64,000 bases of DNA. Origin: Pseudomaricurvus alkylphenolicus. Lineage in GTDB: Bacteria > Pseudomonadota > Gammaproteobacteria > Pseudomonadales > Cellvibrionaceae. The notes beneath the pieces are model-generated. The model was not told the DNA's origin and made no database searches. It saw only the letters and a program-made list of their open reading frames with translations. The translations under genes were made by a program, and so were the position numbers. Below, one piece after another: positions 1 to 64,000 of this stretch. The stretch covers positions 1 to 64,000 of the forward strand of contig NZ_JAAQPI010000009.1 in assembly GCF_011683955.1 (NCBI RefSeq), written 5' to 3'. Position 1 is the stretch's first letter, and each line of letters opens with the position of its first letter.

Positions 1-75
1 CAAAACTGGGGGCTCACCCTGTCGCAGCTCGCCATATTCTTTGAAGGCCGGCTTGATGAAGTTATTGAATTATGA
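1..75 (+). CDS. C-terminal end of an unidentified protein (partial, cut by window edge)
   Basis: Frame 1 of the plus strand is open from the first base and ends at a TGA at 73-75, giving 24 residues that end in DEVIEL. The composition looks like a coding tail, but it is too short to assign a family. It converges on the AraC fragment at 78-404. It could be chance, since only 72 coding bases are visible. Confidence 0.35.
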   Translation, partial: QNWGLTLSQLAIFFEGRLDEVIEL

Positions 76-77
76 TG

Positions 78-404
78 TTATGCGGGAACGCCTAAACCCG
101 GCCTGACACAGAATTTTAGACGCTCCCCTTTTGCCTGCCGGAGATTGGCGCTGCTGAGTGCGGCGTAGCCAAACACGCCCAAATCACTGATCTTAAACTC
201 ACGCCCCAACTTCAGCCCAAGATGAGGATCATCGGTCAATACCAGCATATTGCGGATGATCTGGCGATAATAATCAGGCGTTGCCACAAACCATTCATCA
301 TTAACCGCCTCAAGGGTCAGACCCGTTCCCTCCAGCACCTGCTGATGGGAGAATCCCCGAGCCTTCATCCGATCAAGATAAAAAGTGATTTTGTTCTTTC
401 TCAT
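78..404 (-). pseudogene. Truncated AraC-family regulator, N-terminal domain only
   Basis: The first ~91 residues resemble the arabinose-binding-type N-terminal domain of AraC/OruR-like regulators: a helical start, then the GREF-KISDLGVFGYAALSS stretch typical of the family. After the LRQA at about residue 91 (near base 131) the similarity stops and an unrelated 17-residue tail runs to the stop. The DNA-binding AraC helix-turn-helix, expected some 200 residues further on, is absent, so the product is 108 residues instead of about 330. This is best read as a decayed regulator whose 3' part was deleted. It may once have controlled the neighbouring Rieske or GMC genes; that is inference. Confidence 0.7.
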
Positions 405-556
405 CAGCTACACCTGAAATAAGATGCCAGAACTAACATAATTTAAGCAGGAAATACCCACTGCCTCAAGAATGTTAAATAACCCGTATCCAGCGGCAAT
501 GGCATAAGGTGGTCATTACATTGTCAAAAGAAACCACCTCTGCCCCGTCCGCTCAA

Positions 557-1540
557 TCAGGCGACCTGGTAAAATTGCCCAAACCACTTGCGTAACTTGG
601 CAATAGGGCCATCGCCATCGCACAGCAGCGGGCGCTCATGATAGGTCTTATGCTCCCAGATCACCGAATCTTCTTCCAATTGCTTGCAGATATCCCGAAT
701 AATGGCCTGGCTCACGCCACCCTCAGGGACTTCGCCGTTAACCCGCTTCTTTAAAAAGGAGAAACTGATCTTCAACCTTTCTTCGTCGATCGGAACCAAC
801 CCACCCACCAGCACGGTTTCGCAGATCCCGCTAAAGCGCGTGTAACTCTGTCCGGGGCCATTGCCCACGGCCTCAATCTGTCCGTCGATAACACCCTTCG
901 GCGTTTTCATACGGCTGCGGATCACGCTGCGACGCTGGTGGCCATTAAATTCCACCTCAGTATCCGAACTGGGCATCTCTGCGGTACCATGAACATAATA
1001 AAAGTGTGCGGGGTCTGCCCCGTTTTCGGCAACATCCTGTATATTGGCCTTCAGCTCCCACTCATGAATCTCAAAGTCGCTCCACTCCTCATTGCCGGGA
1101 GCGGCCTCTGGAATATCAACGACCTCAAACATGGGCTTTTCATTTTCGGGGTGAAACCATAACCAAATACACTGGTTTTTTTCCTCCACTGACCAAGCGT
1201 TGATGACGGCCTGGTCGCAAGCACGTGGCGGCTTGCGCTTGGCGTAAGGAATATGCGTGCATTCCCCTGCGCCATTAAACTGCCAACCGTGAAAGGGGCA
1301 AACAATACTGTCACCCACCACCGGCCCGGGGCGGCCGGTATGTTCGTGGTTGCTGTAGCCCAAATGCGCACCCAGATGAGGACAATAGGCATCCAGTACC
1401 CTGGGGCTACCGGACTCAGTCCGAAACAGTACCAATTCTCGGCCAAAATAGTGAATGGGTTTGACCTGCCCGACCTCCAGATCCTTCGAGTATGCGATTT
1501 TGAACCATCCGAACGGATAGGGATTGGCGTGCTTTTTCAT
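557..1540 (-). CDS. Rieske non-heme iron oxygenase, KshA-like
   Basis: This 327-residue protein has the two-domain layout of a Rieske oxygenase alpha subunit. The [2Fe-2S] ligands are C53-x-H55 and C81-x2-H84. The mononuclear iron site follows as N173-x2-D176-x2-H179-x4-H184, within an ENGADPAHF segment characteristic of 3-ketosteroid 9-alpha-hydroxylase (KshA) and relatives. The family takes electrons from a separate ferredoxin reductase (KshB) and hydroxylates a hydrophobic ring substrate; no reductase gene is in this window. It is transcribed divergently from the GMC oxidoreductase at 1788, sharing a ~250-base upstream region. A steroid substrate is plausible given the side-chain-type operon at 14.6-24.6 kb, but other polycyclic or aromatic substrates are possible. 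Confidence 0.85.
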   Translation of the reverse strand: MKKHANPYPFGWFKIAYSKDLEVGQVKPIHYFGRELVLFRTESGSPRVLDAYCPHLGAHLGYSNHEHTGRPGPVVGDSIVCPFHGWQFNGAGECTHIPYAKRKPPRACDQAVINAWSVEEKNQCIWLWFHPENEKPMFEVVDIPEAAPGNEEWSDFEIHEWELKANIQDVAENGADPAHFYYVHGTAEMPSSDTEVEFNGHQRRSVIRSRMKTPKGVIDGQIEAVGNGPGQSYTRFSGICETVLVGGLVPIDEERLKISFSFLKKRVNGEVPEGGVSQAIIRDICKQLEEDSVIWEHKTYHERPLLCDGDGPIAKLRKWFGQFYQVA

Positions 1541-1787
1541 GGTGTCCTCAACTTCGATATGCAGCTCCTGAATTCTCTCAATACCGTGTCATAGCGCCCG
1601 CGTCCTATAAAGAAAAGTAGTGATTCTCTAGCGGACGAATGCAAGTCGATTGAGGACAGGGGCCACGTCCGGACTGTTCACCGGACAAAGCGATATGCTG
1701 AGCGGCCATGGTCCCAGCGGTTACTTTGTTCGCTCGATGGGTTGGATATACTGGGCCGGCACTGCAATATCAATTCCAGGGGGAATC

Positions 1788-3371
1788 ATGTTTGATTACA
1801 TTATCGTTGGCGCAGGGTCGGCGGGATGCCTGCTGGCCAATCGCCTGTCGGAAGACCCGAACAACCGTGTTTTACTGCTGGAGGCGGGAGTCAGCGATAA
1901 AAGCCCCATGATTCATATGCCGGGTGGTTGTGCCCACGCGTTAAAAAGTGACCAACTCAACTGGAAGTTCAACTCAACACCGCAACAGGGGATGAATCGA
2001 CGGGTAATGCCGGTACCGAGAGGTAAAACACTAGGCGGCTCCAGCGCGGTGAACGGCATGGTTTACATTCGGGGCCACGCTAAGGACTACGATGACTGGG
2101 CCGAAGCCGGTAACGAAGGCTGGTCCTACAAAGAGATATTACCCTACTTTAAAAAAAGCGAGGGCAACTGTCGCGGCGAGAGTAAGTACCACGGCGGTGC
2201 CGGGGAACTGAAGGTGTCAGACCCGAGTTCGGGGTTGGAGCTCTTCTCCCGCTGGGTGGATGCGGGCGCGCGGGCGGGCATGAGCCGTAACGATGATTTT
2301 AACGGCGAGCACCAGGACGGAGTCGGTCTGTATCAGTCGACTATCGACAATGGCGTCAGGTGCAGCAGCGCCAACGCTTTTCTTAAGCCGGCGCGAATGA
2401 GGCCCAATCTGACGATCAGGACAGAGTCCGAAGCTGTTCGGCTGATTATTGAAAAAGACCGGGCCTGTGCCGTCGAGTACAGCCACAGGGGAAGCGTTCT
2501 TCGAGCGTCCGCCAGTCGGGAAATCATCGTTAGCTGCGGTGCGATTAAAAGCCCCCACTTGTTGCAGATGTCTGGTATTGGTCACCCTGACGATCTTGCC
2601 GCAGTCGGAATGGACACAAAAGTTGAATTGCCCGGCGTTGGCGGCAATCTGCAAGAGCATCTGGATCTGAAACTGAACTGGTCCATCAACCAACCGATTG
2701 CCCTCAACAAGTACGCCCGTTTTCCCAGTAATATTTTGGTAGGGCTGGAGTATCTCTGGCGCAAAACCGGTCTCGCTGCCAAATGCGGCATCGAGGGTGG
2801 TGCCTTCTGGCGCAGTAACGACGACGAAGACCGGCCCGACATTCAGTTTCACTTTATACCTGCCAATATGGAATACCTGACGGATCCACTGCCGAAACAG
2901 CATGGGGTAACACTAAGGGCTTGCAATTTACGCCCATATTCCCGAGGCAGCGTGAAACCGGCGTCCAACAATCCACTGGACAAGCCCCTCGTGGATTTCG
3001 CGTTTCTCGATAATGAACGGGACTGGAACAAGATGTTGTCAGCTCTGGATATGGGGCGGGAAATTATGCATGCCCATCACTGGAACGGGTTGGTAGACGG
3101 TGTCATTACTCCCGGACTGGAGAGTACAGACGAAGGTGAACTCCGGGAAATGATCAAGAACACCAGCGATACGGTTTACCACCCGGTAGGGACCTGCAAG
3201 ATGGGGAACGACGATTTGGCAGTGGTGGGGCCGGACCTAAAGGTGCACGGTGTGGAAGGATTGCGAATTTGTGATGCATCCATTATGCCCACCATTATCG
3301 GTGGCAATACCAATGCGCCGACCATTATGGTCGCAGAAAAATGTGCCGACATGGTGTTGAGTGCAGCGTGA
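1788..3371 (+). CDS. GMC-family FAD-dependent oxidoreductase (choline dehydrogenase-like)
   Basis: A 527-residue glucose-methanol-choline oxidoreductase that oxidises an alcohol with FAD. The N-terminus carries the dinucleotide-binding motif G8-x-G10-x2-G13, followed by the LLLEAG strand. The C-terminal signature VYHPVGTCKMG supplies the catalytic His (about H465), and the GGNTNAP segment supplies the partner Asn (about N507). I start it at the ATG at 1788, preceded by a purine-rich CAGGGGG ribosome site. The open frame extends upstream to 1650, but that extra stretch does not resemble the family. It leads a run with the crotonase at 3411 and amidohydrolase at 4229. Alcohol-to-aldehyde chemistry would fit the aldehyde dehydrogenase at 5219. 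The substrate is unknown. Confidence 0.92.
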   Translation: MFDYIIVGAGSAGCLLANRLSEDPNNRVLLLEAGVSDKSPMIHMPGGCAHALKSDQLNWKFNSTPQQGMNRRVMPVPRGKTLGGSSAVNGMVYIRGHAKDYDDWAEAGNEGWSYKEILPYFKKSEGNCRGESKYHGGAGELKVSDPSSGLELFSRWVDAGARAGMSRNDDFNGEHQDGVGLYQSTIDNGVRCSSANAFLKPARMRPNLTIRTESEAVRLIIEKDRACAVEYSHRGSVLRASASREIIVSCGAIKSPHLLQMSGIGHPDDLAAVGMDTKVELPGVGGNLQEHLDLKLNWSINQPIALNKYARFPSNILVGLEYLWRKTGLAAKCGIEGGAFWRSNDDEDRPDIQFHFIPANMEYLTDPLPKQHGVTLRACNLRPYSRGSVKPASNNPLDKPLVDFAFLDNERDWNKMLSALDMGREIMHAHHWNGLVDGVITPGLESTDEGELREMIKNTSDTVYHPVGTCKMGNDDLAVVGPDLKVHGVEGLRICDASIMPTIIGGNTNAPTIMVAEKCADMVLSAA

Positions 3372-3410
3372 AGAAGGCAGCCCAAAAAGAAGATGTTGTA
3401 GGAGACAAAC

Positions 3411-4217
3411 ATGAATCAATTTATCAATCTGGATCAGCCTGAAGAAGGTATCACTCGAATAACTCTCAACCGTCCGGAACGAATGAATGCCATGGCGTTC
3501 GACGTGATGGAGCCGTTGGCAGAAGCTCTGCAAACGGTCAGTGAAGACAACAACTGCCGTGTGATTATTCTTACCGGTGCGGGCAGCAGTTTTTGTGCCG
3601 GTGCGGATCTGCAGGACGCGGGTTTTCTACCCAGCTTTAAGGGTCTCAAGCGTCCCGCTATTGCCCGCCGAGCCATGAGGATTCTGGACAACGTGGTGCA
3701 CAGTATCCAGCAGGCCCATCAACCGGTGATCGCGGCGATCAACGGCCCGGCCATTGGCGGTGGTTTTTGCCTGGCAATGTGTACAGACATACGCATAGCG
3801 GCCCAAAGCGCCTGTTTTCGTGCGGCCGGTATCAACAACGGGCTGACGGCGGCAGAGCTGGGTCTGAGTTATCATCTGCCCAGAGCCATAGGCTCCACCC
3901 GCGCGTTTGAAATTATGTTAAGTGGTCGTGACGTGGATGCCGAAGAGGCGGCGAGAATTGGTCTGGTCTCCGAGACCGTTGCCGGGGATGAACTGATGTC
4001 CCGTTGTCTGGACGTCGCCCGTCGCATAATGTCGTTCAGTCACCTTGGGGTAGAACTGACCAAACAACTGTTGTGGGCCGGTATCAATGCCAGCAGTCTG
4101 CACACTCATATGAACCATGAAAGCCATGCACAACTCTATATGAAACTCACCACAGGCAATTTTGAAGAAGCCATTAAAGCCCGCCAGCAAGAGCGGACTC
4201 CAGTTTACGAAGTATAG
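3411..4217 (+). CDS. Enoyl-CoA hydratase/isomerase (crotonase family)
   Basis: This 268-residue crotonase begins at an ATG preceded by a strong TAGGAGA site, 39 bases after the GMC stop. The oxyanion-hole segments are visible: FCAGADL around residue 65 and INGPAIGGGF around residue 110. An Glu-containing AAELGLS segment lies where the general acid/base of hydratases is usually found. Family members add water to, or shift the double bond of, enoyl-CoA esters in beta-oxidation-type pathways. It is followed after 11 bases by an amidohydrolase-fold gene, so the three plus-strand genes at 1.8-5.1 kb are probably one transcript. The particular acyl-CoA is not evident. Confidence 0.9.
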   Translation: MNQFINLDQPEEGITRITLNRPERMNAMAFDVMEPLAEALQTVSEDNNCRVIILTGAGSSFCAGADLQDAGFLPSFKGLKRPAIARRAMRILDNVVHSIQQAHQPVIAAINGPAIGGGFCLAMCTDIRIAAQSACFRAAGINNGLTAAELGLSYHLPRAIGSTRAFEIMLSGRDVDAEEAARIGLVSETVAGDELMSRCLDVARRIMSFSHLGVELTKQLLWAGINASSLHTHMNHESHAQLYMKLTTGNFEEAIKARQQERTPVYEV

Positions 4218-4228
4218 GCGTTGATATT

Positions 4229-5098
4229 ATGAGTATGCCAGTTGAAGGTCGAGTCATCGATTTAATGATGTCCATTCCCGGAGGCGGTGATCGCCCCGCT
4301 TACGAATGGATTAAGCCTATGCTGATGGATGAAGAAAGCCGAAATCAATTTCGCATGCCAGCACAGTACATGTTTAAGGATATTCCGGATGTTAGCGACG
4401 AAGAGGATTACATCGCTTACACTCTGGAGCAGATGGACCGCTTTAACATTCGTAAAGCCATGCTCAATGTCGGCTCCTTTGGCGGACTTAACGAAACAGC
4501 AGTGCGCAGGCATCCGGATCGTTTCTTTGCCTCCTATGAGGCTAACGCTAATGGTGGAATGGAAGAAGTCCGGAAGATTGTTCGGCTACATGAAGAGTTT
4601 GATATCAAAGCTGTGACTGCATCGCCGGCGATGATCTGCCCGCCGGTACCCGTAAACGACAAAAAATGGTATCCGATTTACGCCAAACTGGTGGAGCTGG
4701 ACCTGCCGTTTTGCCCGTGTATGGGTATACCTGGACCGCGTTTGCCGTTTCAGCCCCAGAAGGTCGAACTGCTGGATGAGGTGTTGTGGTTCTTTCCGGA
4801 GCTCAAGGTGGTCACTCGACATGGCTGTGAGCCCTGGACGGATGTGGCCTGGAAGCTGATGCTTAAGTACCCGAACCTCTATTACATGACCAGTGCTTTT
4901 GCGCCCAAGCACTACCCCAAAGATATTATTCACTTTGCCAATACGCGGGGTTCTGACAAGGTGATGTACGCGGGCTATTTCCCCATGGGCTTGTCTCTGG
5001 AGCGAATCTTCCGCGAAATGACGGATGTTCCTTTGCGCGAGGAAGTATGGGACAAGTTCTTATACCGCAACGCAGCACGTGTTTTCAAATTGGATTAA
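4229..5098 (+). CDS. Amidohydrolase-2 (ACMSD-like) fold protein lacking the usual metal motifs
   Basis: A 289-residue protein with the overall layout of the amidohydrolase-2/ACMSD family: an early VIDL strand, a central TRHG segment and a C-terminal NAARVFKLD helix typical of these TIM barrels. The canonical D-x-H-x-H metal motif near the N-terminus is replaced by IDLMMSIP. The later G-x-D-Y-P aspartate motif reads YAGYFP. Two of the usual metal-ligand positions therefore appear lost, and hydrolase or decarboxylase activity by the standard mechanism is doubtful. Such proteins often occur near CoA-ester catabolic genes. Its place downstream of a crotonase suggests a role in the same pathway, but the reaction is unknown. 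Confidence 0.8.
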   Translation: MSMPVEGRVIDLMMSIPGGGDRPAYEWIKPMLMDEESRNQFRMPAQYMFKDIPDVSDEEDYIAYTLEQMDRFNIRKAMLNVGSFGGLNETAVRRHPDRFFASYEANANGGMEEVRKIVRLHEEFDIKAVTASPAMICPPVPVNDKKWYPIYAKLVELDLPFCPCMGIPGPRLPFQPQKVELLDEVLWFFPELKVVTRHGCEPWTDVAWKLMLKYPNLYYMTSAFAPKHYPKDIIHFANTRGSDKVMYAGYFPMGLSLERIFREMTDVPLREEVWDKFLYRNAARVFKLD

Positions 5099-5155
5099 CA
5101 CTAATAACGCCATTTTGGCAGGGTTCCCCTTGGTACGATTTTCCATGGTACGATT

Positions 5156-5213
5156 CCCAGTAGCAGCCCGCTCCGAGGGCGACCGGTCGCGCTCAGAGCG
5201 CGCTGCTACTGGG
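5156..5213. repeat. Palindromic intergenic repeat (type A), possible bidirectional terminator
   Basis: A 58-base near-perfect inverted repeat with outer arms CCCAGTAGCAGC and GCTGCTACTGGG and a GACCGGTC centre; 26 of 29 positions in the arms pair. It fills the gap between two convergent genes, ending at 5098 and 5219. The same GTAGCAGC core recurs near 7.9, 8.0 and 9.2 kb, so it belongs to a repeat family in this genome. Confidence 0.85.
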
Positions 5214-5218
5214 ATATT

Positions 5219-6697
5219 TCACCCCGGGTAGTTCGTCATTGAGTCCAGTCGCTTCTGCAGCTTGTTGGTGTAAGGAGGAAGCATCCCCGCCAGTGCCATA
5301 AAGTTAACTCTTGACTGTCGGTAAACGGATTTCTTGTGACTGAAGGTGAGAAAGCCCTCATGGCCATGGTAATAGCCCATGCCGGATGGGCCGATGCCGC
5401 CAAAGGGCAACTCTTCGCAGCTGACGTGAGTCATTACATCGTTGATCGCAATGCCGCCGCTATGAGTCTCTTCCACCATTCGGCGTTCCTCGGTGGCATC
5501 CCTGCCAAAGTAGTATAGCGCCAGGGGACGCGGATGAGCATTAATATAGTTAACGGCCTCATCCATTGAACGATAAGTTTGAATGCAGATGGCGGGACCA
5601 AAAATCTCCTGCTGCATGATTTTCATATCGTTATTCACGTTCCAGACAAGATGCAAGGGCAGTTTGTGGCAACTTTTTTTCTGTTGCAAGTGTGATTCTC
5701 CGGCGGGGTTCAATGCCTCAACCTGTGCTCCTTTTTGAACTGCATCCTCCAGATAATCCAGAATACGCTGATAGTGCCGTTGATTGACCACTGAGGTACA
5801 GTCCGGGTTGTTCAGGTAAGTAGGGAATAGGTTACCGAAGTGATCCCTCATATGCTGAACCAGCTCTTCGCGTGACTCTTCGGGCACGAAGCAGTAATCC
5901 GGAGACAAACACACTTGCCCCATATTAATGATTTTGCCGTTAATGATCCGTTCCGCCGCCATTTTCAAATCGGCGCTGCGGCTGATAACGACCGGAGACT
6001 TGCCACCCAGCTCCAGCGTTACCGGTGTCAGGTTGGCCGATGCAGAGCGCATCACGGATCGACCGATATGGGTGCCTCCGGTAAACATAAGATGGTCAAA
6101 CGGCAACGATGAAAATTCCGCTCCGGCTTCGGGACCACCGAGTACGCCAGCGACTTCGCTTTCGTCGAAGTACTGCTGCAGAAGTTGGAAGGTCAGCTCT
6201 GAGGTGGCAGGCGTCAGCTCAGACAGTTTGATCATACAGTGATTACCGGCCGCCAGAATGCCGGCCAGAGGCACTAGCGATACGTACACGGGAAAATTCC
6301 AGGTGGAAAGATTTCCCACCACGCCTTTGGGTTGATAGTGCACCTTGGCCCGTGCGCCAAACCAGCTTAGCGGTTTCATAACCGGTTTGGTACCGGCCTT
6401 CATCCAGTCTTTGAGGTGATCGCGGCTGTACTTGAGGCTGTTCAGCGTTGCCATAATGTCGGCAATCTGAGCCTGATGACTAGAGCGATGCCCAAAATCC
6501 ATAGAGGTGGCGTTGATCAGTTCTTTCTGGTTGCTGGTAATTAAATCGATAACCCGGTTGATACGATCAATGCGCGTATTGGCACTCGGATTAGGGTTAC
6601 GCTGATAGGCGCTTTTCTGGTTATTAAAAACCTGATGCATTTGTGTGTTGCCTTGCTCGCTGTCGCAAGACGGAACTAATGATTTGACGATATCCAT
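5219..6697 (-). CDS. Coniferyl-aldehyde-type dehydrogenase (NAD(P)-dependent ALDH)
   Basis: An aldehyde dehydrogenase of about 492 residues that oxidises an aldehyde to its acid. Seen in order: the FTGGTHIGR cofactor segment, the ELGGKSP segment with the catalytic Glu, the GQVCLSPDY segment with the nucleophilic Cys, and the C-terminal PFGGIGPSGMG. The Cys context and the YYHGHEGFLTFSHKK tail match the coniferyl aldehyde dehydrogenase subgroup. The start is uncertain. I use the ATG at 6697; an ATG at 6640 aligns better with the usual family start and has an AAGG site, and the open frame also extends to 6817. It converges on the amidohydrolase gene and is divergent from the luciferase-like gene at 6885. 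Confidence 0.88.
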   Translation of the reverse strand: MDIVKSLVPSCDSEQGNTQMHQVFNNQKSAYQRNPNPSANTRIDRINRVIDLITSNQKELINATSMDFGHRSSHQAQIADIMATLNSLKYSRDHLKDWMKAGTKPVMKPLSWFGARAKVHYQPKGVVGNLSTWNFPVYVSLVPLAGILAAGNHCMIKLSELTPATSELTFQLLQQYFDESEVAGVLGGPEAGAEFSSLPFDHLMFTGGTHIGRSVMRSASANLTPVTLELGGKSPVVISRSADLKMAAERIINGKIINMGQVCLSPDYCFVPEESREELVQHMRDHFGNLFPTYLNNPDCTSVVNQRHYQRILDYLEDAVQKGAQVEALNPAGESHLQQKKSCHKLPLHLVWNVNNDMKIMQQEIFGPAICIQTYRSMDEAVNYINAHPRPLALYYFGRDATEERRMVEETHSGGIAINDVMTHVSCEELPFGGIGPSGMGYYHGHEGFLTFSHKKSVYRQSRVNFMALAGMLPPYTNKLQKRLDSMTNYPG

Positions 6698-6884
6698 GGC
6701 GAAATCACTTTTATTGGTTTGAGGATATAGCATAAGAAAAGTGACTGGTGGCTTTGCACCAGATTGATGTGCTGGCGGGACATCAGGTGGTTTTTGGCGG
6801 CCAAGGGCAGGGCGCACGGTTTATTCGGCAGCGCACTATGCCCTAGTCTGTGGGCTTGCTCTTATCGAATGAGGAACAGAAGCA

Positions 6885-7901
6885 ATGGGCGACTTAAAGC
6901 TGGGCCTGCAGTTGGGCTACTGGACCAAGGGATGCCCCGGCAACAGTCAGGCGGAGCTTGCGATAGAGGCCGAAAGGCTGGGTTTCGATTCCGTATGGAC
7001 CGGTGAATCCTGGGGCAGCGATGTGTTTACCCCGTTGGCCTGGATCGGCGCACAGACAGAGCGCATTCGATTGGGCACCTCGGTGGTGCAAATGTCTGCC
7101 CGCACACCAACCGCTACCGCAATGCATGCACTAACGCTGGATTACCTGAGTGGCGGTCGAATGATTCTGGGTCTCGGTGTTTCGGGGCCGCAGGTTGTCG
7201 AGGGCTGGTACGGCCAGGCCTTCAGTAAGCCGTTGGCGAGAACGCGGGAGTACGTGGACATAATCCGTCAGGTTCTCAGACGGGAAGGACCCGTGAGCTG
7301 TGATGGGGAACACTATCCACTGCCCTATCGGGGCGACAATGGGTGGGGTATGGGTAAACCCCTGCGTACCAATACTGCCGTACTGCGCCCTGAGTTACCG
7401 ATCTTTATCGGTGCGGAAGGGCCCAAAAACGTGACGCAAACCGTGGAGATTGCCGATGGTTGGTTGCCGCTGTACTACTCTCCCTATCGAGAATCCGTGT
7501 ATAAAGATCAACTCAAGAACGCCAGCAATGATTTCGAAATTACCGCCATGGCGATGGTAAATGTTGACGATAATGTGCAACAGGCGCTGGCTCCGGTAAA
7601 GGGTATGTTGGGGTTTTACGTGGGAGGCATGGGCTCAAAGAAACGCAACTTTCATAAAGAGCTGATGGCCCGTATGGGTTTCGAAGAAGAAGCCAATCGG
7701 ATTCAGGAGTTGTTTTTGCAGGGGGACCGGGAGGCGGCCATTGCTGCGGTACCGGATGCCTTTGCCGATGAAATCTCACTGTCGGGCCCGCTACCCAGGA
7801 TTGCCGAAAAAATACAGGACTGGAAGCGCTCTCGAGTGACTACCTTGAACATCTTTGGCGATAAACAACTGTTGCGGGCGATGGCGGAAATGGTACTGTA
7901 G
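6885..7901 (+). CDS. Luciferase-like, probably F420-dependent oxidoreductase
   Basis: A 338-residue TIM-barrel protein of the bacterial luciferase-like family. The KLGLQLGYW start, the AERLGFDSVWTGESWGSD strand-helix and the SGGRMILGLGVSGPQVVEGWYG segment are typical of the F420-using branch (mer and Fgd relatives) rather than FMN luciferases. F420-dependent members move hydride to or from an alcohol, methylene-pterin or unsaturated substrate. Its assignment is supported by F420 biosynthesis genes at 35.1-38.9 kb. An AGGAACAG site precedes the ATG. The TAG stop lies inside the start of a palindromic repeat (7898). The substrate is not evident; neighbours suggest the alcohol/aldehyde catabolism of this block. 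Confidence 0.85.
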   Translation: MGDLKLGLQLGYWTKGCPGNSQAELAIEAERLGFDSVWTGESWGSDVFTPLAWIGAQTERIRLGTSVVQMSARTPTATAMHALTLDYLSGGRMILGLGVSGPQVVEGWYGQAFSKPLARTREYVDIIRQVLRREGPVSCDGEHYPLPYRGDNGWGMGKPLRTNTAVLRPELPIFIGAEGPKNVTQTVEIADGWLPLYYSPYRESVYKDQLKNASNDFEITAMAMVNVDDNVQQALAPVKGMLGFYVGGMGSKKRNFHKELMARMGFEEEANRIQELFLQGDREAAIAAVPDAFADEISLSGPLPRIAEKIQDWKRSRVTTLNIFGDKQLLRAMAEMVL

Positions 7902-8036
7902 CAGCGCGCTCTGACCGCGACTTGGGTAGAAATAATTCAGTCTGAAAGGTGGATTACGCTTTGCTAATCCACCCTACGGACTGGGGTAGAGATAATTCAG
8001 TGCCAATACCAGTCGCCGCTCGGAGCGGGCTGCTAC
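7898..8036. repeat. Composite palindromic intergenic repeat (types A and B)
   Basis: Outer arms of type A occupy 7898-7921 (GTAGCAGCGCGCTCTGAC...) and, inverted, 8012-8036 (...GCGGGCTGCTAC). Between them a near direct repeat, GGGTAGAAATAATTCAGT, occurs at 7924-7941 and again with one change at 7984-8001. In the middle sits a type B hairpin, GGTGGATTA...TAATCCACC, at about 7951-7975. The luciferase-like gene's TAG stop is in the left arm. It separates convergent genes and may terminate both transcripts. Confidence 0.8.
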
Positions 8037-8042
8037 GACAGA

Positions 8043-9128
8043 TCAACTATTGCCAATCGTTACCTGTTGGCCCTGATTCAGGCGTTCAGCCCCTCGTACG
8101 GCCACATGGTTACCGGCCTTAAGGTATTCACTGTCCGAGCGAATATTGATCCATTGGTCCTTAGCGCGTCCCAGTTGCACGGCAATGCGATGGGCCATTT
8201 TTTGGTCATCAATAACCACAACAAAGGTCCCGCTACTGCGGATCAAAATGGCGTCTCGGGGTACGGCCAGCTGACCGGTCTCGGCGGGCAAGCCGATTTC
8301 CGCTCTCAGCAATTCCCCCGGAATCCAATTGAGCCCGCCATCCTGCTTCAGGTCAATTCTCACTTCCACCGTCTGTGAACGGGAATCAGCACTTGGCACA
8401 ATGCTGCGAATATTCGCTGCCACTTTGTTGCCCCTGGCCTTTTGCCGGAATACCGCTACCTGTTGGCCAGGCGCCAGAGAGGCCAGATGTTTGACCGGCA
8501 CGAACAGCCTCAGCTCCAGCTGGTCGGCCTGTTGTAACTTCAGCAGCTCGTCTCCGCGGCTCACATCTTCGCCTTCACGATGGTTGCGTTCCACCACGAT
8601 GCCGTTAAACGGTGAGGTGACACGGGTTCGTCCCAATCGCTCTTCGATGATGGCCAGCCGGGCTCTGGCCACCGCCAGCTCTTGCTGTGCAATGTCGCGG
8701 CGGGACTGTACTTCTTCAAGCTCATCCTCGGACACATTCTTGCGTTTATGCAGCGATTGCATACGTTTCAGTTCACGGTTCAGGTAACTGAGTTGAATCT
8801 GGTCGCGGGCAATCAATGCCTGCTGTTCCGCCTGCAATAACCGTAGTGGTTGTGCATTAAATCTGACCACATCCTCACCCTTGGCGATTCGATCACCGGG
8901 CTCGGCAATCCAGCTTAGCTGCGCGTCAATCCCTGCTGTAACGGGCAACAAGGCACGGCTGTGGACATTGCCAGTCAACGACAGAATCGGGTTAACTGGC
9001 GAAGAAACCACACTCTCTACCCTGACAACAGGCAGCGATTGTCCGTTAACGCCGACGGCAAGCACCAGGTTTATCAACACGACAAAAGTGGATGACAAAG
9101 CGAGTTCTATGGCTGAATGTACTTTCAT
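8043..9128 (-). CDS. RND efflux periplasmic adaptor (membrane fusion protein)
   Basis: A 361-residue HlyD/AcrA-type adaptor. Residues 1-30 form a signal peptide. A lipoyl half follows (LSWIAEPGDRIAKGEDVVRF), then a long heptad-rich helical hairpin at about residues 95-170, the second lipoyl half (VTSPFNGIVVERNHREGEDV) and beta-barrel segments. It would bridge the inner-membrane pump at 9236-12412 to an outer-membrane channel. Here it lies downstream of the pump gene, the reverse of the usual adaptor-pump order, with a 107-base repeat-containing gap between. No outer-membrane factor or local regulator is nearby, so a shared TolC elsewhere is likely. The substrate cannot be inferred. Confidence 0.9.
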   Translation of the reverse strand: MKVHSAIELALSSTFVVLINLVLAVGVNGQSLPVVRVESVVSSPVNPILSLTGNVHSRALLPVTAGIDAQLSWIAEPGDRIAKGEDVVRFNAQPLRLLQAEQQALIARDQIQLSYLNRELKRMQSLHKRKNVSEDELEEVQSRRDIAQQELAVARARLAIIEERLGRTRVTSPFNGIVVERNHREGEDVSRGDELLKLQQADQLELRLFVPVKHLASLAPGQQVAVFRQKARGNKVAANIRSIVPSADSRSQTVEVRIDLKQDGGLNWIPGELLRAEIGLPAETGQLAVPRDAILIRSSGTFVVVIDDQKMAHRIAVQLGRAKDQWINIRSDSEYLKAGNHVAVRGAERLNQGQQVTIGNS

Positions 9129-9168
9129 AATATTTCCGCTGAATAAAAGCTAATTTGGACTATTTTCT

Positions 9169-9263
9169 GTAGCAGCCCGAGGGCGACCGTTTGTATGCGC
9201 AATATCTCACTCATTGTCGCGGTCAGAGCCCGCTGCTACGTAGCAGCCCGCTCTGAGGGCGAC
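9169..9263. repeat. Tandem type A palindromic repeats between pump and adaptor genes
   Basis: A first unit at 9169-9239 begins GTAGCAGCCCGAG and ends in the inverted CCCGCTGCTAC. A further half-unit, GTAGCAGCCCGCTC, begins at 9240 and runs to about 9263. The half-unit is read on the minus strand as the last residues and stop of the RND pump, so the repeat has been absorbed into the coding region. Confidence 0.8.
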
Positions 9264-12200
9264 GGATCATTGCCACTTGAGTTGGATTTCTCTGCCACGG
9301 CGTGTTCCTGCCCCAGTTGCAACAAACTGGGTAACAATACCAATGTGAACACTGCACTGACCGCCAGGCCGCCAACGATAACAGCCGCGAGGCCCCGATA
9401 AATCTCCGCGCCGACACCGGGCACAATCATCAGTGGCAACATTCCGAACAAACTGGTGAGCGTACTCATGTATACAGGACGGGCGCGCAGCCTAACCGCC
9501 TGGGCAACGGCGGTGGTTCGATTCAACCCCTCGGCTTCGCCCCGGCGAGTATGGTCCACCAGCAGAATCGCGTTGTTTACCACCAGGCCCAACAGGATGA
9601 TAAAACCAATCATGGTAAGCAGATCCAGGGATTGATAGGTGACCAGATTCAGCAACCACAGTGAAAGGGTACCTCCGGCGGCAGCCACTGGCATTACCGT
9701 CAGTACGATCATGCTGTCAATGGCGGAGCGAAACAGCGCGGCCATAATCAGAAACAGAATAAACAGAGCAGAAACAAAGTTGATGGACAACTCTTGAATG
9801 GCCCCCTGTAATTGATCAGCGCTGCCGCTGAGACGAATGCCGGCATCCTCCGGCAGCTGTGCCTGAATCTCCGGCAATACCTTGTCGCTGATCAGCTCCA
9901 GTGCCACTTCCAGAGGCATATCTGTGGGCGGGCTGACTTCCAAGGTCACCGTACGTTGGGCATCGACCCGCCGCAGTTCGCTGGGGCCAACGGTGCGAGT
10001 CATGGTGGTTAACTCCCCCAGAGTCTGGATACCCGCTAACGGGGTATGAATGGGCAACTCAGCCAGTTGTTCAGGGGTGCTCCAAGTCTCACCACGCAGA
10101 ATCACGTTCAGGCGGTCGTTGCCATCGAAATACTCGCTCACGAACAAACCGCTGGTCATGGCACGTACCGCATCGGCAATCGTCTGGCGGTCCACCCCTG
10201 ATTGGGTGATGCGCCGGTCTTTAGGGATAAGTCGCAATTCCGGTTCCTGTAAATCCAGCCCAGGTACCGGACGACTGGTTGCTTCGTTCAGGTATTGCTT
10301 GACGGCGTTCTGACCCGCAACGGCGGCGGCCATCAGCGATTCGATATCGGAGCCCTGGATGTCGATATCGATAGCACGGCGGGCAATGACGCCGGCGGAA
10401 TCCAGCATGGAACCCCGAAACAGGTAGTACTGGGTATCAGGCAGGTTGCTAAAGATTTTCTCGCGCGCGACGGCCATAAGCTCTTCAGTGCGCAGCGGAT
10501 CCTCAGAATAAATAAACCCGCCGCCACCGGCGCCAAAGCTGTAAAAGTTGTAGCTCTTAATGGGCGGCTCGGCCTCGCCATGCATAAAGGGGGTGATTCT
10601 CTCTACGACACGACGGCTAATTTCCTCTTCGATAAACGCCAGATTGCCACCGGCGGGCATATCCAGATTGTAGTAAAAGCCATCCGTGGGGGCGCGGGGA
10701 AGAAAGTCGGCTTTGGGTAATAACAGTAGCACCAGGACAACAGAGCCCAGCAACAAGCCTCCGATCCACAGACGGCGCTTATGATTGGTATTGGTGAGTA
10801 ACATGATCAACCGGGTGAGTCTGTCCCAGTATTTCGCCAGCCGGTCAGGGCGAAGCTCATGGCTGAGCCAGTAGTGGCTGGCTACCGGCAGCACGGTAAT
10901 GGCTACCAGCAACGAAGCGATCACTGAGCTGGAGAGCGCGATGGCCAAATCTGAGAAAAGCTGCGCCTCTATACCCTGCATAAACAGGATGGGCAGGAAG
11001 ATGGCGACGCTGGTCACCGTTGAGGCAAACAACGCGGGGGTGACCTGGGTGGCTCCCCTCAATACCGATTCCGTTCTCCCCGCACCGGACAACCTCAGCC
11101 GGACGATGTTTTCCTGTACGATAATGGCCGCATCCAGCACCATGCCCACGGCAAACGCGAGGCCGGCAAGGGAGATTACGTTAAGACTGCGACCCAGTGC
11201 ATTGAGTATCAGGAACGACACCATCAGGGACACGGGAATGGTCAGCGCGATCAGCAGGGTGGTTCTGACTCCGCGCAAGAATAACCACAACACGACCAGC
11301 GCCAATATCACACCCAACCCCAGATTGCTTTGTACCAGGGCAATGGCATTGCGGATGTGTACGGAGGAATCAAAACTCAAATCGAGGGCCAGTTGCACCT
11401 GAGCCAGCGGCCCTTGGTTAAGCTCTGCAATGGCGCGATTGACAGCGTCCAGCAGCTCCACGGTGTTGGCACCGCTGGCCCGGTTAAGGGTCAAATAGTA
11501 GGCAGGGTCACCATTGCGCAAGGTAAAGGCGGTGGCGTCCGCCAGTGTTTCTCTGACACTGGCCACATCTGCGAGGTAGATGGGGCGCTGATCACTCCAG
11601 CCGATAATCATCTGGTCGAGGGAGTTGAGATCGTACTGGCCGGCAAATCGAACTGTGTACTTTCGCCTCCCCACATCTGCAAAGCCGCCGGATGCGTCCG
11701 TAGACCGGGCTACGGCGCGGACGATATCGCCAAGCTGCAATTGCAGACTGGCCAGCCGGTGCGGGTCGAACTCGATACGCACTTCACGGGGGCGCCTGCT
11801 GTTGAGATTGACCTTGCTGACGCCCTTGACCTGCTTGAGCCTGGGCTCCACCACATCTTCAATCAGCTGCTGAAACTCCCCCAGATCCTTGATGCCACTG
11901 CCGGGCAGTGCCTTGACCAATAGCGAGGCGACGGTAATGCCGTCCCGACCGGCACCGCTGGTGACGATAGGTTCATCGGCATCCAGGGGCAGGGCGGGAG
12001 CCTGGTTGAGGTTGTTGATGACATTCAACATGGCTTCCTGCATGTCGGTGCCGATGTTGAACGTCAGAGTGATTTCGCCAAACCCCGGTTGGATGCTGGA
12101 GGTCATGTTGTCGATGCCGACTGTGTTCTTGAGCACATTCTCCTGGGGTTCAATGATTACCGATTCCATCTCCTCCGGCGCCGCCGCGCGCCAGCTGGTG

Positions 12201-12412
12201 GTAATGGTGATCTGCGGGCGCTCGATGTCCGGCAGCAGCTGTGTGGGCAGCTTGAGGATGCTCAATAGCCCGAACGTTATCACCAGGGCGATGATCACGA
12301 TAAGCGCTGCGGGATTTTTCAAGGACGATTGGGTCAGGTTCAAGGCATTATTGTTCGTTTTTAGGTCAATATGAGTGCTCGATCCCTTGAAGTGATAGCT
12401 ATTTGCCGGCAT
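9236..12412 (-). CDS. RND-family inner-membrane efflux transporter
   Basis: A 1058-residue AcrB-type proton-driven pump, of normal length for the family. The first membrane helix is near residues 33-53, followed by the LPTQLLPDIERPQITI periplasmic entry typical of RND proteins. A first periplasmic domain, a central membrane block (about 340-550), a second periplasmic domain and a final membrane block (about 880-1035) follow. The last 12 or so residues, ending DPSPSERAAT, are encoded by a copy of the type A repeat, which also supplies the TAG stop. It would form a tripartite pump with the adaptor at 8043. The N-terminal ~25 residues before LTQSSLKNP look like an extension, so a later start is possible. 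Confidence 0.93.
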   Translation of the reverse strand: MPANSYHFKGSSTHIDLKTNNNALNLTQSSLKNPAALIVIIALVITFGLLSILKLPTQLLPDIERPQITITTSWRAAAPEEMESVIIEPQENVLKNTVGIDNMTSSIQPGFGEITLTFNIGTDMQEAMLNVINNLNQAPALPLDADEPIVTSGAGRDGITVASLLVKALPGSGIKDLGEFQQLIEDVVEPRLKQVKGVSKVNLNSRRPREVRIEFDPHRLASLQLQLGDIVRAVARSTDASGGFADVGRRKYTVRFAGQYDLNSLDQMIIGWSDQRPIYLADVASVRETLADATAFTLRNGDPAYYLTLNRASGANTVELLDAVNRAIAELNQGPLAQVQLALDLSFDSSVHIRNAIALVQSNLGLGVILALVVLWLFLRGVRTTLLIALTIPVSLMVSFLILNALGRSLNVISLAGLAFAVGMVLDAAIIVQENIVRLRLSGAGRTESVLRGATQVTPALFASTVTSVAIFLPILFMQGIEAQLFSDLAIALSSSVIASLLVAITVLPVASHYWLSHELRPDRLAKYWDRLTRLIMLLTNTNHKRRLWIGGLLLGSVVLVLLLLPKADFLPRAPTDGFYYNLDMPAGGNLAFIEEEISRRVVERITPFMHGEAEPPIKSYNFYSFGAGGGGFIYSEDPLRTEELMAVAREKIFSNLPDTQYYLFRGSMLDSAGVIARRAIDIDIQGSDIESLMAAAVAGQNAVKQYLNEATSRPVPGLDLQEPELRLIPKDRRITQSGVDRQTIADAVRAMTSGLFVSEYFDGNDRLNVILRGETWSTPEQLAELPIHTPLAGIQTLGELTTMTRTVGPSELRRVDAQRTVTLEVSPPTDMPLEVALELISDKVLPEIQAQLPEDAGIRLSGSADQLQGAIQELSINFVSALFILFLIMAALFRSAIDSMIVLTVMPVAAAGGTLSLWLLNLVTYQSLDLLTMIGFIILLGLVVNNAILLVDHTRRGEAEGLNRTTAVAQAVRLRARPVYMSTLTSLFGMLPLMIVPGVGAEIYRGLAAVIVGGLAVSAVFTLVLLPSLLQLGQEHAVAEKSNSSGNDPSPSERAAT

Positions 12413-12589
12413 CGAGACTACTTAATAGAACGAACGAAGGCTCGGAACCCTCAATTAACGTGCTGATGGAGACACCGCACCTCATCTCACCTCCTTTTTC
12501 GCAGTTGGGCCTACATTCATAGAACCATTTATCCGGGCCACCGTGGAGTATCATCAATAGAGTGGCCGTCGTAAAACGGTGCGGGGGCG

Positions 12590-13108
12590 TCAGTCTAATC
12601 GCTGTCTTTTGAGAAACTCTGCTATAGCAACAGGCGACGTTAAATGATAAACCTGCTTCGATTCCATGGAGTCAGTAACAAGTTGTCGATAGGCAGGAGT
12701 TAATTTTTTATGGCATAGCCAAAGTATCTTGTAGCTATTCAGGCTGCTTTTTACTATCGGGCTATTCTCGGGCCAACCTTCTGGATTAAGAAACAAGCCT
12801 TTCAAGAAACGCTTTGTCACCCACATGCCGTGTGTTAATAAAGGCAGGTCGATATAAACCAATGTGTCCGCTGCGGAAAAGCGTTCCCAGGCTGAAGCAA
12901 CACAGCCAAAGCCATCGATGATCCATCGATCCTGACGGAGGAGTTCCGAATGCACGTTCAGGTATTCATCGTGGGGGACTTCCTCTCCTCCCGGACGGTA
13001 TTTGATCTTGTCCAGAGAATGCAGCGGAAGACCGCTGGCAACGGCCAATTGTCTAGCCAATGTAGACTTGCCGCCACCGGTATTGCCAAAGACTGCTACT
13101 TTTTTCAT
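12590..13108 (-). CDS. Small P-loop nucleotide kinase-like protein (FlaR / DNA-topology-modulation type)
   Basis: A 172-residue protein beginning MKKVAVFGNTGGGKST, with a Walker A motif G8-x4-G13-K14-S15. The LHSLDKIKYRPGG and RWIIDGFG segments resemble adenylate-kinase-like proteins annotated as FlaR or topology modulation proteins, whose biochemical role is poorly defined. I start at the ATG at 13108; the frame is open to 13198, but that extension crosses a terminator hairpin. It lies between the RND operon and the divergent Fic gene with no evident functional link. Confidence 0.75.
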   Translation of the reverse strand: MKKVAVFGNTGGGKSTLARQLAVASGLPLHSLDKIKYRPGGEEVPHDEYLNVHSELLRQDRWIIDGFGCVASAWERFSAADTLVYIDLPLLTHGMWVTKRFLKGLFLNPEGWPENSPIVKSSLNSYKILWLCHKKLTPAYRQLVTDSMESKQVYHLTSPVAIAEFLKRQRLD

Positions 13109-13151
13109 TTTTGCTTCCTGTGCTTGAGTAAGAGCCCAAGAAGCTGACAAT

Positions 13152-13177
13152 AAAAAACCCGCCTCTTGGGCGGGTTT
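13152..13177 (-). terminator. Rho-independent terminator upstream of the kinase-like gene
   Basis: On the minus strand a perfect 9-bp stem (AAACCCGCC pairing with GGCGGGTTT, 5-base loop) is followed by a T-rich tract, TTTTTTATT. It stands 44 bases before the kinase start, with no obvious minus-strand gene before it. It may therefore be a leader attenuator, or end a small RNA transcribed from about 13300. Confidence 0.75.
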
Positions 13178-13318
13178 GATAAGCGACTGACGCGTCAAAG
13201 CCCACCATTCCTATGGAATGATGGTAATAATTCGAAAGTACTGGCGCGTCGTATCTAATTTCATCCTGTAATGATTCCGGATGCATCTATGAAGGTCAAC
13301 CACAATTTTGCGCATTGA

Positions 13319-13383
13319 ATGATACATTTTCCGTTGCTAAACGTATCATTAGATGATACGTTTAAAGAGGGTAATCGTATCAT
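13319..13383. promoter_or_regulatory. Candidate operator of four half-sites upstream of the Fic gene
   Basis: A perfect 11-bp inverted repeat, AAACGTATCAT (13339-13349) and ATGATACGTTT (13353-13363), separated by TAG. It is flanked by two more half-sites: ATGATACATTT at 13319-13329 and CGTATCAT at 13376-13383. The last ends 12 bases before the Fic ATG. This spacing and symmetry suggest repression of the Fic gene. The Fic protein's own C-terminal winged-helix-like region is the natural candidate binder (inference). Confidence 0.7.
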
Positions 13384-13395
13384 AGTGAGCAGCTG

Positions 13396-14580
13396 ATGGC
13401 GGAATGGACCTGGGTTTGGCAAAGATCCGAGTGGGGTGAGTGGACCCCGCGAGACTTCGCTGTCGGCGAAGAGCTTGAGTTGGCTGTGCGTAGAGTATCA
13501 AAAATTGAACAGTTGTCAGAACGCATCTCCGCGAACGACCGGCAGCAACTACAGGCGATCCTGTTGGAACAGGAGTCGATAACCACTTCGCAAATAGAAG
13601 GTGAGATACTCGACAGGGACTCCGTGCGTTCTTCCATTGCGAGGCGATTGGGGTTGGAGCATCAACTGGAGGAGGGGCGTTCAAGCGCACAATCCACGGA
13701 GGGTATCGTAGCCAACCTGATCGACGCAACGCTGAATTACCAGGAGCCGTTAACTCACGATAGATTGCATCAATGGCAGGCCGCGTTGTTTCCAACAGGG
13801 CGGAACTGTTATGGAGCACCTATTGATGTGGGATTTTATCGCACAGACCCATCCCCTATGCAGGTTGTCAGTGAGCGCAGGGGTGGGCGAACTGCAAAAG
13901 TGCACTACGAGGCTCCCCCGACCCACCAGGTTCCACAGGAAATGGATCGTTTCCTCACGTGGTTCAATAGCTCCGCTAGCAAACCGTCGTACGTTCGGGC
14001 CGCTATCGCAACCTATTGGTTTGTATCGATTCACCCTTATGAAGACGGCAATGGACGCTTGTGTCGACTTATTTCCGATTTGGCCATAGCGCAAGCCGAG
14101 CATCATCCGCACCGCTTATACAGCTTTTCTGGTGCCTTAATGAGTAGCAAACAGCACAGAGAGGCATACTACGGGCATTTGGAGTCCTGTCAAAAGGGAC
14201 TTCGTCCACTAGGACAATGGGTTGCTTTTTTTATTGAGGCTATTGGCGATGCGGCCAGCCAATCTCTTGTCTATGCCAATGACATTATTCGTAAAACGCA
14301 ATTCTGGGATAGGTACCGTTCCCACGATATCAATGCACGGCAAAAATTGCTGATTAATAAGGTGCTGGATGAAGGCAGCGAATTCGAGGGGAACATAAGC
14401 AATAAGCGCTACACTAAAATTCTCGAAGCAGCTAAGATCCACGTTGCGCCTGTCACATCAAAACGGGATCTTGCCGACTTGGTCAACAAAGGTATCATGG
14501 TTCCAACAGTGAGTTCCGGTCGAAACGCTGCTTACAGACTGAATGACGTTATTGAATCCAATATTGATTCGAGCTGTTGA
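13396..14580 (+). CDS. Fic-domain protein (DUF4172 N-terminus, winged-helix-like C-terminus)
   Basis: A 394-residue Fic protein. The catalytic motif is HPYEDGNGRLCR at residues 213-224, complete with the His, the acidic residue and the GNGR loop, so AMP-transfer activity is expected. The inhibitory-helix motif [ST]xxxE[GN] appears as T64-S-Q-I-E68-G69 before the Fic core, placing it in the N-terminally self-inhibited class. The N-terminal ~90 residues match the DUF4172 layout (WxWQ start). The C-terminal ~70 residues (ending SKRDLADLVNKGIMV and GRNAAYRL) look like a winged helix, suggesting DNA binding. There is no partner antitoxin gene. A multi-half-site operator immediately upstream suggests autoregulation. 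No strong ribosome site is visible before the ATG. Confidence 0.88.
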   Translation: MAEWTWVWQRSEWGEWTPRDFAVGEELELAVRRVSKIEQLSERISANDRQQLQAILLEQESITTSQIEGEILDRDSVRSSIARRLGLEHQLEEGRSSAQSTEGIVANLIDATLNYQEPLTHDRLHQWQAALFPTGRNCYGAPIDVGFYRTDPSPMQVVSERRGGRTAKVHYEAPPTHQVPQEMDRFLTWFNSSASKPSYVRAAIATYWFVSIHPYEDGNGRLCRLISDLAIAQAEHHPHRLYSFSGALMSSKQHREAYYGHLESCQKGLRPLGQWVAFFIEAIGDAASQSLVYANDIIRKTQFWDRYRSHDINARQKLLINKVLDEGSEFEGNISNKRYTKILEAAKIHVAPVTSKRDLADLVNKGIMVPTVSSGRNAAYRLNDVIESNIDSSC

Positions 14581-14605
14581 TAAATACACTGTAAAACCTA
14601 GTCCT

Positions 14606-14770
14606 TCAAACCTCCACCATCTCAAAATCCTCCTTGCTCACCCCACACTCCGGGCAATACCAATCCTCGGGCACATCCTCCCAGGTGGTGCCAGGCGCGA
14701 TGCCGTCGTCTGGCAGGCCCAGTGCTTCATCGTAGACCCAGCCGCAGGTAATACATTCCCATTTACGCAT
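14606..14770 (-). CDS. Rubredoxin
   Basis: A 54-residue rubredoxin, a one-electron carrier with a single iron bound by four cysteines: C6-x2-C9-G and C39-P-x-C42-G, plus the [17 protein letters not shown] core typical of the family. The ATG at 14770 has a GGAG site 8 bases upstream, so it is chosen over an in-frame ATG at 14794. It is the last gene of the minus-strand operon starting at 24578, 20 bases after the FMN reductase. Rubredoxins often serve alkane hydroxylases or flavin reductases; pairing with the upstream reductase is plausible. Confidence 0.95.
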
Positions 14771-14790
14771 AACAAGTTCTCCAGGGTAAA

Positions 14791-15405
14791 TCACATGCCG
14801 CTGCGGAACACCGACAGGTCGGTTTTGCCGCTGCGGCGAATCGTACGGAAGGCCTGTGCGTATTCGCGCAACAGCTCCAGGCAGTAGCGCAAACGGCTTT
14901 CAAAATAGGGTTGTGCCGTATCGCTGTTTTCTTCCGGGTGGGGGTTGAATACAGACTCCACATTGCGGACGATCAAATGCTCGGGCAGGTAACAAATGCG
15001 ATTGTTTTTGTAGCTGCTCATGCGCAATTCCGCTACCGGGTAGGCACCGCCATCGGTGGATGAGACGGCCACAATCAGAGCCGGCTTGTGGGCCAGCTCG
15101 CCCCCGCTCCACATCAGGAAGAAGTTCTTGAGTGCTGCCGGCACCATGCCGTGCCATTCCGGGCAGACGATCACCAGGGCGTCGCTGCTTCGCAGTTTGG
15201 AGGACCAGGGGGCCAGCCGTTGCTGCCAGGTATCATCCTGTTGCCAACAAGCCTCGTCCCAGAGTGGCAGGGGGGAGTCGGCGAGATCGAAAATGTTCGC
15301 CTGTTCGCACAGTTGGTGTTGTAGCAAACACGCGTAGATAGCATCCGCAATTTTGCGAGTTTGCGAAGCGCGGCGATGGCTGCCGCAGACGATGGTTATC
15401 TGCAT
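14791..15405 (-). CDS. NAD(P)H-dependent FMN reductase (flavodoxin-like)
   Basis: A 204-residue flavodoxin-fold reductase. The N-terminal [20 protein letters not shown] is the FMN phosphate-binding loop. The central [19 protein letters not shown] matches the signature of the NADPH-dependent FMN/chromate reductase family. I start at the ATG at 15405; the frame also opens 13 codons upstream. Located between an acyl-CoA dehydrogenase and rubredoxin in the same operon, it may pass electrons to rubredoxin or supply reduced flavin to the nitronate monooxygenase-like enzyme or another monooxygenase. That role is inference. Confidence 0.88.
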
Positions 15406-15421
15406 TCTACGGTTATCCTCA

Positions 15422-16534
15422 TCACTCGATATTGATATTGCCATCGGCCAGGTGTTGGCCCAGTGCCTGAAGGTGCATGGCAGCGCCGCCCAGGGTCAGT
15501 TCCACCATTTTGCTGTGAGTGGCGTAACGCCAAAGGCCGTAGTCGCGGTCGGCGCCGATACCCCCGTGCAAGTGTTGGCTGGCATAGCTGACGCGGTGCC
15601 CGGCGTCTGCTGCCCAGCACTTGGCGATGCGGACGGCGATGTCAGCGTTGCGTTGTTCACTGAGCAGGGAGACTGCCTGTTGGGTAACCAGACGCAGACA
15701 GCTCAAGTCGATAAAGCAGTTGGCGGCTCGGTGCCCCACAGCTTGGAAGGTGCCCACCTTAACCCCAAACTGCTCCCGCTCGGCGACATAGGCTGAGGTC
15801 ATGGACAACATGCTATCCAGGCAACCCACCTGATAGCTGCACAGTGCCGCAGTGTAGTGTTGTACCAGATAACGCAGTGCCTCGGCGTCTCCCAGTTTTT
15901 GGGCCGCTTTGACGTTCTTGAGGGTGAGGGCATACAGGGGCTCTCCGGTATTGCTGTGCAGGGGCTCGCATTCAAGTCCGTCCTGTTGTGCATTCACCAA
16001 AAACAAACCGGCCTGATGTTCACAGCTGGCGCTGACCAAAAAGTAGTCCACGTTGTCCGCGTAGCTGACATTGATTTTTCTGCCTTCGAGTTGCCATTCA
16101 TCGCCGATTTGTTGTGCCTGAGTGGTTGGTGTCTCAAGCTGGTGGGGGCTCCATTCGATCAGGGCGGGGGATGCGCAGCATTGCCCCGTTGCCAGGCTTG
16201 CCAGCACCGGTTGCAGGGCGGCATCGCCATATTTTTGCAGAGCCAGTGTGCAGATGCTGCTGACAACCAGGGGAATGGGGGCGAGTACTTTGCCGGCTTC
16301 TTCAATGACGATGCAAAGCTCGCTAAAGCTCATGCCCATACCGCCGCAGTCCGGTTTGACGGGCAATCCCAGTAGACCCACGTCACCCAGAGTACGCCAG
16401 AGGCGGGCATCGTATTTATCGTCGCCCTCGATGGCTTCCAGTTCCCGGTGTCGGTCCGTGTCAACGTTTTCACGAAAGATTTTTTCGCTCAGTTGGCGGA
16501 TTTCCAATTGGGATTCTGTCGGTGTGAAATCCAT
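15422..16534 (-). CDS. Acyl-CoA dehydrogenase, smaller subunit-like
   Basis: A 370-residue acyl-CoA dehydrogenase with the N-terminal helical domain, the middle beta domain (WQLEGRKINVSYADNVDYFLV) and the C-terminal helical domain ending near HLHGGIGADRDYGLWRY. It follows another acyl-CoA dehydrogenase by 12 bases. Adjacent pairs of this size ratio are known to form alpha2-beta2 enzymes on steroid side-chain CoA esters (ChsE and Scd types). FAD-linked desaturation of an acyl-CoA is expected. Whether it is homomeric or forms a complex with its neighbour cannot be decided from sequence alone. Confidence 0.92.
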   Translation of the reverse strand: MDFTPTESQLEIRQLSEKIFRENVDTDRHRELEAIEGDDKYDARLWRTLGDVGLLGLPVKPDCGGMGMSFSELCIVIEEAGKVLAPIPLVVSSICTLALQKYGDAALQPVLASLATGQCCASPALIEWSPHQLETPTTQAQQIGDEWQLEGRKINVSYADNVDYFLVSASCEHQAGLFLVNAQQDGLECEPLHSNTGEPLYALTLKNVKAAQKLGDAEALRYLVQHYTAALCSYQVGCLDSMLSMTSAYVAEREQFGVKVGTFQAVGHRAANCFIDLSCLRLVTQQAVSLLSEQRNADIAVRIAKCWAADAGHRVSYASQHLHGGIGADRDYGLWRYATHSKMVELTLGGAAMHLQALGQHLADGNINIE

Positions 16535-16546
16535 GGTGTTGTCTCC

Positions 16547-17737
16547 TTATCGGCTGGCGCGGGGAATCATCAGCCCCGCCGCGGAAATAATGTCGCGCTG
16601 GATTTCGTTGGTGCCACCACCAAAGGTGAGCACTGACGCCACTCGATACATTTGCTCCAGATGACCATCCAACACCGCCTTTTGTGACGCCCGACTTAGC
16701 AGTGAGCCTTCGCCGATCACTTCCATCAAGGCGCGATAGGCCTCGATAAACATTTCTGACCCATAGACTTTGGCGGCAGATGCGTCTGCCATATTCAGGT
16801 TGTCCTGGTCAATGGCCCAAGCCTGTTTGTAACACAGCAGCTTGAGAGCTTCGGCGTGAACCTGCACCTGGGCGAGCCGCGATTGTACCCAGGCTTGATC
16901 AATCACCCGCTCACCATTAGGCAGGTGTGTGTCGCGGCACCACTGGCATACGCTGGTGAAGAGCTTGCAAAGGGCACCGTGTGTAACCAGCGCCAGACGT
17001 TCGCGATTAAGCTGACTGGTGATCATCTTCCAGCCGGTGTTTTCTTCGCCCACTCGCATGCTGACCGGTATACGCACATTCTCGTAATAGGTGGTATTGG
17101 TGCGCACACCGCCCAGCGTGTAGATGGGGGTGAAGCTGATTCCCGGCGTATCAAAGGGAATCAGAAACATGGAGATGCCCTTGTGCTTGGGGGTATCCGG
17201 GTGATTGTCTGTTCTGGCCGCCAGCCACACATAGTCGGAGCTCTCCGCCAGGCTGGTAAAGATTTTTTGCCCATTGATGACGTACTCATCACCGTCGCGT
17301 TCCGCACGGGTTTTTAGAGACGCCAGATCAGTGCCGGCGCCCGGCTCTGAATAACCAATACAGATGTTTACCTCGCCGGCCAGAATGCGGGGAATAATGT
17401 CGACCTTCATTTCTTCACTGGCAAAGCGAGCGATGGTGGGGCCCACCGATTCGGTTGTCAAAAAGGGGTAGGGGAAACCCGCCCGTTGTACTTCCTCGGT
17501 AAAGATGTACTGGTCAATGGCACTGCGTTGCTGGCCACCAAAGGCTTTGGGCCAACCCAGACCGATCCAGCCATCGCGCCCCAACTTGCGCAGACCTTCA
17601 CGCCACCGGGGGCCGCCGCCTTCGCGGCGGGAGGGGTCAAACAGCTCGGCCTTGAGCTCTTCAGTCATAAAGTCTTCAAAGTATTGTCTTAGCTCGGCTT
17701 TCAATTGTGTTTGTTGTTCGGTAAATTCCAACTGCAT
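16547..17737 (-). CDS. Acyl-CoA dehydrogenase, larger subunit-like
   Basis: A 396-residue acyl-CoA dehydrogenase. The FAD/substrate-loop segment CIGYSEPGAGTDLASLKTRAERDGDEYVINGQKIFTS is recognisable in the middle (split here only for description: the GYSEPGAGTDLA motif near residue 135). The C-terminal TFGGGTNEIQRDIISAAG motif is the standard FAD-binding tail. It lies between a crotonase and the second dehydrogenase, with intergenic gaps of 23 and 12 bases. Its conserved tail and greater length suggest it carries most FAD contacts if the two proteins form a heteromer, as steroid-specific acyl-CoA dehydrogenases do. Confidence 0.93.
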   Translation of the reverse strand: MQLEFTEQQTQLKAELRQYFEDFMTEELKAELFDPSRREGGGPRWREGLRKLGRDGWIGLGWPKAFGGQQRSAIDQYIFTEEVQRAGFPYPFLTTESVGPTIARFASEEMKVDIIPRILAGEVNICIGYSEPGAGTDLASLKTRAERDGDEYVINGQKIFTSLAESSDYVWLAARTDNHPDTPKHKGISMFLIPFDTPGISFTPIYTLGGVRTNTTYYENVRIPVSMRVGEENTGWKMITSQLNRERLALVTHGALCKLFTSVCQWCRDTHLPNGERVIDQAWVQSRLAQVQVHAEALKLLCYKQAWAIDQDNLNMADASAAKVYGSEMFIEAYRALMEVIGEGSLLSRASQKAVLDGHLEQMYRVASVLTFGGGTNEIQRDIISAAGLMIPRASR

Positions 17738-17760
17738 TGTATTTTTCCGTTGGTTGTCGG

Positions 17761-18573
17761 TCAGAGACCGCGAAATATCGGTGGGCGTTTTTCGGCAAAG
17801 GCGCGCATGCCTTCTTGGGCGTCCTGGCTCTGGAAAACCGGTTGACCTATGATGAGTTCTTGCCGCAGGGCTTCTTCTTCCGAGAGGTGAGCACCATTCG
17901 CTCTCAGCGACTTGAGCACGGCAGCTACGGCGAGTGGACCATTGGTGCAGATTTTCCCAGCTATTTGGAGTGCCTCTGCAAGCGCCTGCCCCGGTTCAAC
18001 CACACGATTAACAAGGCCCCAATCCAGCGCTTCACGGGCGCTGACGTGGCGTCCGGTCAGCAACATTTCAGCGGCGAGGCAGTAAGGTATCTGTCGGCGC
18101 AAACGCACGCTGGAACCGCCGAGTGGAAACAAACCACGGGCCACTTCGGTAATACCAAACACGGCATTGTTTGCGCAGACGCGAATATCGGTTCCCTGCA
18201 GGATTTCGGTTCCACCGGCCAGGGCATAGCCCTCGACGGCAAGAATGATGGGCTTTGACGGCACCTGGTGGCGCAGCAGCGCCTGCCAATGCAAGTCGGG
18301 TACCTGTTGTCGCAGGGCGTCAAACTCAGCAGCAAGGGCCTGGTCAGGGCCACTCTTGAGATCCATACCGGCGCAAAAAGTGTCGCCATTGGCGGTGAGT
18401 ACCGCACAACGCAGTTCACCGTCTGCATCCAGGCGACGCCAGGCACGGTACAATCCCATCAGCATCTGCTGACTGAAAGCGTTCTTGGCGTCGGGGCGAT
18501 TCAGCGTGATCAACAAAGTATGTTCACGCTGTTCCACAAGACAATGATCGGTACTGATATCCAGTAAACTCAT
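17761..18573 (-). CDS. Enoyl-CoA hydratase/isomerase (crotonase family)
   Basis: A 270-residue crotonase starting MSLLDISTDHCLV at 18573. Oxyanion-hole segments FCAGMDLKSG (about residue 65) and EGYALAGGTEI (about residue 107) are clear. The ATG overlaps the TGA of the CoA ligase in an ATGA junction, so translation is probably coupled. In this operon it would hydrate the enoyl-CoA made by the dehydrogenase pair, upstream of aldol-type or thiolytic cleavage by the thiolase-fold proteins. An upstream in-frame ATG at 18657 lies inside the ligase gene and is unlikely. Confidence 0.92.
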   Translation of the reverse strand: MSLLDISTDHCLVEQREHTLLITLNRPDAKNAFSQQMLMGLYRAWRRLDADGELRCAVLTANGDTFCAGMDLKSGPDQALAAEFDALRQQVPDLHWQALLRHQVPSKPIILAVEGYALAGGTEILQGTDIRVCANNAVFGITEVARGLFPLGGSSVRLRRQIPYCLAAEMLLTGRHVSAREALDWGLVNRVVEPGQALAEALQIAGKICTNGPLAVAAVLKSLRANGAHLSEEEALRQELIIGQPVFQSQDAQEGMRAFAEKRPPIFRGL

Positions 18574-20204
18574 GGTGCCTCTCCGTCTATTGGCGGGTTT
18601 TGCAAAGCAAACTGCTGCGCCCAGCGATAGTCGGGTTTGCCACTGGCGGAGCGGCAAATATGATCGGCAATGTGCAATTCCCGCGGCAGCTTATAGCGGG
18701 CGATGGTCTGGCTGCAGTGTTCCATCAACTCTTCCAGGCTCAGCTGGGTACCGGGCCGAACTGACACGACCGCTGCAACACGGCTGCCAAATCGGGGATC
18801 GGGAGTAGCCACCACCAGTGCGTCGAGTACACAAGGGTGTGATTTCGCGGCCTGTTCCACTTCTTCCGGGAAAATTTTTTCGCCACCGCTGTTGATGCAG
18901 TTGCTGCCGCGTCCATAGACAACGATAGTTCCGTCTTCCTGGACGCTGGCCAGATCGCCGGTGAGCGTCCACAAGCGTCCGTCAATGTTTAGAAAGGTAC
19001 TGGCGGTTTTTTGCGCGTCGTTGTAATAGCCAACGGGTATATGCCCGGACCTGGCGAGGTAACCCTGTTCACCGGAACCGGGTGTGACAAACTTGCCTTC
19101 GGCGGTGACAACATCGGCGAATTCGTTACGGGCGATGCGCCCAAGGCCGTCGCAGGCCTTGCCATTGTCACCCCCTTGTAACCCGGTTTCTGAAGAACCA
19201 AATGAGTTGGTGACTATCAGGTTGGGGAAGATCTCCTTAAAGGCCTGTTGGACCCATTTGGAAAATACCGCACCGCCCGATCCGATGACAAACAGGGAAC
19301 TGAGATCCCACTTGCTGGGGTTCGCGCGGATTTCATCCAGCAAGGGGATAGCCATGGCGTCGCCCACCAGAGCGATGATATTGACGCTTTCTTGCGCCAG
19401 CATTGGCCAGATTTCGGAGGCTTTGAACGAGCGGCCGGGGTACAGCACGATCACCCGACCGGCCAACAGCGAAGACAATGCAGCCCACCAGCAGGCGCCG
19501 TGCATCAGTGGTGCCAGGGGCGCGCAGACCATTTCAGCGTTGGGGTCAACCCGCTCGCCGATTTGCGCGGCGGTTTTGATCGGCCCGTCAGGGTGCAATG
19601 TGCTGTTGCCACCCAGTGCGGCAAAATATAAGGCTTTGTGTGGCCACATCACGCCTTTGGGGGCACCCGTGGTTCCACCGGTGTAAAGCACAAACAGATC
19701 TTCTTCTGAACGCGGGGAAAAGTCGCGACGATCAGGTTGGGCTGACAGTACTTCTTCGTAGGCTTGCGAATCGATAATGGCCGGGTCTTCGCTGGTATCA
19801 TCATCCACAAAGATGCAGTGTTTCAATTTGCCAATGACGCCCTTCAGGCCCGCCAGCTCGGGTATAAATTCCCGGCCGTGAATGCAGGCCACCATATCGG
19901 AGTTTTCGATGATGTATGCCAGTTCTTCGGCAACATAGCGATAATTGACGTTAATCGGCACCGCACGAATCTTGAAACAGGCGAGTGTGGTTTCCAGAAA
20001 CTCATTGCAGTTGTAGAGGTAAACGCCAACATGATCGCCGGTCTTTACACCGATAGACAACAGGTGGTGAGCCAACTGATTAGCGCGCTGGTCCAACTCT
20101 GCGTAGGTGATGCGCGCGTCTCCGCAGATCGAAGCGGTACGTTGCGGAATCCGGTCCGCGACCCGTTCAAACATGTCGGCGATATTAAAAGGTATCTCGT
20201 TCAT
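18570..20204 (-). CDS. Acyl-CoA synthetase (AMP-forming)
   Basis: A 544-residue ANL-superfamily ligase that activates a carboxylic acid with ATP and CoA. The P-loop-like YTGGTTGAPKG motif is near residue 180, and the SSETG-type substrate and AMP segment is near residue 320. The hinge and A8 region YGRGSNCINSGGEKIFPEEVE is followed by the C-terminal catalytic lysine in SGKPDYRWA. Its layout resembles FadD-type ligases of steroid or branched-chain acids. I start at the ATG at 20204; the frame runs upstream to 20420, but that extension is inside the thiolase gene. It overlaps the next gene in an ATGA junction. It would load the substrate into this operon's pathway. Confidence 0.92.
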   Translation of the reverse strand: MNEIPFNIADMFERVADRIPQRTASICGDARITYAELDQRANQLAHHLLSIGVKTGDHVGVYLYNCNEFLETTLACFKIRAVPINVNYRYVAEELAYIIENSDMVACIHGREFIPELAGLKGVIGKLKHCIFVDDDTSEDPAIIDSQAYEEVLSAQPDRRDFSPRSEEDLFVLYTGGTTGAPKGVMWPHKALYFAALGGNSTLHPDGPIKTAAQIGERVDPNAEMVCAPLAPLMHGACWWAALSSLLAGRVIVLYPGRSFKASEIWPMLAQESVNIIALVGDAMAIPLLDEIRANPSKWDLSSLFVIGSGGAVFSKWVQQAFKEIFPNLIVTNSFGSSETGLQGGDNGKACDGLGRIARNEFADVVTAEGKFVTPGSGEQGYLARSGHIPVGYYNDAQKTASTFLNIDGRLWTLTGDLASVQEDGTIVVYGRGSNCINSGGEKIFPEEVEQAAKSHPCVLDALVVATPDPRFGSRVAAVVSVRPGTQLSLEELMEHCSQTIARYKLPRELHIADHICRSASGKPDYRWAQQFALQNPPIDGEAP

Positions 20205-20227
20205 TGGGAGCTCCTTGCTCAACCGGG

Positions 20228-21391
20228 TTACTGTTTCTCGGCGCCGACGACCCACATGGAAAAAAATTGGGCACCGCCCCCATAGGCGTGCCCCAAGGCC
20301 AGCTGTGTACCCTCCACTTGGTAATCGCCCGCCAAACCGCGCACCTGTTGTGCCGCCTCCGCAAATCGGATCATGCCGGATGCCCCGATGGGGTTGGTGG
20401 AGAGGACGCCGCCGGAGCAATTCCAGGGAATATCACCGCCTTCAGGCAGAGAGGTAGCGCCCTCCAGGGTTAATTTCCAGCCCTCACCGATATCACAAAA
20501 GCCCAGATTCTCCAGCCACATGGGTTCATACCAGGAAAAGGGCACGTAGATTTCCGCCGTGTCCAGATCCTTGCGCGGGTTCTGAATGCCTGCCTGCCGA
20601 TAGACGTCTTTGGCACAGTCGATACCCGCTTGTGGGTTCACCTGCTCGCGGCCGGCGAAGTTGGTCGGTTCCGAACGCATGGCGGTACCGCGTATCCACG
20701 CCGGCTTTTTCGGACTTGCTGCGGCGGCGCGTTCACTGCCGATGATCATGGCGCAGGCGCCGTCAGAGGATGGGCAGCTCTCCAGGAAACGCAGCGGTTC
20801 CCACAGCATGGGTGAGGCTTCTACGGTGGCGAGATCGATGTCCGGCATATGCAAATGCGCGAGGGGGTTGCGCAGAGCGTGCAAACGATCTTTAACCGCC
20901 ACCTGCATGCCGACCTCGGCGGGCGCGTTGGAGCGCTGGATGTATTCACGAATCAAAGGTGCAAAAAAACCGCCGGCGCCGGCGTTCAGGTGAGTGGCAA
21001 AGGGTTGCTTGGAAGACAATGCCCACATGGCATTGGATTCGGATTGCTTTTCGTAAGCGACCGTCAATACCCGCTCGAACACGCCACTTTGCACATGAGA
21101 CGCTGCGACAATGGCGGTGGAGCCGCCCACGCTGCCGGCGGTATGTACCCGCAGAATCGGTTTGTTGGTCGCGCATAGGGCGTCGGCCAGATAAAGCTCC
21201 GGCATCATATGGCCCTCGAACATATCGGGGGCCTTGCCGATCACAACGGCATCGATGTCCGACCACTCCAGTTGCGCATCGTCCAGCGCATTTTGAGCAG
21301 CCTCGCGCACAAGACCGGCAATGGATACATCGTCTCGCTGGGTCTGGTACTTGACCTGACCGACTCCTATTACTGCTGCATGATTTGCCAT
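20228..21391 (-). CDS. Thiolase-fold protein (lipid-transfer-protein type), no nucleophilic Cys
   Basis: A 387-residue member of the SCP-x/Ltp thiolase group. The usual Cys nucleophile position reads HTAGSVGGS (about residues 83-91), with no cysteine. The second active-site motif reads STNPIGASG instead of GHPxGAxG, and the usual His in the EVHDAF segment is replaced within VPFSWYEPM. Conventional thiolysis is therefore unlikely. Ltp2, which lacks thiolase activity, acts with a DUF35 partner as a retro-aldolase on steroid side chains. The neighbouring DUF35 genes make a similar aldol cleavage the best hypothesis. Its ATG overlaps the stop of the upstream thiolase-like gene by one base (TAATG). 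Confidence 0.85.
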   Translation of the reverse strand: MANHAAVIGVGQVKYQTQRDDVSIAGLVREAAQNALDDAQLEWSDIDAVVIGKAPDMFEGHMMPELYLADALCATNKPILRVHTAGSVGGSTAIVAASHVQSGVFERVLTVAYEKQSESNAMWALSSKQPFATHLNAGAGGFFAPLIREYIQRSNAPAEVGMQVAVKDRLHALRNPLAHLHMPDIDLATVEASPMLWEPLRFLESCPSSDGACAMIIGSERAAAASPKKPAWIRGTAMRSEPTNFAGREQVNPQAGIDCAKDVYRQAGIQNPRKDLDTAEIYVPFSWYEPMWLENLGFCDIGEGWKLTLEGATSLPEGGDIPWNCSGGVLSTNPIGASGMIRFAEAAQQVRGLAGDYQVEGTQLALGHAYGGGAQFFSMWVVGAEKQ

Positions 21392-22449
21392 TATGCGGCC
21401 TCCAGAATCGTCACCAGGTTTTGCTGTAAACAGGGGCCGGACGTCGCGTGTGCAAGCCCGAATTTGTAGTCACCACGCAATATGGCAGCGGCCATACTGC
21501 CGATGCGATCCAGCCCGGCGGCCATCATGACGTTGCCCGCGAGGGCACCACCAGAGGGATTGATGTCGACATTTTCAGATAGCCCCAGGCTTTGCCGCAA
21601 AAGAATTTCCTGGTGACTGAAGGGGGCATGGAGTTCAGCCGCTTCAATGTTGTTGTGCAAGCCGGCCGACTTGGCAGCATTTCGGGCGGAGGGTGAATCT
21701 GTCAGGTCACGAAAACCCAGCATATGGGATTCAATGCGATGATCCATACCGACAACGCGCGCATAAGGCAGGCCCATTTCCCGCGCCTGGGATTCGCGAC
21801 AGATGACAAGGGCGCTGGCACCGTCGCTGATGGGACAACAGTCGGATTTCTTTAGGGGCGCGATCCAATCTACTTCCGCCTGCAGTTGTTCCTGGCTGAC
21901 GGGCTTGCGCAGCTGTGCCCGCGGGTTTTTCTGCGCTTGGCGACGGCTGTTGATGACAACCTCGTTCATTTGCTCTCGCGTACAACGTCCGGCGTCCAAC
22001 ATAGCTCGTGCCTGCAGGGCGGCCAGCGAAACACTGTCGGGGCAGAGGGGCTGCAGATAGTAGGGATCCAGCTGCAGTGAAAGCACTTCCGGTAAATTGC
22101 CGGGAGAGCTCTTGCCGAAGCCATAGATCAAGGCAGAATCAATGTCGCCCGCCAGCATTTTCAGGTAGCACTCATAGAGTGCCCAGGCTGCATCCATCTC
22201 CACGTGGGATTCTTTGATGGGTGGAAACGCCCCCAGAGCATCCACTCCAGCTACAAAGGCAAAGGGTGCCCCCTGGAGATAATCGGCACTGCCGGAGCAC
22301 ACAAAATCAATATCGGTTCGAGCCAACCCACAAGCCTGCAAGGCTTCATTGATAACGGGCATGATCAACTCCACCTCGTTGGCGCAACCGGCATCTCGCA
22401 CCATGGGGGCCTGGGCGTAGGAAACAATGGCAATATCAGTCATGTTCAC
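21391..22449 (-). CDS. Second thiolase-fold protein, no nucleophilic Cys
   Basis: A 352-residue thiolase-fold protein. The C-terminal NPSGGALAGN segment and the DLTDSPSARNAAKSAG region place it in the acetyl-CoA acetyltransferase/Ltp group. The nucleophile region reads ESHVEMDAAWALYEC, without the Cys in the right place. The C-terminal GHPxGA motif is replaced by GNVMMAAG. It is thus even more divergent than its neighbour. Side by side with it, it may form a heteromeric enzyme or a second retro-aldolase. Its 5' end overlaps the DUF35 gene at 22436 by 14 bases, suggesting translational coupling and complex formation. Confidence 0.82.
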   Translation of the reverse strand: MNMTDIAIVSYAQAPMVRDAGCANEVELIMPVINEALQACGLARTDIDFVCSGSADYLQGAPFAFVAGVDALGAFPPIKESHVEMDAAWALYECYLKMLAGDIDSALIYGFGKSSPGNLPEVLSLQLDPYYLQPLCPDSVSLAALQARAMLDAGRCTREQMNEVVINSRRQAQKNPRAQLRKPVSQEQLQAEVDWIAPLKKSDCCPISDGASALVICRESQAREMGLPYARVVGMDHRIESHMLGFRDLTDSPSARNAAKSAGLHNNIEAAELHAPFSHQEILLRQSLGLSENVDINPSGGALAGNVMMAAGLDRIGSMAAAILRGDYKFGLAHATSGPCLQQNLVTILEAA

Positions 22450-22918
22450 CTCCCAGTGGTTTAAAGTAGCGAATGTTATCCAGACCGTAGTCCCACTCGG
22501 ACTCCGGACGCCACACGGCCTTCACTTTCATGCCCAGTTTTACCTTGTCGTTGTCCACTTCTCCGATCAGGTGGTGGAAGGCGTTGTCGGCGCCGTTTAG
22601 TCGGATATGGGCGACCACAAAGGGTGGTTTGATTGGATTGTTGGGAATGGGGATGTGAACAACCGTAAATTTATCGATAACGCCTTCATCAGTCAGTTCG
22701 ATATTGTCACAGGTTGCGACGCCGCAGCGGGCGCAGGAGCCACGACAGGGGATGTACACACTCTCGCAGCCAGGGCAGCGGCGTCCGATCAGCCGGCCTC
22801 GTTTTATGGCGTGCAGAAAGGACAGGCTGGAGGTGCCCGCGGTAAAACGGTATTGCAAATAGAGTGGGGCCTGCATCATGGTGACCGGCCCGGCGGATTC
22901 GTTTGGATTGGAACTCAT
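22436..22918 (-). CDS. DUF35 / zinc-ribbon OB-fold protein (thiolase partner)
   Basis: A 160-residue DUF35 protein. A rubredoxin-like zinc ribbon has C48-x2-C51 and C62-x2-C65. It is followed by an OB-fold (ELTDEGVIDKFTVVHIP and FVVAHIRL) that in known members binds CoA and docks to a thiolase-fold partner. It overlaps the 5' part of the 22449-21391 thiolase-like gene by 14 bases. In sterol degradation, the equivalent DUF35 domain of ChsH2 is required for Ltp2 retro-aldolase activity. A corresponding role here is inferred from context. Confidence 0.9.
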   Translation of the reverse strand: MSSNPNESAGPVTMMQAPLYLQYRFTAGTSSLSFLHAIKRGRLIGRRCPGCESVYIPCRGSCARCGVATCDNIELTDEGVIDKFTVVHIPIPNNPIKPPFVVAHIRLNGADNAFHHLIGEVDNDKVKLGMKVKAVWRPESEWDYGLDNIRYFKPLGGEHD

Positions 22919-22984
22919 ATCGGTCTTCGCTTTTATTTCAAGGCACTGGTTTCTGGATGAATGTCGCCGCTATTCGTTTTCAGC

Positions 22985-23443
22985 TCACTGCTTGTGGACT
23001 TCGAAGCAGGCGATATCCTTCACATTGCCCACTCGCTCTGGGGCCCAGCGCACCCTAACTCTCATGCCGGTGTGTACCTGTTCTTTGGCGTCAGCCGCCA
23101 GTGCGTGCAACATCGCGCCGTCGCAACCTTCAAACCTGACCAGAACCCAGGCAAAGGGTTTGTTCAGGGGGGCGGAAGAGGAAGGTTGGCTGACCCAACA
23201 CCAGGAGAGAACAGTGCCTTCGGCAGCAACGGGTTCGAGCTCCTTGATGCTGGCACCGGAGACGGGTTCAAATTCCGGTGGTGGCACCAGCAGGGTTCCT
23301 GCCCGAGTGCGCGCCGCAAGTACTTGTCCGTCGCGCAGGCCGGTCAAAAACCGGCTCAGCACCGGCCCCAGCGAACGCGTGTAGGTAAATCCGAGTTCAA
23401 AGTCCTGGGTCAGGGGCGGAAGTTCGTTCAATGTGTCTGTCAT
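22985..23443 (-). CDS. DUF35-type OB-fold protein with degenerate zinc ribbon
   Basis: A 152-residue protein with the same overall plan as its neighbour: an N-terminal helix (FTYTRSLGPVLSRFLTGLRDGQ), a ribbon region and a C-terminal OB-fold (LVRFEGCDGAMLHAL, MRVRVRW). The ribbon has lost all four cysteines and reads AARTRAGTLLVPPPEFEP, so zinc binding is not expected. It sits 66 bases upstream of the zinc-containing copy and 4 bases after the nitronate monooxygenase-like gene. Two DUF35 genes next to two thiolase-fold genes suggest two dedicated pairs. Confidence 0.85.
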   Translation of the reverse strand: MTDTLNELPPLTQDFELGFTYTRSLGPVLSRFLTGLRDGQVLAARTRAGTLLVPPPEFEPVSGASIKELEPVAAEGTVLSWCWVSQPSSSAPLNKPFAWVLVRFEGCDGAMLHALAADAKEQVHTGMRVRVRWAPERVGNVKDIACFEVHKQ

Positions 23444-23447
23444 GGTG

Positions 23448-24578
23448 TCATCCCTGTGCCTGTTCCAGCAGTTGGTTGAGACGCTCCTGGGCGCCCAGGT
23501 ATTCGTTCAGCAACCGGGTAATCAAACTACGGCAGGATTCCACCGCATTGATCTGGCCAACGACTTGTCCCACTGGGTTAAAGGCCACCTCTTGAGTGCG
23601 ACTGACACCGGCGTAGTGACCGGTGCGCTTCATAGCATCGTTGGTTACCAGTCCCTGCAGGGGCATGCCGAGTGGTGATGGGGTATCCTCCAACTCCCAG
23701 GCATCGGACCAGTGGTTTCGCAACACGCGGCAGGGTTTTCCGGTCCAGGCGCGAGAGCGAACCGTGTCTTCCGAAGTGGCATCAAAGTAGGACTGTTTCT
23801 GCGCTGGTTGCGCATGGGCTTCTTCCACGGCCAGCCACAGGGAACCGGTCCATACCCCCTGCACGCCGGTGGCCATGGCCGCTAACATTTGCTGGCCGCT
23901 GGCAATGCCGCCAGCGGCCAATACCGGTATATCGCCGGCGGCTTCAACGGCTTGAGGCCAGAGTACAATGGAGCCGACGTCTCCGGTGTGACCGCCGCCT
24001 TCGCCGCCCTGGGCAACGATAAAGTCCAGCCCGGCGTCGCGGTGTGCTTTGACCTGTTTGATGCGACCGCACAGGGCTCCGACCAGGCGTCCGGAATCCT
24101 GTATCTGTTGCACAATGTGGGCCGGAGGTGTGCCCAGGGCGTTGGCGATCAGGCGGCATTTCGGGTGTCTCAGTGCAATATCCACACTGGTGCTGGCGAT
24201 GGCTTCGTTCCACCCCAGAAGTCGAGTTTCCTCTTCATCGGGCATAGGAGGGACACCGTGATCACTCAGGAGTTTATCGGCAAATTCCCGGTGTTGTGGC
24301 GGTACCATTGCCTTGAGTTTGGCTTCCAGTTTGTCCGCGTCGAGCTCGCCCTGGCCCTCGTACTTCTGCGGAATCACCACATCCACACCGTAGGGATAAT
24401 CACCGATATGTTCGTCTATCCAGTCCAGCTCACGCTGCAGCTTTTCGTTGGTCATGCCCACGGCACCCAATACGCCGATGCCGCCGGCGCGGGATACGGC
24501 GACCACCACGTCGCGGCAATGGGTGAAGGCAAAAATGGGTAGATCTATTCCCAGTCGTTTACACAGTTCTGTCTGCAT
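23448..24578 (-). CDS. Nitronate monooxygenase-like FMN-dependent enzyme
   Basis: A 376-residue TIM-barrel protein of the 2-nitropropane dioxygenase group. The N-terminus has the family's PIFAFTHC-type entry and a GGIGVLGA loop. The central FIVAQGGEGGGHTGDVG segment matches the FMN phosphate-binding signature, and IPVLAAGGIASGQQM follows. It is the first gene of the minus-strand operon running to rubredoxin at 14606. Members of this family recur in steroid and terpenoid catabolic clusters, where their true substrate is often not a nitronate. It is divergent from the TonB receptor at 24921 across a 342-base gap with no other visible gene. Confidence 0.88.
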   Translation of the reverse strand: MQTELCKRLGIDLPIFAFTHCRDVVVAVSRAGGIGVLGAVGMTNEKLQRELDWIDEHIGDYPYGVDVVIPQKYEGQGELDADKLEAKLKAMVPPQHREFADKLLSDHGVPPMPDEEETRLLGWNEAIASTSVDIALRHPKCRLIANALGTPPAHIVQQIQDSGRLVGALCGRIKQVKAHRDAGLDFIVAQGGEGGGHTGDVGSIVLWPQAVEAAGDIPVLAAGGIASGQQMLAAMATGVQGVWTGSLWLAVEEAHAQPAQKQSYFDATSEDTVRSRAWTGKPCRVLRNHWSDAWELEDTPSPLGMPLQGLVTNDAMKRTGHYAGVSRTQEVAFNPVGQVVGQINAVESCRSLITRLLNEYLGAQERLNQLLEQAQG

Positions 24579-24920
24579 AATGATCCTTTGGTGTTCTGTT
24601 CGGCTTGTTCGATGGGATCATTGTACGAACCGGGGGATTGGACAAAATAGCAAATTGGTTCAGTTTGGCATGGCTTTTGACGTCCAGACTTATGCCTTTA
24701 CGAAATGACCAAATTCGCTAAGATAACCCATCATTATCAAGTGATTTCGGACGGATTACTGAAGGCCTGATGAATCGTTTTTGGCTCATTTCAATACCCT
24801 TGACGGGTCGAATGTGCGATGCTGTTTGCCATAATGAAGTCGACCGATGACACTGGTGACGAGAGAGTTTGCGCTTCAGTGGGCATCACGACTTCAATAA
24901 AAACGAATGCGGAGAGATTC

Positions 24921-27245
24921 ATGTCTACCAGAACAAACGGAGCTTCATTCACCTGCGCAGCTAAACTGCTGCCACTGAGCATCGCCTTGGCGAGTCTGCC
25001 TCTTGTGAGCAGTCACGCCAGTGAGGATGACGACAGTTGGGCGATCGAGGAAATTATCGTTACGGCACAGAAACGCGAGCAATCGTTGATGGATGTGCCC
25101 AATGCCGTGAGTGCATTGACGAGTGACTTTCTGGAAAAAACCAATACCAATCAATTCGTGGATGTAGTGAAAGTCACCCCGGGGCTTTTTATTGCCGACA
25201 CCCGCGATGGCCTCGGACAAGCGGTCAGTTTGCGTGGAGTGGGTGTGGCGCCATTTGCGTCGAACTTGCGTCCATCGGTGACCATGTTTCTCGATGATGT
25301 TCCCCTCACTCGCCTGGACAGCGCCTTTACCAGTCTGATAGACGTGGAGCGGATTGAGGTTCTTAAGGGACCACAGTCCACGCTGTACGGTAAGGAGGTG
25401 GCGGCTGGTGCTATTGTGATGAAGACCAAGAAACCGGAGCTTGATGTGCTGGAGGGCGGCGTTAAGGTCGACCTGGGCAGCAATAACAAACGCGAATACG
25501 AAGGCAAAATCAATATTCCTCTCACTGACAAAATGGCGTTAAGGCTGGTGGCTTACGGAGGGGAAACCGATGGTGAGTTGACCAACATTCTCACTGGGAA
25601 GGAAACCAGCCGCGAAACCGATGGCGGCCGCGTACGTTTTCTTTACCAACACAGCGATGATCTGGAAGTAATCCTCACCCATGAGCAGCATAACCAGCGG
25701 GTCCGCAATGCTGTGCGTGACCGTGTCAGCTATGGTGTCTTCAGTCAGCCGTTGATCGATGCGGGAATTATTACGCTGCCGGCGGATCCCTTCGATGATA
25801 AATCAGAAGTATTGGTTCCTTCAGGCAGAGACATCCGGGTCAAAAACAGCGCTATGCACATCACTTGGGATATAGATTCCAGATGGACACTCAGTTCGAT
25901 CACCGGCTATCAAGTATTCGACCGGGAGTTGAAGCAGGGTGGCGCGGTGCCCGGATTTGAAGGTCAGTCAGGAGGTGATGGCTCTTTCCTGCCAAATGCA
26001 ACTTTGCCGTTCCGTTCGGAAGGCAGCCCGGAAAACGAGCGCAGTGTATCGCAGGAATTGCGACTGACTCATGTCAATGGAAATTGGAGCAGTCTCTATG
26101 GTCTGTTTTACAACACTTTGGATTCCTATGAGGCGACATCTATCGTTACGGGAACCGGTTTCCCTTTGGTAACGGCCCGCCATAGGGAGAATTCGGAGTG
26201 GTCTGTGTATACGCACAATACGTATTCTTACAGTGAGGATCTGGATATCGTGTTCGGTCTGCGCTACGGTGAAACTGAACTGGATCAACGTAATCTGACT
26301 TCTTTTTTTACCGGCTATTATGGCGATGGGACTTTGCCGTTGGGGCCCCCCAAGGACGATACCTTCCGCAATATGGGCGGTACTTTGAAGCTGGTTTATA
26401 GCATCAGCAATGATGTGAACGTTTATGGGGGTGTTTCTCAGGGGTATAAGCCAGGTGGATTTAACGATACTCCAGGTGTGCCATCGTTTGAAGAAGAAAC
26501 GTCCACCAGCTTTGAAGTGGGTGTAAAAGGAACTTTTCTTGACAACCGCCTGAGGGTGAGTGCCAGCGTGTTCCATCAGGTGTATCAGGATTATCAGGTA
26601 CAGGAGTTTAATCCCGAGGTGACTTCGGGGTTGTCCAGTATTCTGTCTAATGCCGCTGAGGTGACAGTTGAGGGATTTGAGGCCGATTTTCTATGGATGG
26701 CAACCGAAAATCTGAGTTTTGATGGTGCTATTACCTATACGGATGCGCGTTATGACAGCTATAAAAATGCCAGTTGTAATGATGTTCAGAAGTTGGCTCT
26801 AATCGGTACGCCTGCGGGATCGCAGGCATTGGGTTGTACTTCGGCGGAGGACAGTACGTTTACCGCTCCCGATGGGTTTCAGGATCTGAGTGGTAAACGC
26901 TTGTCTCAGAACAGCCCTTTTGCGCTTAATCTCAATGCTCAATATACCGGTAATTTGACTGACAGTTTGACCTGGTATGTGCGTGGGGAGTATGCGTTTA
27001 AAGATGATTTTCACGGTTTTGTGACGCTTGAGCCCGGTGCGCATCAGTCTGCTTATTCGTTGGTCAATGCGCGCTTGGCGGTTGGTGCCAGTGATGGTGC
27101 CTGGGAAGTGGCTTTGTATGGCAAGAATCTGCTGGATGAGGATTATATCGGAGGGTTCTTTCCGGGGCGTGATGGGGAGTTGGGGATTGTCGGGATCAAG
27201 GGAGAGGGGCGCACCGTTGGGTTAGTGGCGGTTGGAAAATTTTGA
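24921..27245 (+). CDS. TonB-dependent outer-membrane receptor
   Basis: A 774-residue TonB-dependent receptor. The start at 24921 has a GGAGAG site and gives a signal peptide of about 37 residues ending near SSHASE. A TonB box, EEIIVTAQKREQS, follows directly, then the plug domain (VKVTPGLFIADTRDG... RIEVLKGPQSTLYGKEVAAGAI is the plug landmark near residue 150). A beta-barrel ends in an aromatic Phe (VAVGKF). There is no STN signalling domain. It is divergent from the 14.6-24.6 kb catabolic operon and may import that pathway's hydrophobic substrate, as TonB receptors next to sterol or terpenoid genes are thought to do. That link is inference from position. Confidence 0.92.
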   Translation: MSTRTNGASFTCAAKLLPLSIALASLPLVSSHASEDDDSWAIEEIIVTAQKREQSLMDVPNAVSALTSDFLEKTNTNQFVDVVKVTPGLFIADTRDGLGQAVSLRGVGVAPFASNLRPSVTMFLDDVPLTRLDSAFTSLIDVERIEVLKGPQSTLYGKEVAAGAIVMKTKKPELDVLEGGVKVDLGSNNKREYEGKINIPLTDKMALRLVAYGGETDGELTNILTGKETSRETDGGRVRFLYQHSDDLEVILTHEQHNQRVRNAVRDRVSYGVFSQPLIDAGIITLPADPFDDKSEVLVPSGRDIRVKNSAMHITWDIDSRWTLSSITGYQVFDRELKQGGAVPGFEGQSGGDGSFLPNATLPFRSEGSPENERSVSQELRLTHVNGNWSSLYGLFYNTLDSYEATSIVTGTGFPLVTARHRENSEWSVYTHNTYSYSEDLDIVFGLRYGETELDQRNLTSFFTGYYGDGTLPLGPPKDDTFRNMGGTLKLVYSISNDVNVYGGVSQGYKPGGFNDTPGVPSFEEETSTSFEVGVKGTFLDNRLRVSASVFHQVYQDYQVQEFNPEVTSGLSSILSNAAEVTVEGFEADFLWMATENLSFDGAITYTDARYDSYKNASCNDVQKLALIGTPAGSQALGCTSAEDSTFTAPDGFQDLSGKRLSQNSPFALNLNAQYTGNLTDSLTWYVRGEYAFKDDFHGFVTLEPGAHQSAYSLVNARLAVGASDGAWEVALYGKNLLDEDYIGGFFPGRDGELGIVGIKGEGRTVGLVAVGKF

Positions 27246-27349
27246 TCTTTGGAACATAACTGTAGAGACGCTGCTGTGATTCTATAGGCAGAAAAGTGCC
27301 ATAAGCTGTCTTTCGTAGTTCGCAGTTTGTGCACTAGAGGGATCGTGGC

Positions 27350-27561
27350 GGGCCGTTTCGAAGGGAGCCGTTTTCTTTTATAGTTCGGGGGCGGTCCGCT
27401 TCGGGGTGCATCCATCTGGAACACGCTCGAGCCGTCCATGGTCGCTAATAGTTCCGCCATCCATGGCGGAACATTGTCCCATATGGATGCACCCCGAATC
27501 GGCCCTTTGCATCGATAATTGGTTTCTTAATTAGAGCTCTGTGCTCCCTTCGAAGCGGCCC
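27350..27561. repeat. Nested 212-base inverted repeat, MITE-like
   Basis: Outer arms are at 27350-27368 and 27543-27561. The right arm is GCTCCCTTCGAAGCGGCCC and pairs at 18 of 19 positions with the left arm. A second pair is perfect: TTCGGGGTGCATCCAT at 27400-27415 with its complement at 27483-27498. A perfect core, GTTCCGCCAT/ATGGCGGAAC, lies at 27451-27472. Three concentric hairpins suggest a miniature mobile element or a structured RNA. No transposase is near, and I could not define a target duplication. Confidence 0.7.
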
Positions 27562-27631
27562 TTACCTTCACGTTTTTACCTTCTTTTGCAAGGTGCGGGA
27601 TGCCGCAGATGCCTGCAACGGCCGCACGAAT

Positions 27632-27821
27632 GTAGGTCGGATTAGAAGCGCTTCGCGCTTCGTAATCCGACGTTCCGCCGAAGGTTTAAATTGGCGGCGG
27701 CCGTGTATAAAACACCTCTCGCAGCAACATCCCAAGGTGTTAAAAACCAGGCCGCAGCCAACGAACATCGCCGGCGGAACCGTCGGATTACGCTCCGCGA
27801 AGCGGAGCTAATCCAACCTAC
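27632..27821. repeat. Inverted pair of type B GGATTA palindromic repeats
   Basis: The copy at 27632-27677 starts GTAGGTCGGATTAG and ends TAATCCGACGTTCC. The copy at 27776-27821 is the same unit in the opposite orientation, GGAACCGTCGGATTA...TAATCCAACCTAC. Each can form a stem-loop with a GCTTCGCG-type tip. A related shorter copy is at about 7951-7975. Such elements are common between genes in proteobacteria. Confidence 0.75.
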
Positions 27822-27922
27822 GCGAGAGCAAAACCCTGCCGATTCGAACGGCAGCAAATGGCACTTTGCTGCCGAAACTCGAACCAAAACAACCCAAAAG
27901 TTTTACCGAAACACCCTAATTT

Positions 27923-28993
27923 CTATGGTCTCTTGACCAAATCGGCGGCTTGGCCTTTACCATGCATTTTATCGCAATAGTGACTGCCGCCGTATTCAAG
28001 AATAGATTGATCAACTGAGACAGTTTCGACCAGCCGATCGTTCTTGTAGACCTCCACGCTGGTTTTGGCACTCATGGACTTCATAACAGGGTTCTCAGAT
28101 TGAAACACTGTAAGTGAAGGCGTTACATGATTGTAGAAACTCCCCAGAGGAGCCTCGGCAACAATTTTGACTCGATAGTCTCCTTCTATCATTTGTACCT
28201 CCATCCAACTGGCGCAAATGTCGGATTTTGTAGTGGTATCCCAACCCTTGATGGAGGGAGAAAAGGTCAAGTTGTGCTTTGGTGTAATCAAACGGCCAGC
28301 CCAGCTCTCGATCGGAAGATTACCGTCAATCCCGCCGGTAAACATCAGCTTCACCTGCTCGGAGACCGCCATTAAATAGATCATTCCCGCTGCCTGACCA
28401 TCGTTCCAGCCTCTGTCGATATAGGTTAGCCCATGACCGCTGTGTTGTGCCCAATGGTCCTTGAATCTGTACTGAGTCTCCGTCGCCATGCTGAAGACAA
28501 ACCATTGGTTTTCTACGAATGGCAGGGAGGTTACCCATCCGAAGGGACTAGCGCCGGGGTTTTCGTCATTGGAGTAGTGGATATGCTCATCTTTGAACTG
28601 TGCGCTGATTGACACGTCTGGTAAATTCAACTCAATGGAAGATTCATTTATCTTGGCGGCGCCGGGAACTTCGAATTTGAAGGAATAGGGTTTGTCGCCG
28701 TTGACGGGGGCTGCCACAACATCCTTGTAGTAGTAATCGTATTCGCGTTTCTGGCCCGTTTTAGGAGTGAACACCACGTGCAGATACGCCTCCTGCTTAT
28801 CTGCGCCTGTATCTTGGTTGAGGAAAGTTAGAAATACGATTTTGAAGTAGCCGACGTCTGGATCATGTATGTAGTAGTACCAGGCGTCGGACCAGGGAAA
28901 TCCGTGAACCGGTCGTGGGGAGAATTGATCCAACGTTGTCGCTGAGGCGCTGCTGATGGCACAAATCAGGAAGAGGAGTTTGAATGTCTTCAT
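27923..28993 (-). CDS. Secreted protein of unknown function, possibly lipocalin-like
   Basis: A 356-residue protein with an N-terminal signal peptide (MKTFKLLFLICAISSASA) when started at 28993; an upstream ATG at 29047 would bury the signal. The rest is rich in aromatic beta-strands, with segments such as DAWYYYIHDPDVGYFKIVFLTF and GLTYIDRGWNDGQAAGMIYL. These recall two-domain lipocalin-like folds of the AttH/CrtC/tocopherol-cyclase type, but I do not recognise the family with confidence. The C-terminus has a CASWMEVQM and a YCDKMHG segment that may hold a disulfide. It is last in a probable minus-strand transcript after the nitroreductase. A role in binding or modifying a hydrophobic compound is only a guess. 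Confidence 0.6.
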   Translation of the reverse strand: MKTFKLLFLICAISSASATTLDQFSPRPVHGFPWSDAWYYYIHDPDVGYFKIVFLTFLNQDTGADKQEAYLHVVFTPKTGQKREYDYYYKDVVAAPVNGDKPYSFKFEVPGAAKINESSIELNLPDVSISAQFKDEHIHYSNDENPGASPFGWVTSLPFVENQWFVFSMATETQYRFKDHWAQHSGHGLTYIDRGWNDGQAAGMIYLMAVSEQVKLMFTGGIDGNLPIESWAGRLITPKHNLTFSPSIKGWDTTTKSDICASWMEVQMIEGDYRVKIVAEAPLGSFYNHVTPSLTVFQSENPVMKSMSAKTSVEVYKNDRLVETVSVDQSILEYGGSHYCDKMHGKGQAADLVKRP

Positions 28994-29072
28994 AGGGCTT
29001 GACCAGTAATCGTCTAGAAAGCAGCTATCCTCTACAGGATAGCGCATGAACTTGGATTTTTATTTCGGGTTT

Positions 29073-29642
29073 TTAATCGGGCATTACACCAGGCCAGTGT
29101 TGGGTAAACGCTTCTGGCTCCAGAGCTTCCAGCGGCTTTCTAACTTTGGGTGTACCCATATACAATAATCCGCAAATATGATCAGTCTGTTCGAGCCCGA
29201 ATGACCGTTTTAGCAGAGGGTGATACGCAGGGGCACCGGTGCGCCAGATGGCACCGACTTCAAGGGCGTGGGCGGCGACCATCATCAATTGGGCTGCGCC
29301 GGCGGTGGCCAAGATTTGTTCGATCTCCGGGATGCGGTCATGTTCCTGAACTTTGGCAACCACTACTACAATCAGTGGTGCACGTAGTGGTGCCCTTGCT
29401 GCTTGTTCCAGTTCCTTTTCGGTTGCATCAGGCTGACTTGTACGTTTGATTTCCTTGAGTACTTCGCCCAACCCGTGGCGGGCATCACCTTTAATGACGA
29501 TAAATCGCCAGGGTCTGAGGCGACCGTGGTCATTGGCCCTGAGCCCGGCTCGGATGATTTGGTCAAGTTGTTCCGAATTTGGGGCCGGTTCCGTCAATAG
29601 TGCTACGGAGTTACGAGTGTGTAATGCTTCAATGGCATCCAT
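29073..29642 (-). CDS. Nitroreductase-family protein (YdjA-like)
   Basis: A 189-residue FMN-dependent nitroreductase of the short YdjA type. Key segments are LHTRNSVALLTEP at the N-terminus, RANDHGRLRPWRFIVIKG for FMN binding and HALEVGAIWRTGAPAYHP in the middle. It ends in PEAFTQHWPGV. The family transfers hydride from NAD(P)H to unsaturated or nitro substrates as a homodimer. It follows the CoA-transferase by 18 bases and is probably co-transcribed with it and the VOC gene. The substrate is not evident. Confidence 0.9.
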   Translation of the reverse strand: MDAIEALHTRNSVALLTEPAPNSEQLDQIIRAGLRANDHGRLRPWRFIVIKGDARHGLGEVLKEIKRTSQPDATEKELEQAARAPLRAPLIVVVVAKVQEHDRIPEIEQILATAGAAQLMMVAAHALEVGAIWRTGAPAYHPLLKRSFGLEQTDHICGLLYMGTPKVRKPLEALEPEAFTQHWPGVMPD

Positions 29643-29660
29643 AGGTGTCTCCTTTAATTG

Positions 29661-30902
29661 TCAGCTGACAGCTCTATTCGTCAGCAACTGTTCGATTTTA
29701 TCCGCTTCGTATCCGAGGATGTCGGTTAATATGTAACGATTGTGTTCGCCGCTGCTTGGAGCGTTACCGGGCTCGGGCCAGTTTTCATCTACGAACTTGG
29801 TGGGCAGAGGCAGTAAATCCGCAACGTGCGTTGCGGCAGTCATCCAGGGCAGACGTTGGTGAAAGTGTGGATCGTTATCAAGCGTTTTCGGAGTATTTAC
29901 CGGTGCAATGGCGGTGTTGTGTTCCACGGCGAACTGCATCCACGCCTTCGTGCTGCGTTGCTGAAATTCGTCGCGCAGCAGTGCCTGCAGCTCTCGGTTA
30001 CCCACGGCATGGTCGCCATAGCGGTTGCCGGGCCAGCGTTCAAACCATTCGGGATGACCGACGCCATTGCAGAAGTTTCGCCAGAACTCCTGTTCGGATG
30101 CCATAAACAGAATGTGTCCATCGCTGGTCTGGTAATACTGATAGCGCACGCCGTTTTGCATTCCGGCGGTACCCGGCGCACGGCGCTCAAAGTTATCGCT
30201 GGCGTTGCCGGTGACTTCTGATTCGGGGCGTTGGTAGGCCTTCCAGGTGCCGGAACGCAGCCAGTCAAAGAAGGCGGCGGAGTCGGCCTGGGCGATATCG
30301 ATCATGGCCCCCTGACCCTGTTGCCTGGCCCGCAGCAAGGCGGCACAGATCGACATGGCGGCCATAAGTGGACCTGCGTGCATGCCCACGGAAGGGTGCT
30401 CTGGAATGTAGCAAAAACCGTCCGCATCGATCTGCGGTTGTACCAGGCCGGCCCAACTGTCAAACGCGAGGCCATGGGCCGGCAAATTCTGGTAGGGACC
30501 GCTCATTCCATAGCCAGACAAACAACAGAAAACCAATTCCGGTTTGATTTTGATTAGCTGCTTGTAGCCCAGGCCGCGTCGTTCGAGGGCACCCGGTCGC
30601 ATGGCTTCAATGACAACGTCGCTTTGCCGGACCAGGTCTTCAAATACTTTTTTGCCGGCGTGCTGGCGCAGATCCAGTTCAATACTCTTCTTGCCCCGTG
30701 ACACCTGATGGTGCATCAACGAAGCTCCTTCGATGATGGGCCAGGTCAGCTCCCGTACATAGTCACCACCGGGTGGTTCAATTTTGATAACTTCAGCGCC
30801 CAGATCAGCCAGGTACATGGCAGCGGCACCCGGTGCTAACAGTGAGCAGTCCAGGACTCGAATACCCTCAAGGGGCAGAGTGGGTGAGGTACTGGAGGAC
30901 AA
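29661..30902 (-). CDS. Class III CoA-transferase (CaiB/BaiF family)
   Basis: A 413-residue class III CoA-transferase. The N-terminal GIRVLDCSLLAPGAAAMYLADLGAEVIKIE motif (split: RVLDCS and LADLGAEVIKIE) and the RGKKSIELDLR segment are typical. The usual catalytic Asp, four residues before the conserved Gly of the DxxxG motif, is replaced: the segment reads EHPSVGMHAG with His at about residue 169. That may alter the mechanism or abolish transferase activity. It is co-directional with the VOC gene upstream (11-base gap) and nitroreductase downstream. Members swap CoA between acids such as carnitine, oxalate, bile acids and mesaconate. Confidence 0.88.
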   Translation of the reverse strand: MSSSTSPTLPLEGIRVLDCSLLAPGAAAMYLADLGAEVIKIEPPGGDYVRELTWPIIEGASLMHHQVSRGKKSIELDLRQHAGKKVFEDLVRQSDVVIEAMRPGALERRGLGYKQLIKIKPELVFCCLSGYGMSGPYQNLPAHGLAFDSWAGLVQPQIDADGFCYIPEHPSVGMHAGPLMAAMSICAALLRARQQGQGAMIDIAQADSAAFFDWLRSGTWKAYQRPESEVTGNASDNFERRAPGTAGMQNGVRYQYYQTSDGHILFMASEQEFWRNFCNGVGHPEWFERWPGNRYGDHAVGNRELQALLRDEFQQRSTKAWMQFAVEHNTAIAPVNTPKTLDNDPHFHQRLPWMTAATHVADLLPLPTKFVDENWPEPGNAPSSGEHNRYILTDILGYEADKIEQLLTNRAVS

Positions 30903-30913
30903 AGTCTGGCTCC

Positions 30914-31399
30914 TTATGAATGAATGGGATTACCCGGCATGTTGGTTGGGTCACCGGGCATCTGTAGCAGCTCCATACGCACGCCATCGGGGTCTTCGAT
31001 TCGAGCGACCTGGGATTGATACTGTTCGTTCTTGTGCCTATGGCCCTCAGGAACATTGCCTCCAAACGCTCGAACTCTATCCAGGGCGGCATCGAGGTTT
31101 TCGACGCGTATGCCAAAGTGGCTCAAGCCCAGTTGTTTGCGTATTTCGGGCAGTCGACAGTGTGGCGGTCGATCCTGCTGCTGCAACTGAATGCGCATGC
31201 CATCACGTTGCAGAAACAGCCCCTCGGTACGCAGCTCGTCCAGCCCGAGCTCGACGGCCGTGGGAGAACGGCCGGTGACGACAAGGTGGGAAATGGGCTC
31301 GAACCCCAGGGCTTCGATATAAAAACGACGGGAGATGTCGATATCGCTGACCATAAGGGCAACAAAGGAAATGTATTGAATAGGATCGGTACTGGACAC
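30914..31399 (-). CDS. VOC-superfamily glyoxalase/dioxygenase-like protein
   Basis: A 161-residue VOC protein made of two beta-alpha-beta-beta-beta units: ISFVALMVSDIDISRRFYIEALGF and GLSHFGIRVENLDAALDRVRAFGG are the halves (each shown by its opening strand and helix). The C-terminal DPDGVRMELLQMPG carries the metal-ligand Glu. I choose a GTG start at 31399 because an AGGAG site lies 6-7 bases upstream; the frame is also open to 31501. The family includes methylmalonyl-CoA epimerase, glyoxalase I and ring-cleaving dioxygenases. It heads the run with the CoA-transferase, but the reaction is unknown. Confidence 0.82.
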   Translation of the reverse strand: MSSTDPIQYISFVALMVSDIDISRRFYIEALGFEPISHLVVTGRSPTAVELGLDELRTEGLFLQRDGMRIQLQQQDRPPHCRLPEIRKQLGLSHFGIRVENLDAALDRVRAFGGNVPEGHRHKNEQYQSQVARIEDPDGVRMELLQMPGDPTNMPGNPIHS

Positions 31400-31579
31400 A
31401 ATAAGCTCCTGAAGGATAAAACCCCATGCTAGCCGATCGATACTGTCGATTTGAAAGCCAGAAGCAGGCTTTGCGGACAGAATTGATTCATCTGTTTCCA
31501 CCTGCGTCTGCCGGATTGAAGCTCATGAGGCAACGCCACTAGAATCTATTCATGCAAGACAATAAACGAGGGGATCTGA

Positions 31580-32479
31580 GTGAATATACTTCAAGGTAAA
31601 GTAGCCATAGTTACCGGTGCGGGAAAGGGAGTAGGGGCTGGTCACTGTAAACAACTGATCGAGCAGGGTGCCAAGGTGGTCGTCAATGATCTCAATCGAG
31701 AATCCGCCTTGTCGGTTGTAGAAGCGCTCAGGCAGGCCGGAGGTGATGTATTGTCCAGTCACCACGACATCAGCCAGCGAGCCGGATGTGAAGCACTGGT
31801 TGAACGCGCCATCAAAACCTTCGGACGCGTTGATATACTTATTAATAACGCCGGTATCGTTCGCGACCGTACTTTGCTTAAAATGACCGATGAGGAATTT
31901 GAGCTGGTTTGGAAGGTACACGTAATGGGAACCTTCTGGTGCAGCCAGGCAGCCGCCAGAGCTATGGTGAAGCAGGGGCAAGGGGGTGTGATAATCAATA
32001 CCACCTCCGCAGCGCATTTCGGCAGTTTTGGTCAAACCAACTATGCTGCTGCTAAAGGCGCCATTGCTTCTATGACCTACACTTGGGCGATGGAGTTGGC
32101 CTCGAAAGGCATTCGCGTTAATGCCATTTCTCCGCTGGCGACAACCGATATGTCCGACACCTATAAAAATGCGGGGGATATGCCGTACTTTGATCCAGCG
32201 GCGAATGGCCCCTTTGTTTGCTGGCTGGCCAGTGATTCTGCCGACTACGTTAGTGGTCAGGTGTTTGGCACTGGCGGAGAACGGATAGCGTTGTTGCAAC
32301 ACCCTGGCTACGGTAAAACGGCTACGCGCCAAGACGGCTGGGATATGGCCAGTATTGATGATCATTTTCCATTGCTGTTTCGGGGGCAATTCGGTCCATT
32401 GGGGATGCTGGAGCAGCCCTATCCTTTTAACGATGGCGTGAAATCGAATTTCAAAAGCGACTCAATCGACAGCGAGTGA
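31580..32479 (+). CDS. Short-chain dehydrogenase/reductase (3-hydroxyacyl-CoA dehydrogenase-like)
   Basis: A 299-residue SDR starting with GTG at 31580. The cofactor motif TGAGKGVGAG is at about residues 12-21, NNAG at about 90, and the catalytic YxxxK appears as YAAAK at about 156-160 with the upstream TTSA serine. The VNDL strand after the motif suggests NAD preference. It resembles the dehydrogenase part of MFE-2/17-beta-HSD4 proteins, which oxidise 3-hydroxyacyl-CoAs after MaoC hydratases; MaoC genes follow at 33.5-35.0 kb. The C-terminus is ~50 residues longer than a minimal SDR. It ends 3 bases from the convergent crotonase. Confidence 0.9.
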   Translation: MNILQGKVAIVTGAGKGVGAGHCKQLIEQGAKVVVNDLNRESALSVVEALRQAGGDVLSSHHDISQRAGCEALVERAIKTFGRVDILINNAGIVRDRTLLKMTDEEFELVWKVHVMGTFWCSQAAARAMVKQGQGGVIINTTSAAHFGSFGQTNYAAAKGAIASMTYTWAMELASKGIRVNAISPLATTDMSDTYKNAGDMPYFDPAANGPFVCWLASDSADYVSGQVFGTGGERIALLQHPGYGKTATRQDGWDMASIDDHFPLLFRGQFGPLGMLEQPYPFNDGVKSNFKSDSIDSE

Positions 32480-32482
32480 ATG

Positions 32483-33262
32483 TCAGCTTGTCGCCCGCCG
32501 TTGAAGTAGAATCTGCGCGAATTTCTGTTCCAGTGCGTGGGCGTTTTCTATTGTGCCGTCCAAGGCGCCCGCGTTTATAGCTCGCTTGACCGAGGCGGTG
32601 AATTCGGTATCCGCTGGTAGCAGTTCTCTGCAGAACCCGATAACCGATTGAAGAAAATTGTCATCCCCAAAAACCTTTTCAACGAGACCCATCGACTCGG
32701 CCTCTTTGGGCGTGATGCTTGCGCCGCGCCAAAACAAAGACTTGGCGCGGGCGACACCTACCAGGCCGGGCAGTAACATGGTGCTGCCTAGTCCGGGCAT
32801 TACACCTATCTCCCGGAACGGCAGTTTCAACAGCGACGAACGCGATGCCAGCCTGATGTCAAAAGGCAGCGTCATGGTAACGCCGATGCCGACAGCGATA
32901 CCGTTAATAGCCGCGATGGTAGGTTTGGGGTAGTGGTACAACTCTGAGCAAAAGCCGGTCAGAAATTCCTCTGTACCGATGAGTGGTTCGTTCCCGGACT
33001 GAAACTCGTTAGCGGGCTGGCGAAGCCGTTGCAGACAGGCACTATCGGCGCCCGAGCAGAATGCGCGACCGCTACCGGTAACGACAATGGCTTTGATTTC
33101 ATCGTCCCGTTCGCAACGCCGGAAGACGTCCACCAGTTCGTTCCCCATGGTTGGCGTATAGGCGTTGAGACGATCCGGACGATTCAATGTCACAACGGCC
33201 ATATTGTCACTATAGTGCAGTTCGATGCAGGTGTATTGATTCGATGAATCCATTGTACTCAT
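32483..33262 (-). CDS. Enoyl-CoA hydratase/isomerase (crotonase family)
   Basis: A 259-residue crotonase with oxyanion-hole segments FCSGADSACL (about residue 72) and INGIAVGIGVTMTL (about residue 112). The TPTMGNELVDVF helix near the start is typical. The usual first catalytic Glu region reads PFREIGVMPGLGSTMLL, as in many hydratase/isomerase members acting on branched or bulky substrates. It is a single minus-strand gene between plus-strand SDR and MaoC genes, divergent from the MaoC gene across 217 bases. Confidence 0.9.
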   Translation of the reverse strand: MSTMDSSNQYTCIELHYSDNMAVVTLNRPDRLNAYTPTMGNELVDVFRRCERDDEIKAIVVTGSGRAFCSGADSACLQRLRQPANEFQSGNEPLIGTEEFLTGFCSELYHYPKPTIAAINGIAVGIGVTMTLPFDIRLASRSSLLKLPFREIGVMPGLGSTMLLPGLVGVARAKSLFWRGASITPKEAESMGLVEKVFGDDNFLQSVIGFCRELLPADTEFTASVKRAINAGALDGTIENAHALEQKFAQILLQRRATS

Positions 33263-33479
33263 AGCTATTTACCTTCAGAAGTTAGTAACTGAAGACAGAA
33301 TACGATTTCTGAACGGGATATTTCGGTAGCACGCGTATGCCTGCAGGCCAGATTGATATCTGCGTGCCCACAGCGGTTGAGGTCTCTCTTATTCAGAATT
33401 GCTTTTCGGGTTACTATCGGCTTCAGTATCCCGCCGCTACAGAATGCCCATTTTTCTTTGATTAACTTGGAGAGATGTT

Positions 33480-33971
33480 GTGACTATCAGAGAAACATCA
33501 AATGTCATCCCGGAAGTGGACTTTCGGGACATTGACGGCCTCAACCAATTTGTTGGCAGAGCCTGGGGAGAGTACTCCGGCGAGCTGACGGTCACCCAGG
33601 AGATGATCGATCAGTTTGCAGCGCTCAGCGGAGATCACCAGTGGATTCACGTGGACGTCGAACGAGCGGCGCGCGAGAGTCCTTTTGGGGCAACCATTGC
33701 CCAGGGCTTTTTACTGTTGTGTTTACTGCCCAGGGTCCGCCCGCCCGCCAATCTGGTTATTGCAGGCCATCAGCGGGTTCTGAACTATGGCGGAGAAACC
33801 TTGCGGTTTTTGTCACCGATGATCGTTAATGAGCGGCTTCGAGCCCGTGAACGCACTGTTAGTGTTCAAAAGCACAGCAAGGGCACCCTGGTAACGACAG
33901 AGATTCAGATGCAGTCAGTCAATAATGAGGCTGTTGTTCTGGTGTACCGGCTACAGCTACTTTATTGCTAG
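33480..33971 (+). CDS. MaoC-type (R)-specific enoyl-CoA hydratase, NodN-like
   Basis: A 163-residue hot-dog hydratase starting with GTG at 33480 behind a GGAGAG site. The hydratase-2 motif is complete: ALSGDHQWIHVDVERA around residues 44-59 with the catalytic Asp and His, followed by ESPFGATIAQGFLLL. This pattern matches the NodN/MaoC group. It would hydrate a trans-2-enoyl-CoA to the (R)-3-hydroxy ester. It leads a tight run with the split MaoC-like pair. Possible substrates include mesaconyl-CoA (from the operon at 38.9-44.3 kb) or a steroid or branched acyl-CoA. Confidence 0.9.
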   Translation: MTIRETSNVIPEVDFRDIDGLNQFVGRAWGEYSGELTVTQEMIDQFAALSGDHQWIHVDVERAARESPFGATIAQGFLLLCLLPRVRPPANLVIAGHQRVLNYGGETLRFLSPMIVNERLRARERTVSVQKHSKGTLVTTEIQMQSVNNEAVVLVYRLQLLYC

Positions 33972-33982
33972 GTGAATTGCTC

Positions 33983-34483
33983 ATGATTGCGATCCCGGAT
34001 GACGTCCAGGAGAAGATAGGAGTGCCCCTGTGGGCCAGTCACAGCGGTTGTGTTGTTAACGATACCAGTATCAAAAGTTACTGCGCGGCCGCTCGTAACG
34101 GCTCGACATTGTTTTGGCGAGATACTTCCGGTGCCCCACGGGAAAGTGCACCGGCACCTGCAGCCATGGTTTCGGTCTGGGGGCGCCCCGATATGTGGCG
34201 ACCGGACGCCGATGAGCCCCAGTGGGCGCTGCAGTCTCACTTCTATCTCAAACGTGAACTGGGTCTGCAAGACGCGGTTATTGTGGATAGTGAGCTGGAA
34301 ATTGCCAAACCATTGCGTATAGGGGATCTAGTGGACAGCGTCGAGATCATACGTTCTATCAGCGAGCTGAAGACAACACGGTTGGGGACCGGGCGTTTTT
34401 GGGATATCGATGTGGTTTACCGCAATCAATCTGGAGAGCACGTTGGCACCGAGACCTATCGTGCATTTGGTTATCAGAAATGA
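33983..34483 (+). CDS. MaoC-like N-terminal-type dehydratase subunit (FAS1-like)
   Basis: A 166-residue hot-dog protein of the MaoC N-terminal (FAS1-like) type: IPDDVQEKIGVP at the start, DTSIKSYCAAARNG in the helix and RSISELKTTRLGTGRFWDIDVVYRNQSGEHVGTE near the end (landmarks DVVYRNQSGE). It lacks the D-x4-H hydratase motif of its neighbours. The ATG at 33983 has an AGGTG site, 11 bases after the previous stop. It overlaps the next gene in an ATGA junction. Such non-catalytic and catalytic halves assemble into heteromeric hydratases, as with ChsH1-ChsH2 or mesaconyl-CoA hydratase-type double hot dogs. Confidence 0.85.
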   Translation: MIAIPDDVQEKIGVPLWASHSGCVVNDTSIKSYCAAARNGSTLFWRDTSGAPRESAPAPAAMVSVWGRPDMWRPDADEPQWALQSHFYLKRELGLQDAVIVDSELEIAKPLRIGDLVDSVEIIRSISELKTTRLGTGRFWDIDVVYRNQSGEHVGTETYRAFGYQK

Positions 34484-34977
34484 AACTGACTCGACACACA
34501 CCAACAGGCACTCGTCTGCCGGAACTCATCGAGCAGATTACGACATCCACCGTGGTTGCCTCTGCTATTGCCACCCGTGACTGGAGGCCCATGCACCACG
34601 ACCGGGACTTTGCACGCAACAATAGCAAAGCGCGGGATATTTTCTTGAATACACCGAGTCTGCAGGCCATTCTGGAGCGGTATCTAGGGGATGTGAGCGA
34701 AGAGACGTGTCGCCTGGGACGGCTTCGAATCAGAATGAAGCAAAACCTTTGTGCCGGTGACCGTATTCATCTTTGGGGCGAAGTAATTAAGCGCCATGTC
34801 GACAGTTACGGGGATGTATGGCAGGAACTTACCGTCTGCATTCAAGTCGATGGTAAAATTGCTGTGGAAGCCCGCGCTTTACTGGCGTGCCCTGATTCAG
34901 CGTTTGGTTTACAGGCAAGCCCATGGCAGTGGCGCCGAGAATGGCGGGCTCCTGCCTTTTCAGACTCAAGACGTTAG
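34480..34977 (+). CDS. MaoC-like catalytic-type dehydratase subunit
   Basis: A 165-residue hot-dog protein starting at the ATG at 34480, which overlaps the preceding TGA by four bases. The segment ATRDWRPMHHDRDFARNN holds the Asp and His at the hydratase-2 positions, followed by DIFLNTPSLQAILERY, the usual substrate-pocket helix, and a second strand set (RIRMKQNLCAGDRIHLWGEV). It is the expected catalytic partner of the upstream FAS1-like subunit. Together they would form a double hot-dog enoyl-CoA hydratase. Steroid, branched acyl-CoA and mesaconyl-CoA are all plausible substrates. Confidence 0.85.
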   Translation: MKLTRHTPTGTRLPELIEQITTSTVVASAIATRDWRPMHHDRDFARNNSKARDIFLNTPSLQAILERYLGDVSEETCRLGRLRIRMKQNLCAGDRIHLWGEVIKRHVDSYGDVWQELTVCIQVDGKIAVEARALLACPDSAFGLQASPWQWRREWRAPAFSDSRR

Positions 34978-35108
34978 CCCGCCTCCAATAATTTCTTTTT
35001 GGCCTCTGCGAATACCCAATGCAAGCCCGCAGGTCTGGTCGGCTGCAGGGAAAATCCGCAAACTGATGACGAATCGAATATAAATCCACAACAGGAAGAT
35101 AGTTATTC

Positions 35109-35801
35109 ATGTCAGCAGTCGAATCTGTCAGGCCAAAGCTTGGTGTCATAGGTGGATCGGGAGATCTGGGTTCAGGTCTTGTAAAGCAGTGGTTGATGTC
35201 GGGTTACCGAGTGATTATCGGCTCTCGTTCCCTGGAAAAAGCGCAACTGGTGAGAAGCAATATTCTGGAAGAGCTTGGGGACAGTTCACTTGCTGATAAT
35301 CTCTTCGCTGAGGTCAATGCCGATGCCGCGCGCCAAGCTGATATTGCGGTGCTGACGGTACCCTTTAGCCACCATCGCAGTACGCTGGAATCCCTTCGCG
35401 ATGCCCTGCAAGGGAAAATTCTCGTGGACGTCACAGTACCCTTGAACCCCCCTGCGGTCACCAAAGTGCAACTGCCGGAGGAGGGGGCGGCCGGGCAGAT
35501 TGCCCAGAATCTATTGGGAAAGGGTACCCGTGTGGTGTCGGCCTTTCAAAACGTTGCTGCGGTGCATTTACACCGGGGATTGACGGCGGACGATCGCCAT
35601 AAATGCGATGTGCTGGTCTGTGGTGATGACCCCGCCGCGCGGGCGGCGGTGGTCACATTGGCCAATGATGTCGGTTTGAAAGGCATCGAAGCGGGAGGTA
35701 TCGCCAATGCTGCCGCCGCGGAGGCTATGACGTCTTTGTTGATATTTATCAACAAACACCACAAATGTCACTCAGGTATTCGCATCACGGGCATGGATTG
35801 A
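35109..35801 (+). CDS. npdG: NADPH:F420 oxidoreductase
   Basis: A 230-residue protein with an N-terminal Rossmann motif, GVIGGSGDLGSGL, and the IIGSRS NADP-phosphate segment. The RQADIAVLTVPFSHH and VVSAFQNVAAVHL segments and the final GGIANAAAAEAMTSLL match the F420-dependent NADP reductase family. It moves hydride between NADPH and F420, giving the reduced F420 that luciferase-like enzymes such as the one at 6885 need. Its stop overlaps the cofC ATG in a TGATG junction, so the two are probably translationally coupled. Confidence 0.93.
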   Translation: MSAVESVRPKLGVIGGSGDLGSGLVKQWLMSGYRVIIGSRSLEKAQLVRSNILEELGDSSLADNLFAEVNADAARQADIAVLTVPFSHHRSTLESLRDALQGKILVDVTVPLNPPAVTKVQLPEEGAAGQIAQNLLGKGTRVVSAFQNVAAVHLHRGLTADDRHKCDVLVCGDDPAARAAVVTLANDVGLKGIEAGGIANAAAAEAMTSLLIFINKHHKCHSGIRITGMD

Positions 35802-36544
35802 TGTTCAACCGTCCCCTGCACCTGGCGGCCGTGGTGCCTCTAAACCGACAAGATCAGGCAAAGTCGCGATTGTCTCCGCAGCTCAGTCCGCCCTGGCGAC
35901 AGAAGTTGTTTCGCGCCATGAGTCTCGACGTTCTTTCTGTACTGAATTGTCACCCGGCAATCACAGACTCCTGGGTGATATCCCAAGATGAATTGAATAT
36001 GGCCCTGGCCGATAGGATGGGCGCTCAATTCTTGAGGCAGCCGGATGATGAGAGAGGCTTGTCCAGGGCATTGCAGTCAGCCATGCATCAACTGCGACAC
36101 CGTCAATACGATGGATTGGTGGTTGTGCACGGTGATCTGCCACGTATTTCGGATCATGCCCTGTCGAGTTTTTTGGAGCAAATTCTGCTGCAAAAGGGTA
36201 AGGGTATGGTCATTGCCACTGATAAGCATGGCCTCGGCACCAATGCGGTCTTTTGTCCATTGCCCAGCAAGTTCCGGTTTGCCTACGGTTCCGACAGTTG
36301 CCATCGTCATGTGGCCGTGGCTCATGCGCTGGAGTTGGAATGTAAAGTGATGAACATCGATGCCCTGGCCCAGGATGTGGATGGGATCGACGATATCATT
36401 GCCTTGTTCGATTGTGCTTCTTACAGTCTGGGCAGGCATACGCGTGCGCTGCTACCTCGTCTGGCTGATGAAATTCGACCAGGATTAACAACTCATAAGA
36501 CTTCGAGACCTCAGTTATGTCCTCTCGACACGATCACCTGCTGA
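35801..36544 (+). CDS. cofC: 2-phospho-L-lactate guanylyltransferase (F420 biosynthesis)
   Basis: A 247-residue nucleotidyltransferase. The VVPLNRQDQAKSRLSPQLS start is the CofC signature (VPLN...AKSRL), and VVVHGDLPRIS and GLGTNAVFCPL are the nucleotide and substrate segments. It activates 2-phospho-L-lactate, 3-phosphoglycerate or phosphoenolpyruvate with GTP to make the side-chain donor for CofD. The ATG at 35801 overlaps the npdG stop. An ATG 12 codons earlier lies inside npdG. The gene's 3' end overlaps fbiC by 28 bases. The C-terminal ~35 residues are an extension beyond the usual fold. Confidence 0.9.
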   Translation: MFNRPLHLAAVVPLNRQDQAKSRLSPQLSPPWRQKLFRAMSLDVLSVLNCHPAITDSWVISQDELNMALADRMGAQFLRQPDDERGLSRALQSAMHQLRHRQYDGLVVVHGDLPRISDHALSSFLEQILLQKGKGMVIATDKHGLGTNAVFCPLPSKFRFAYGSDSCHRHVAVAHALELECKVMNIDALAQDVDGIDDIIALFDCASYSLGRHTRALLPRLADEIRPGLTTHKTSRPQLCPLDTITC

Positions 36545-38874
36545 ATATTGTTGGTGAAGGTGCTCAGCTTACCACCACCGACGCCAGGCAACTGGCGGAG
36601 TCATGTTCAACTCAGAATTTGATGGCAGCTGCCCGGCGACTAAGAGACGGCAAGTACGGCAAGCGTATCACCTATTCGCGCAAGGTGTTTATTCCCTTGA
36701 CTCAACTGTGCCGCAATCACTGCCATTACTGCACATTTGCTCAACCGCCAAAACAGGTCCCATCGCCGTACCTGGGGGTAGAGGAGGTGATGAAGCGGGT
36801 GCACGACGCCCAAAGCCAAGGCTGCAAAGAGGTGCTGCTGACGCTGGGTGAAAAGCCAGAAAAACGTTATCGCAGTGCGAAACAATGGTTGCGACGACAT
36901 GGCTTTGAAACCACTGTGGACTACCTGGCCAGCACAGCCGAGACGATTCTGCGAGACACCGGCCTGCTACCGCATATTAATGCCGGAACACTGACGATCG
37001 AGGAACTGGCGAAGCTTCGCAGGGTATCCGCCTCTATGGGCATCATGCTGGAATCGGCCAGCGAAAGATTATGCGAAAAAGGTGGGGTTCACTACGGCTC
37101 TCCGGATAAACATCCAAAGGTAAGATTGAAAACCATTGAACAGGCAGGGCAGCTTCGCGTCCCACTGACGACCGGACTTCTTATCGGAATCGGAGAAACA
37201 CGCCAGGAACGAGTAGAGTCTCTCTTGCAACTGAGACAGTTGCATCGGCAATACGGACACTTGCAGGAAATCATTATTCAGAATTTTCGGGCCAAGCCGG
37301 ATACACGCATGTCGACGGCTCCGGAACCGGATCTGGAAGATCTGCAGTGGACGCTGGCGATGTGCCGGTTAATATTTGGTGCCGATATGAACATTCAGGT
37401 ACCCCCCAATCTGAATGAGGGACTGTGCCAGCCCTTACTTGACGCAGGCATCAACGATTGGGGTGGGATCTCCCCGGTGACGCCGGACTATGTCAACCCG
37501 GAGGCTCCGTGGCCCGGGATTCAGCGATTGGCCGCACTGACAGCCCGTGCCGGTAAACAATTGCGTGAACGATTGACCATCTATCCGGAATACGCACTCA
37601 ATGCAACCAAGTGGCTGGACTCAGCATTGCAGCCAAGCGTGTTGCGTCTGCTTGATGGGCAGGGACTGGCTCGCTCAGATAACTGGCTGCCCGGAACCTC
37701 TTCGCCTCCGGCGCTGACCAACCGGGTGCCGCTCTGGCTACACGCCAGGGTGGAGCCCAGAGTGGAGGATGCTGTTAAACGAGCGTGCGCCGGAATGCGG
37801 TTGGATGAAGAAGAGATTGCGTTTCTCTTTTCCTGCCGTGGAGAAGACCTGGAATACCTGTGTCGCCAGGCTGATAAATTGCGCGAGCGCCATTGCGGTA
37901 ACACCATCACTTATGTCGTAAATCGCAATATCAACTACACCAATATCTGTTACTTTAAATGTCAATTCTGTGCCTTCTCTAAAGGCAAACTCAGTGAAAA
38001 CCTGCGCGGACGACCCTATCAACTGGAGCTGTCTAGCATCGAAGAGCGCGTTCGTGAAGCCTGTCAGCGAGGGGCGACAGAGGTTTGCCTGCAAGGGGGC
38101 ATACACCCCGAGTTCACCGGACAGACTTATCTGGACATTCTGGCTGCAGCCAGACGTGCCAGTTCGAACGTCCATATCCACGCGTTTTCCCCACTTGAAG
38201 TGTGGCAGGGCGCAAAAACCTTGAGTCTGGAATTGGAGCCCTTTCTCTGCGAGCTTAAGTCAGCAGGGTTGAATTCCATGCCCGGTACGGCGGCGGAAAT
38301 TCTGGCGGATGAGGTGCGGCAGCAATTGTGCCCGGACAAGATCAACACTGAACAATGGCTTCAGGTGATGGGGAAGGCTCATAAGGTGGGGCTGCCGACC
38401 ACGGCGACCATTATGTTCGGGCATATCGATCAGTATAAACACTGGGCCCGGCATCTGTTGGCGATAAGGGATCTACAGGAGCGCAGCGGCGGTTTCACAG
38501 AATTTGTACCTCTGCCATTCGTCAGCGAACAAACGCCCCTTTACCTGAAGAGCCGTTGTCGACCGGGCCCCACCTTCGAAGAGACGCTGCTAGTCCACGC
38601 CGTAGCGCGCTTGGTGCTTAATCCCCTCATCACCAATATTCAGACGAGTTGGGTGAAAATGGGATTGCAAGGCGCCAAAGCCTGCCTGGAGGCAGGTGCC
38701 AATGATCTTGGGGGAACCCTGATGAACGAGAGCATCACACGAGCGGCCGGGGCTGTTCATGGCCAGGAGGTATCACCACGGCTAATGCAGCAGACCATCC
38801 GTTCCTGTGTGGGGCGTTTACCGCAACAGAGGAACACTTTATACCAGCCGACAACTGACCGCGCTGGCGGCTAA
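36517..38874 (+). CDS. fbiC: Bifunctional FO synthase, CofG-CofH fusion (F420 biosynthesis)
   Basis: A 785-residue fusion of two radical-SAM enzymes. The CofG-like half has its [4Fe-4S] motif C65-x3-C69-x2-C72 (CRNHCHYCTF). The CofH-like half has C478-x3-C482-x2-C485 (CYFKCQFCAF). Each is followed by the family's own segments (LTLGEKPEKRY and TEVCLQGGIHPEFTG). Together they join tyrosine and a pyrimidine intermediate of flavin synthesis to give FO, the F420 chromophore. The single-chain form is known from actinobacteria and some proteobacteria. The start overlaps cofC by 28 bases. Its TAA overlaps the TAG of the convergent lyase gene. cofD and cofE, needed to finish F420, are not in the window. 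Confidence 0.95.
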   Translation: MSSRHDHLLNIVGEGAQLTTTDARQLAESCSTQNLMAAARRLRDGKYGKRITYSRKVFIPLTQLCRNHCHYCTFAQPPKQVPSPYLGVEEVMKRVHDAQSQGCKEVLLTLGEKPEKRYRSAKQWLRRHGFETTVDYLASTAETILRDTGLLPHINAGTLTIEELAKLRRVSASMGIMLESASERLCEKGGVHYGSPDKHPKVRLKTIEQAGQLRVPLTTGLLIGIGETRQERVESLLQLRQLHRQYGHLQEIIIQNFRAKPDTRMSTAPEPDLEDLQWTLAMCRLIFGADMNIQVPPNLNEGLCQPLLDAGINDWGGISPVTPDYVNPEAPWPGIQRLAALTARAGKQLRERLTIYPEYALNATKWLDSALQPSVLRLLDGQGLARSDNWLPGTSSPPALTNRVPLWLHARVEPRVEDAVKRACAGMRLDEEEIAFLFSCRGEDLEYLCRQADKLRERHCGNTITYVVNRNINYTNICYFKCQFCAFSKGKLSENLRGRPYQLELSSIEERVREACQRGATEVCLQGGIHPEFTGQTYLDILAAARRASSNVHIHAFSPLEVWQGAKTLSLELEPFLCELKSAGLNSMPGTAAEILADEVRQQLCPDKINTEQWLQVMGKAHKVGLPTTATIMFGHIDQYKHWARHLLAIRDLQERSGGFTEFVPLPFVSEQTPLYLKSRCRPGPTFEETLLVHAVARLVLNPLITNIQTSWVKMGLQGAKACLEAGANDLGGTLMNESITRAAGAVHGQEVSPRLMQQTIRSCVGRLPQQRNTLYQPTTDRAGG

Positions 38875-39749
38875 CGCTTTTGCAGTAGCCGCCTTGCCCG
38901 TTCCACAACGGGCAGATCGATCATTTGACCCTTATATTCAAATACCCCAAGGTGTTGATTGTCAAGGTTTTCAAATCTACTGACCAGCTCCAGGGCGCAG
39001 CGCAGTTGCTCTGCTGTGGGCTGAAAAACATCATTAACGATTTCGATCTGCCTGGGATGAATGCAAAAGGCTCCGGCAAACCCCATGGATTTTGCCTGTT
39101 GAATTTGCGTTCGAAAGGACTCCGTTTGATCAATATTGGCGATGCTGCCTGGAAATCCGTAGGCGGGCAGTCCTGCTGACCGGGCCGCAAATACAAGGTT
39201 CTGGCAGGGGGAGAAAAGGTTTTCAGGGGTGGGCTCGAAGCCGCCATCCAAGGCAAGATCTTCACTGCCCAAGGCCATCGCTATATTTCGGGGGGAGGCC
39301 AGGCAAATGGATTCCGTCTGTTTCAATCCGGTCATGGTCTCTACCAGGGGCAAGATGCCGACGCTGCCGGCGGGGAGTTTGCGCTTGAGTTCCCAACGCG
39401 TGATGACTTCATCCAACAGTCGAAGGTGATCGGCGCCCATGACCTTAGGGATACATACGGCTCTGATGCCGGGAACCATGACCGCCTCCAGGTCCAATAG
39501 ACAAAGTTCCAGCTCCCGGTTCAGGCGCACGATCACTTCCATATTGGCGTCGTTGAGAAGTTCGATGCTACGAGCTACAGACGCCCTGGTTTCATCTTTT
39601 TGACGCGGGGCAATACTGTCTTCGAGGTCCAAAATAATGGCTCCCGCCGAACGGGTGTGGGCAGTGGTCACAAATCGTCGATTGTTGGCAGGTATAAATA
39701 GAACAGAGTGCCAGCTTGCCGCAGGAGGGCTGTCAATTTTGTCAGTCAC
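38871..39749 (-). CDS. CitE-like HpcH/HpaI-family CoA-ester lyase
   Basis: A 292-residue member of the CitE/HpcH-HpaI family. The metal and substrate segments are SVLFIPANNRRF (start), AIILDLEDSIAP (about residue 43) and MALGSEDLALDGG (about residue 160), with a C-terminal CIHPRQIEIVN. Such enzymes cleave citryl-, malyl-, methylmalyl- or citramalyl-CoA. It is the last gene of the glutamate mutase operon, 9 bases after the CoA-transferase. A cleavage of beta-methylmalyl-CoA to glyoxylate and propionyl-CoA, or of citramalyl-CoA to pyruvate and acetyl-CoA, would follow from hydration of mesaconyl-CoA. The two cannot be told apart here. It ends overlapping fbiC. Confidence 0.9.
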   Translation of the reverse strand: MTDKIDSPPAASWHSVLFIPANNRRFVTTAHTRSAGAIILDLEDSIAPRQKDETRASVARSIELLNDANMEVIVRLNRELELCLLDLEAVMVPGIRAVCIPKVMGADHLRLLDEVITRWELKRKLPAGSVGILPLVETMTGLKQTESICLASPRNIAMALGSEDLALDGGFEPTPENLFSPCQNLVFAARSAGLPAYGFPGSIANIDQTESFRTQIQQAKSMGFAGAFCIHPRQIEIVNDVFQPTAEQLRCALELVSRFENLDNQHLGVFEYKGQMIDLPVVERARRLLQKR

Positions 39750-39758
39750 TGTTTCCTC

Positions 39759-40961
39759 TCATTCTACAGTTTCGGTGGCGACGGAAGCGCTAAACTCTCT
39801 GCGGATCTTTCGAGAGTGTTCTCCTACTTTGGGGACTCTTGCACAGTTTCCTCCATCCCGGGGTTGTGCATCAACTTTGTCGCTAAACTGTACTGGCGAG
39901 GCGACAAGGTTGACGGAACCACCTTCGGGGAGTGTGACTCTGCGGCGTTTTAATTGCGGGTGTCGAATAACCCCATCGGGCGTGTTGACCGCACCAAAGG
40001 CAATATCGGCTTCGCGCAGCAGGGATTCCATAGCGCTCCGGGAATGTGAAGAAAACACCGCCTTGATAAAGGTATCGAGCTCAATGCGATGCTTCACCCT
40101 GGTATTGTTATCGCGAAAGTGCGCGTCCGTCGCCAATTCGGGCTGTAACAGTACCCGTTCGCAGAAGCGGACCCATTCCCGTTCATTTTGAATGGATATG
40201 GCCAGGGTCTCCCCGTCGGCGGTTCTATAGCCGCCATAGGGCGCAATTGAGGGGTGGTGCATGCCGACCCGTTTAGGGGCGCCTTTGCCGTATTGGGTGT
40301 GTAACAGCGGTACGGTCATCCAGTCGGCGGCGGTGTCGAACAATGAAATCTTTACCCCTGTCCCACGACCGGTTTTTTCCCGTTGCAGCAGTGCCTGCTG
40401 GATACCGATCAGGGCATTCATACCGGCACCTATGTCGCAGAGTGATACACCAATGCGTCCGTAGGCATGGGGTGAGCCACTCACGGCAACCAGTCCGGTT
40501 TCGCACTGGACCAGAAAATCATAGGCTTTCATATCGCGGTAGCGGCCACTTTCACCATAGCCGCTTATATCGCAGGTAATCAGCCGTGGATGGCGTTGCC
40601 TCAGCGCTGTGGAGCCAAATCCGGCTCGCTCGGCCGCCCCCGGCGCAAGGTTCTGGATAAATACATCGGCTTGGGAGACTATGCGCTGCAGCAAGTCTGC
40701 GTCTTGCGGATTCTTGATGTCAAGACACAGTGATTCCTTGCTGTGGTTAGCCCAAACAAAGTAGGACGATTCGCCCTTGGCGGCATCGTCGTAGCTTCTG
40801 GCAAAATCGCCTTCTCTGCGCTCGATCTTAATGACTCGGGCACCGCCTTCGGCCAGTCGGCAGGAACAAAGAGGGGCGGCGACGGCTTGTTCCAGAGTCA
40901 CCACCAATAATCCGCTGAAAGGGCCGGAGGTCGCTGTGCCAGTGTTCTGTTCAGTGAGCAT
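39759..40961 (-). CDS. Class III CoA-transferase, candidate mesaconate CoA-transferase
   Basis: A 400-residue class III CoA-transferase beginning MLTEQNTGTATSG at 40961; an earlier start at 41045 would lie inside the ammonia-lyase gene. LLVVTLEQAVAAPLCSCRLAEGGARVIKIERREGDF is the N-terminal CoA-binding stretch (landmark ARVIKIE). The catalytic Asp is present at about D176 in SLCDIGAGMNAL. It sits directly downstream of methylaspartate ammonia-lyase, overlapping it by 11 bases, so mesaconate is the most likely CoA acceptor, with succinyl-CoA or acetyl-CoA as possible donor. In haloarchaea and in the 3-hydroxypropionate bicycle, related proteins act on mesaconate or mesaconyl-CoA. The substrate here is inferred. 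Confidence 0.88.
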   Translation of the reverse strand: MLTEQNTGTATSGPFSGLLVVTLEQAVAAPLCSCRLAEGGARVIKIERREGDFARSYDDAAKGESSYFVWANHSKESLCLDIKNPQDADLLQRIVSQADVFIQNLAPGAAERAGFGSTALRQRHPRLITCDISGYGESGRYRDMKAYDFLVQCETGLVAVSGSPHAYGRIGVSLCDIGAGMNALIGIQQALLQREKTGRGTGVKISLFDTAADWMTVPLLHTQYGKGAPKRVGMHHPSIAPYGGYRTADGETLAISIQNEREWVRFCERVLLQPELATDAHFRDNNTRVKHRIELDTFIKAVFSSHSRSAMESLLREADIAFGAVNTPDGVIRHPQLKRRRVTLPEGGSVNLVASPVQFSDKVDAQPRDGGNCARVPKVGEHSRKIRREFSASVATETVE

Positions 40962-42255
40962 GAAAGTGCCCCGGATTCTGGTGTTCAATGGAAGGGAATA
41001 AAGGTGTGGAGGCGGCAAACTGAGCAATGGCGCGCTGCATTTCATTGTTTACAACGTTCATGCCTTCGTCAAAACCCATTCCGGGCTTGATCAGCAGGCG
41101 TTCGGGTCGCGCGGCCAGTGCCACGTGTACGCAAGTTCTGGCGGATAGATCGGTTTCGTTGCAGGTACCTCCCTGATAGGCTTCAACGGTATTCTGCTGG
41201 CAGTAGCCAATGGCTTCCACCACATTATGAATGCTGCCGAGATCCGGCGTTTTTATCTGAACCATGTGGCAGCAATCAGCATCGGCGAAGTCCCTGATGT
41301 CTTGCAAGGTATTGCACCATTCGTCAGCCACAAGTTTGGCCGGGGAGCTGATGGCATTCAGGTGTTCCTTGATCCCGGCCATAGCCTCCATTTGTTCGAG
41401 TTTTCCGCCAGCATCGACGGGTCCTTCAATGTAGAGCTTCAAGTCGCCGGTCAAATCCTGCAATTCAGCGATGTACTCCGCCACTCGTTTGTGGTCATGA
41501 TCAAATACCAGTCCCAGCGTGCCGTAAACATCAAGGTGCAAGTCGGGTTGGTAATTGGGGTAGTCCTGACGGCCGTCGTTGCCCAATTGCCCGATTCGTT
41601 CAGTTAGCCACTGTACATAATCCCGCAACTTTTCACCGTGACGACCAAGCTTTGAGGGACTATTGATCAGGCCGTGGGGCAAGACATCGACTTTTTTCAA
41701 AATCATTTTGTCGGCACCCAGGTAACGATCATCGCCGCTCTGGCCAAACATCGGTACCGGTTGTGGGATTCTGGGCAGCTTATACTCCTGGCACAGCACC
41801 GCTGCCTTTAGCTGACGCTTTGCCAGGGCGGTGGCCTCCAGCAGCGCTTGGGACACACCATAACGAATGGCCGTGTGTAGCGGCTGACCTTCAATTTTGA
41901 GATTGTCAAAAAAGCGCGCATTGGGCACAAAGGCGTCAACATTCAAGCCCTCCAGCAAAGGCCTGAGGTACTTCTGCAGAAAGGGGATATAGTTTTGAGC
42001 GGTAAATAGTGGGTCTCTTCCACCGGCACCGGAATACTGTACGGCGGCGCAGTCCCCCACGGCAACGCTGCCGTCGTCCAGTTGCAGAAGGATGGAGACG
42101 CACTCGCCCGCCTGGCGAATGGCTTGAAAGCCCTGGGTGTGGGCGTCGCCACGATAGACGAATCCGTCCAGCTGAGCACCCTGTTTAATCGCGTGCTGAT
42201 CGTCAAAATAGAAGGCCGAGTAGCCACTGACAAACAGTGCCTGAACAATCTTCAT
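40951..42255 (-). CDS. Methylaspartate ammonia-lyase
   Basis: A 434-residue enolase-superfamily lyase that removes ammonia from (2S,3S)-3-methylaspartate to give mesaconate. All key residues known from the Citrobacter enzyme are visible: H194 (VLPHGLIN), metal ligands D242 (LDVYGTLG), E277 (YIEGPVD) and D311 (VADEWCNT), and general base K335 (VQIKTPDLG). The N-terminus SAFYFDDQ is also standard. It is 21 bases downstream of glutamate mutase E and overlaps the CoA-transferase by 11 bases. The C-terminus is about 20 residues longer than typical. Activity is very likely. Confidence 0.96.
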   Translation of the reverse strand: MKIVQALFVSGYSAFYFDDQHAIKQGAQLDGFVYRGDAHTQGFQAIRQAGECVSILLQLDDGSVAVGDCAAVQYSGAGGRDPLFTAQNYIPFLQKYLRPLLEGLNVDAFVPNARFFDNLKIEGQPLHTAIRYGVSQALLEATALAKRQLKAAVLCQEYKLPRIPQPVPMFGQSGDDRYLGADKMILKKVDVLPHGLINSPSKLGRHGEKLRDYVQWLTERIGQLGNDGRQDYPNYQPDLHLDVYGTLGLVFDHDHKRVAEYIAELQDLTGDLKLYIEGPVDAGGKLEQMEAMAGIKEHLNAISSPAKLVADEWCNTLQDIRDFADADCCHMVQIKTPDLGSIHNVVEAIGYCQQNTVEAYQGGTCNETDLSARTCVHVALAARPERLLIKPGMGFDEGMNVVNNEMQRAIAQFAASTPLFPSIEHQNPGHFHAH

Positions 42256-42276
42256 GGGGGGGTAACCTCGGATTTA

Positions 42277-43755
42277 TCAAAGACCATGTATCGGGGAAAC
42301 AGTGTTTCGTCTCTGCGGACGGCCGATCAGAGTACTGCGGGAAACGGCGTTAACGTCATCGACCACCATATGAAACGACGCTTCCCGTTTCTCTTGCCGA
42401 GCCCGTTCGGCGATTTTGTCGCGATGGAAGGTCAGTACATCATCGGGAAGCGGAACAGAACCAGGATCCAGTAACCGAATGGCGCCGTCGTTATCGCGTA
42501 CGGGCATCAGAACACCGGCGTTGCAGTCCGCCGGAGCAAAGGGAATATCCAGGGCGCCAGCGGCAAAGGCGCGTACCGTTCCGAGAGCAATATCACCCCT
42601 ACCGAGGTTCAGTACCTGATCAAGCACAGCGCGAACCTCCCGCTTGATGATTTCCACTTCCCGCTCCATAGCCTCAGTAGTGGGGAAATGCTGTTCGTGT
42701 ACCATATTGATGGTCTGCCGTGTGGCTTCAAGACCATGGGTGTTGGCCTCCTTGGTGGGAACGCCACAAGCTTCGTGAGGCGTCTTCACAATTATTTTTG
42801 TGGCTCCGGCAATGGCGGCAGCGGTGGCACCCCAGCAGATGACCGAGTAGGCCTTGGATTCCTCTTGCGGGAATCCGCCCATCCACTGGTGAAACACGGT
42901 ACTCAACTCGTAGTCGTTAAATCCCGCCGCCTGGAAGACTTCATCACCCAGTTCCCGCAGCGATTTAATGGCGGCAACATCCTGAATAAGGTTGCCACCT
43001 TGACCATAGCCAAGGGTGATGCATTTGACGCCTTGCTCCAGAGCCAGCAACCCTTCAATCAGCATGATGCAATGAGAAACGAATGGCGGCACCAGGGTGC
43101 CGGAGAGAGGGCCGAAGGGTTCTCGATTGATGCGAATACCTTCTTCCTCGTATTTCCCCACCAGACGATCACAGTATTGCCAGTGGCGAATGGAAGATTC
43201 CAGTCGAACCCGTTTGGCGTAGGGGATATTGTAAGAAATGCCCCCGCCCTCATAACTGGTATAGCCTGCTGCCAGGGTAATCTCACTCAGCAGTCGCGCA
43301 TCCGGCGTCCCGTGACGAACCTGTACCGGTTTGTTGAGGGCGTTAACCACTTGGCGACAGCCCTTGGGGCCGTGGTTAACCGCAGGAAAACCGTTTAGCA
43401 ATGATGAGCCTGCCTGCAGGGATTTGGTGATGCCGCTACCCGCTTCGTCGTAGCGATTCAAGCGGGTATAGGCATCGATGGTGGTGGGCAGCAAATCGCA
43501 GGAAGACTCCAGGTGCTGCAGCAAGGCGATTTGCTCATGCAATAACGCCACACCCGCTCGCGGCTGCAACAGGGTTTTCCCTGATTGGTCCGCCTGACGG
43601 AGTACTGATGAAAACCGCTTGCTGTCGGGCAGGGCGTGCTGAAATTTCACACCTTCGGAAAAATCCACCTCTTTACCGGTGGGCCAGGACTGCAATACTT
43701 GCCGACGTTCCTGTTCAAACTCCCGTTCGGAGAGTCTCTGGTTATTCAGTTCCAC
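42277..43755 (-). CDS. glmE: Glutamate mutase, epsilon (E) subunit
   Basis: A 492-residue TIM-barrel subunit of adenosylcobalamin-dependent glutamate mutase, which converts L-glutamate to (2S,3S)-3-methylaspartate. Substrate-binding landmarks match the Clostridium enzyme: R66 in QPRAG, Arg in YTRLNRYDE (about 98-101), Arg in VRHGTPDARLL (about 147), Glu in SYEGGG (about 169) and Tyr in ISYNIPY (about 175). The match to clostridial numbering supports the GTG start at 43755, which has an AGG site; the frame is open further to 43839 into glmS. It lies 17 bases after glmS with no reactivase (glmL) gene between. Confidence 0.95.
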   Translation of the reverse strand: MELNNQRLSEREFEQERRQVLQSWPTGKEVDFSEGVKFQHALPDSKRFSSVLRQADQSGKTLLQPRAGVALLHEQIALLQHLESSCDLLPTTIDAYTRLNRYDEAGSGITKSLQAGSSLLNGFPAVNHGPKGCRQVVNALNKPVQVRHGTPDARLLSEITLAAGYTSYEGGGISYNIPYAKRVRLESSIRHWQYCDRLVGKYEEEGIRINREPFGPLSGTLVPPFVSHCIMLIEGLLALEQGVKCITLGYGQGGNLIQDVAAIKSLRELGDEVFQAAGFNDYELSTVFHQWMGGFPQEESKAYSVICWGATAAAIAGATKIIVKTPHEACGVPTKEANTHGLEATRQTINMVHEQHFPTTEAMEREVEIIKREVRAVLDQVLNLGRGDIALGTVRAFAAGALDIPFAPADCNAGVLMPVRDNDGAIRLLDPGSVPLPDDVLTFHRDKIAERARQEKREASFHMVVDDVNAVSRSTLIGRPQRRNTVSPIHGL

Positions 43756-43772
43756 GATAATGCCTGCCCTGC

Positions 43773-44273
43773 CTACGCCCTTGCCGCCATATCCAACACG
43801 CCATGTTCCCGATGACCGGCCACCAGCCATTGATTCCACTGCGGCTGGCGTCGCTGATGAATGTCCATCCGCAGCAACTTCGCCACGTCATGCAAATCAA
43901 TGCCGGGTTGAAAAACGCGGTCGTAACCCATGCCGGCAAACAGACGTTGCACTTCGGCAAAGGGGCGCTTGCCAATCACCAGATTGCCACCCACATACAA
44001 GATAATCTCCGCCAAGCCTCGTTCCATGCATCTCTCTCGCAGTCCGGCGCAATCGATTTCACCGTGCCCATAAATAGACGACACCAAAATCGCCTCAGCA
44101 TTGTGTTCAATGGCGGCGTCGATAAACTCGTCCTGACTGACCATAACCCCCAGATTGATAACCTGAAACGACAACTGACTGAGCACACTCATAATGATCT
44201 TGTTACCGACGGCATGGCAGTCGGCACCGATCACGCCAAGAATGACCGTAGGTTCGGAGGTGGATTGCTGCAT
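43773..44273 (-). CDS. glmS: Glutamate mutase, sigma (S) cobalamin-binding subunit
   Basis: A 166-residue Rossmann-like B12 domain. The cobalamin signature D-x-H-x-x-G appears as D18-C-H20-A-V-G23, then ILVSSIYGHGEID and ILYVGGNLVIGKRPF carry the SxL and GG motifs that hold the nucleotide tail. It binds adenosylcobalamin base-off/His-on and docks on GlmE. It is the first gene of the minus-strand operon, 160 bases from the divergent LysR gene. It is about 30 residues longer than the clostridial protein, at its C-terminus. Confidence 0.95.
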   Translation of the reverse strand: MQQSTSEPTVILGVIGADCHAVGNKIIMSVLSQLSFQVINLGVMVSQDEFIDAAIEHNAEAILVSSIYGHGEIDCAGLRERCMERGLAEIILYVGGNLVIGKRPFAEVQRLFAGMGYDRVFQPGIDLHDVAKLLRMDIHQRRQPQWNQWLVAGHREHGVLDMAARA

Positions 44274-44433
44274 GGTGTTTATCCCTTGAGTGAGAAACAG
44301 TGGTTGAGGTCTGGTATGGCGAGATTATTAGATAAGAAAGATTTACATACAATCACAAATACATAACAATAACTTAAGTGTTGAGATCCAAGTCCAACCA
44401 CCGATTAACAGCCGGGTAATCACAGAGCTTCTT
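44274..44433. promoter_or_regulatory. Divergent promoter region between glmS and LysR gene
   Basis: This 160-base gap contains an AT-rich core at about 44325-44385, with TTACATAC and AATACATAAC flanking ATCACA. LysR-type regulators bind such divergent regions at T-N11-A-type sites. The stretch is a reasonable place for the operator, but I cannot define exact sites. No cobalamin-riboswitch-like folding or B12 box is visible. Confidence 0.4.
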
Positions 44434-45363
44434 ATGAAAGATCCCCTTCGTCATGCGTCTCTCAAGCAACTGAAAATTTTCGCCATCGCGGTAGAACAGC
44501 AAAGTTTTGCCCGTGCGGCGGAAATCCTGCATTTGTCGCAACCGGCGGTGTCCATGCAGATGAGCCGGCTGGCTGAAGGCGTGGGCCTGGAGCTGTTTGA
44601 AAAGAGTGGCCGCAATCAGCGGGTCACCCGAGCCGGTGAGATACTCTATCCCTACGTTAAACAGGTCACTCAGACGTTACGGGAGGCCGGTGAGGAGCTC
44701 GATGCACTCAAGGGCGCACGACACGGAAAAATCAAGGTGGCTATGGTAACCACTTCGCGCTATTTTGCGCCTAAGTTGGTGGCACGTTTCTGCGAGCTGA
44801 ACCCGGACATAGAGATCGATTTCACCATAGCCAATCGCCAAACCGTGATTGAAAAGCTGGAAAACAATCAAATTGATCTCGCCATTATGGGTCGCCCACC
44901 CTCACGTTTGGGTGTCGTGGCGGAGGCCTTTGCCGAGCATCCCTACGTTATCATTGCAGCGCCGGATTACCCTTTGGTGGGCAAAAGGCGCTTCTCTGCT
45001 CAAAAGTTGGCGGGGGAGACCTTTTTGGCCAGGGAGGCCGGATCGGGCACCCGTATGCTGATGGAGCACTTCTTCGCAGAAAACGGTATTGAGGTGCCGG
45101 TGCTGCAAGAGGTGCCCAGCAATGAATCCATCAAACAGGCAGTCATGGCTGGCATGGGTTTGGCGCTGATTTCGAAGCATACCATCGGCTTGGAGTATCA
45201 AACCGGTAATATCGCTATTTTAAATGTCAGAGACATGCCGATTCTGCGCACCTGGTATGTGCTGCACCTGGAGGGTAAATCCGTTAACCCAATCATCAGC
45301 GCATTTAAGGCCTTTATGCTGGAGCAAGCTCCCGGGTTTATCAGCGATCTTTTCGGAAAATAG
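44434..45363 (+). CDS. LysR-family transcriptional regulator (CbbR-like)
   Basis: A 309-residue LysR regulator. The N-terminal winged helix (ASLKQLKIFAIAVEQQSFARAAEILHLSQPAVSMQM; landmark LSQPAVSMQM near residue 45) is canonical. The effector domain (GKIKVAMVTTSRYFAPKLVARF and GSGTRMLMEHFF) resembles CbbR/RbcR proteins, which sense small phosphorylated or organic metabolites. It is transcribed divergently from glmS-glmE and is the likely regulator of that five-gene operon, with perhaps a pathway intermediate as effector. That control relation is inferred from position. Confidence 0.92.
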   Translation: MKDPLRHASLKQLKIFAIAVEQQSFARAAEILHLSQPAVSMQMSRLAEGVGLELFEKSGRNQRVTRAGEILYPYVKQVTQTLREAGEELDALKGARHGKIKVAMVTTSRYFAPKLVARFCELNPDIEIDFTIANRQTVIEKLENNQIDLAIMGRPPSRLGVVAEAFAEHPYVIIAAPDYPLVGKRRFSAQKLAGETFLAREAGSGTRMLMEHFFAENGIEVPVLQEVPSNESIKQAVMAGMGLALISKHTIGLEYQTGNIAILNVRDMPILRTWYVLHLEGKSVNPIISAFKAFMLEQAPGFISDLFGK

Positions 45364-45528
45364 CCTGCTTTATAAAATTCGGAGAAATGTGGCTTGCCAA
45401 GTATAAAAAATGGCGTAACAATCAATAAAGACAAAAAATCCTGATGTTATGTGGGTATAGTACTGAATTGATGTTAATAGCACTGAATATTCAAAGGCTT
45501 CCAACACCTGGTCTCAGGGAGAAATGTC

Positions 45529-45708
45529 ATGCAAGTAAGATCGGATACTGGAGTTGATAAACAAGTTTCGGCGGCGGTTGTTGCTATGGCGCTCAGGGGT
45601 GAACAGCGCAAAGAAAGCGCTGACCGACCCGTTGAAGAGCACCAATGCCTTGATGTGTCAATCGAAGTCGACGGCGATGACTGGGCGTATTGCAAGAGTG
45701 ATAACTGA
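45529..45708 (+). CDS. Small protein of 59 residues, unknown
   Basis: An ATG at 45529 follows a strong GGGAGA site by 6 bases and opens a 59-codon frame ending TGA at 45706-45708. A hairpin followed by T residues (45724-45742) lies just after it, so it has the layout of an independent small gene. The product is acidic and hydrophilic (IEVDGDDWAYCKSDN at the end), with no signal peptide or membrane segment. I do not recognise it. A helical N-terminal half with an AAVVAMALRG stretch suggests a small globular or adaptor protein, but there is no evidence for function. Confidence 0.55.
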   Translation: MQVRSDTGVDKQVSAAVVAMALRGEQRKESADRPVEEHQCLDVSIEVDGDDWAYCKSDN

Positions 45709-45723
45709 CCTGGGTTGCTGAAT

Positions 45724-45742
45724 AGCCCCTGAGGGCTGTTTT
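45724..45742 (+). terminator. Candidate rho-independent terminator
   Basis: A 5-bp stem AGCCC/GGGCT with a CTGA loop is followed by GTTTT. It is short but well placed, 16 bases after the small gene at 45529-45708. Confidence 0.5.
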
Positions 45743-45902
45743 CAACAAGCAGGATTTTTCGCCCTGGGACCATCACCCATGGATTTAGGGCGTGTCCTTT
45801 CCTATTCTCTAAAAAATTGCCAATGGATGGTGACTTAAATCCCATTTTTTACGTCCTATAGAGTGAATTCACACCCGCTATACCATCACTTGAGGCACGT
45901 AT

Positions 45903-47063
45903 ATGGTCTGTCAGACACTGCTAAGCTCCAGTCGTCGGTTTGAACATTGGATGAGACATTCAGCCCTGCCTTTATGGACGACCAGGGGTATGCATCAAGG
46001 CAACCAGGGCGCGGTGGAGCGTTTGTCCTTTGACGGCTCGGCAGATCTGAAGTCGGATAAGCGCACCAGAGTGACCGCGCGTCAAATGTTCGTTCTCGCC
46101 TACGCCACACAAATGGATTGGTTGTCAGGTGCCGGCAATTTGATCACCGGTTTGGAAGCCTATCTTGACGCATCCGCTCGCCACCCCGAGTTTTCCCAGG
46201 GTTACGTACATCGATTGGAAGCCAATAACTCAATTGCGGAAGGCAGGCAGGATACCTATGATCTTGCATTTTTTTTGCTGGCCTATGCCTGGCGATTCCG
46301 GGCGTTAGGGGATAAACAGGCGTTGCAGCGCGCAGAACTCCTGATGCGGCACCTGGATCATAACTTCAAAGGCGATCGGGGTGGATGGGAAGACAAGCAG
46401 ACTGAAGTCATCATTCGTCGCCAAAACCCCCACATGCACCTGTTCGAAGCCTTTATCGCGCTATATGAAGCCACAGGGTCGTCGAAATGGCTGGCCCGAG
46501 CCGGGGAAGTCTTTAACCTGTTCGAAACCCGGTTCTACGATGACAACAACGAGGTGTTGTTGGAATACTTCGATGCCCATTGGAATCCGATAACCATTAA
46601 CGGTCACTACCTTGTCGAGCCCGGCCACATGCTGGAGTGGGTATGGCTGTTGTGCAGATACAACGAATACGCCAATACCCCTGTGGTCCGGTACACAGAA
46701 GCGCTCTATGAGAGGGCTCTGGAGTTGGGGACGGATCCGAATTCGGGGCTGCTATGGGACCAAGTCAGTCCCGAGGGGCAGGTAATAACCGCGTCCAAGC
46801 GATGTTGGCCAATGACAGAGCTGATCAAAGCCAATATCGCCCTGGCCGGGGAGGGACACAGCCGATACGAGAGTCGAGCTGCCGAAGCGATTGAATTGCT
46901 TTTGCACCACTATCTGAAGGTGCCGACGCCGGGCTCCTATATAGACAGACTGGACGCGCAAAATAAAGTCATAGATCACTCTGCCCCCGCAAGCACACTT
47001 TATCATCTGGCGTTGGCTGCCGGTGAATCGGCCTTGTACTGCCGGTCACAGGAGATCGATTGA
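45903..47063 (+). CDS. AGE-family sugar epimerase/isomerase
   Basis: A 386-residue (alpha/alpha)6-barrel protein of the N-acylglucosamine 2-epimerase group. The conserved RRQNPHMHLFEA, EPGHMLEW and SKRCWPMTE segments carry the active-site His, Glu and Arg residues. Relatives are mannose isomerase (YihS type), cellobiose 2-epimerase and GlcNAc 2-epimerase. The RQNPHMH form with a single RCWP motif fits D-mannose or D-mannose-6-phosphate-type isomerases best. A GAGG site precedes the ATG. It stands at the head of the carbohydrate region with a TonB receptor 193 bases downstream. A role in converting an imported sugar is inferred. Confidence 0.88.
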   Translation: MVCQTLLSSSRRFEHWMRHSALPLWTTRGMHQGNQGAVERLSFDGSADLKSDKRTRVTARQMFVLAYATQMDWLSGAGNLITGLEAYLDASARHPEFSQGYVHRLEANNSIAEGRQDTYDLAFFLLAYAWRFRALGDKQALQRAELLMRHLDHNFKGDRGGWEDKQTEVIIRRQNPHMHLFEAFIALYEATGSSKWLARAGEVFNLFETRFYDDNNEVLLEYFDAHWNPITINGHYLVEPGHMLEWVWLLCRYNEYANTPVVRYTEALYERALELGTDPNSGLLWDQVSPEGQVITASKRCWPMTELIKANIALAGEGHSRYESRAAEAIELLLHHYLKVPTPGSYIDRLDAQNKVIDHSAPASTLYHLALAAGESALYCRSQEID

Positions 47064-47256
47064 CCCTACTGAGAGTGGAGCTATTGGATCTGATCGAGTT
47101 GTCGGAGCAAATGCGATAATGTTCGACCGAAGATTTGCTATCATGACGCTGTAAACCATTTTCTGCGTTGCAGGAGTTGTGGGTTTGATAGCCGAACAGG
47201 AGATGCTTGAATTTGCAGGAGTCTGTTCCAGTGGGCGTTAGCAGTATTTCGGAATA

Positions 47257-50112
47257 ATGAAAAATATACTAATAATTAAACACAATATCGGCCCCTATGC
47301 GCTGCTAATGCTGGTGTTGCTGACGGTCAATGGCTATGCCGCCAATCAGGAGTTGAGAAAAAGCTATCAATTGCCCCAACAGCAGCTGGAATCAGCGCTT
47401 GTCAACTTTGCAATCCAAACCAATATTGACCTGATCTATCATTCGAATCTGGTTAAAGACAAATTGTCTAACGAGGTCTCAGGCCGTTATTTATTGGAAG
47501 AGGCGCTCGCAATTCTTCTTCTGAATACCGGCCTGGGTTTCGAATCCAGCAACGCCTCTGTGTATCTTATTACGGAGCTGCCATTTGCCGACAGTGAATA
47601 CAACAGCGAAGCGACGGTGCCGCAAGAAGTTATTGACGAGGTATTGGTCACCGGTTATGGGCTCCAGAATCAATACGCTATTGCCCACCGCAGAGACTCC
47701 TATTCTATTGCGGAGTTTATGTTTCAGGACGAGATGGGTAAGTTTCCCGATTTTAATATCGCGGATTCCTTCAGGCGACTGTCCGGTGTTGGTGCCATCT
47801 TCGATGAAGATGAAGGCAGGTTCGTGGTTGCCCGCGGTATCCGGTCAGAACACAATACGGTGACGATTGATGGTTTACCTATTGCCACCATCGACGGATT
47901 TGGTGAGGAGGGGCGCTCCATCGGGCTGGAAGCTATTCCATCCGTCGCCGTCAAACGATTGGAAGCGACTAAAACCTTTTCCTCCGATATGGATCCGGGA
48001 GCGATAGGGAGCAGTCTGAATCTGGTCACTCGCAGTGCCTTTGATAACGATGGCCCCTTTCTGACGCTCGACAGTTCTCTTTCCTACCACTCTTACGACG
48101 ATATTCCCAACGACAACAGTTTGGGGTCCAGCAAAGATCATCCGCTGGGCGGAAACATCAACATTCTGGGTAGTCGACTTTTCGGCGGCGACCAACATTG
48201 GGGGCTTAGCGCAGTACTGACATACAATATTAAACAACGTGACGAATCAAAGACCGTTCAGGAAGGGGCGAATTACTTCGATGTCAATGGTCAACGCGTC
48301 ACTGGGCCAGAGTCCCCCGAATGGAACGGGCAGGTTTCTCCCAACGAATATCGATGGCTGATTTATACCAACCGGCTGGAGCGATACGGCGGACACCTTA
48401 AGCTTGAGTACTTTCCGAGTGAAGATTTCTTCGGTTACCTGTCTGGCTATTACTTTAAGCAATCTCAGGAAGAGACGCGTAACGGTCATACGTTGACCGA
48501 TTTCGAAGATCTGCAGGAGCAGTCCATAGCGCGGGGGCGGTACGGATCGGCACTGGGGCGGGTAACCTTCGATTTTTTTCCTCTCAATCAGAGAAATTAT
48601 GGAATCAGTCTGTTTTCCCAGTGGATGTTAAACCAATCATCACATCTGGAAGTCAATATGGGATATTCCTTTGCGGATTTTCAAGACACAGACCCCAGTG
48701 TCATTTTCGAAACTCCAAGGACGACCGAATTGGGTCTGGATTATGACAGCTCGTCCTTTATCGCCACCTATCAGCTGGATAATCCTCAATATTTTGTGGA
48801 TCCGGATAATTATTCACTCAAGGAGTATGCATTCAGACAAAGACAGTCGGAAGAATCCATCTGGGCCCTGCGGCTGGATTTGCACAACAATATTGGCATT
48901 GAAGGTCGCGGCACCGGCTACAAAATGGGGGGTGAGTGGCGCAGACTGGCTCGCCAGCGCGACAACACCGCCAGCATAATGACTCACCCGGCATTGACTC
49001 TGTCGGGCCTCACTACCGACGTCCACTTTGTACCGCAAAACCGCTCGGAACCCTACCTCTTTATAGATTTTGAACGTCTTCGGCAACAACAGGGGTTCGA
49101 ATTGATGGAGGCGGAGAGCCAGTGGCAATCGGCGCTGGAAGACTTCGACTATCAGGAAGATCTGATTTCCGCCTATATGATGCTGACTTTCTCGGGTGAT
49201 CACTACCGGATGGCCGCAGGGGCTCGCTTTGAGCACGTGGATGTCGATACCAGAAACCCGGTGCTGAACAATGGTGTTATTGGGCAAAAAAGTGGCGACG
49301 GCAAATACGCCAATTGGCTGCCGTCGGTATCACTGTTCTACGAAGTTTCGGAAAACACGACGCTGAGAGCGGCCTATAGCCGTACATTGGGCAGACCCGC
49401 ACCGGGCGATGCGGCCTCACCCGAGACAACCAACCTTGATGGCTCGATCAATCGTGCTGACCCGGACGTCAATCCCAGTCGAGTGGACAACTATGATTTA
49501 ACGCTGGACTATCATCTGGATGACGGATTTATGTCGATTGGGGTATTTCATAAAGATATCAGCGATAATATTTTCAGAGTTCCCAAGCTTGAAAACGGCA
49601 CGGTAGTGATACAGCCAGACAATACAACAGACTCCAGGCTTAGCGGCGTCGAGCTAAATATCATCAAGAACCGCCTGGATTTCCTGCCGCGACCACTGTC
49701 CGGTTTGGGTTTTAGTGGCAATCTGACTCTGATGCGGGGAACACTGGACTACTTGGACAGTTCAGGAACTCGACGATCACTGGACAGATTGATTGAACAG
49801 TCTGAGCGGCTGGCAAATGCGACTCTGTTCTACAACTGGAAAAACCGGTTTGAATGCCGACTGATATACGCATACCAAGGTGAATATACTCATGTTTTCT
49901 TTCCCGACGAACCGCATTTGAACAGAGAGTGGCTCGATTACACACAGTGGGACATACATGCCCGATACACGCTTTCGAACAGTATCAGTATGTATTTCGA
50001 GGCCAGGAACATAACCGACAACGACCGGGTATTGGCGGAAGCGGAAGCGGGTCTGGGGGCCGAAATAGAATTCGGCCGGTCATTCTTTCTTGGATTGAAC
50101 CTGTCCATGTAG
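47257..50112 (+). CDS. TonB-dependent receptor with STN signalling domain (transducer type)
   Basis: A 951-residue outer-membrane receptor. After a signal peptide (about residues 1-28) an STN domain spans about 35-110 (YQLPQQQLESALVNFAIQT... GFESSNASVYLI, with LPQQQLESAL as landmark). It is followed by a TonB box (DEVLVTGY at about 128-135), a plug domain with VARGIRSEHNTVTIDGLPI, and a barrel ending in FLGLNLSM. STN-bearing receptors bind a periplasmic FecR-type anti-sigma when loaded, so this protein probably signals to the FecI/FecR pair at 52755-54337. Proteins of this TonB box and plug type often carry oligosaccharides. Its end lies 3 bases from the convergent galT. Confidence 0.93.
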   Translation: MKNILIIKHNIGPYALLMLVLLTVNGYAANQELRKSYQLPQQQLESALVNFAIQTNIDLIYHSNLVKDKLSNEVSGRYLLEEALAILLLNTGLGFESSNASVYLITELPFADSEYNSEATVPQEVIDEVLVTGYGLQNQYAIAHRRDSYSIAEFMFQDEMGKFPDFNIADSFRRLSGVGAIFDEDEGRFVVARGIRSEHNTVTIDGLPIATIDGFGEEGRSIGLEAIPSVAVKRLEATKTFSSDMDPGAIGSSLNLVTRSAFDNDGPFLTLDSSLSYHSYDDIPNDNSLGSSKDHPLGGNINILGSRLFGGDQHWGLSAVLTYNIKQRDESKTVQEGANYFDVNGQRVTGPESPEWNGQVSPNEYRWLIYTNRLERYGGHLKLEYFPSEDFFGYLSGYYFKQSQEETRNGHTLTDFEDLQEQSIARGRYGSALGRVTFDFFPLNQRNYGISLFSQWMLNQSSHLEVNMGYSFADFQDTDPSVIFETPRTTELGLDYDSSSFIATYQLDNPQYFVDPDNYSLKEYAFRQRQSEESIWALRLDLHNNIGIEGRGTGYKMGGEWRRLARQRDNTASIMTHPALTLSGLTTDVHFVPQNRSEPYLFIDFERLRQQQGFELMEAESQWQSALEDFDYQEDLISAYMMLTFSGDHYRMAAGARFEHVDVDTRNPVLNNGVIGQKSGDGKYANWLPSVSLFYEVSENTTLRAAYSRTLGRPAPGDAASPETTNLDGSINRADPDVNPSRVDNYDLTLDYHLDDGFMSIGVFHKDISDNIFRVPKLENGTVVIQPDNTTDSRLSGVELNIIKNRLDFLPRPLSGLGFSGNLTLMRGTLDYLDSSGTRRSLDRLIEQSERLANATLFYNWKNRFECRLIYAYQGEYTHVFFPDEPHLNREWLDYTQWDIHARYTLSNSISMYFEARNITDNDRVLAEAEAGLGAEIEFGRSFFLGLNLSM

Positions 50113-50115
50113 TCT

Positions 50116-51180
50116 CTAGCCGATCTCTGACTGTTCTTCCAAGGTGTAGTGAACACTGGAGAGATTCCTTAATAACTCCGCGCTGGACTCGGGTGTAATG
50201 TCTCGTTGTGGTCCACACAACAACTCGTAACCCACCATAAATTTCTTGACGCTTGCCGAGCGCAGTAGCGGAGGATAGAAATGCATATGCAGGTCCCACT
50301 CGGGATGATCCGCCAAGTCTGTCGGAGCCTGGTGCAGACCCGCGGAGTATGGAAACTCGGTATGGAACAAATTGTCGTACTTTACCGTGACTTCACCAAT
50401 GATTGCAGCAAGATCGGTTCTTTCCTGATTCGATAAAGTCAACAGGTTGGGATGGTGGTTGGTTGCAAGAATCAGAAGTTCAAATGGCCAGGTGGCCCAA
50501 TAGGGAACCAGAGCAACGAAGCTCTCGTTGCGGCAAACAATCCGTTTTTGCTGTCGCAGTTCCACCGCCAGATAGTCCTGCAATAGTGTTCGGCCATGTC
50601 TGGAATAATACCGCTGCATCTGCGCCAGTTCTTTACCCGGCTCGGTCGGAATGTGGTGCTGGGCCCAAATTTGACCATGGGGATGGGGATTGCTGCATCC
50701 CATGGCAGCTCCCTTGTTCTCGAAAATCTGAACATAATTTATCTCGGGTTTTTCGCTGAGCTCCTTAAATTGATCATGCCAAAGGTCCACAACCCCGCGA
50801 ATTTCTGCAACTTCCATCTGGGCAATGGTCAAATCGTGACGGGGAGAGAAACAAATAACACGGCAGATTCCAGGCTCGGATACAGATTTTAAAAGGTTTT
50901 CTTCACAGGTCTCGACCACGGGCGTGTGCTCCAGCAGCGCGGAGTAATCGTTGGTAAAAACGAAGGTGCTGTCGTAGGTGTCGTTCTTCTCTCCCCCTGC
51001 TCGTTGGTTGCCCGGGCAGAGATAGCAGGTACTGTCGTATTCAGGCCGTCCATCGCCGCCGATGTTTTCGGTCTGTCCCTGCCAGGGGCGCAATGCCCGG
51101 TGAGGTGACACCAGCAGCCATTCTCCGGTGAGCAGATTAAGTCGGCGGTGGGGGCTTCTGCTAAAGTCTACTGCATTCAT
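50116..51180 (-). CDS. galT: Galactose-1-phosphate uridylyltransferase
   Basis: A 354-residue GalT that moves UMP between UDP-glucose and galactose-1-phosphate in the Leloir pathway. The active-site H-P-H motif is N164-P-H166-P-H168-G-Q (second His the nucleophile), and a zinc-site C52-x2-C55 is present in STCYLCPGN. The length matches the family. No galK, galE or galM is in the window. Its 5' neighbour on the same strand is the organophosphate-type transporter, 33 bases upstream, so the two probably form one operon. Confidence 0.95.
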   Translation of the reverse strand: MNAVDFSRSPHRRLNLLTGEWLLVSPHRALRPWQGQTENIGGDGRPEYDSTCYLCPGNQRAGGEKNDTYDSTFVFTNDYSALLEHTPVVETCEENLLKSVSEPGICRVICFSPRHDLTIAQMEVAEIRGVVDLWHDQFKELSEKPEINYVQIFENKGAAMGCSNPHPHGQIWAQHHIPTEPGKELAQMQRYYSRHGRTLLQDYLAVELRQQKRIVCRNESFVALVPYWATWPFELLILATNHHPNLLTLSNQERTDLAAIIGEVTVKYDNLFHTEFPYSAGLHQAPTDLADHPEWDLHMHFYPPLLRSASVKKFMVGYELLCGPQRDITPESSAELLRNLSSVHYTLEEQSEIG

Positions 51181-51213
51181 TCAGGGCGTTTCCGGATGTT
51201 GATTTCAGAAGTG

Positions 51214-52545
51214 TCAGTCTTTCGGGCGTACCTTCCAGACCAAGAGAGTCAGGACCACCGAGATCAGTGCCGAGCCGATCCAAAGTATGGAGGCGGAGCT
51301 AAAGTCATAGACGGCAGCTCCGCCGATTATCTGCTTGCTGCTTTCGATCATGTATCCACTGAGGATGTCCTGAATAGCGGCGCCAAGATAACTGGCAACC
51401 CCGATAATACCCAAGGCGGTACCGGCAGCGTCTTTGGAGCAAATGTCAACCGCCATTAAACCGCCCAGATAGACGAGTAGTACGCCCAGAGATAAACCAA
51501 ACAGCGCCATGGCCAGGCTGTCGGAATAGGTGTTGGCGGGCCCGAGAACAAACCAGGCAATCGACAAGGCGTAGAGCGTGCCGAAGATAAGAGCGGGTAC
51601 ATTGCGGCGGCCACGGAAGAATCGGTCTGAAATGATGCCTGAGAAAAACGTCCCGAGAATGCCCAGAATCGCATTAATGGACACGATGGAGCTGGCTTCA
51701 ACGGTTGTATAACCTTTTTCGGCTTCGAGGAAAAAAATCCCCCAACTGTTCACTGCGTAACGGGTGACATAAAAAAACGCGCTGGCCAGGGCCAGAATCC
51801 ATACGGCAGGGTTTCGAATCACATCCCATTGTTTTTGGCCCACAGACTTGGTTTGCTCTTCGCTGCTCTGGTCATTGTACACCCGCGGCAAGCCATAGAC
51901 CTCTGGGCGCTCATAGAGGAACTTCCAGATGACGATACTCATGGCGATACCCAGGATTCCGGCCAGGTAAAATCCCGATTGCCAACCGAAGGCCGTAATG
52001 ATGACTGCAATCGCCACGAAGGTTATGGCTTCGCCGATGTTATGACTGGTGCTCCACATGCCGTAGAAGCTTCCTCGCTCCTTACCGCCAAACCAGTGGG
52101 TAATAGAGACCACGCTAGAGGGGGCACCGAAGGACTGAAACCAGCCGTTAAGCCCCCACAGCAGGAAGAAGAACAGGAAATTCACCGTGTGACCAAGCAT
52201 CAAATTGATTGCTGCTGAGACAAATAAGCCGGTGGCCATAAATTTTCGTACATTGACTCTGTCGGCCAATATGCCGTTAGCGAGCTTCCCAAACGCGTAG
52301 GCGATAAACAGGGCGGAACCGATGAGCCCCATTTCGGTTGCATCAAATATGCCTTCATCGGCCATACTTTTCTTGGCAACACTGAAACTCAGCCGGCAGA
52401 CGTAGTAAAAACCGTAGCCAAAGGTAATGGCAAGAAACACAGACCACTTGCGCTTGCGCATTTCTAAGGCGATCACATCAGAGGAACTCAAAGGGGTGGT
52501 CTGCGCATTGCTGCGAGAGTAAAAGCCGGCCAGGGTTTCGATCAT
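51214..52545 (-). CDS. MFS transporter, organophosphate:phosphate antiporter family (UhpC/GlpT-like)
   Basis: A 443-residue transporter with 12 predicted hydrophobic segments. GYGFYYVCRLSFSVAKKSM near residue 45 and SHWFGGKERGSFYGMWSTSHNIG (landmark WSTSHNIGEA near residue 165) are the signatures of the OPA family that takes up hexose or glycerol phosphates in exchange for phosphate, including sensor-like UhpC. In this locus it sits directly upstream of galT on the same strand, so a hexose or hexose-phosphate is a reasonable substrate. It is divergent from the FecI-type sigma gene. Confidence 0.9.
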   Translation of the reverse strand: MIETLAGFYSRSNAQTTPLSSSDVIALEMRKRKWSVFLAITFGYGFYYVCRLSFSVAKKSMADEGIFDATEMGLIGSALFIAYAFGKLANGILADRVNVRKFMATGLFVSAAINLMLGHTVNFLFFFLLWGLNGWFQSFGAPSSVVSITHWFGGKERGSFYGMWSTSHNIGEAITFVAIAVIITAFGWQSGFYLAGILGIAMSIVIWKFLYERPEVYGLPRVYNDQSSEEQTKSVGQKQWDVIRNPAVWILALASAFFYVTRYAVNSWGIFFLEAEKGYTTVEASSIVSINAILGILGTFFSGIISDRFFRGRRNVPALIFGTLYALSIAWFVLGPANTYSDSLAMALFGLSLGVLLVYLGGLMAVDICSKDAAGTALGIIGVASYLGAAIQDILSGYMIESSKQIIGGAAVYDFSSASILWIGSALISVVLTLLVWKVRPKD

Positions 52546-52754
52546 TCATCACCTCATGAGACGTTAGGGCAGGGTGTCTGAGAGATAGACGGCAAAGGGG
52601 AGGAACAAGTCACCACCAAATCATCATATTCCAAAAAAGAATGATTATGTCGTTTTATATGTAAAATAAGAATTGCTGAGGTGGTGACTTAGTTCGAGGG
52701 AGTTGCGTCTATTATTGTGAGAGGAACCCCATAAAGGTTTTTGGAATCATCCAG

Positions 52755-53318
52755 ATGAAACAGTCCACGCAAGAATCCTGTGGCTTAAACGCGAGCGATA
52801 CGCGTACGCAAAAACGCAATCGCCAGTTTGTGGAGGCATTGTATGCGGAGTACCACGAGAAGCTGTTGCACTACATCTCCCGTCACTCAGTAGACCGGGA
52901 GGAAGCTCAGGATGTCTCACAGGAGACCTACCTCAAAATGTCGAGAATGTCGGACACCTCATCGGTCAAGCATCCACAGGCATTCCTGTTTCGAACGGCA
53001 CTGAATATTTTGAGAGACAAATTCCGCAGACAACCGTCCACCGGGCTACCTATCAACGTAGGTGATGAGATCGAAAAAATTGAGGTTGAATCCAATATTA
53101 CGCCATTGAGGGAACTGGAAGCCAAACGAGAGCTAAAGCGATTTCAACAGGCGCTGGAGGGGCTGAGCCCCAATACCAGAAATGTATTTTTACTTCACAG
53201 ATTTGAAAATATGACTTACGCGCAAATTGCTGAGCATTGCAACATCACGGTGAGTGGTGTCAGTAAGCACATGATTAAGGCTATCGCGCATGTCGCGTCG
53301 GCCATGGAGACACAGTAA
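52755..53318 (+). CDS. ECF sigma factor, FecI-like
   Basis: A 187-residue extracytoplasmic-function sigma factor. Region 2 (VEALYAEYHEKLLHYISRHSVDREEAQDVSQETYLKM; landmark AQDVSQETYLKM near residue 55) and region 4 (LSPNTRNVFLLHRFENMTYAQIAEHCNITVSGVSKHM; landmark YAQIAEHCNI near residue 155) are clear. It overlaps the FecR gene in a TAATG junction. In FecI systems, the loaded STN receptor relays through FecR to free this factor and switch on the receptor genes. The receptors at 47257 and 55283 are the likely targets. Confidence 0.93.
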   Translation: MKQSTQESCGLNASDTRTQKRNRQFVEALYAEYHEKLLHYISRHSVDREEAQDVSQETYLKMSRMSDTSSVKHPQAFLFRTALNILRDKFRRQPSTGLPINVGDEIEKIEVESNITPLRELEAKRELKRFQQALEGLSPNTRNVFLLHRFENMTYAQIAEHCNITVSGVSKHMIKAIAHVASAMETQ

Positions 53319-54337
53319 TGACCAATCATTCAGGCCAGCACAGCGGCAGGCTTCCAACAAATGCACTGGAGGATGCCGCCAAGTGGTTTTCCGTTATTCA
53401 GGAGCGCGATATCTCGCTGCATGAGCGAAAGCGCTTTGATAACTGGATCAACGAATCAAAGATCAATGAAGAAGCCTTTGCTGCAGTCAGTTCGGCGTGG
53501 CTGGGACCCCAGGGTGTGGATCAGGATGCCTATATCAAAAATGCCTGCAGCCAGGCGATGCGTAGCCACGTTCAATCCCCCCAGACCCTGCCCCAACGAT
53601 TGTGGACCGGGCCATGGGCGATGGCCGCTACAGTGATGCTGGTGGTCGCGGTGGGGCTGCTGATGAATTTCATGGAGCAGTCGTCTCCGTATCCCATAAT
53701 CTACGAGACATCGGTTGGAAAACAAAAAAACATTGGGCTGGAAGATGGCTCCATTCTGATACTGGATACCAACTCTCGCGTGGCTGTCAACTTTAGAGAC
53801 ACCGTGCGCCAACTGACTCTGGAGCAGGGCCAGGCCTATTTCCAAGTGGCTCACGACAACACCCGTCCCTTTGTCGTCAGAGCCGGAACCGGTGAAGTGA
53901 CAGCGCTAGGTACAGCATTTGATATTCGCCTTGATGGCCCGGCGGCAACAGTTAAATTGATCGAGGGAAGGGTCAAGGTCAATCTGGCCCAGGCGCCAGA
54001 CGGGCCCGAAATGCAATTGGTGGCAGGGCAACAAATCCGGGTCGAGTCAGATCAACTGTCTGATGTGAAGAAAGTCGATCTGGTGAATCTGGAAGCCTGG
54101 AAGATGGGCAAAATCATCTTTAGCGATACGCCTCTCCCCGATGCGATCAATGAGATGAATCGCTACAGGAAAAAGAAATACGAACTCAGGGGTGCCAAGG
54201 CGGCTGAAGTGCGAGTGAGTGGGATTTTTAACATTGACAATGCCGACAAGTTTACCAGCTCCCTGGTTTCATACTTTCCGATTCAAGCCAGGGAGTCCAG
54301 CCAGTCAACCATTATTTTGCAGTATCGGGAAAAGTAA
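53318..54337 (+). CDS. FecR-family anti-sigma/sigma regulator
   Basis: A 339-residue FecR protein. The N-terminal DUF4880 segment, DAAKWFSVIQERDISLHERKRFDNWIN, is at about residues 19-45 (landmark AAKWFSVIQ), followed by a single membrane segment at about 100-118. The periplasmic FecR domain (DGSILILDTNSRVAVNFRD; landmark LDTNSRVAV near residue 150) and a C-terminal STN-interacting/DUF4974-type part follow. It would hold the FecI-like factor and receive a signal from an STN receptor. Its stop codon sits in the left arm of a bidirectional terminator. Confidence 0.93.
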   Translation: MTNHSGQHSGRLPTNALEDAAKWFSVIQERDISLHERKRFDNWINESKINEEAFAAVSSAWLGPQGVDQDAYIKNACSQAMRSHVQSPQTLPQRLWTGPWAMAATVMLVVAVGLLMNFMEQSSPYPIIYETSVGKQKNIGLEDGSILILDTNSRVAVNFRDTVRQLTLEQGQAYFQVAHDNTRPFVVRAGTGEVTALGTAFDIRLDGPAATVKLIEGRVKVNLAQAPDGPEMQLVAGQQIRVESDQLSDVKKVDLVNLEAWKMGKIIFSDTPLPDAINEMNRYRKKKYELRGAKAAEVRVSGIFNIDNADKFTSSLVSYFPIQARESSQSTIILQYREK

Positions 54338-54359
54338 CGGCTCTGAGGGCGTTACTTTT
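54330..54359. terminator. Bidirectional rho-independent terminator
   Basis: A perfect 10-bp inverted repeat AAAAGTAACG (54330-54339) and CGTTACTTTT (54350-54359) with a 10-base loop. T runs follow in both directions. The stop codons of both convergent genes lie within its arms (FecR TAA at 54335-54337 and the DUF218-like gene's TAA at 54352-54354). Confidence 0.85.
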
Positions 54360-55065
54360 TAATCCGCATTTCCGCCCGTGAGCGAAGCTCGTGTAGTACG
54401 TAGTTGCGCTTGGTTCTGGTCCAGGGTTGTCCGGATTGCTCGTCATAGGTATTGGGAAGCATGACAGCTTCGGGCGCATAGGCATCAATTCCCACTTCTC
54501 TTGCGGTGCGAATCGACCGAAGGGAATGTTCACTAAACGAAATGACAATGGCTTTGCCCAACTTATCCGTACTGCCGGCAATCCTTGCAATATCTTCTGC
54601 TACGCCACGTGTGCTCAGGTAAATAACGTCTCCGGTTTCCGTTATTTTCGGGTAGATGGGCGTCAGAAGATGGGCGGGTATCTGATCACCAATAATCTCT
54701 GCAATCTCCCATTGTGCGTACACGGGTGCTGCGGTTCTTCGAAAGGTTTCTATCGTCAGCTTCGCCAGAGCCTCGTTCATGGTGCCGGGAAGTCGGTTGC
54801 CGTTTTCACTGATTCGGTTTCCGAACGCAAAGGCTATGATTGAGTCGGCCTTTTGAACGTTGATGGTGTCGGCCCGCCATTGCATGACATCGTTGAATAC
54901 AAAGTCGGTTAACACATTGGACGCTTCCTCATCGTTTAGCTGCCGTTGGATTCTTTCATACACGATCTCCCGTAGTTTCGCATCTCGAACATCCTCGGCA
55001 CTTGCCGAAGTCATTTGTGCGCTTAACAGCAATGGGGTTAGAAAGATAAGATCTCTGGTTCGCAT
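54352..55065 (-). CDS. Secreted DUF218/YdcF-like protein (divergent)
   Basis: A 237-residue protein with a signal peptide (MRTRDLIFLTPLLLSAQMTSASA) when started at 55065. The ADSIIAFAFGNRISENGNRLPGTMNEAL segment, the VAEDIARIAGSTDKLGKAIVISFSEHSLRSIRTAREVGID stretch and AYAPEAVMLPNTYD follow the order of DUF218 (YdcF/ElyC) proteins: a strand with a Gly-rich turn, a T-E-N-A-like helix, then an aHS-like motif (FSEHSLRS). The match is weaker than in the protein at 57868. DUF218 proteins have poorly known roles in envelope or sugar metabolism. It is divergent from the TonB receptor at 55283. I could be wrong on the family. Confidence 0.55.
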   Translation of the reverse strand: MRTRDLIFLTPLLLSAQMTSASAEDVRDAKLREIVYERIQRQLNDEEASNVLTDFVFNDVMQWRADTINVQKADSIIAFAFGNRISENGNRLPGTMNEALAKLTIETFRRTAAPVYAQWEIAEIIGDQIPAHLLTPIYPKITETGDVIYLSTRGVAEDIARIAGSTDKLGKAIVISFSEHSLRSIRTAREVGIDAYAPEAVMLPNTYDEQSGQPWTRTKRNYVLHELRSRAEMRIKK

Positions 55066-55282
55066 GGATGAACTCACTCTTGTCGGTGGGAAGCTTTCCA
55101 ATGTCTTCAAAAAGTTGACCGAAGTCAAACAAAAAAATTTAAAAATGGTTGGTGACTTGTTTGAGAGTAACTACGTCTAATAGATTGATGGCGCAGGTTG
55201 ATGATCGTTTGACAGCACTCAGTGTTGACTATTTGAAACCGGTCTGCGTCAGTCATCAAAAAAATAAATCGGGTAGATTGCG

Positions 55283-57799
55283 ATGAAAGAGAACATGTTA
55301 TCAAAATCCAGTTTGCACGCGGGTATCAAAAAGGCGACGGCCGGAATTATTCTCGGGTCTTCTTTGGCGATGCAGGCTACCGCGGTAGTTTCTGAAGAAA
55401 TCGAAGAGATCAGCCTTCTTGATCTAGAGGAAATAATAGTAACGGGTACGGCCGGAAGCACCGTTACCAAGCTGGAATCCTCTATTGCGATTTCGTCTAT
55501 GAACAATGACGACATTGCCAGACTACAACCCATGAGCGCTGCTGACCTGCTGGAGGTTATTCCGGGTTTCTTTACTGAAGACAGTGCTGGAGAGTCACAC
55601 GCGAATTTCTCCGCCAGGGGAACCTGGGGCGATTCCAATCGAATGATTGGCATGCACAACGACGGTGTGGCGGTTGCCTACAGTGACATCTTTACTGGCT
55701 CCATGATTAAGTCCGATCTGATGACCGAACGGGTCGAAGTTGTCCGCGGCGGTACGGCGGGCATTATCTCCCCAAGGGGACCCACCGCCATGGTCAACTT
55801 TATTTCCCGCAAGGGAACCCATGAGCCTGAGGGCATGGTACGTCAGAGCATCAGTGACTATAACATGTTGCGTACCGATGCCTATTACAGCGGGCCATTG
55901 AACGAAGATTGGGTTTTTGCCGCCGGCGGTTTCTACCGCACGCAGGACGGCGTACGCGATCGCGGTTTCAAGGCCGATGTGGGCGGGCAATTTCGTCTCA
56001 ATATGACCCGGGAACTTGAAGATGGTGAACTCACATTAAGTCTTCACGTGGTTGACGATCACAACGCATTTTACCTGCCGACGCCAATGACGGACAAAAG
56101 TGATCCGGACGGTATTCCCGGTGGCATTGACGCGCTTACCGGCACCCTGGCCAGCGCCGACGTCAAGAACGTCAATCTGCGCTCCCCCGATGGCATGGTT
56201 CGTTATGATCTGCAAGACGGTTTTCACACAAAAGCCAATACCTTTGGGGTGGATCTTACCAAGGGAATCGGTAATTCCGGATGGACGGTAAAAAATCAGT
56301 TTAAATACATGTCCTACAAGGGCGACGGACATGCAATCTACCCCAATGGCGATGGACAAATTCAGTTGGCCTCAGACCGCCTCAGCGCACTGGCGTCGGA
56401 CGCAGGCCTGGACCTGTTTGGTTACTTTCCCACTGCGACATCTTTGGCATACGCCTACGCGGATACCGGAGAGATCATCAATAATCCCGATCAGATGAAT
56501 GGAAACGGCCTGACTAACCTGCTGACGTATCGAAATTTTGGTTATCATGTGGATCAGTTTGTTAATAATTTCAATCTGACCTACGAAAGCGAGAAAAACA
56601 CTTATACCATTGGCTCGGTTATTATTGACGCTGTTTACGATAAGCTGTACCGAAACCAGCACAAGTACCTTGCAGAGCTGACTGACGATGCCCGCCGGCT
56701 TGACGTGGTCGCACTGGACGCTAATGATGATATCGTCGGTTATTATACGAGCAATGGATTTACCGACTTCTTTACCGAAGCGACGGATGCCAGTGTCGAT
56801 CTAAGGTCTGTCTCGCTCTATTTTATGGACGAGTATCAGGTCAATGACAAGCTCCGTGTTGACTTCGGGGTCCGCTATGAAGAGCTGGAAGTGGATACCG
56901 TTGGTCGAACTGTCTCTAACGATGTTGCTATCGCCGAATCCCTGAATGACCCCTTGGTTTATTCGGATGATACCGTAGGTGCCTGGGCCGATGGCGGCCA
57001 GTTTGCCATGACTCCTCGCAAAGAATCAGATTTCGGCTGGTCCGTAGGTTTTAATTACAAACTCAGCGACAATATCGCCATTTACAGCCATTACACCGAT
57101 ACGTTTATGTTCCGCTCCGACCTCTTGGGTGAGGCCATCAACGCCTCCCGTGGTAACGATGTGACCGACGCCCAGGAGCAGGCCAAGAGCGAACTGGAAT
57201 TTTTCGAAATCGGCATGCGCTACAACGGCGATAATTTGGGGGCATCTGTGACTCTGTATACCACTGAGTTCACCCAGTCAGCCAACTTGACCATCGATGA
57301 TCAACTGGTGGAAATCACCTTTGGCACCGAGTCGGTGGGTATCGAATACGAAGCCACCTGGCAGCCCACAGATTGGATGACGTTGGATCTGAGTGGTGTG
57401 ATTCAAGACGCAGAATACGACGGCATTGTCGGAGGCGTTGATGCTACCGGGAACCAGGTGAATCGCGTTGCCAATGAACAGATTCGCATTACCCCGACCT
57501 TTCATATCGGCGATGCCGATGTGTTTATGACCTACCACTATATGGGTGACCGCTATGGCAATGCCGCCAACACCAGCGAGTTACCTGCATACTCCACACT
57601 GTCGGCGGGCTTTGAGTACCAGTTCAGCGACGATATCTCCTTTATGTTGAAGGGAACCAACTTGACCAATGAAGTGGGTCTCTCAGAGGGTAATCCGCGC
57701 GACGTGAGTCAGCTAACCGGTGGGGATATTGAAACCAACTTTTACGCCAGATCCATTTTCGGCCGTACCATTACCGGTTCCGTCAGTATAGCGTTCTAA
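55283..57799 (+). CDS. TonB-dependent outer-membrane receptor
   Basis: An 838-residue receptor without an STN domain. The signal peptide spans about residues 1-37, then the TonB box LEEIIVTGTAGS. The plug is recognised by LLEVIPGFFTEDSAGESHANFSARG (landmark FSARGTWGD near residue 110) and VEVVRGGTAGIISPRG. The barrel ends in Phe (GSVSIAF). It is followed by a strong terminator and then a DUF218 gene and a sodium symporter, so receptor, periplasmic enzyme and inner-membrane transporter may handle one substrate, probably a sugar. Its promoter region faces the DUF218-like gene at 54352. Confidence 0.92.
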   Translation: MKENMLSKSSLHAGIKKATAGIILGSSLAMQATAVVSEEIEEISLLDLEEIIVTGTAGSTVTKLESSIAISSMNNDDIARLQPMSAADLLEVIPGFFTEDSAGESHANFSARGTWGDSNRMIGMHNDGVAVAYSDIFTGSMIKSDLMTERVEVVRGGTAGIISPRGPTAMVNFISRKGTHEPEGMVRQSISDYNMLRTDAYYSGPLNEDWVFAAGGFYRTQDGVRDRGFKADVGGQFRLNMTRELEDGELTLSLHVVDDHNAFYLPTPMTDKSDPDGIPGGIDALTGTLASADVKNVNLRSPDGMVRYDLQDGFHTKANTFGVDLTKGIGNSGWTVKNQFKYMSYKGDGHAIYPNGDGQIQLASDRLSALASDAGLDLFGYFPTATSLAYAYADTGEIINNPDQMNGNGLTNLLTYRNFGYHVDQFVNNFNLTYESEKNTYTIGSVIIDAVYDKLYRNQHKYLAELTDDARRLDVVALDANDDIVGYYTSNGFTDFFTEATDASVDLRSVSLYFMDEYQVNDKLRVDFGVRYEELEVDTVGRTVSNDVAIAESLNDPLVYSDDTVGAWADGGQFAMTPRKESDFGWSVGFNYKLSDNIAIYSHYTDTFMFRSDLLGEAINASRGNDVTDAQEQAKSELEFFEIGMRYNGDNLGASVTLYTTEFTQSANLTIDDQLVEITFGTESVGIEYEATWQPTDWMTLDLSGVIQDAEYDGIVGGVDATGNQVNRVANEQIRITPTFHIGDADVFMTYHYMGDRYGNAANTSELPAYSTLSAGFEYQFSDDISFMLKGTNLTNEVGLSEGNPRDVSQLTGGDIETNFYARSIFGRTITGSVSIAF

Positions 57800-57815
57800 C
57801 CGGGTTCCTGACTTA

Positions 57816-57855
57816 TCCCTGCACGATCCAAAATGGCTTGTGCAGGGATCTTTTT
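57816..57855 (+). terminator. Rho-independent terminator after the TonB receptor
   Basis: A perfect 9-bp stem TCCCTGCAC (57816-57824) and GTGCAGGGA (57840-57848), with a 15-base loop, followed by TCTTTTTCT. It comes 16 bases after the receptor's stop and just before the AGGAGG site of the next gene, so it may limit downstream read-through. Confidence 0.9.
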
Positions 57856-57867
57856 CTAGGAGGTATC

Positions 57868-58905
57868 ATGTCAAATACGCGCTGTTTATTAGCGGGGTTA
57901 CTGCTTCGGCCTGTTCTCGCGTTTATTGTTGTGATCTCGGGAGTTTCCGCGTCAGGTATTGATGACTATACTGACGATCCTGAATTTCGTCCTGTGGTGG
58001 CGGCATTTCATAAGAAAGACAAAACTGAGTCCTTTGAAGCATTGAACAGGCTGCTGCAAACGCGGCCCAATAACGCAGACGCTTTCAGACTGGGTATGCT
58101 GGTGGCAACAGGCTTTGATCAGTATGACGAATTGTTTCAATTTTCGGATTCGCTGCTGCGCGTTCACCCGCAAGACAAACAAGGTCTGGGTCTCACTCTC
58201 TTATACAGCCGCGCCCTGGAAAAGTACGATCTCTATGTTTCCACCCTGGTGTCCCTGGAAATGCAGGCTCCGGATCTGTCGAGGGCGATGGTGAGTATCA
58301 TCGACGACGTCGAAGACCAGTGGTCATCCAGGGGGCGGATTGAGCATTTGTTAAAAGAGACTGCAGCTCATTTGGGAATTCTGGCATTGGGGTCACCCGC
58401 CAACGACGACGGTACCCCCAAGCCACGCTTGAAGAATACCCTGAAAAAAACACTGGAACTCGCCTCCACCTATCCAGCCGCCCCCATCTTTGTCAGCGGT
58501 GGTGCCGTATACTCACAATTTACTGAAGCCGTGGCCATGAAGAACTGGCTCATCCGGAAGGGTGTGGATGGCCATCGAATTGTGGTTGAAGACCTTGCTC
58601 GCGACACCGTGGGCAATGCAAAGAACATTATGCCTCATCTGAGCGAGAGAAAGGTCAGCCATTTGTTACTGGTGACGGTCGATTACCATCTGCCGAGATC
58701 AACGTTAATCTTCGACGGAGTTTTCCAAAAACATGGGCACGATGTCGAGCTGATTGGGGTTGCGGCGGATAGCGATCTAAAGGGCCCGCCACTGTTGCAA
58801 CGCCTTAAACTGGAAAAAATCGCCAGTTATCGGGACAGAAGTCGGGCACTGGGACTCTATTCTCATCAGGAGTTTGAAAACCTTAATGTGATACCGGAAT
58901 TATGA
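57868..58905 (+). CDS. DUF218 (YdcF/ElyC-like) protein with signal peptide and helical N-terminal region
   Basis: A 345-residue protein. The ATG at 57868 follows an AGGAGG site and gives a signal or membrane helix at about residues 6-30. Residues ~40-160 are helical and TPR-like (FEALNRLLQTRPNNADAFRLGM; ALEKYDLYVSTLVSLE). The DUF218 core then begins with ILALGSPANDDGTPKPRL, followed by FVSGGAVYSQFTEAVAMKNWL, the acidic RIVVEDLARDTVGNAKNI segment and VTVDYHLPRS. These are the characteristic motifs of the family. Its function is unproven; relatives are linked to envelope and sugar metabolism. It overlaps the symporter gene by four bases. Confidence 0.9.
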   Translation: MSNTRCLLAGLLLRPVLAFIVVISGVSASGIDDYTDDPEFRPVVAAFHKKDKTESFEALNRLLQTRPNNADAFRLGMLVATGFDQYDELFQFSDSLLRVHPQDKQGLGLTLLYSRALEKYDLYVSTLVSLEMQAPDLSRAMVSIIDDVEDQWSSRGRIEHLLKETAAHLGILALGSPANDDGTPKPRLKNTLKKTLELASTYPAAPIFVSGGAVYSQFTEAVAMKNWLIRKGVDGHRIVVEDLARDTVGNAKNIMPHLSERKVSHLLLVTVDYHLPRSTLIFDGVFQKHGHDVELIGVAADSDLKGPPLLQRLKLEKIASYRDRSRALGLYSHQEFENLNVIPEL

Positions 58906-60476
58906 ACAAAGATTTGCAGCTCTCGATCATTGATATCTCCCTGTTTCTTGTCTATGTCGCCGCGCTTATTGCTATCGCTTACTGGGTATCACGGGAAAGG
59001 GACGGCCACGATAAGGACTCAAAGGATTACTTCCTGGCAGGTAACAGCCTGCCATGGTGGGCCGTAGGCGCCTCTTTAATCGCGGCCAATATTTCAGCGG
59101 AACAGATCATTGGCATGTCCGGTTCAGGCTACGCCATCGGTCTCGCCATTGCCTCCTATGAATGGATGGCGGCGATCACCTTGATCGTAGTGGGCAAGTA
59201 TTTTCTTCCCATTTACTTCAAACGGCAGATCTATACCATGCCCCAGTTTTTGGAGGAACGATACGATGCCCGGGTAAAAACCACCCTGGCCATTTTTTGG
59301 TTGGGAGTCTATGTGTTTGTCAACCTGACCTCGGTGCTTTGGCTTGGAGCATTGGCAGTAAATACCGCAACGGGAATCGATATGCTCTATGGCATGATTT
59401 TTCTGGGAGCCTTCTCGGTTGCCTATTCCCTCTACGGCGGGCTCAAGGCTGTTGCATTAACCGATATTATTCAGGTCGTAGTGTTAATACTGGGTGGCGT
59501 GATTCTGTCTTATATTTGCCTGGACCTGATTGGCGCAGGCCGTGGCGTCTTCTCAGGAGTTATGACGTTGATGGATCAAGCCCCCGGAAAATTCAATATG
59601 ATTCTGGAGCGCGACCATCCCCATTACGTCAGCTTGCCCGGCATCTCGGTGTTAGTGGGTGGCATGTGGGTGATGAATCTGTCCTATTGGGGATTTAATC
59701 AATATATTATTCAACGTACGTTGGCAGCCAAGAGCCTTGAGGAGGGACAGCGGGGAATCACCTTTGCCGCGTATCTCAAGTTATTGATGCCAATTATCGT
59801 GGTTCTGCCCGGCATTGCGGCGGTGTTGCTGGCTCCGGAACTGGATCGCCCAGACCAGGCGTATCCCACCATGATGCAGCTTATGCCCGAAGGGGTAAAG
59901 GGGCTGGTATTCGCGGCATTGGTTGCCGCCATCGTGTCATCTTTGGGGTCAATGACAAACAGTATTGCCACCATTTTTACGATAGATCTTTATTCGTCGG
60001 TGAAGCCAGGCGCTACCGAAAAACACTATGTGAGAGTGGGGCGCTGGGTCAGCCTCGGCGCGTTGGTTGCGGCCATGATTTGCGCCAAACCGCTATTGGG
60101 AAACTTTGATCAGGCATTTCAATATATCCAGGAATTTACCGGCTTCTTTACACCGGGTATTGTGGCACTGTTTCTGTTAGGTATGTTCTGGAAGAGGGCT
60201 ACCGCCAATGCTGCGCTGGTGGCAGCCGTAGGCTCAGCAGTGCTGTCATTGGCATTCAAGCTGTTGTTTCCCGAGCTGCCGTTTATTGACCGGGTCGGCG
60301 TCGTCTTTATCGGATGCCTTATCCTGCCCATCCTGGTGGTGATTTGGGAGCAGGCAGGTGAACACCGCAATTCGGTGGATCTGGCAGACATCAAGTTTAC
60401 CACCAGTCGCAGCTATAACGCGCATTGCGTCAGTGTGTCGCTGATTCTGGCCGCGTTTTATGTCACTTGGTGGTAG
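58902..60476 (+). CDS. Sodium/solute symporter (SSS/SLC5 family, sugar-type)
   Basis: A 524-residue sodium:solute symporter of the vSGLT type with about 13-14 membrane segments. The sugar-branch signature appears: KDYFLAGNSLPWWAVGASLIAANISAEQIIGMSGSGYA (landmark AANISAEQIIGMSG near residue 65), and GGLKAVALTDIIQ and WVMNLSYWGFNQYIIQRTLAAK are the expected middle motifs. It fits uptake of a hexose across the inner membrane. Its ATG overlaps the DUF218 stop (ATGA), so the two are coupled. Confidence 0.93.
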   Translation: MNKDLQLSIIDISLFLVYVAALIAIAYWVSRERDGHDKDSKDYFLAGNSLPWWAVGASLIAANISAEQIIGMSGSGYAIGLAIASYEWMAAITLIVVGKYFLPIYFKRQIYTMPQFLEERYDARVKTTLAIFWLGVYVFVNLTSVLWLGALAVNTATGIDMLYGMIFLGAFSVAYSLYGGLKAVALTDIIQVVVLILGGVILSYICLDLIGAGRGVFSGVMTLMDQAPGKFNMILERDHPHYVSLPGISVLVGGMWVMNLSYWGFNQYIIQRTLAAKSLEEGQRGITFAAYLKLLMPIIVVLPGIAAVLLAPELDRPDQAYPTMMQLMPEGVKGLVFAALVAAIVSSLGSMTNSIATIFTIDLYSSVKPGATEKHYVRVGRWVSLGALVAAMICAKPLLGNFDQAFQYIQEFTGFFTPGIVALFLLGMFWKRATANAALVAAVGSAVLSLAFKLLFPELPFIDRVGVVFIGCLILPILVVIWEQAGEHRNSVDLADIKFTTSRSYNAHCVSVSLILAAFYVTWW

Positions 60477-60480
60477 AAAG

Positions 60481-60544
60481 ATTGAGGCGATGGTAGGGCT
60501 CCCGGCAGCATCGGATTCAGGACACTGGGGAGCCCGTCCTCAAT
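60481..60544. terminator. Inverted repeat between convergent symporter and hydantoinase genes
   Basis: Nested arms ATTGAGG (60481-60487) with CCTCAAT (60538-60544), and GGGCTCCC (60496-60503) with GGGAGCCC (60528-60535). It fills the gap between two convergent genes and overlaps the stop region of the minus-strand gene. No long T tract is present, so it may terminate transcription in a factor-assisted way. Confidence 0.55.
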
Positions 60545-62226
60545 TAACGTCCATACACTCTCTGTGCCTGCTCAGACGTGATATAGCCGTTTTTAAGATC
60601 TTCTGCTACCGCCTGCGGCGATCTTAGAGACGGATCACCCCATCCGCCCCCAGTCGCTGTCACCATCCGCACCACATCGCCTTTTTTCAGGGGCACACGG
60701 GCCGCCTTGCCATATATCTCCGGAGGATCGCAGGGTTGCCCTCCCCGCAGTATTTCCACGTAATTGGAGGACCCCTGCAAACCGCCATCAACTCCCCAGG
60801 GGGGGAATTTAAAGCGACCAAAACTACCGGTAAAAAATGCTTCCTCGCAACACACTTCGTATTCCAGATAATTGCCCTTGCCGCCCTGATACCGACCAAA
60901 ACCGCCGTCTTCGTTATGGAAGGCGTACTGATTCACTTTAACCCCGTAGCGCGCTTCGGTGATTTCCACCGGGAAATTATAAGTTTCACCATCAGCGATG
61001 GAGAACTGCCCATTGAGTCCGTCGCGATCTTTCATGGCGCCCCAGCCACCGACAAGGGGCCCAACCAAAATGGTGGGCTCGCCGGTCGCCGGATGGGTAC
61101 CGGAGAGAATAAACGCACAAACCGACAGCAAATGCCCGGCGCTTAATCGTTCCGGGATGTGCTCCGCCAGTGCCTTCCAAATCAAGTCTTCGGCATAGAG
61201 CATGGTCTCCCAGTAGGTTGAAACCGGGGCGGGGCGCTTGGCACTGAACACGGTCTCCTCGGGACAAATCACTTCCAGGGCGCGGAAGCATCCTCCATTG
61301 GCCGGGATTTTTGGATTCGTCATGGCCTTAAAGATGGTTCTTACCGCAGACACCAAACCGGATCGTGAGGTGTTGATGGGGCCCAGTGCCTGGGGCGCGC
61401 TGCCGCTGAAGTCTGCAACAAACTTGTCTTCAGTGATGTCGATCTTTACACATACCTTTAGAGGCTCATCACCCAGGCCGTCGTCATCGATCCAATCTTC
61501 GGCATAGAAGCTGCCTTTGGGGAGCTTGCGAATTTCTGCCGCGATCATGGTCTCGCCGTATTCAAGCAATTCGTCCATAGCCCGCTTGACCGTGTGTTCA
61601 CCGTACTTGGAAAAGAGATCGTGCAGTCGCCCCTCGCCCACATTATTGGCAGCCATGCCTGCCCAGAAGTCGCCCATGGAAGATTCCGGCATACGGATAT
61701 TGGCTTTCAGGATATCGATCACCGAATCCAAAGCATCGCCTTTTTCAAAGATCTTGACAGTAGGCAGCTGAATGCCTTCCTGAAAGATCTCTGAGGCGTT
61801 GGTGGTGAAGCTGCCCGGGGACATACCACCCACGTCCACCCAATGGGCTTTGTTGACGGTAAAGGCCACCAATTGGTCGTTAAAAAAGACAGGCTTGGCG
61901 ATAGCCACATCACATAAATGGGTGCCGCCGCCGGAGTAGGGGTCGTTGCCGACAAATACATCGCCTTCGTAAATATTGCCCTGAAACTTGGCTAAAATGT
62001 CTTCTACGAGTGAGTCGATCATGCCCAAAAAGACAGTGGTGCCATTGCCCTGGGCGATCAGATCGCCCTTGGCGTCGGTAACACCCACGGAATAATCCAG
62101 GGCCTCGTAGATAATCGGACTCATGCTGGTGCGGCTCATGGCCGCAAACATTTCATCGCCAATGGCGATCAGTGAGCTTTTAATGATTTCAAGGGTATAG
62201 GGGTTGTCCTGTTCGATCGCTGGCAT
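60544..62226 (-). CDS. Hydantoinase B / oxoprolinase-family subunit
   Basis: A 560-residue HyuB-type subunit. The start PYTLEIIKSSLIAIGDEMFAAMSRTSMSPIIYEALDYSVGV (landmark EMFAAMSRTS) is characteristic. VGNDPYSGGGTHLCDVAI and the C-terminal PPWGVDGGLQGSSNYVEI and TATGGGWGDPSLR segments complete the family pattern. It works with the HyuA-type subunit upstream in ATP-dependent opening or carboxylation of N-methylhydantoin, 5-oxoproline, acetone or acetophenone; the substrate cannot be told here. Its ATG overlaps the A-subunit stop in an ATGA junction. Confidence 0.93.
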   Translation of the reverse strand: MPAIEQDNPYTLEIIKSSLIAIGDEMFAAMSRTSMSPIIYEALDYSVGVTDAKGDLIAQGNGTTVFLGMIDSLVEDILAKFQGNIYEGDVFVGNDPYSGGGTHLCDVAIAKPVFFNDQLVAFTVNKAHWVDVGGMSPGSFTTNASEIFQEGIQLPTVKIFEKGDALDSVIDILKANIRMPESSMGDFWAGMAANNVGEGRLHDLFSKYGEHTVKRAMDELLEYGETMIAAEIRKLPKGSFYAEDWIDDDGLGDEPLKVCVKIDITEDKFVADFSGSAPQALGPINTSRSGLVSAVRTIFKAMTNPKIPANGGCFRALEVICPEETVFSAKRPAPVSTYWETMLYAEDLIWKALAEHIPERLSAGHLLSVCAFILSGTHPATGEPTILVGPLVGGWGAMKDRDGLNGQFSIADGETYNFPVEITEARYGVKVNQYAFHNEDGGFGRYQGGKGNYLEYEVCCEEAFFTGSFGRFKFPPWGVDGGLQGSSNYVEILRGGQPCDPPEIYGKAARVPLKKGDVVRMVTATGGGWGDPSLRSPQAVAEDLKNGYITSEQAQRVYGR

Positions 62227-64000
62227 CAGTCCTGGCCCTCAATGAGAATATGAATATTGCCATAGGCGTCCATACGCACCTGTTTATGGGGTGTGATGAC
62301 GATGGTGTTGGTTGCGTCCTCGATAATTGCCGGGCCAACAAAACTCATGCCCGGTTCGAGCCTGGCCAGATCATAGATGTCGGCTTCGTGAATACCCTGG
62401 TCATCGAAATCCACTTTTCGCACCGCCTTGCGGGCGTCTTCCAGGCTCGCGCCGGTGGTGGCTTTCTCAACCAGTGGTTGTTTCTCGATTTTGCCGAACA
62501 CCACCACATGGTAGTTCACCAGTTCAATGGGATTATCCAGGGTAAAACAATATTCCCGCTCGTGGGCACGGTGAAATTCCTGGCAGGCCACTTTCAGGGC
62601 TTGCTGGTCGATGTTGCCATCGGCCAGTGGGATTTTGATGGTGTGTTCCTGCCCCAGATAGCGCATATCGGCATAGCGTTCAACGTACATCTGTTCACGT
62701 TGGATGCCCTCGTTTTCGCACTGTTGCTGTGCGGCACAGGCAATATCGTTATAGCGTGAATCCACTGTGGCGGGGTCGCATTCCTTCAGGTTTTCAACCG
62801 AGGTCTGTAGAAAATCCCGACGCAGGTCACTCATCAGCATGCCCCAGGCGGAAAACACCGAGGCGTTTACAGGCACAATCACCTTCTTCACTTTCAGCTC
62901 TTCGGCCAGCGCCACCGCGTGCATGGCGCCGCCGCCGCCGAATGCGATCAAGGAAAAGTCCCTCGGGTCGTATCCTCTGTTTAATGACACCAGCTTCAGC
63001 GCGTTCACCATATTGGCGTTGGCAATGCGAATAACCCCGCGGGCCACTTCCTCGTGGCTACCGCCCAGTTGTTGCGCCAGTTTATCGAAGGCGTTGTACA
63101 GTGAGTTCCAGTCCGGTTTTTGTTCGCCTCCGAGAAACAGTTCCGGGTTAATGCGACCCAGCAGCAGGTTGGCATCCGTGGTGGTGGCGTTATCGCCTCC
63201 GCGCCCATAGGCGGCCGGCCCTGGGCTGGAACCGGCAGACTGAGGTCCCACGTGCATACGGTTGCCTTCGTCGATCCAGGCGATACTGCCACCGCCATTG
63301 CCAATTTCCACCAGATCCACGACCGGGGTGCGGATAGGGTATCCGGGATTTTCCCGATCCCATTCAATTCGGTATTCGGTGGTTATCTGAGCTTTGCCTT
63401 CGTGGATCAGTGCACATTTGGCGGTGGTGCCGCCAATATCCAGGGCGATCAGGTTCTCTTCGCCAATGATCTGGCCGATTGATGCCGCCCCCAGCATGCC
63501 GCTGGCGGGCCCGGATTCCACCAGGGTAATGGGGTCTGCGAGGGTGCCTTTTACGGTTGCCACACCGCCGTTGGATTGCATGATAAAGGGGCTGGGTTTT
63601 AGACCCTTTTCGTGCAAGTGAGATTCGAGGCGACCCAAATAGCGGTTGGTGATGGGCAACACATAGGCGGAAAGAACGGTGGTGCTGGTACGCTCATATT
63701 CACGCCATTCTCGGCAGACTTCGTGGGAGGCAATAACGGCGGCCTGTGGCCAGAGCTCCAGAACACGTTGCTTGATCTGCTGCTCGTGAATCGGATTGAC
63801 GTAACCGTGCAGCAGGCATATCGCGATGGCCTCCACCTGTTCAGCGCGCAGATGCGCCACAATCTCGTCCAGTTCCTGCAGCTGCACCGGCGTGCTGACT
63901 TCGCCATCGTAACTCAGACGTTCGGTCACCTCATGACGTAAATACCTTGGCACAAAAGGCGCCGGCTTTTCAAACGCGATGTTAAACAGATCCGGCCGGT
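62226..64000 (-). CDS. Hydantoinase A / oxoprolinase-family subunit (partial, 5' end beyond window)
   Basis: The frame stays open to the window edge; the stretch upstream of 63953 encodes DLFNIAFEKPAPFVPRYLR, the usual continuation of HyuA proteins. The N-terminal ~100 residues with the first actin-like phosphate loop lie outside. Visible landmarks are RYLGRLESHLHEKG, LALDIGGTTAKCALI (the ATP-binding GGTTAK), EIGNGGGSIAWID, the SAGSSPGPAAYGRGGD segment and SLIAFGGGGAMHAVALA. It is an ASKHA-type ATPase subunit acting with the B subunit. The visible part is about 592 residues of an expected ~690. Confidence 0.93.
   Translation of the reverse strand, partial: RPDLFNIAFEKPAPFVPRYLRHEVTERLSYDGEVSTPVQLQELDEIVAHLRAEQVEAIAICLLHGYVNPIHEQQIKQRVLELWPQAAVIASHEVCREWREYERTSTTVLSAYVLPITNRYLGRLESHLHEKGLKPSPFIMQSNGGVATVKGTLADPITLVESGPASGMLGAASIGQIIGEENLIALDIGGTTAKCALIHEGKAQITTEYRIEWDRENPGYPIRTPVVDLVEIGNGGGSIAWIDEGNRMHVGPQSAGSSPGPAAYGRGGDNATTTDANLLLGRINPELFLGGEQKPDWNSLYNAFDKLAQQLGGSHEEVARGVIRIANANMVNALKLVSLNRGYDPRDFSLIAFGGGGAMHAVALAEELKVKKVIVPVNASVFSAWGMLMSDLRRDFLQTSVENLKECDPATVDSRYNDIACAAQQQCENEGIQREQMYVERYADMRYLGQEHTIKIPLADGNIDQQALKVACQEFHRAHEREYCFTLDNPIELVNYHVVVFGKIEKQPLVEKATTGASLEDARKAVRKVDFDDQGIHEADIYDLARLEPGMSFVGPAIIEDATNTIVITPHKQVRMDAYGNIHILIEGQD

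Follow-up and report, generated by a model that had tools for sequence, protein, structure and literature searches.

A glutamate mutase operon of Pseudomaricurvus alkylphenolicus probably encodes a CoA-linked route from glutamate to pyruvate and acetyl-CoA

A methylaspartate operon with a CoA-transferase and a lyase

In the stretch of Pseudomaricurvus alkylphenolicus DNA that was analysed (the window, 64,000 nucleotides of contig NZ_JAAQPI010000009.1), five tightly spaced genes on the minus strand form an operon for the two subunits of glutamate mutase (GlmS and GlmE), methylaspartate ammonia-lyase (Mal), a class III CoA-transferase and a CitE-like lyase. This operon probably encodes a CoA-linked methylaspartate pathway in which glutamate would be converted to pyruvate and acetyl-CoA via a fumarase, the CoA-transferase and the lyase. 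In the proposed route, GlmSE would form 3-methylaspartate from glutamate, Mal would release ammonia from it to give mesaconate, and a class I (Fe-S) fumarase from another locus of the genome (contig C69) would hydrate free mesaconate to (S)-citramalate. The CoA-transferase would then move CoA from succinyl-CoA to (S)-citramalate, and the resulting (S)-citramalyl-CoA would be cleaved by the lyase into acetyl-CoA and pyruvate. The net reaction would be glutamate + succinyl-CoA to pyruvate + acetyl-CoA + ammonia + succinate, with no CO2 lost. An earlier note on this DNA had named glutamate catabolism to pyruvate and acetyl-CoA as an alternative; in view of the conserved gene sets and the linked fumarases described below it is now the best-supported reading, and carbon presumably flows in this direction. 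A search of the open-licence literature found no published description of the five-gene set.

GlmS, GlmE and Mal all score above the curated cut-offs of their NCBIfam models, so that the first enzymes of the methylaspartate pathway are present (Table 1). The CoA-transferase and the lyase are clear members of their superfamilies (best NCBIfam E-values 1.3e-61 and 3.6e-49, respectively) and stay below every equivalog cut-off. Positions H194, D242, E277, D311 and K335 are among those invariant in the alignment of Mal (6 rows), and DCHAVG and GG are kept in that of GlmS (4 rows); we take these to be catalytic or cofactor positions, and the earlier statement that key residues of mutase and ammonia-lyase are intact holds accordingly. 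The five genes and the divergent regulator lie where the earlier note had placed them and have the enzyme identities that it gave; of its wording that the genes are fused into one operon, the single operon stands whereas no gene fusion is present. The operon genes are nearly contiguous: mal and the CoA-transferase gene, which has its ATG at 40961, overlap by 11 bases, and 9 bases separate the CoA-transferase gene from the lyase gene. GlmE most likely starts at the GTG at 43755. No GlmL gene is present in the operon.

The divergent LysR-type gene had been called CbbR-like, and CbbR is indeed its best model, but the score remains below the cut-off. Its product is 56% identical to a regulator of strain IMCC1989 and 51% identical to one of Marinobacter, both of which adjoin the same genes, and it probably controls the operon. 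When the intergenic regions of the window and IMCC1989 were compared (two sequences only), the block AACACTTAA and adjoining positions matched.

Table 1. Operon genes, divergent regulator and intergenic region in the window (bit scores, cut-offs in brackets).
Feature	Position	Strand	Evidence
glmS, glutamate (methylaspartate) mutase B12-binding subunit, 166 aa	43773..44273	-	NF002612 208.9 bits (110); TIGR01501 195.7 (135.8)
glmE, glutamate mutase catalytic subunit	42277..43755	-	TIGR01503 747.9 bits (390.1); PF06368 690.6 bits
mal, methylaspartate ammonia-lyase, 434 aa	40951..42255	-	TIGR01502 529.8 bits (286.15); aligned with 5 relatives
Class III CoA-transferase	39759..40961	-	NF008511 208.9 bits, below cut-off
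CitE-like lyase, proposed (S)-citramalyl-CoA lyase, 292 aa	38871..39749	-	TIGR01588 167.4 and RipC NF038242 140.6, both below cut-off
Divergent LysR regulator, CbbR-like	44434..45363	+	NF045990 296.5 bits (450), not reached
Divergent intergenic region, probable regulator-binding and promoter region (predicted)	44274..44433		matches IMCC1989 intergenic region

The gene set recurs in gamma- and alphaproteobacteria

Close versions of the same gene set were found in Marinobacter, strain IMCC1989, Rhizobium sullae, Ensifer adhaerens and Gemmobacter fulvus, and thus in both gamma- and alphaproteobacteria, partly on plasmids; in all of these, as in the window, the mutase genes lead the operon. Seventeen plasmid records with Mal were found and 12 of them examined. 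The CoA-transferase gene follows mal in 9 of the 12, and in 8 of these 9 loci the lyase gene comes next. Among 369 surveyed genomes of the class, Mal was matched at a threshold of 1e-60 in one, the window's own. A CoA-transferase match at 1e-100 was obtained for 22 of the 390 genomes surveyed from the order (the window's own included), and none of the 21 others had a Mal match within about 1.5 kb of it. A Rhodoferax locus has the same apparent gene order, but its transferase groups with that of locus L066, outside the clade of the window enzyme (99/100), and this set may therefore be an independent assembly. Catabolic neighbours occur in G. fulvus, in which hutHGU adjoins the operon, and a glutamate dehydrogenase gene lies near the operons of R. 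sullae and E. adhaerens. For Neorhizobium galegae, a published gene table names neighbouring loci as fumarate hydratase and methylaspartate ammonia-lyase, and the available part of that paper proposes no pathway for them (PMC4417242).

Likely substrates of the CoA-transferase and the lyase

The CoA-transferase forms a clade with those of Marinobacter, IMCC1989 and Glaciecola (support 99/99) and is 63-64% identical to three plasmid relatives. It retains the motif 'AYD', whose Asp we take to be the catalytic one; the earlier assignment as a class III CoA-transferase with its catalytic Asp agrees with this. At the position of the GNxH loop reported for the haloarchaeal succinyl-CoA:mesaconate CoA-transferase Mct (PMC5592240), the window enzyme reads GMHH. 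GxHH is found here in the enzymes of the window, Marinobacter, IMCC1989, Glaciecola, R. sullae and G. fulvus, but was discarded as a mark of the clade since E. adhaerens reads GLKH, like the family members of loci L048 and L094. The enzyme scores 146.3 on the Mct model NF041294 (cut-off 700); this model was curated on haloarchaea, so that the missed cut-off speaks against family membership and not against activity. The likely substrate is (S)-citramalate, and succinyl-CoA would be the CoA donor.

For the lyase, P. aeruginosa citramalyl-CoA lyase entries rank first in a profile search (9nzb and 8khl, the latter titled (S)-citramalyl-CoA lyase, with 204.9 and 204.5 bits), ahead of RipC (176.8) and malyl-CoA lyases (166.2 and 165.6), and (S)-citramalyl-CoA is its proposed substrate. 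Single-sequence scores are nearly tied, and the cut-off of the citramalyl-CoA lyase model RipC (375) is not reached, nor is that of the haloarchaeal malyl-CoA/beta-methylmalyl-CoA lyase model NF041626 (45 bits, cut-off 500). Fold comparison was set aside as a discriminator, as a Foldseek search with the predicted structure (pLDDT 88.9) gave the citramalyl-CoA-binding CLYBL and a malyl-CoA lyase the same value (2.6e-22). Among the compared operons the lyases are only 40-48% identical.

Proposed hydration of mesaconate and the alternatives

Class I fumarases hydrate mesaconate and have been published as mesaconases (PMC4682846), and such an enzyme would serve this step in the window organism. 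A class I fumarase is encoded in all five genomes tested, the window genome and four related ones; as it is also an enzyme of the TCA cycle, its presence alone proves little. A clue comes from the hydratase gene missing from the operon: a class I fumarase gene is nearby in 7 of the 9 plasmid loci in which the CoA-transferase follows Mal (PF05681 and PF05683 were confirmed in 5 of 5 fumarases tested), whereas three hydratase queries found a MaoC-type hydratase in none of the 9. The only class I fumarase of the window genome is unlinked to the operon and shares 64 and 66% identity with its counterparts in R. sullae and E. adhaerens. With these two the Gemmobacter fumarase has no more than 30-31% identity, and therefore the linkage of fumarase and operon arose more than once. 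No fumarase match was obtained in the Marinobacter, IMCC1989, Glaciecola and Rhodoferax stretches.

The earlier note had instead assumed activation of mesaconate together with a MaoC hydratase. In one route of this kind, via mesaconyl-C4-CoA, the CoA-transferase would activate mesaconate, a MaoC-type hydratase would give (S)-citramalyl-CoA and the lyase acetyl-CoA and pyruvate, so that the net result would be the same with another order of steps. The window genome has 29 MaoC matches (26 above cut-off), related CoA-transferases adjoin FAS1_DH/MaoC-type hydratases in loci L048, L051 and L094 (the last from Paraburkholderia), and with the L048 lyase the window enzyme shares 37% identity and the GFPGSI stretch. 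However, the operon and the four genome loci examined contain no MaoC gene, PF01575 has no match in the draft genome of IMCC1989 (completeness not given), which has the same operon layout, and the L048-type hydratase is absent from the four related genomes tested and scores no more than 28 bits in the window genome. Given also the plasmid counts above, this order of steps appears unlikely. The MaoC gene of the window itself (33480-33971, plus strand) was rejected as a member of the pathway, as it lies on the other strand about 4.9 kb from the operon, beyond F420 genes, and is absent from the relatives.

A departure of another kind would be a bacterial methylaspartate cycle for acetyl-CoA assimilation, in which mesaconyl-C1-CoA would be converted via beta-methylmalyl-CoA to glyoxylate and propionyl-CoA, and malate formed. 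Like the haloarchaeal cycle, the operon unites glutamate mutase, Mal, a class III CoA-transferase and a CitE-superfamily lyase, and the glutamate dehydrogenase near two relatives would suit such a cycle. A search for the ethylmalonyl-CoA pathway, which the earlier note had suggested, found no crotonyl-CoA carboxylase/reductase above cut-off in any of the five genomes. But haloarchaea use their own Mct, two-domain Mch and Mcl families (PMC5592240), and here the Mct and Mcl models are far from reached, the GNxH loop differs and the operons hold no Mch or other candidate mesaconyl-CoA hydratase. Moreover, the window genome encodes both isocitrate lyase and malate synthase G, in close proximity and with 1026.5 and 1293.8 bits, respectively (cut-offs 446 and 565), a finding that the earlier note had itself named as weakening the assimilation reading, and both families were matched in 4 of 4 related genomes. 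This argues against a cycle that replaces the glyoxylate cycle, though not absolutely, since both cycles are encoded in some haloarchaea (PMC8307300). Assimilation of acetate by this cycle is thus unlikely, and it was dropped as the leading reading. Hardly more probable is a salvage function, in which Mal, the CoA-transferase and the lyase would degrade external methylaspartate, mesaconate or other branched C5 acids while the mutase would work toward glutamate or be optional. Mal-CoA-transferase loci free of mutase genes do occur, in Glaciecola and in 6 of the 9 plasmid loci, one of which adjoins an ABC transporter annotated as ectoine type, and the equilibrium of the mutase toward glutamate would allow the reverse reaction (PMC8307300). 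Against this, the mutase genes head the operon in the window and in five relatives, and hut genes adjoin one operon.

Relation to known pathways and implications

The glutamate-fermentation methylaspartate pathway (Clostridium type, and enterobacterial GlmSLE-Mal-FumD) shares glutamate mutase, Mal and a class I fumarase-type mesaconase that forms (S)-citramalate with the CoA-linked route proposed here, and its end products derive from the same two carbon pieces (PMC4682846, PMC8473912). In fermentation, however, citramalate lyase cleaves free citramalate to acetate and pyruvate, whereas here a CoA-transferase and a stand-alone lyase would act and acetyl-CoA would be kept; the operon contains no CitDEF-type citramalate lyase but, instead, the CoA-transferase and a single CitE-like lyase below the CitE cut-off. 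The window genome additionally has the glyoxylate shunt, and in enterobacterial clusters mal is followed by an AtuA/DUF1446 gene rather than by CoA-transferase and lyase genes (PMC4682846, PMC8473912). The proposed second half corresponds to the three reactions of mesaconate utilisation in Burkholderia xenovorans, by mesaconase (a class I fumarase), citramalate CoA-transferase and citramalyl-CoA lyase (PMC4682846); here it stands in one operon with the enzymes from glutamate to mesaconate. The itaconate/methylsuccinate cluster ict-ich-ccl likewise has a C5-dicarboxylate CoA-transferase followed by an (S)-citramalyl-CoA lyase, and in P. aeruginosa the transferase accepts (S)-citramalate as well (PMC12290011). 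That cluster, as described there, has no mutase or Mal and needs an itaconyl-CoA hydratase; none lies beside the transferase and lyase in the operons here, the L048-type query against the genome gave only the weak match noted above, and the lyase misses the RipC model.

The fate of glutamate-derived citramalate has been called unclear for the enterobacterial clusters (PMC4682846); the gene set described here would complete citramalate breakdown via CoA esters with acetyl-CoA retained. If the proposal is correct, glutamate or histidine could be converted to pyruvate without loss of CO2, and clusters of Mal and CoA-transferase genes that might pass for a methylaspartate cycle would be reinterpreted. 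Equally, with glutamate dehydrogenase genes near the operons of R. sullae and E. adhaerens, newly made glutamate might enter the route. By a further, speculative and rather unlikely extension, the ammonia released by Mal would be re-fixed on 2-oxoglutarate in these organisms, giving a nitrogen-neutral, carbon-conserving shunt spread on plasmids among aerobic proteobacteria. Such a shunt would cut 2-oxoglutarate to acetyl-CoA and pyruvate, by-passing 2-oxoglutarate dehydrogenase, and would supply gluconeogenesis with pyruvate independently of malic enzyme and PEP carboxykinase.

Operon layout and gene identities

The five-gene minus-strand operon with a divergent regulator described in the earlier note was confirmed by coordinates and NCBIfam matches, and its genes overlap or almost touch one another. 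The MaoC gene that the same note had counted as a partner lies outside the operon, at 33480-33971 on the plus strand and beyond a group of F420 genes (35109-38874).

Genes of the operon and its divergent regulator in the window
Gene	Position	Strand	Identification	Start
glmS	43773-44273	-	passes curated NCBIfam cut-off by wide margin	
glmE	42277-43755	-	passes curated NCBIfam cut-off by wide margin	assigned from open-frame reading
mal	40951-42255	-	passes curated NCBIfam cut-off by wide margin	
class III CoA-transferase	39759-40961	-	superfamily member, below every equivalog cut-off	assigned from open-frame reading
CitE-like lyase	38871-39749	-	superfamily member, below every equivalog cut-off	
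LysR gene	44434-45363	divergent from operon	superfamily member, below every equivalog cut-off	

The F420 group encodes a PF03807-type oxidoreductase, CofC (140.3 bits with TIGR03552, cut-off 105) and a fused CofGH (1074.7 with NF006687, cut-off 1018), and stands end to end with the lyase gene, overlapping it by 4 bases at the stops. Within 29661-33971 the MaoC gene is accompanied by a second class III CoA-transferase (PF02515, 278.8 bits), an enoyl-CoA hydratase and a glyoxalase-like protein, and this stretch was read as a separate acyl-CoA catabolic group.

The gene set in other genomes and on plasmids

Scanning of named genomes with Mal as query gave 26 loci, 4 of which carry CoA-transferase and lyase genes downstream of Mal. 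IMCC1989 (L030) has the layout of the window, including the LysR gene, without GlmL; in the Marinobacter antarcticus (L016) and Rhodoferax (L022) MAGs a GlmL-type gene separates glmS from glmE; and in Glaciecola sp. 33A (L033) the mutase is absent at the locus. A fifth locus, L038, matched the lyase only. An AtuA/DUF1446-type frame, so named after the accessible text of PMC4682846 and the annotation of the Salmonella record, lies downstream of Mal in most of the 9 other loci with downstream frames listed; at L039, L034 and L025 GC-rich overlapping frames blur simple frame choice. In trees of 27 transferases, those of the window, Marinobacter, IMCC1989 and Glaciecola form one clade (support 99/99), and that of Rhodoferax falls outside it, paired with L066 (99/100).

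At the Glaciecola locus (L033, 8037-15273), an isocitrate-lyase/PEP-mutase-like frame and a PrpE-like ligase come after the mutase-free set and a phytanoyl-CoA dioxygenase-like frame comes before it (names assigned by eye); methylaspartate may have a different source there. In four relatives from the order (L048, L051, L062, L066), related CoA-transferases adjoin hydratase, acyl-CoA dehydrogenase or MmgE/PrpD frames, neighbourhoods resembling the itaconate/methylsuccinate clusters in the consulted part of PMC12290011.

When the transferase was used as tblastn query against the plasmid collection, 162 records matched, of which three, from Rhizobium sullae (L090), Ensifer adhaerens (L091) and Gemmobacter fulvus (L092), fell in the range of 60-80% identity. 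Each of the three has the mutase genes glmS and glmE together with mal, transferase, lyase and LysR genes, and in each a class I fumarase (PF05681 and PF05683) adjoins the LysR gene. Mal as query matched 17 plasmid records, of which 12 were examined, leaving out three from E. coli and those from Peptoclostridium and Prevotella. In 9 of the 12 a transferase gene comes after Mal; it is missing from Halostagnicola L097, Rhizobium sp. 007 L103 and Salmonella L098, the last carrying a FumD-type fumarase. The lyase is present in 8 of these 9 loci and a class I fumarase in 7, which are not independent, as four (Mesorhizobium, Sinorhizobium, Microvirga) are arranged alike and the R. sullae locus is similar to that of E. 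adhaerens; in L101 and L102 a fumarase match was absent within the 17 kb seen. As the G. fulvus fumarase is 30-31% identical to those of R. sullae and E. adhaerens and oppositely oriented, these sequences suggest that fumarase was likely recruited to this gene set at least twice.

The four loci arranged alike (L095, L096, L099, L100) lack a mutase and combine a class I fumarase with Mal, CoA-transferase and lyase, and the three annotated ones among them also have succinate-semialdehyde dehydrogenase and aminotransferase genes; each is likely a methylaspartate or related catabolic cluster.

The hydration step

The operon would supply mesaconate, and its last two genes encode a CoA-transferase and a lyase; the step that adds water is missing. 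We consider it fairly probable that the operon points to a route, with predicted enzyme activities, through mesaconate, (S)-citramalate and (S)-citramalyl-CoA to acetyl-CoA and pyruvate, in which fumarase would act on free mesaconate before CoA transfer. Class I fumarase is the linked candidate for this step in relatives. The consulted parts of PMC4682846 and PMC12290011 describe hydration of mesaconate by class I fumarases and a route of mesaconate use via mesaconase, citramalate CoA-transferase and citramalyl-CoA lyase. With a lyase profile built from five sequences, the entries 9nzb and 8khl from P. aeruginosa (the latter titled (S)-citramalyl-CoA lyase) and Yersinia RipC rank above malyl-CoA lyases. 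Against this reading, single-sequence scores for the lyase are almost tied, a fold search did not separate citramalyl-CoA from malyl-CoA lyases, and the class I fumarase of the window genome is unlinked to the operon.

Most of the remaining confidence goes to hydration after CoA transfer, in which a MaoC-type hydratase would act on mesaconyl-C4-CoA and yield the same products. Same-family transferases adjoin hydratases in L048, L051 and L094, and 29 MaoC matches occur in the window genome. None of the 9 Mal-transferase plasmid loci matched the window MaoC or the L048 and Paraburkholderia hydratases at 1e-10, and the IMCC1989 draft, which has a class I fumarase, gave no match to PF01575 or the L048-type hydratase.

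A bacterial version of the haloarchaeal methylaspartate cycle, put forward in the earlier note, is judged unlikely: a check for glyoxylate-cycle genes found, on contig C66, an isocitrate lyase scoring 1026.5 bits with NF005074 (cut-off 446) and a malate synthase G scoring 1293.8 with NF002825 (cut-off 565), with a LysR-like frame between them, and the window transferase and lyase scored far short of the cut-offs of models for the haloarchaeal transferase (Mct) and lyase (Mcl). PF00463 and PF01274 exceeded their cut-offs in all four related genomes; as PF00463 also detects methylisocitrate lyases, the isocitrate lyase call there is based on long open frames (449-541 aa) rather than a subfamily model. 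According to the available portion of PMC5592240, haloarchaeal Mct has a GNxH loop, and bacteria with close homologues of Mct and the hydratase Mch are without Mal and glutamate mutase. In the window transferase this loop is GMHH.

Metabolic setting

The operon is predicted to work like the methylaspartate pathway of glutamate degradation but to end differently, no CitDEF-type ending being found in it. hutHGU, which converts histidine to glutamate, adjoins the G. fulvus operon, and glutamate dehydrogenase, which can act in either direction, lies within about 4 kb of the operon in R. sullae and E. adhaerens. Aerobic use of the predicted route is plausible since glutamate mutase is oxygen-tolerant, as stated in the consulted part of PMC8473912. 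Searches of open-licence literature gave no description of these five genes as a set.

Two further glutamate-mutase loci occur in the window genome. On contig C3 (L088:5040-8535), GlmS-like and GlmE parts share one 656-aa frame, which scores 441.6 with TIGR01503 and so exceeds its cut-off; next to it lies an AMP-forming ligase whose nearest model, an exosortase-associated ligase, stays below cut-off. On contig C45 (L089:5713-10277), GlmS-like and GlmE-like genes (the latter 377.2 bits, slightly below cut-off) have a weak MutL match (75.2 bits), an AMP-forming ligase and an aminotransferase gene nearby; this set is possibly biosynthetic.
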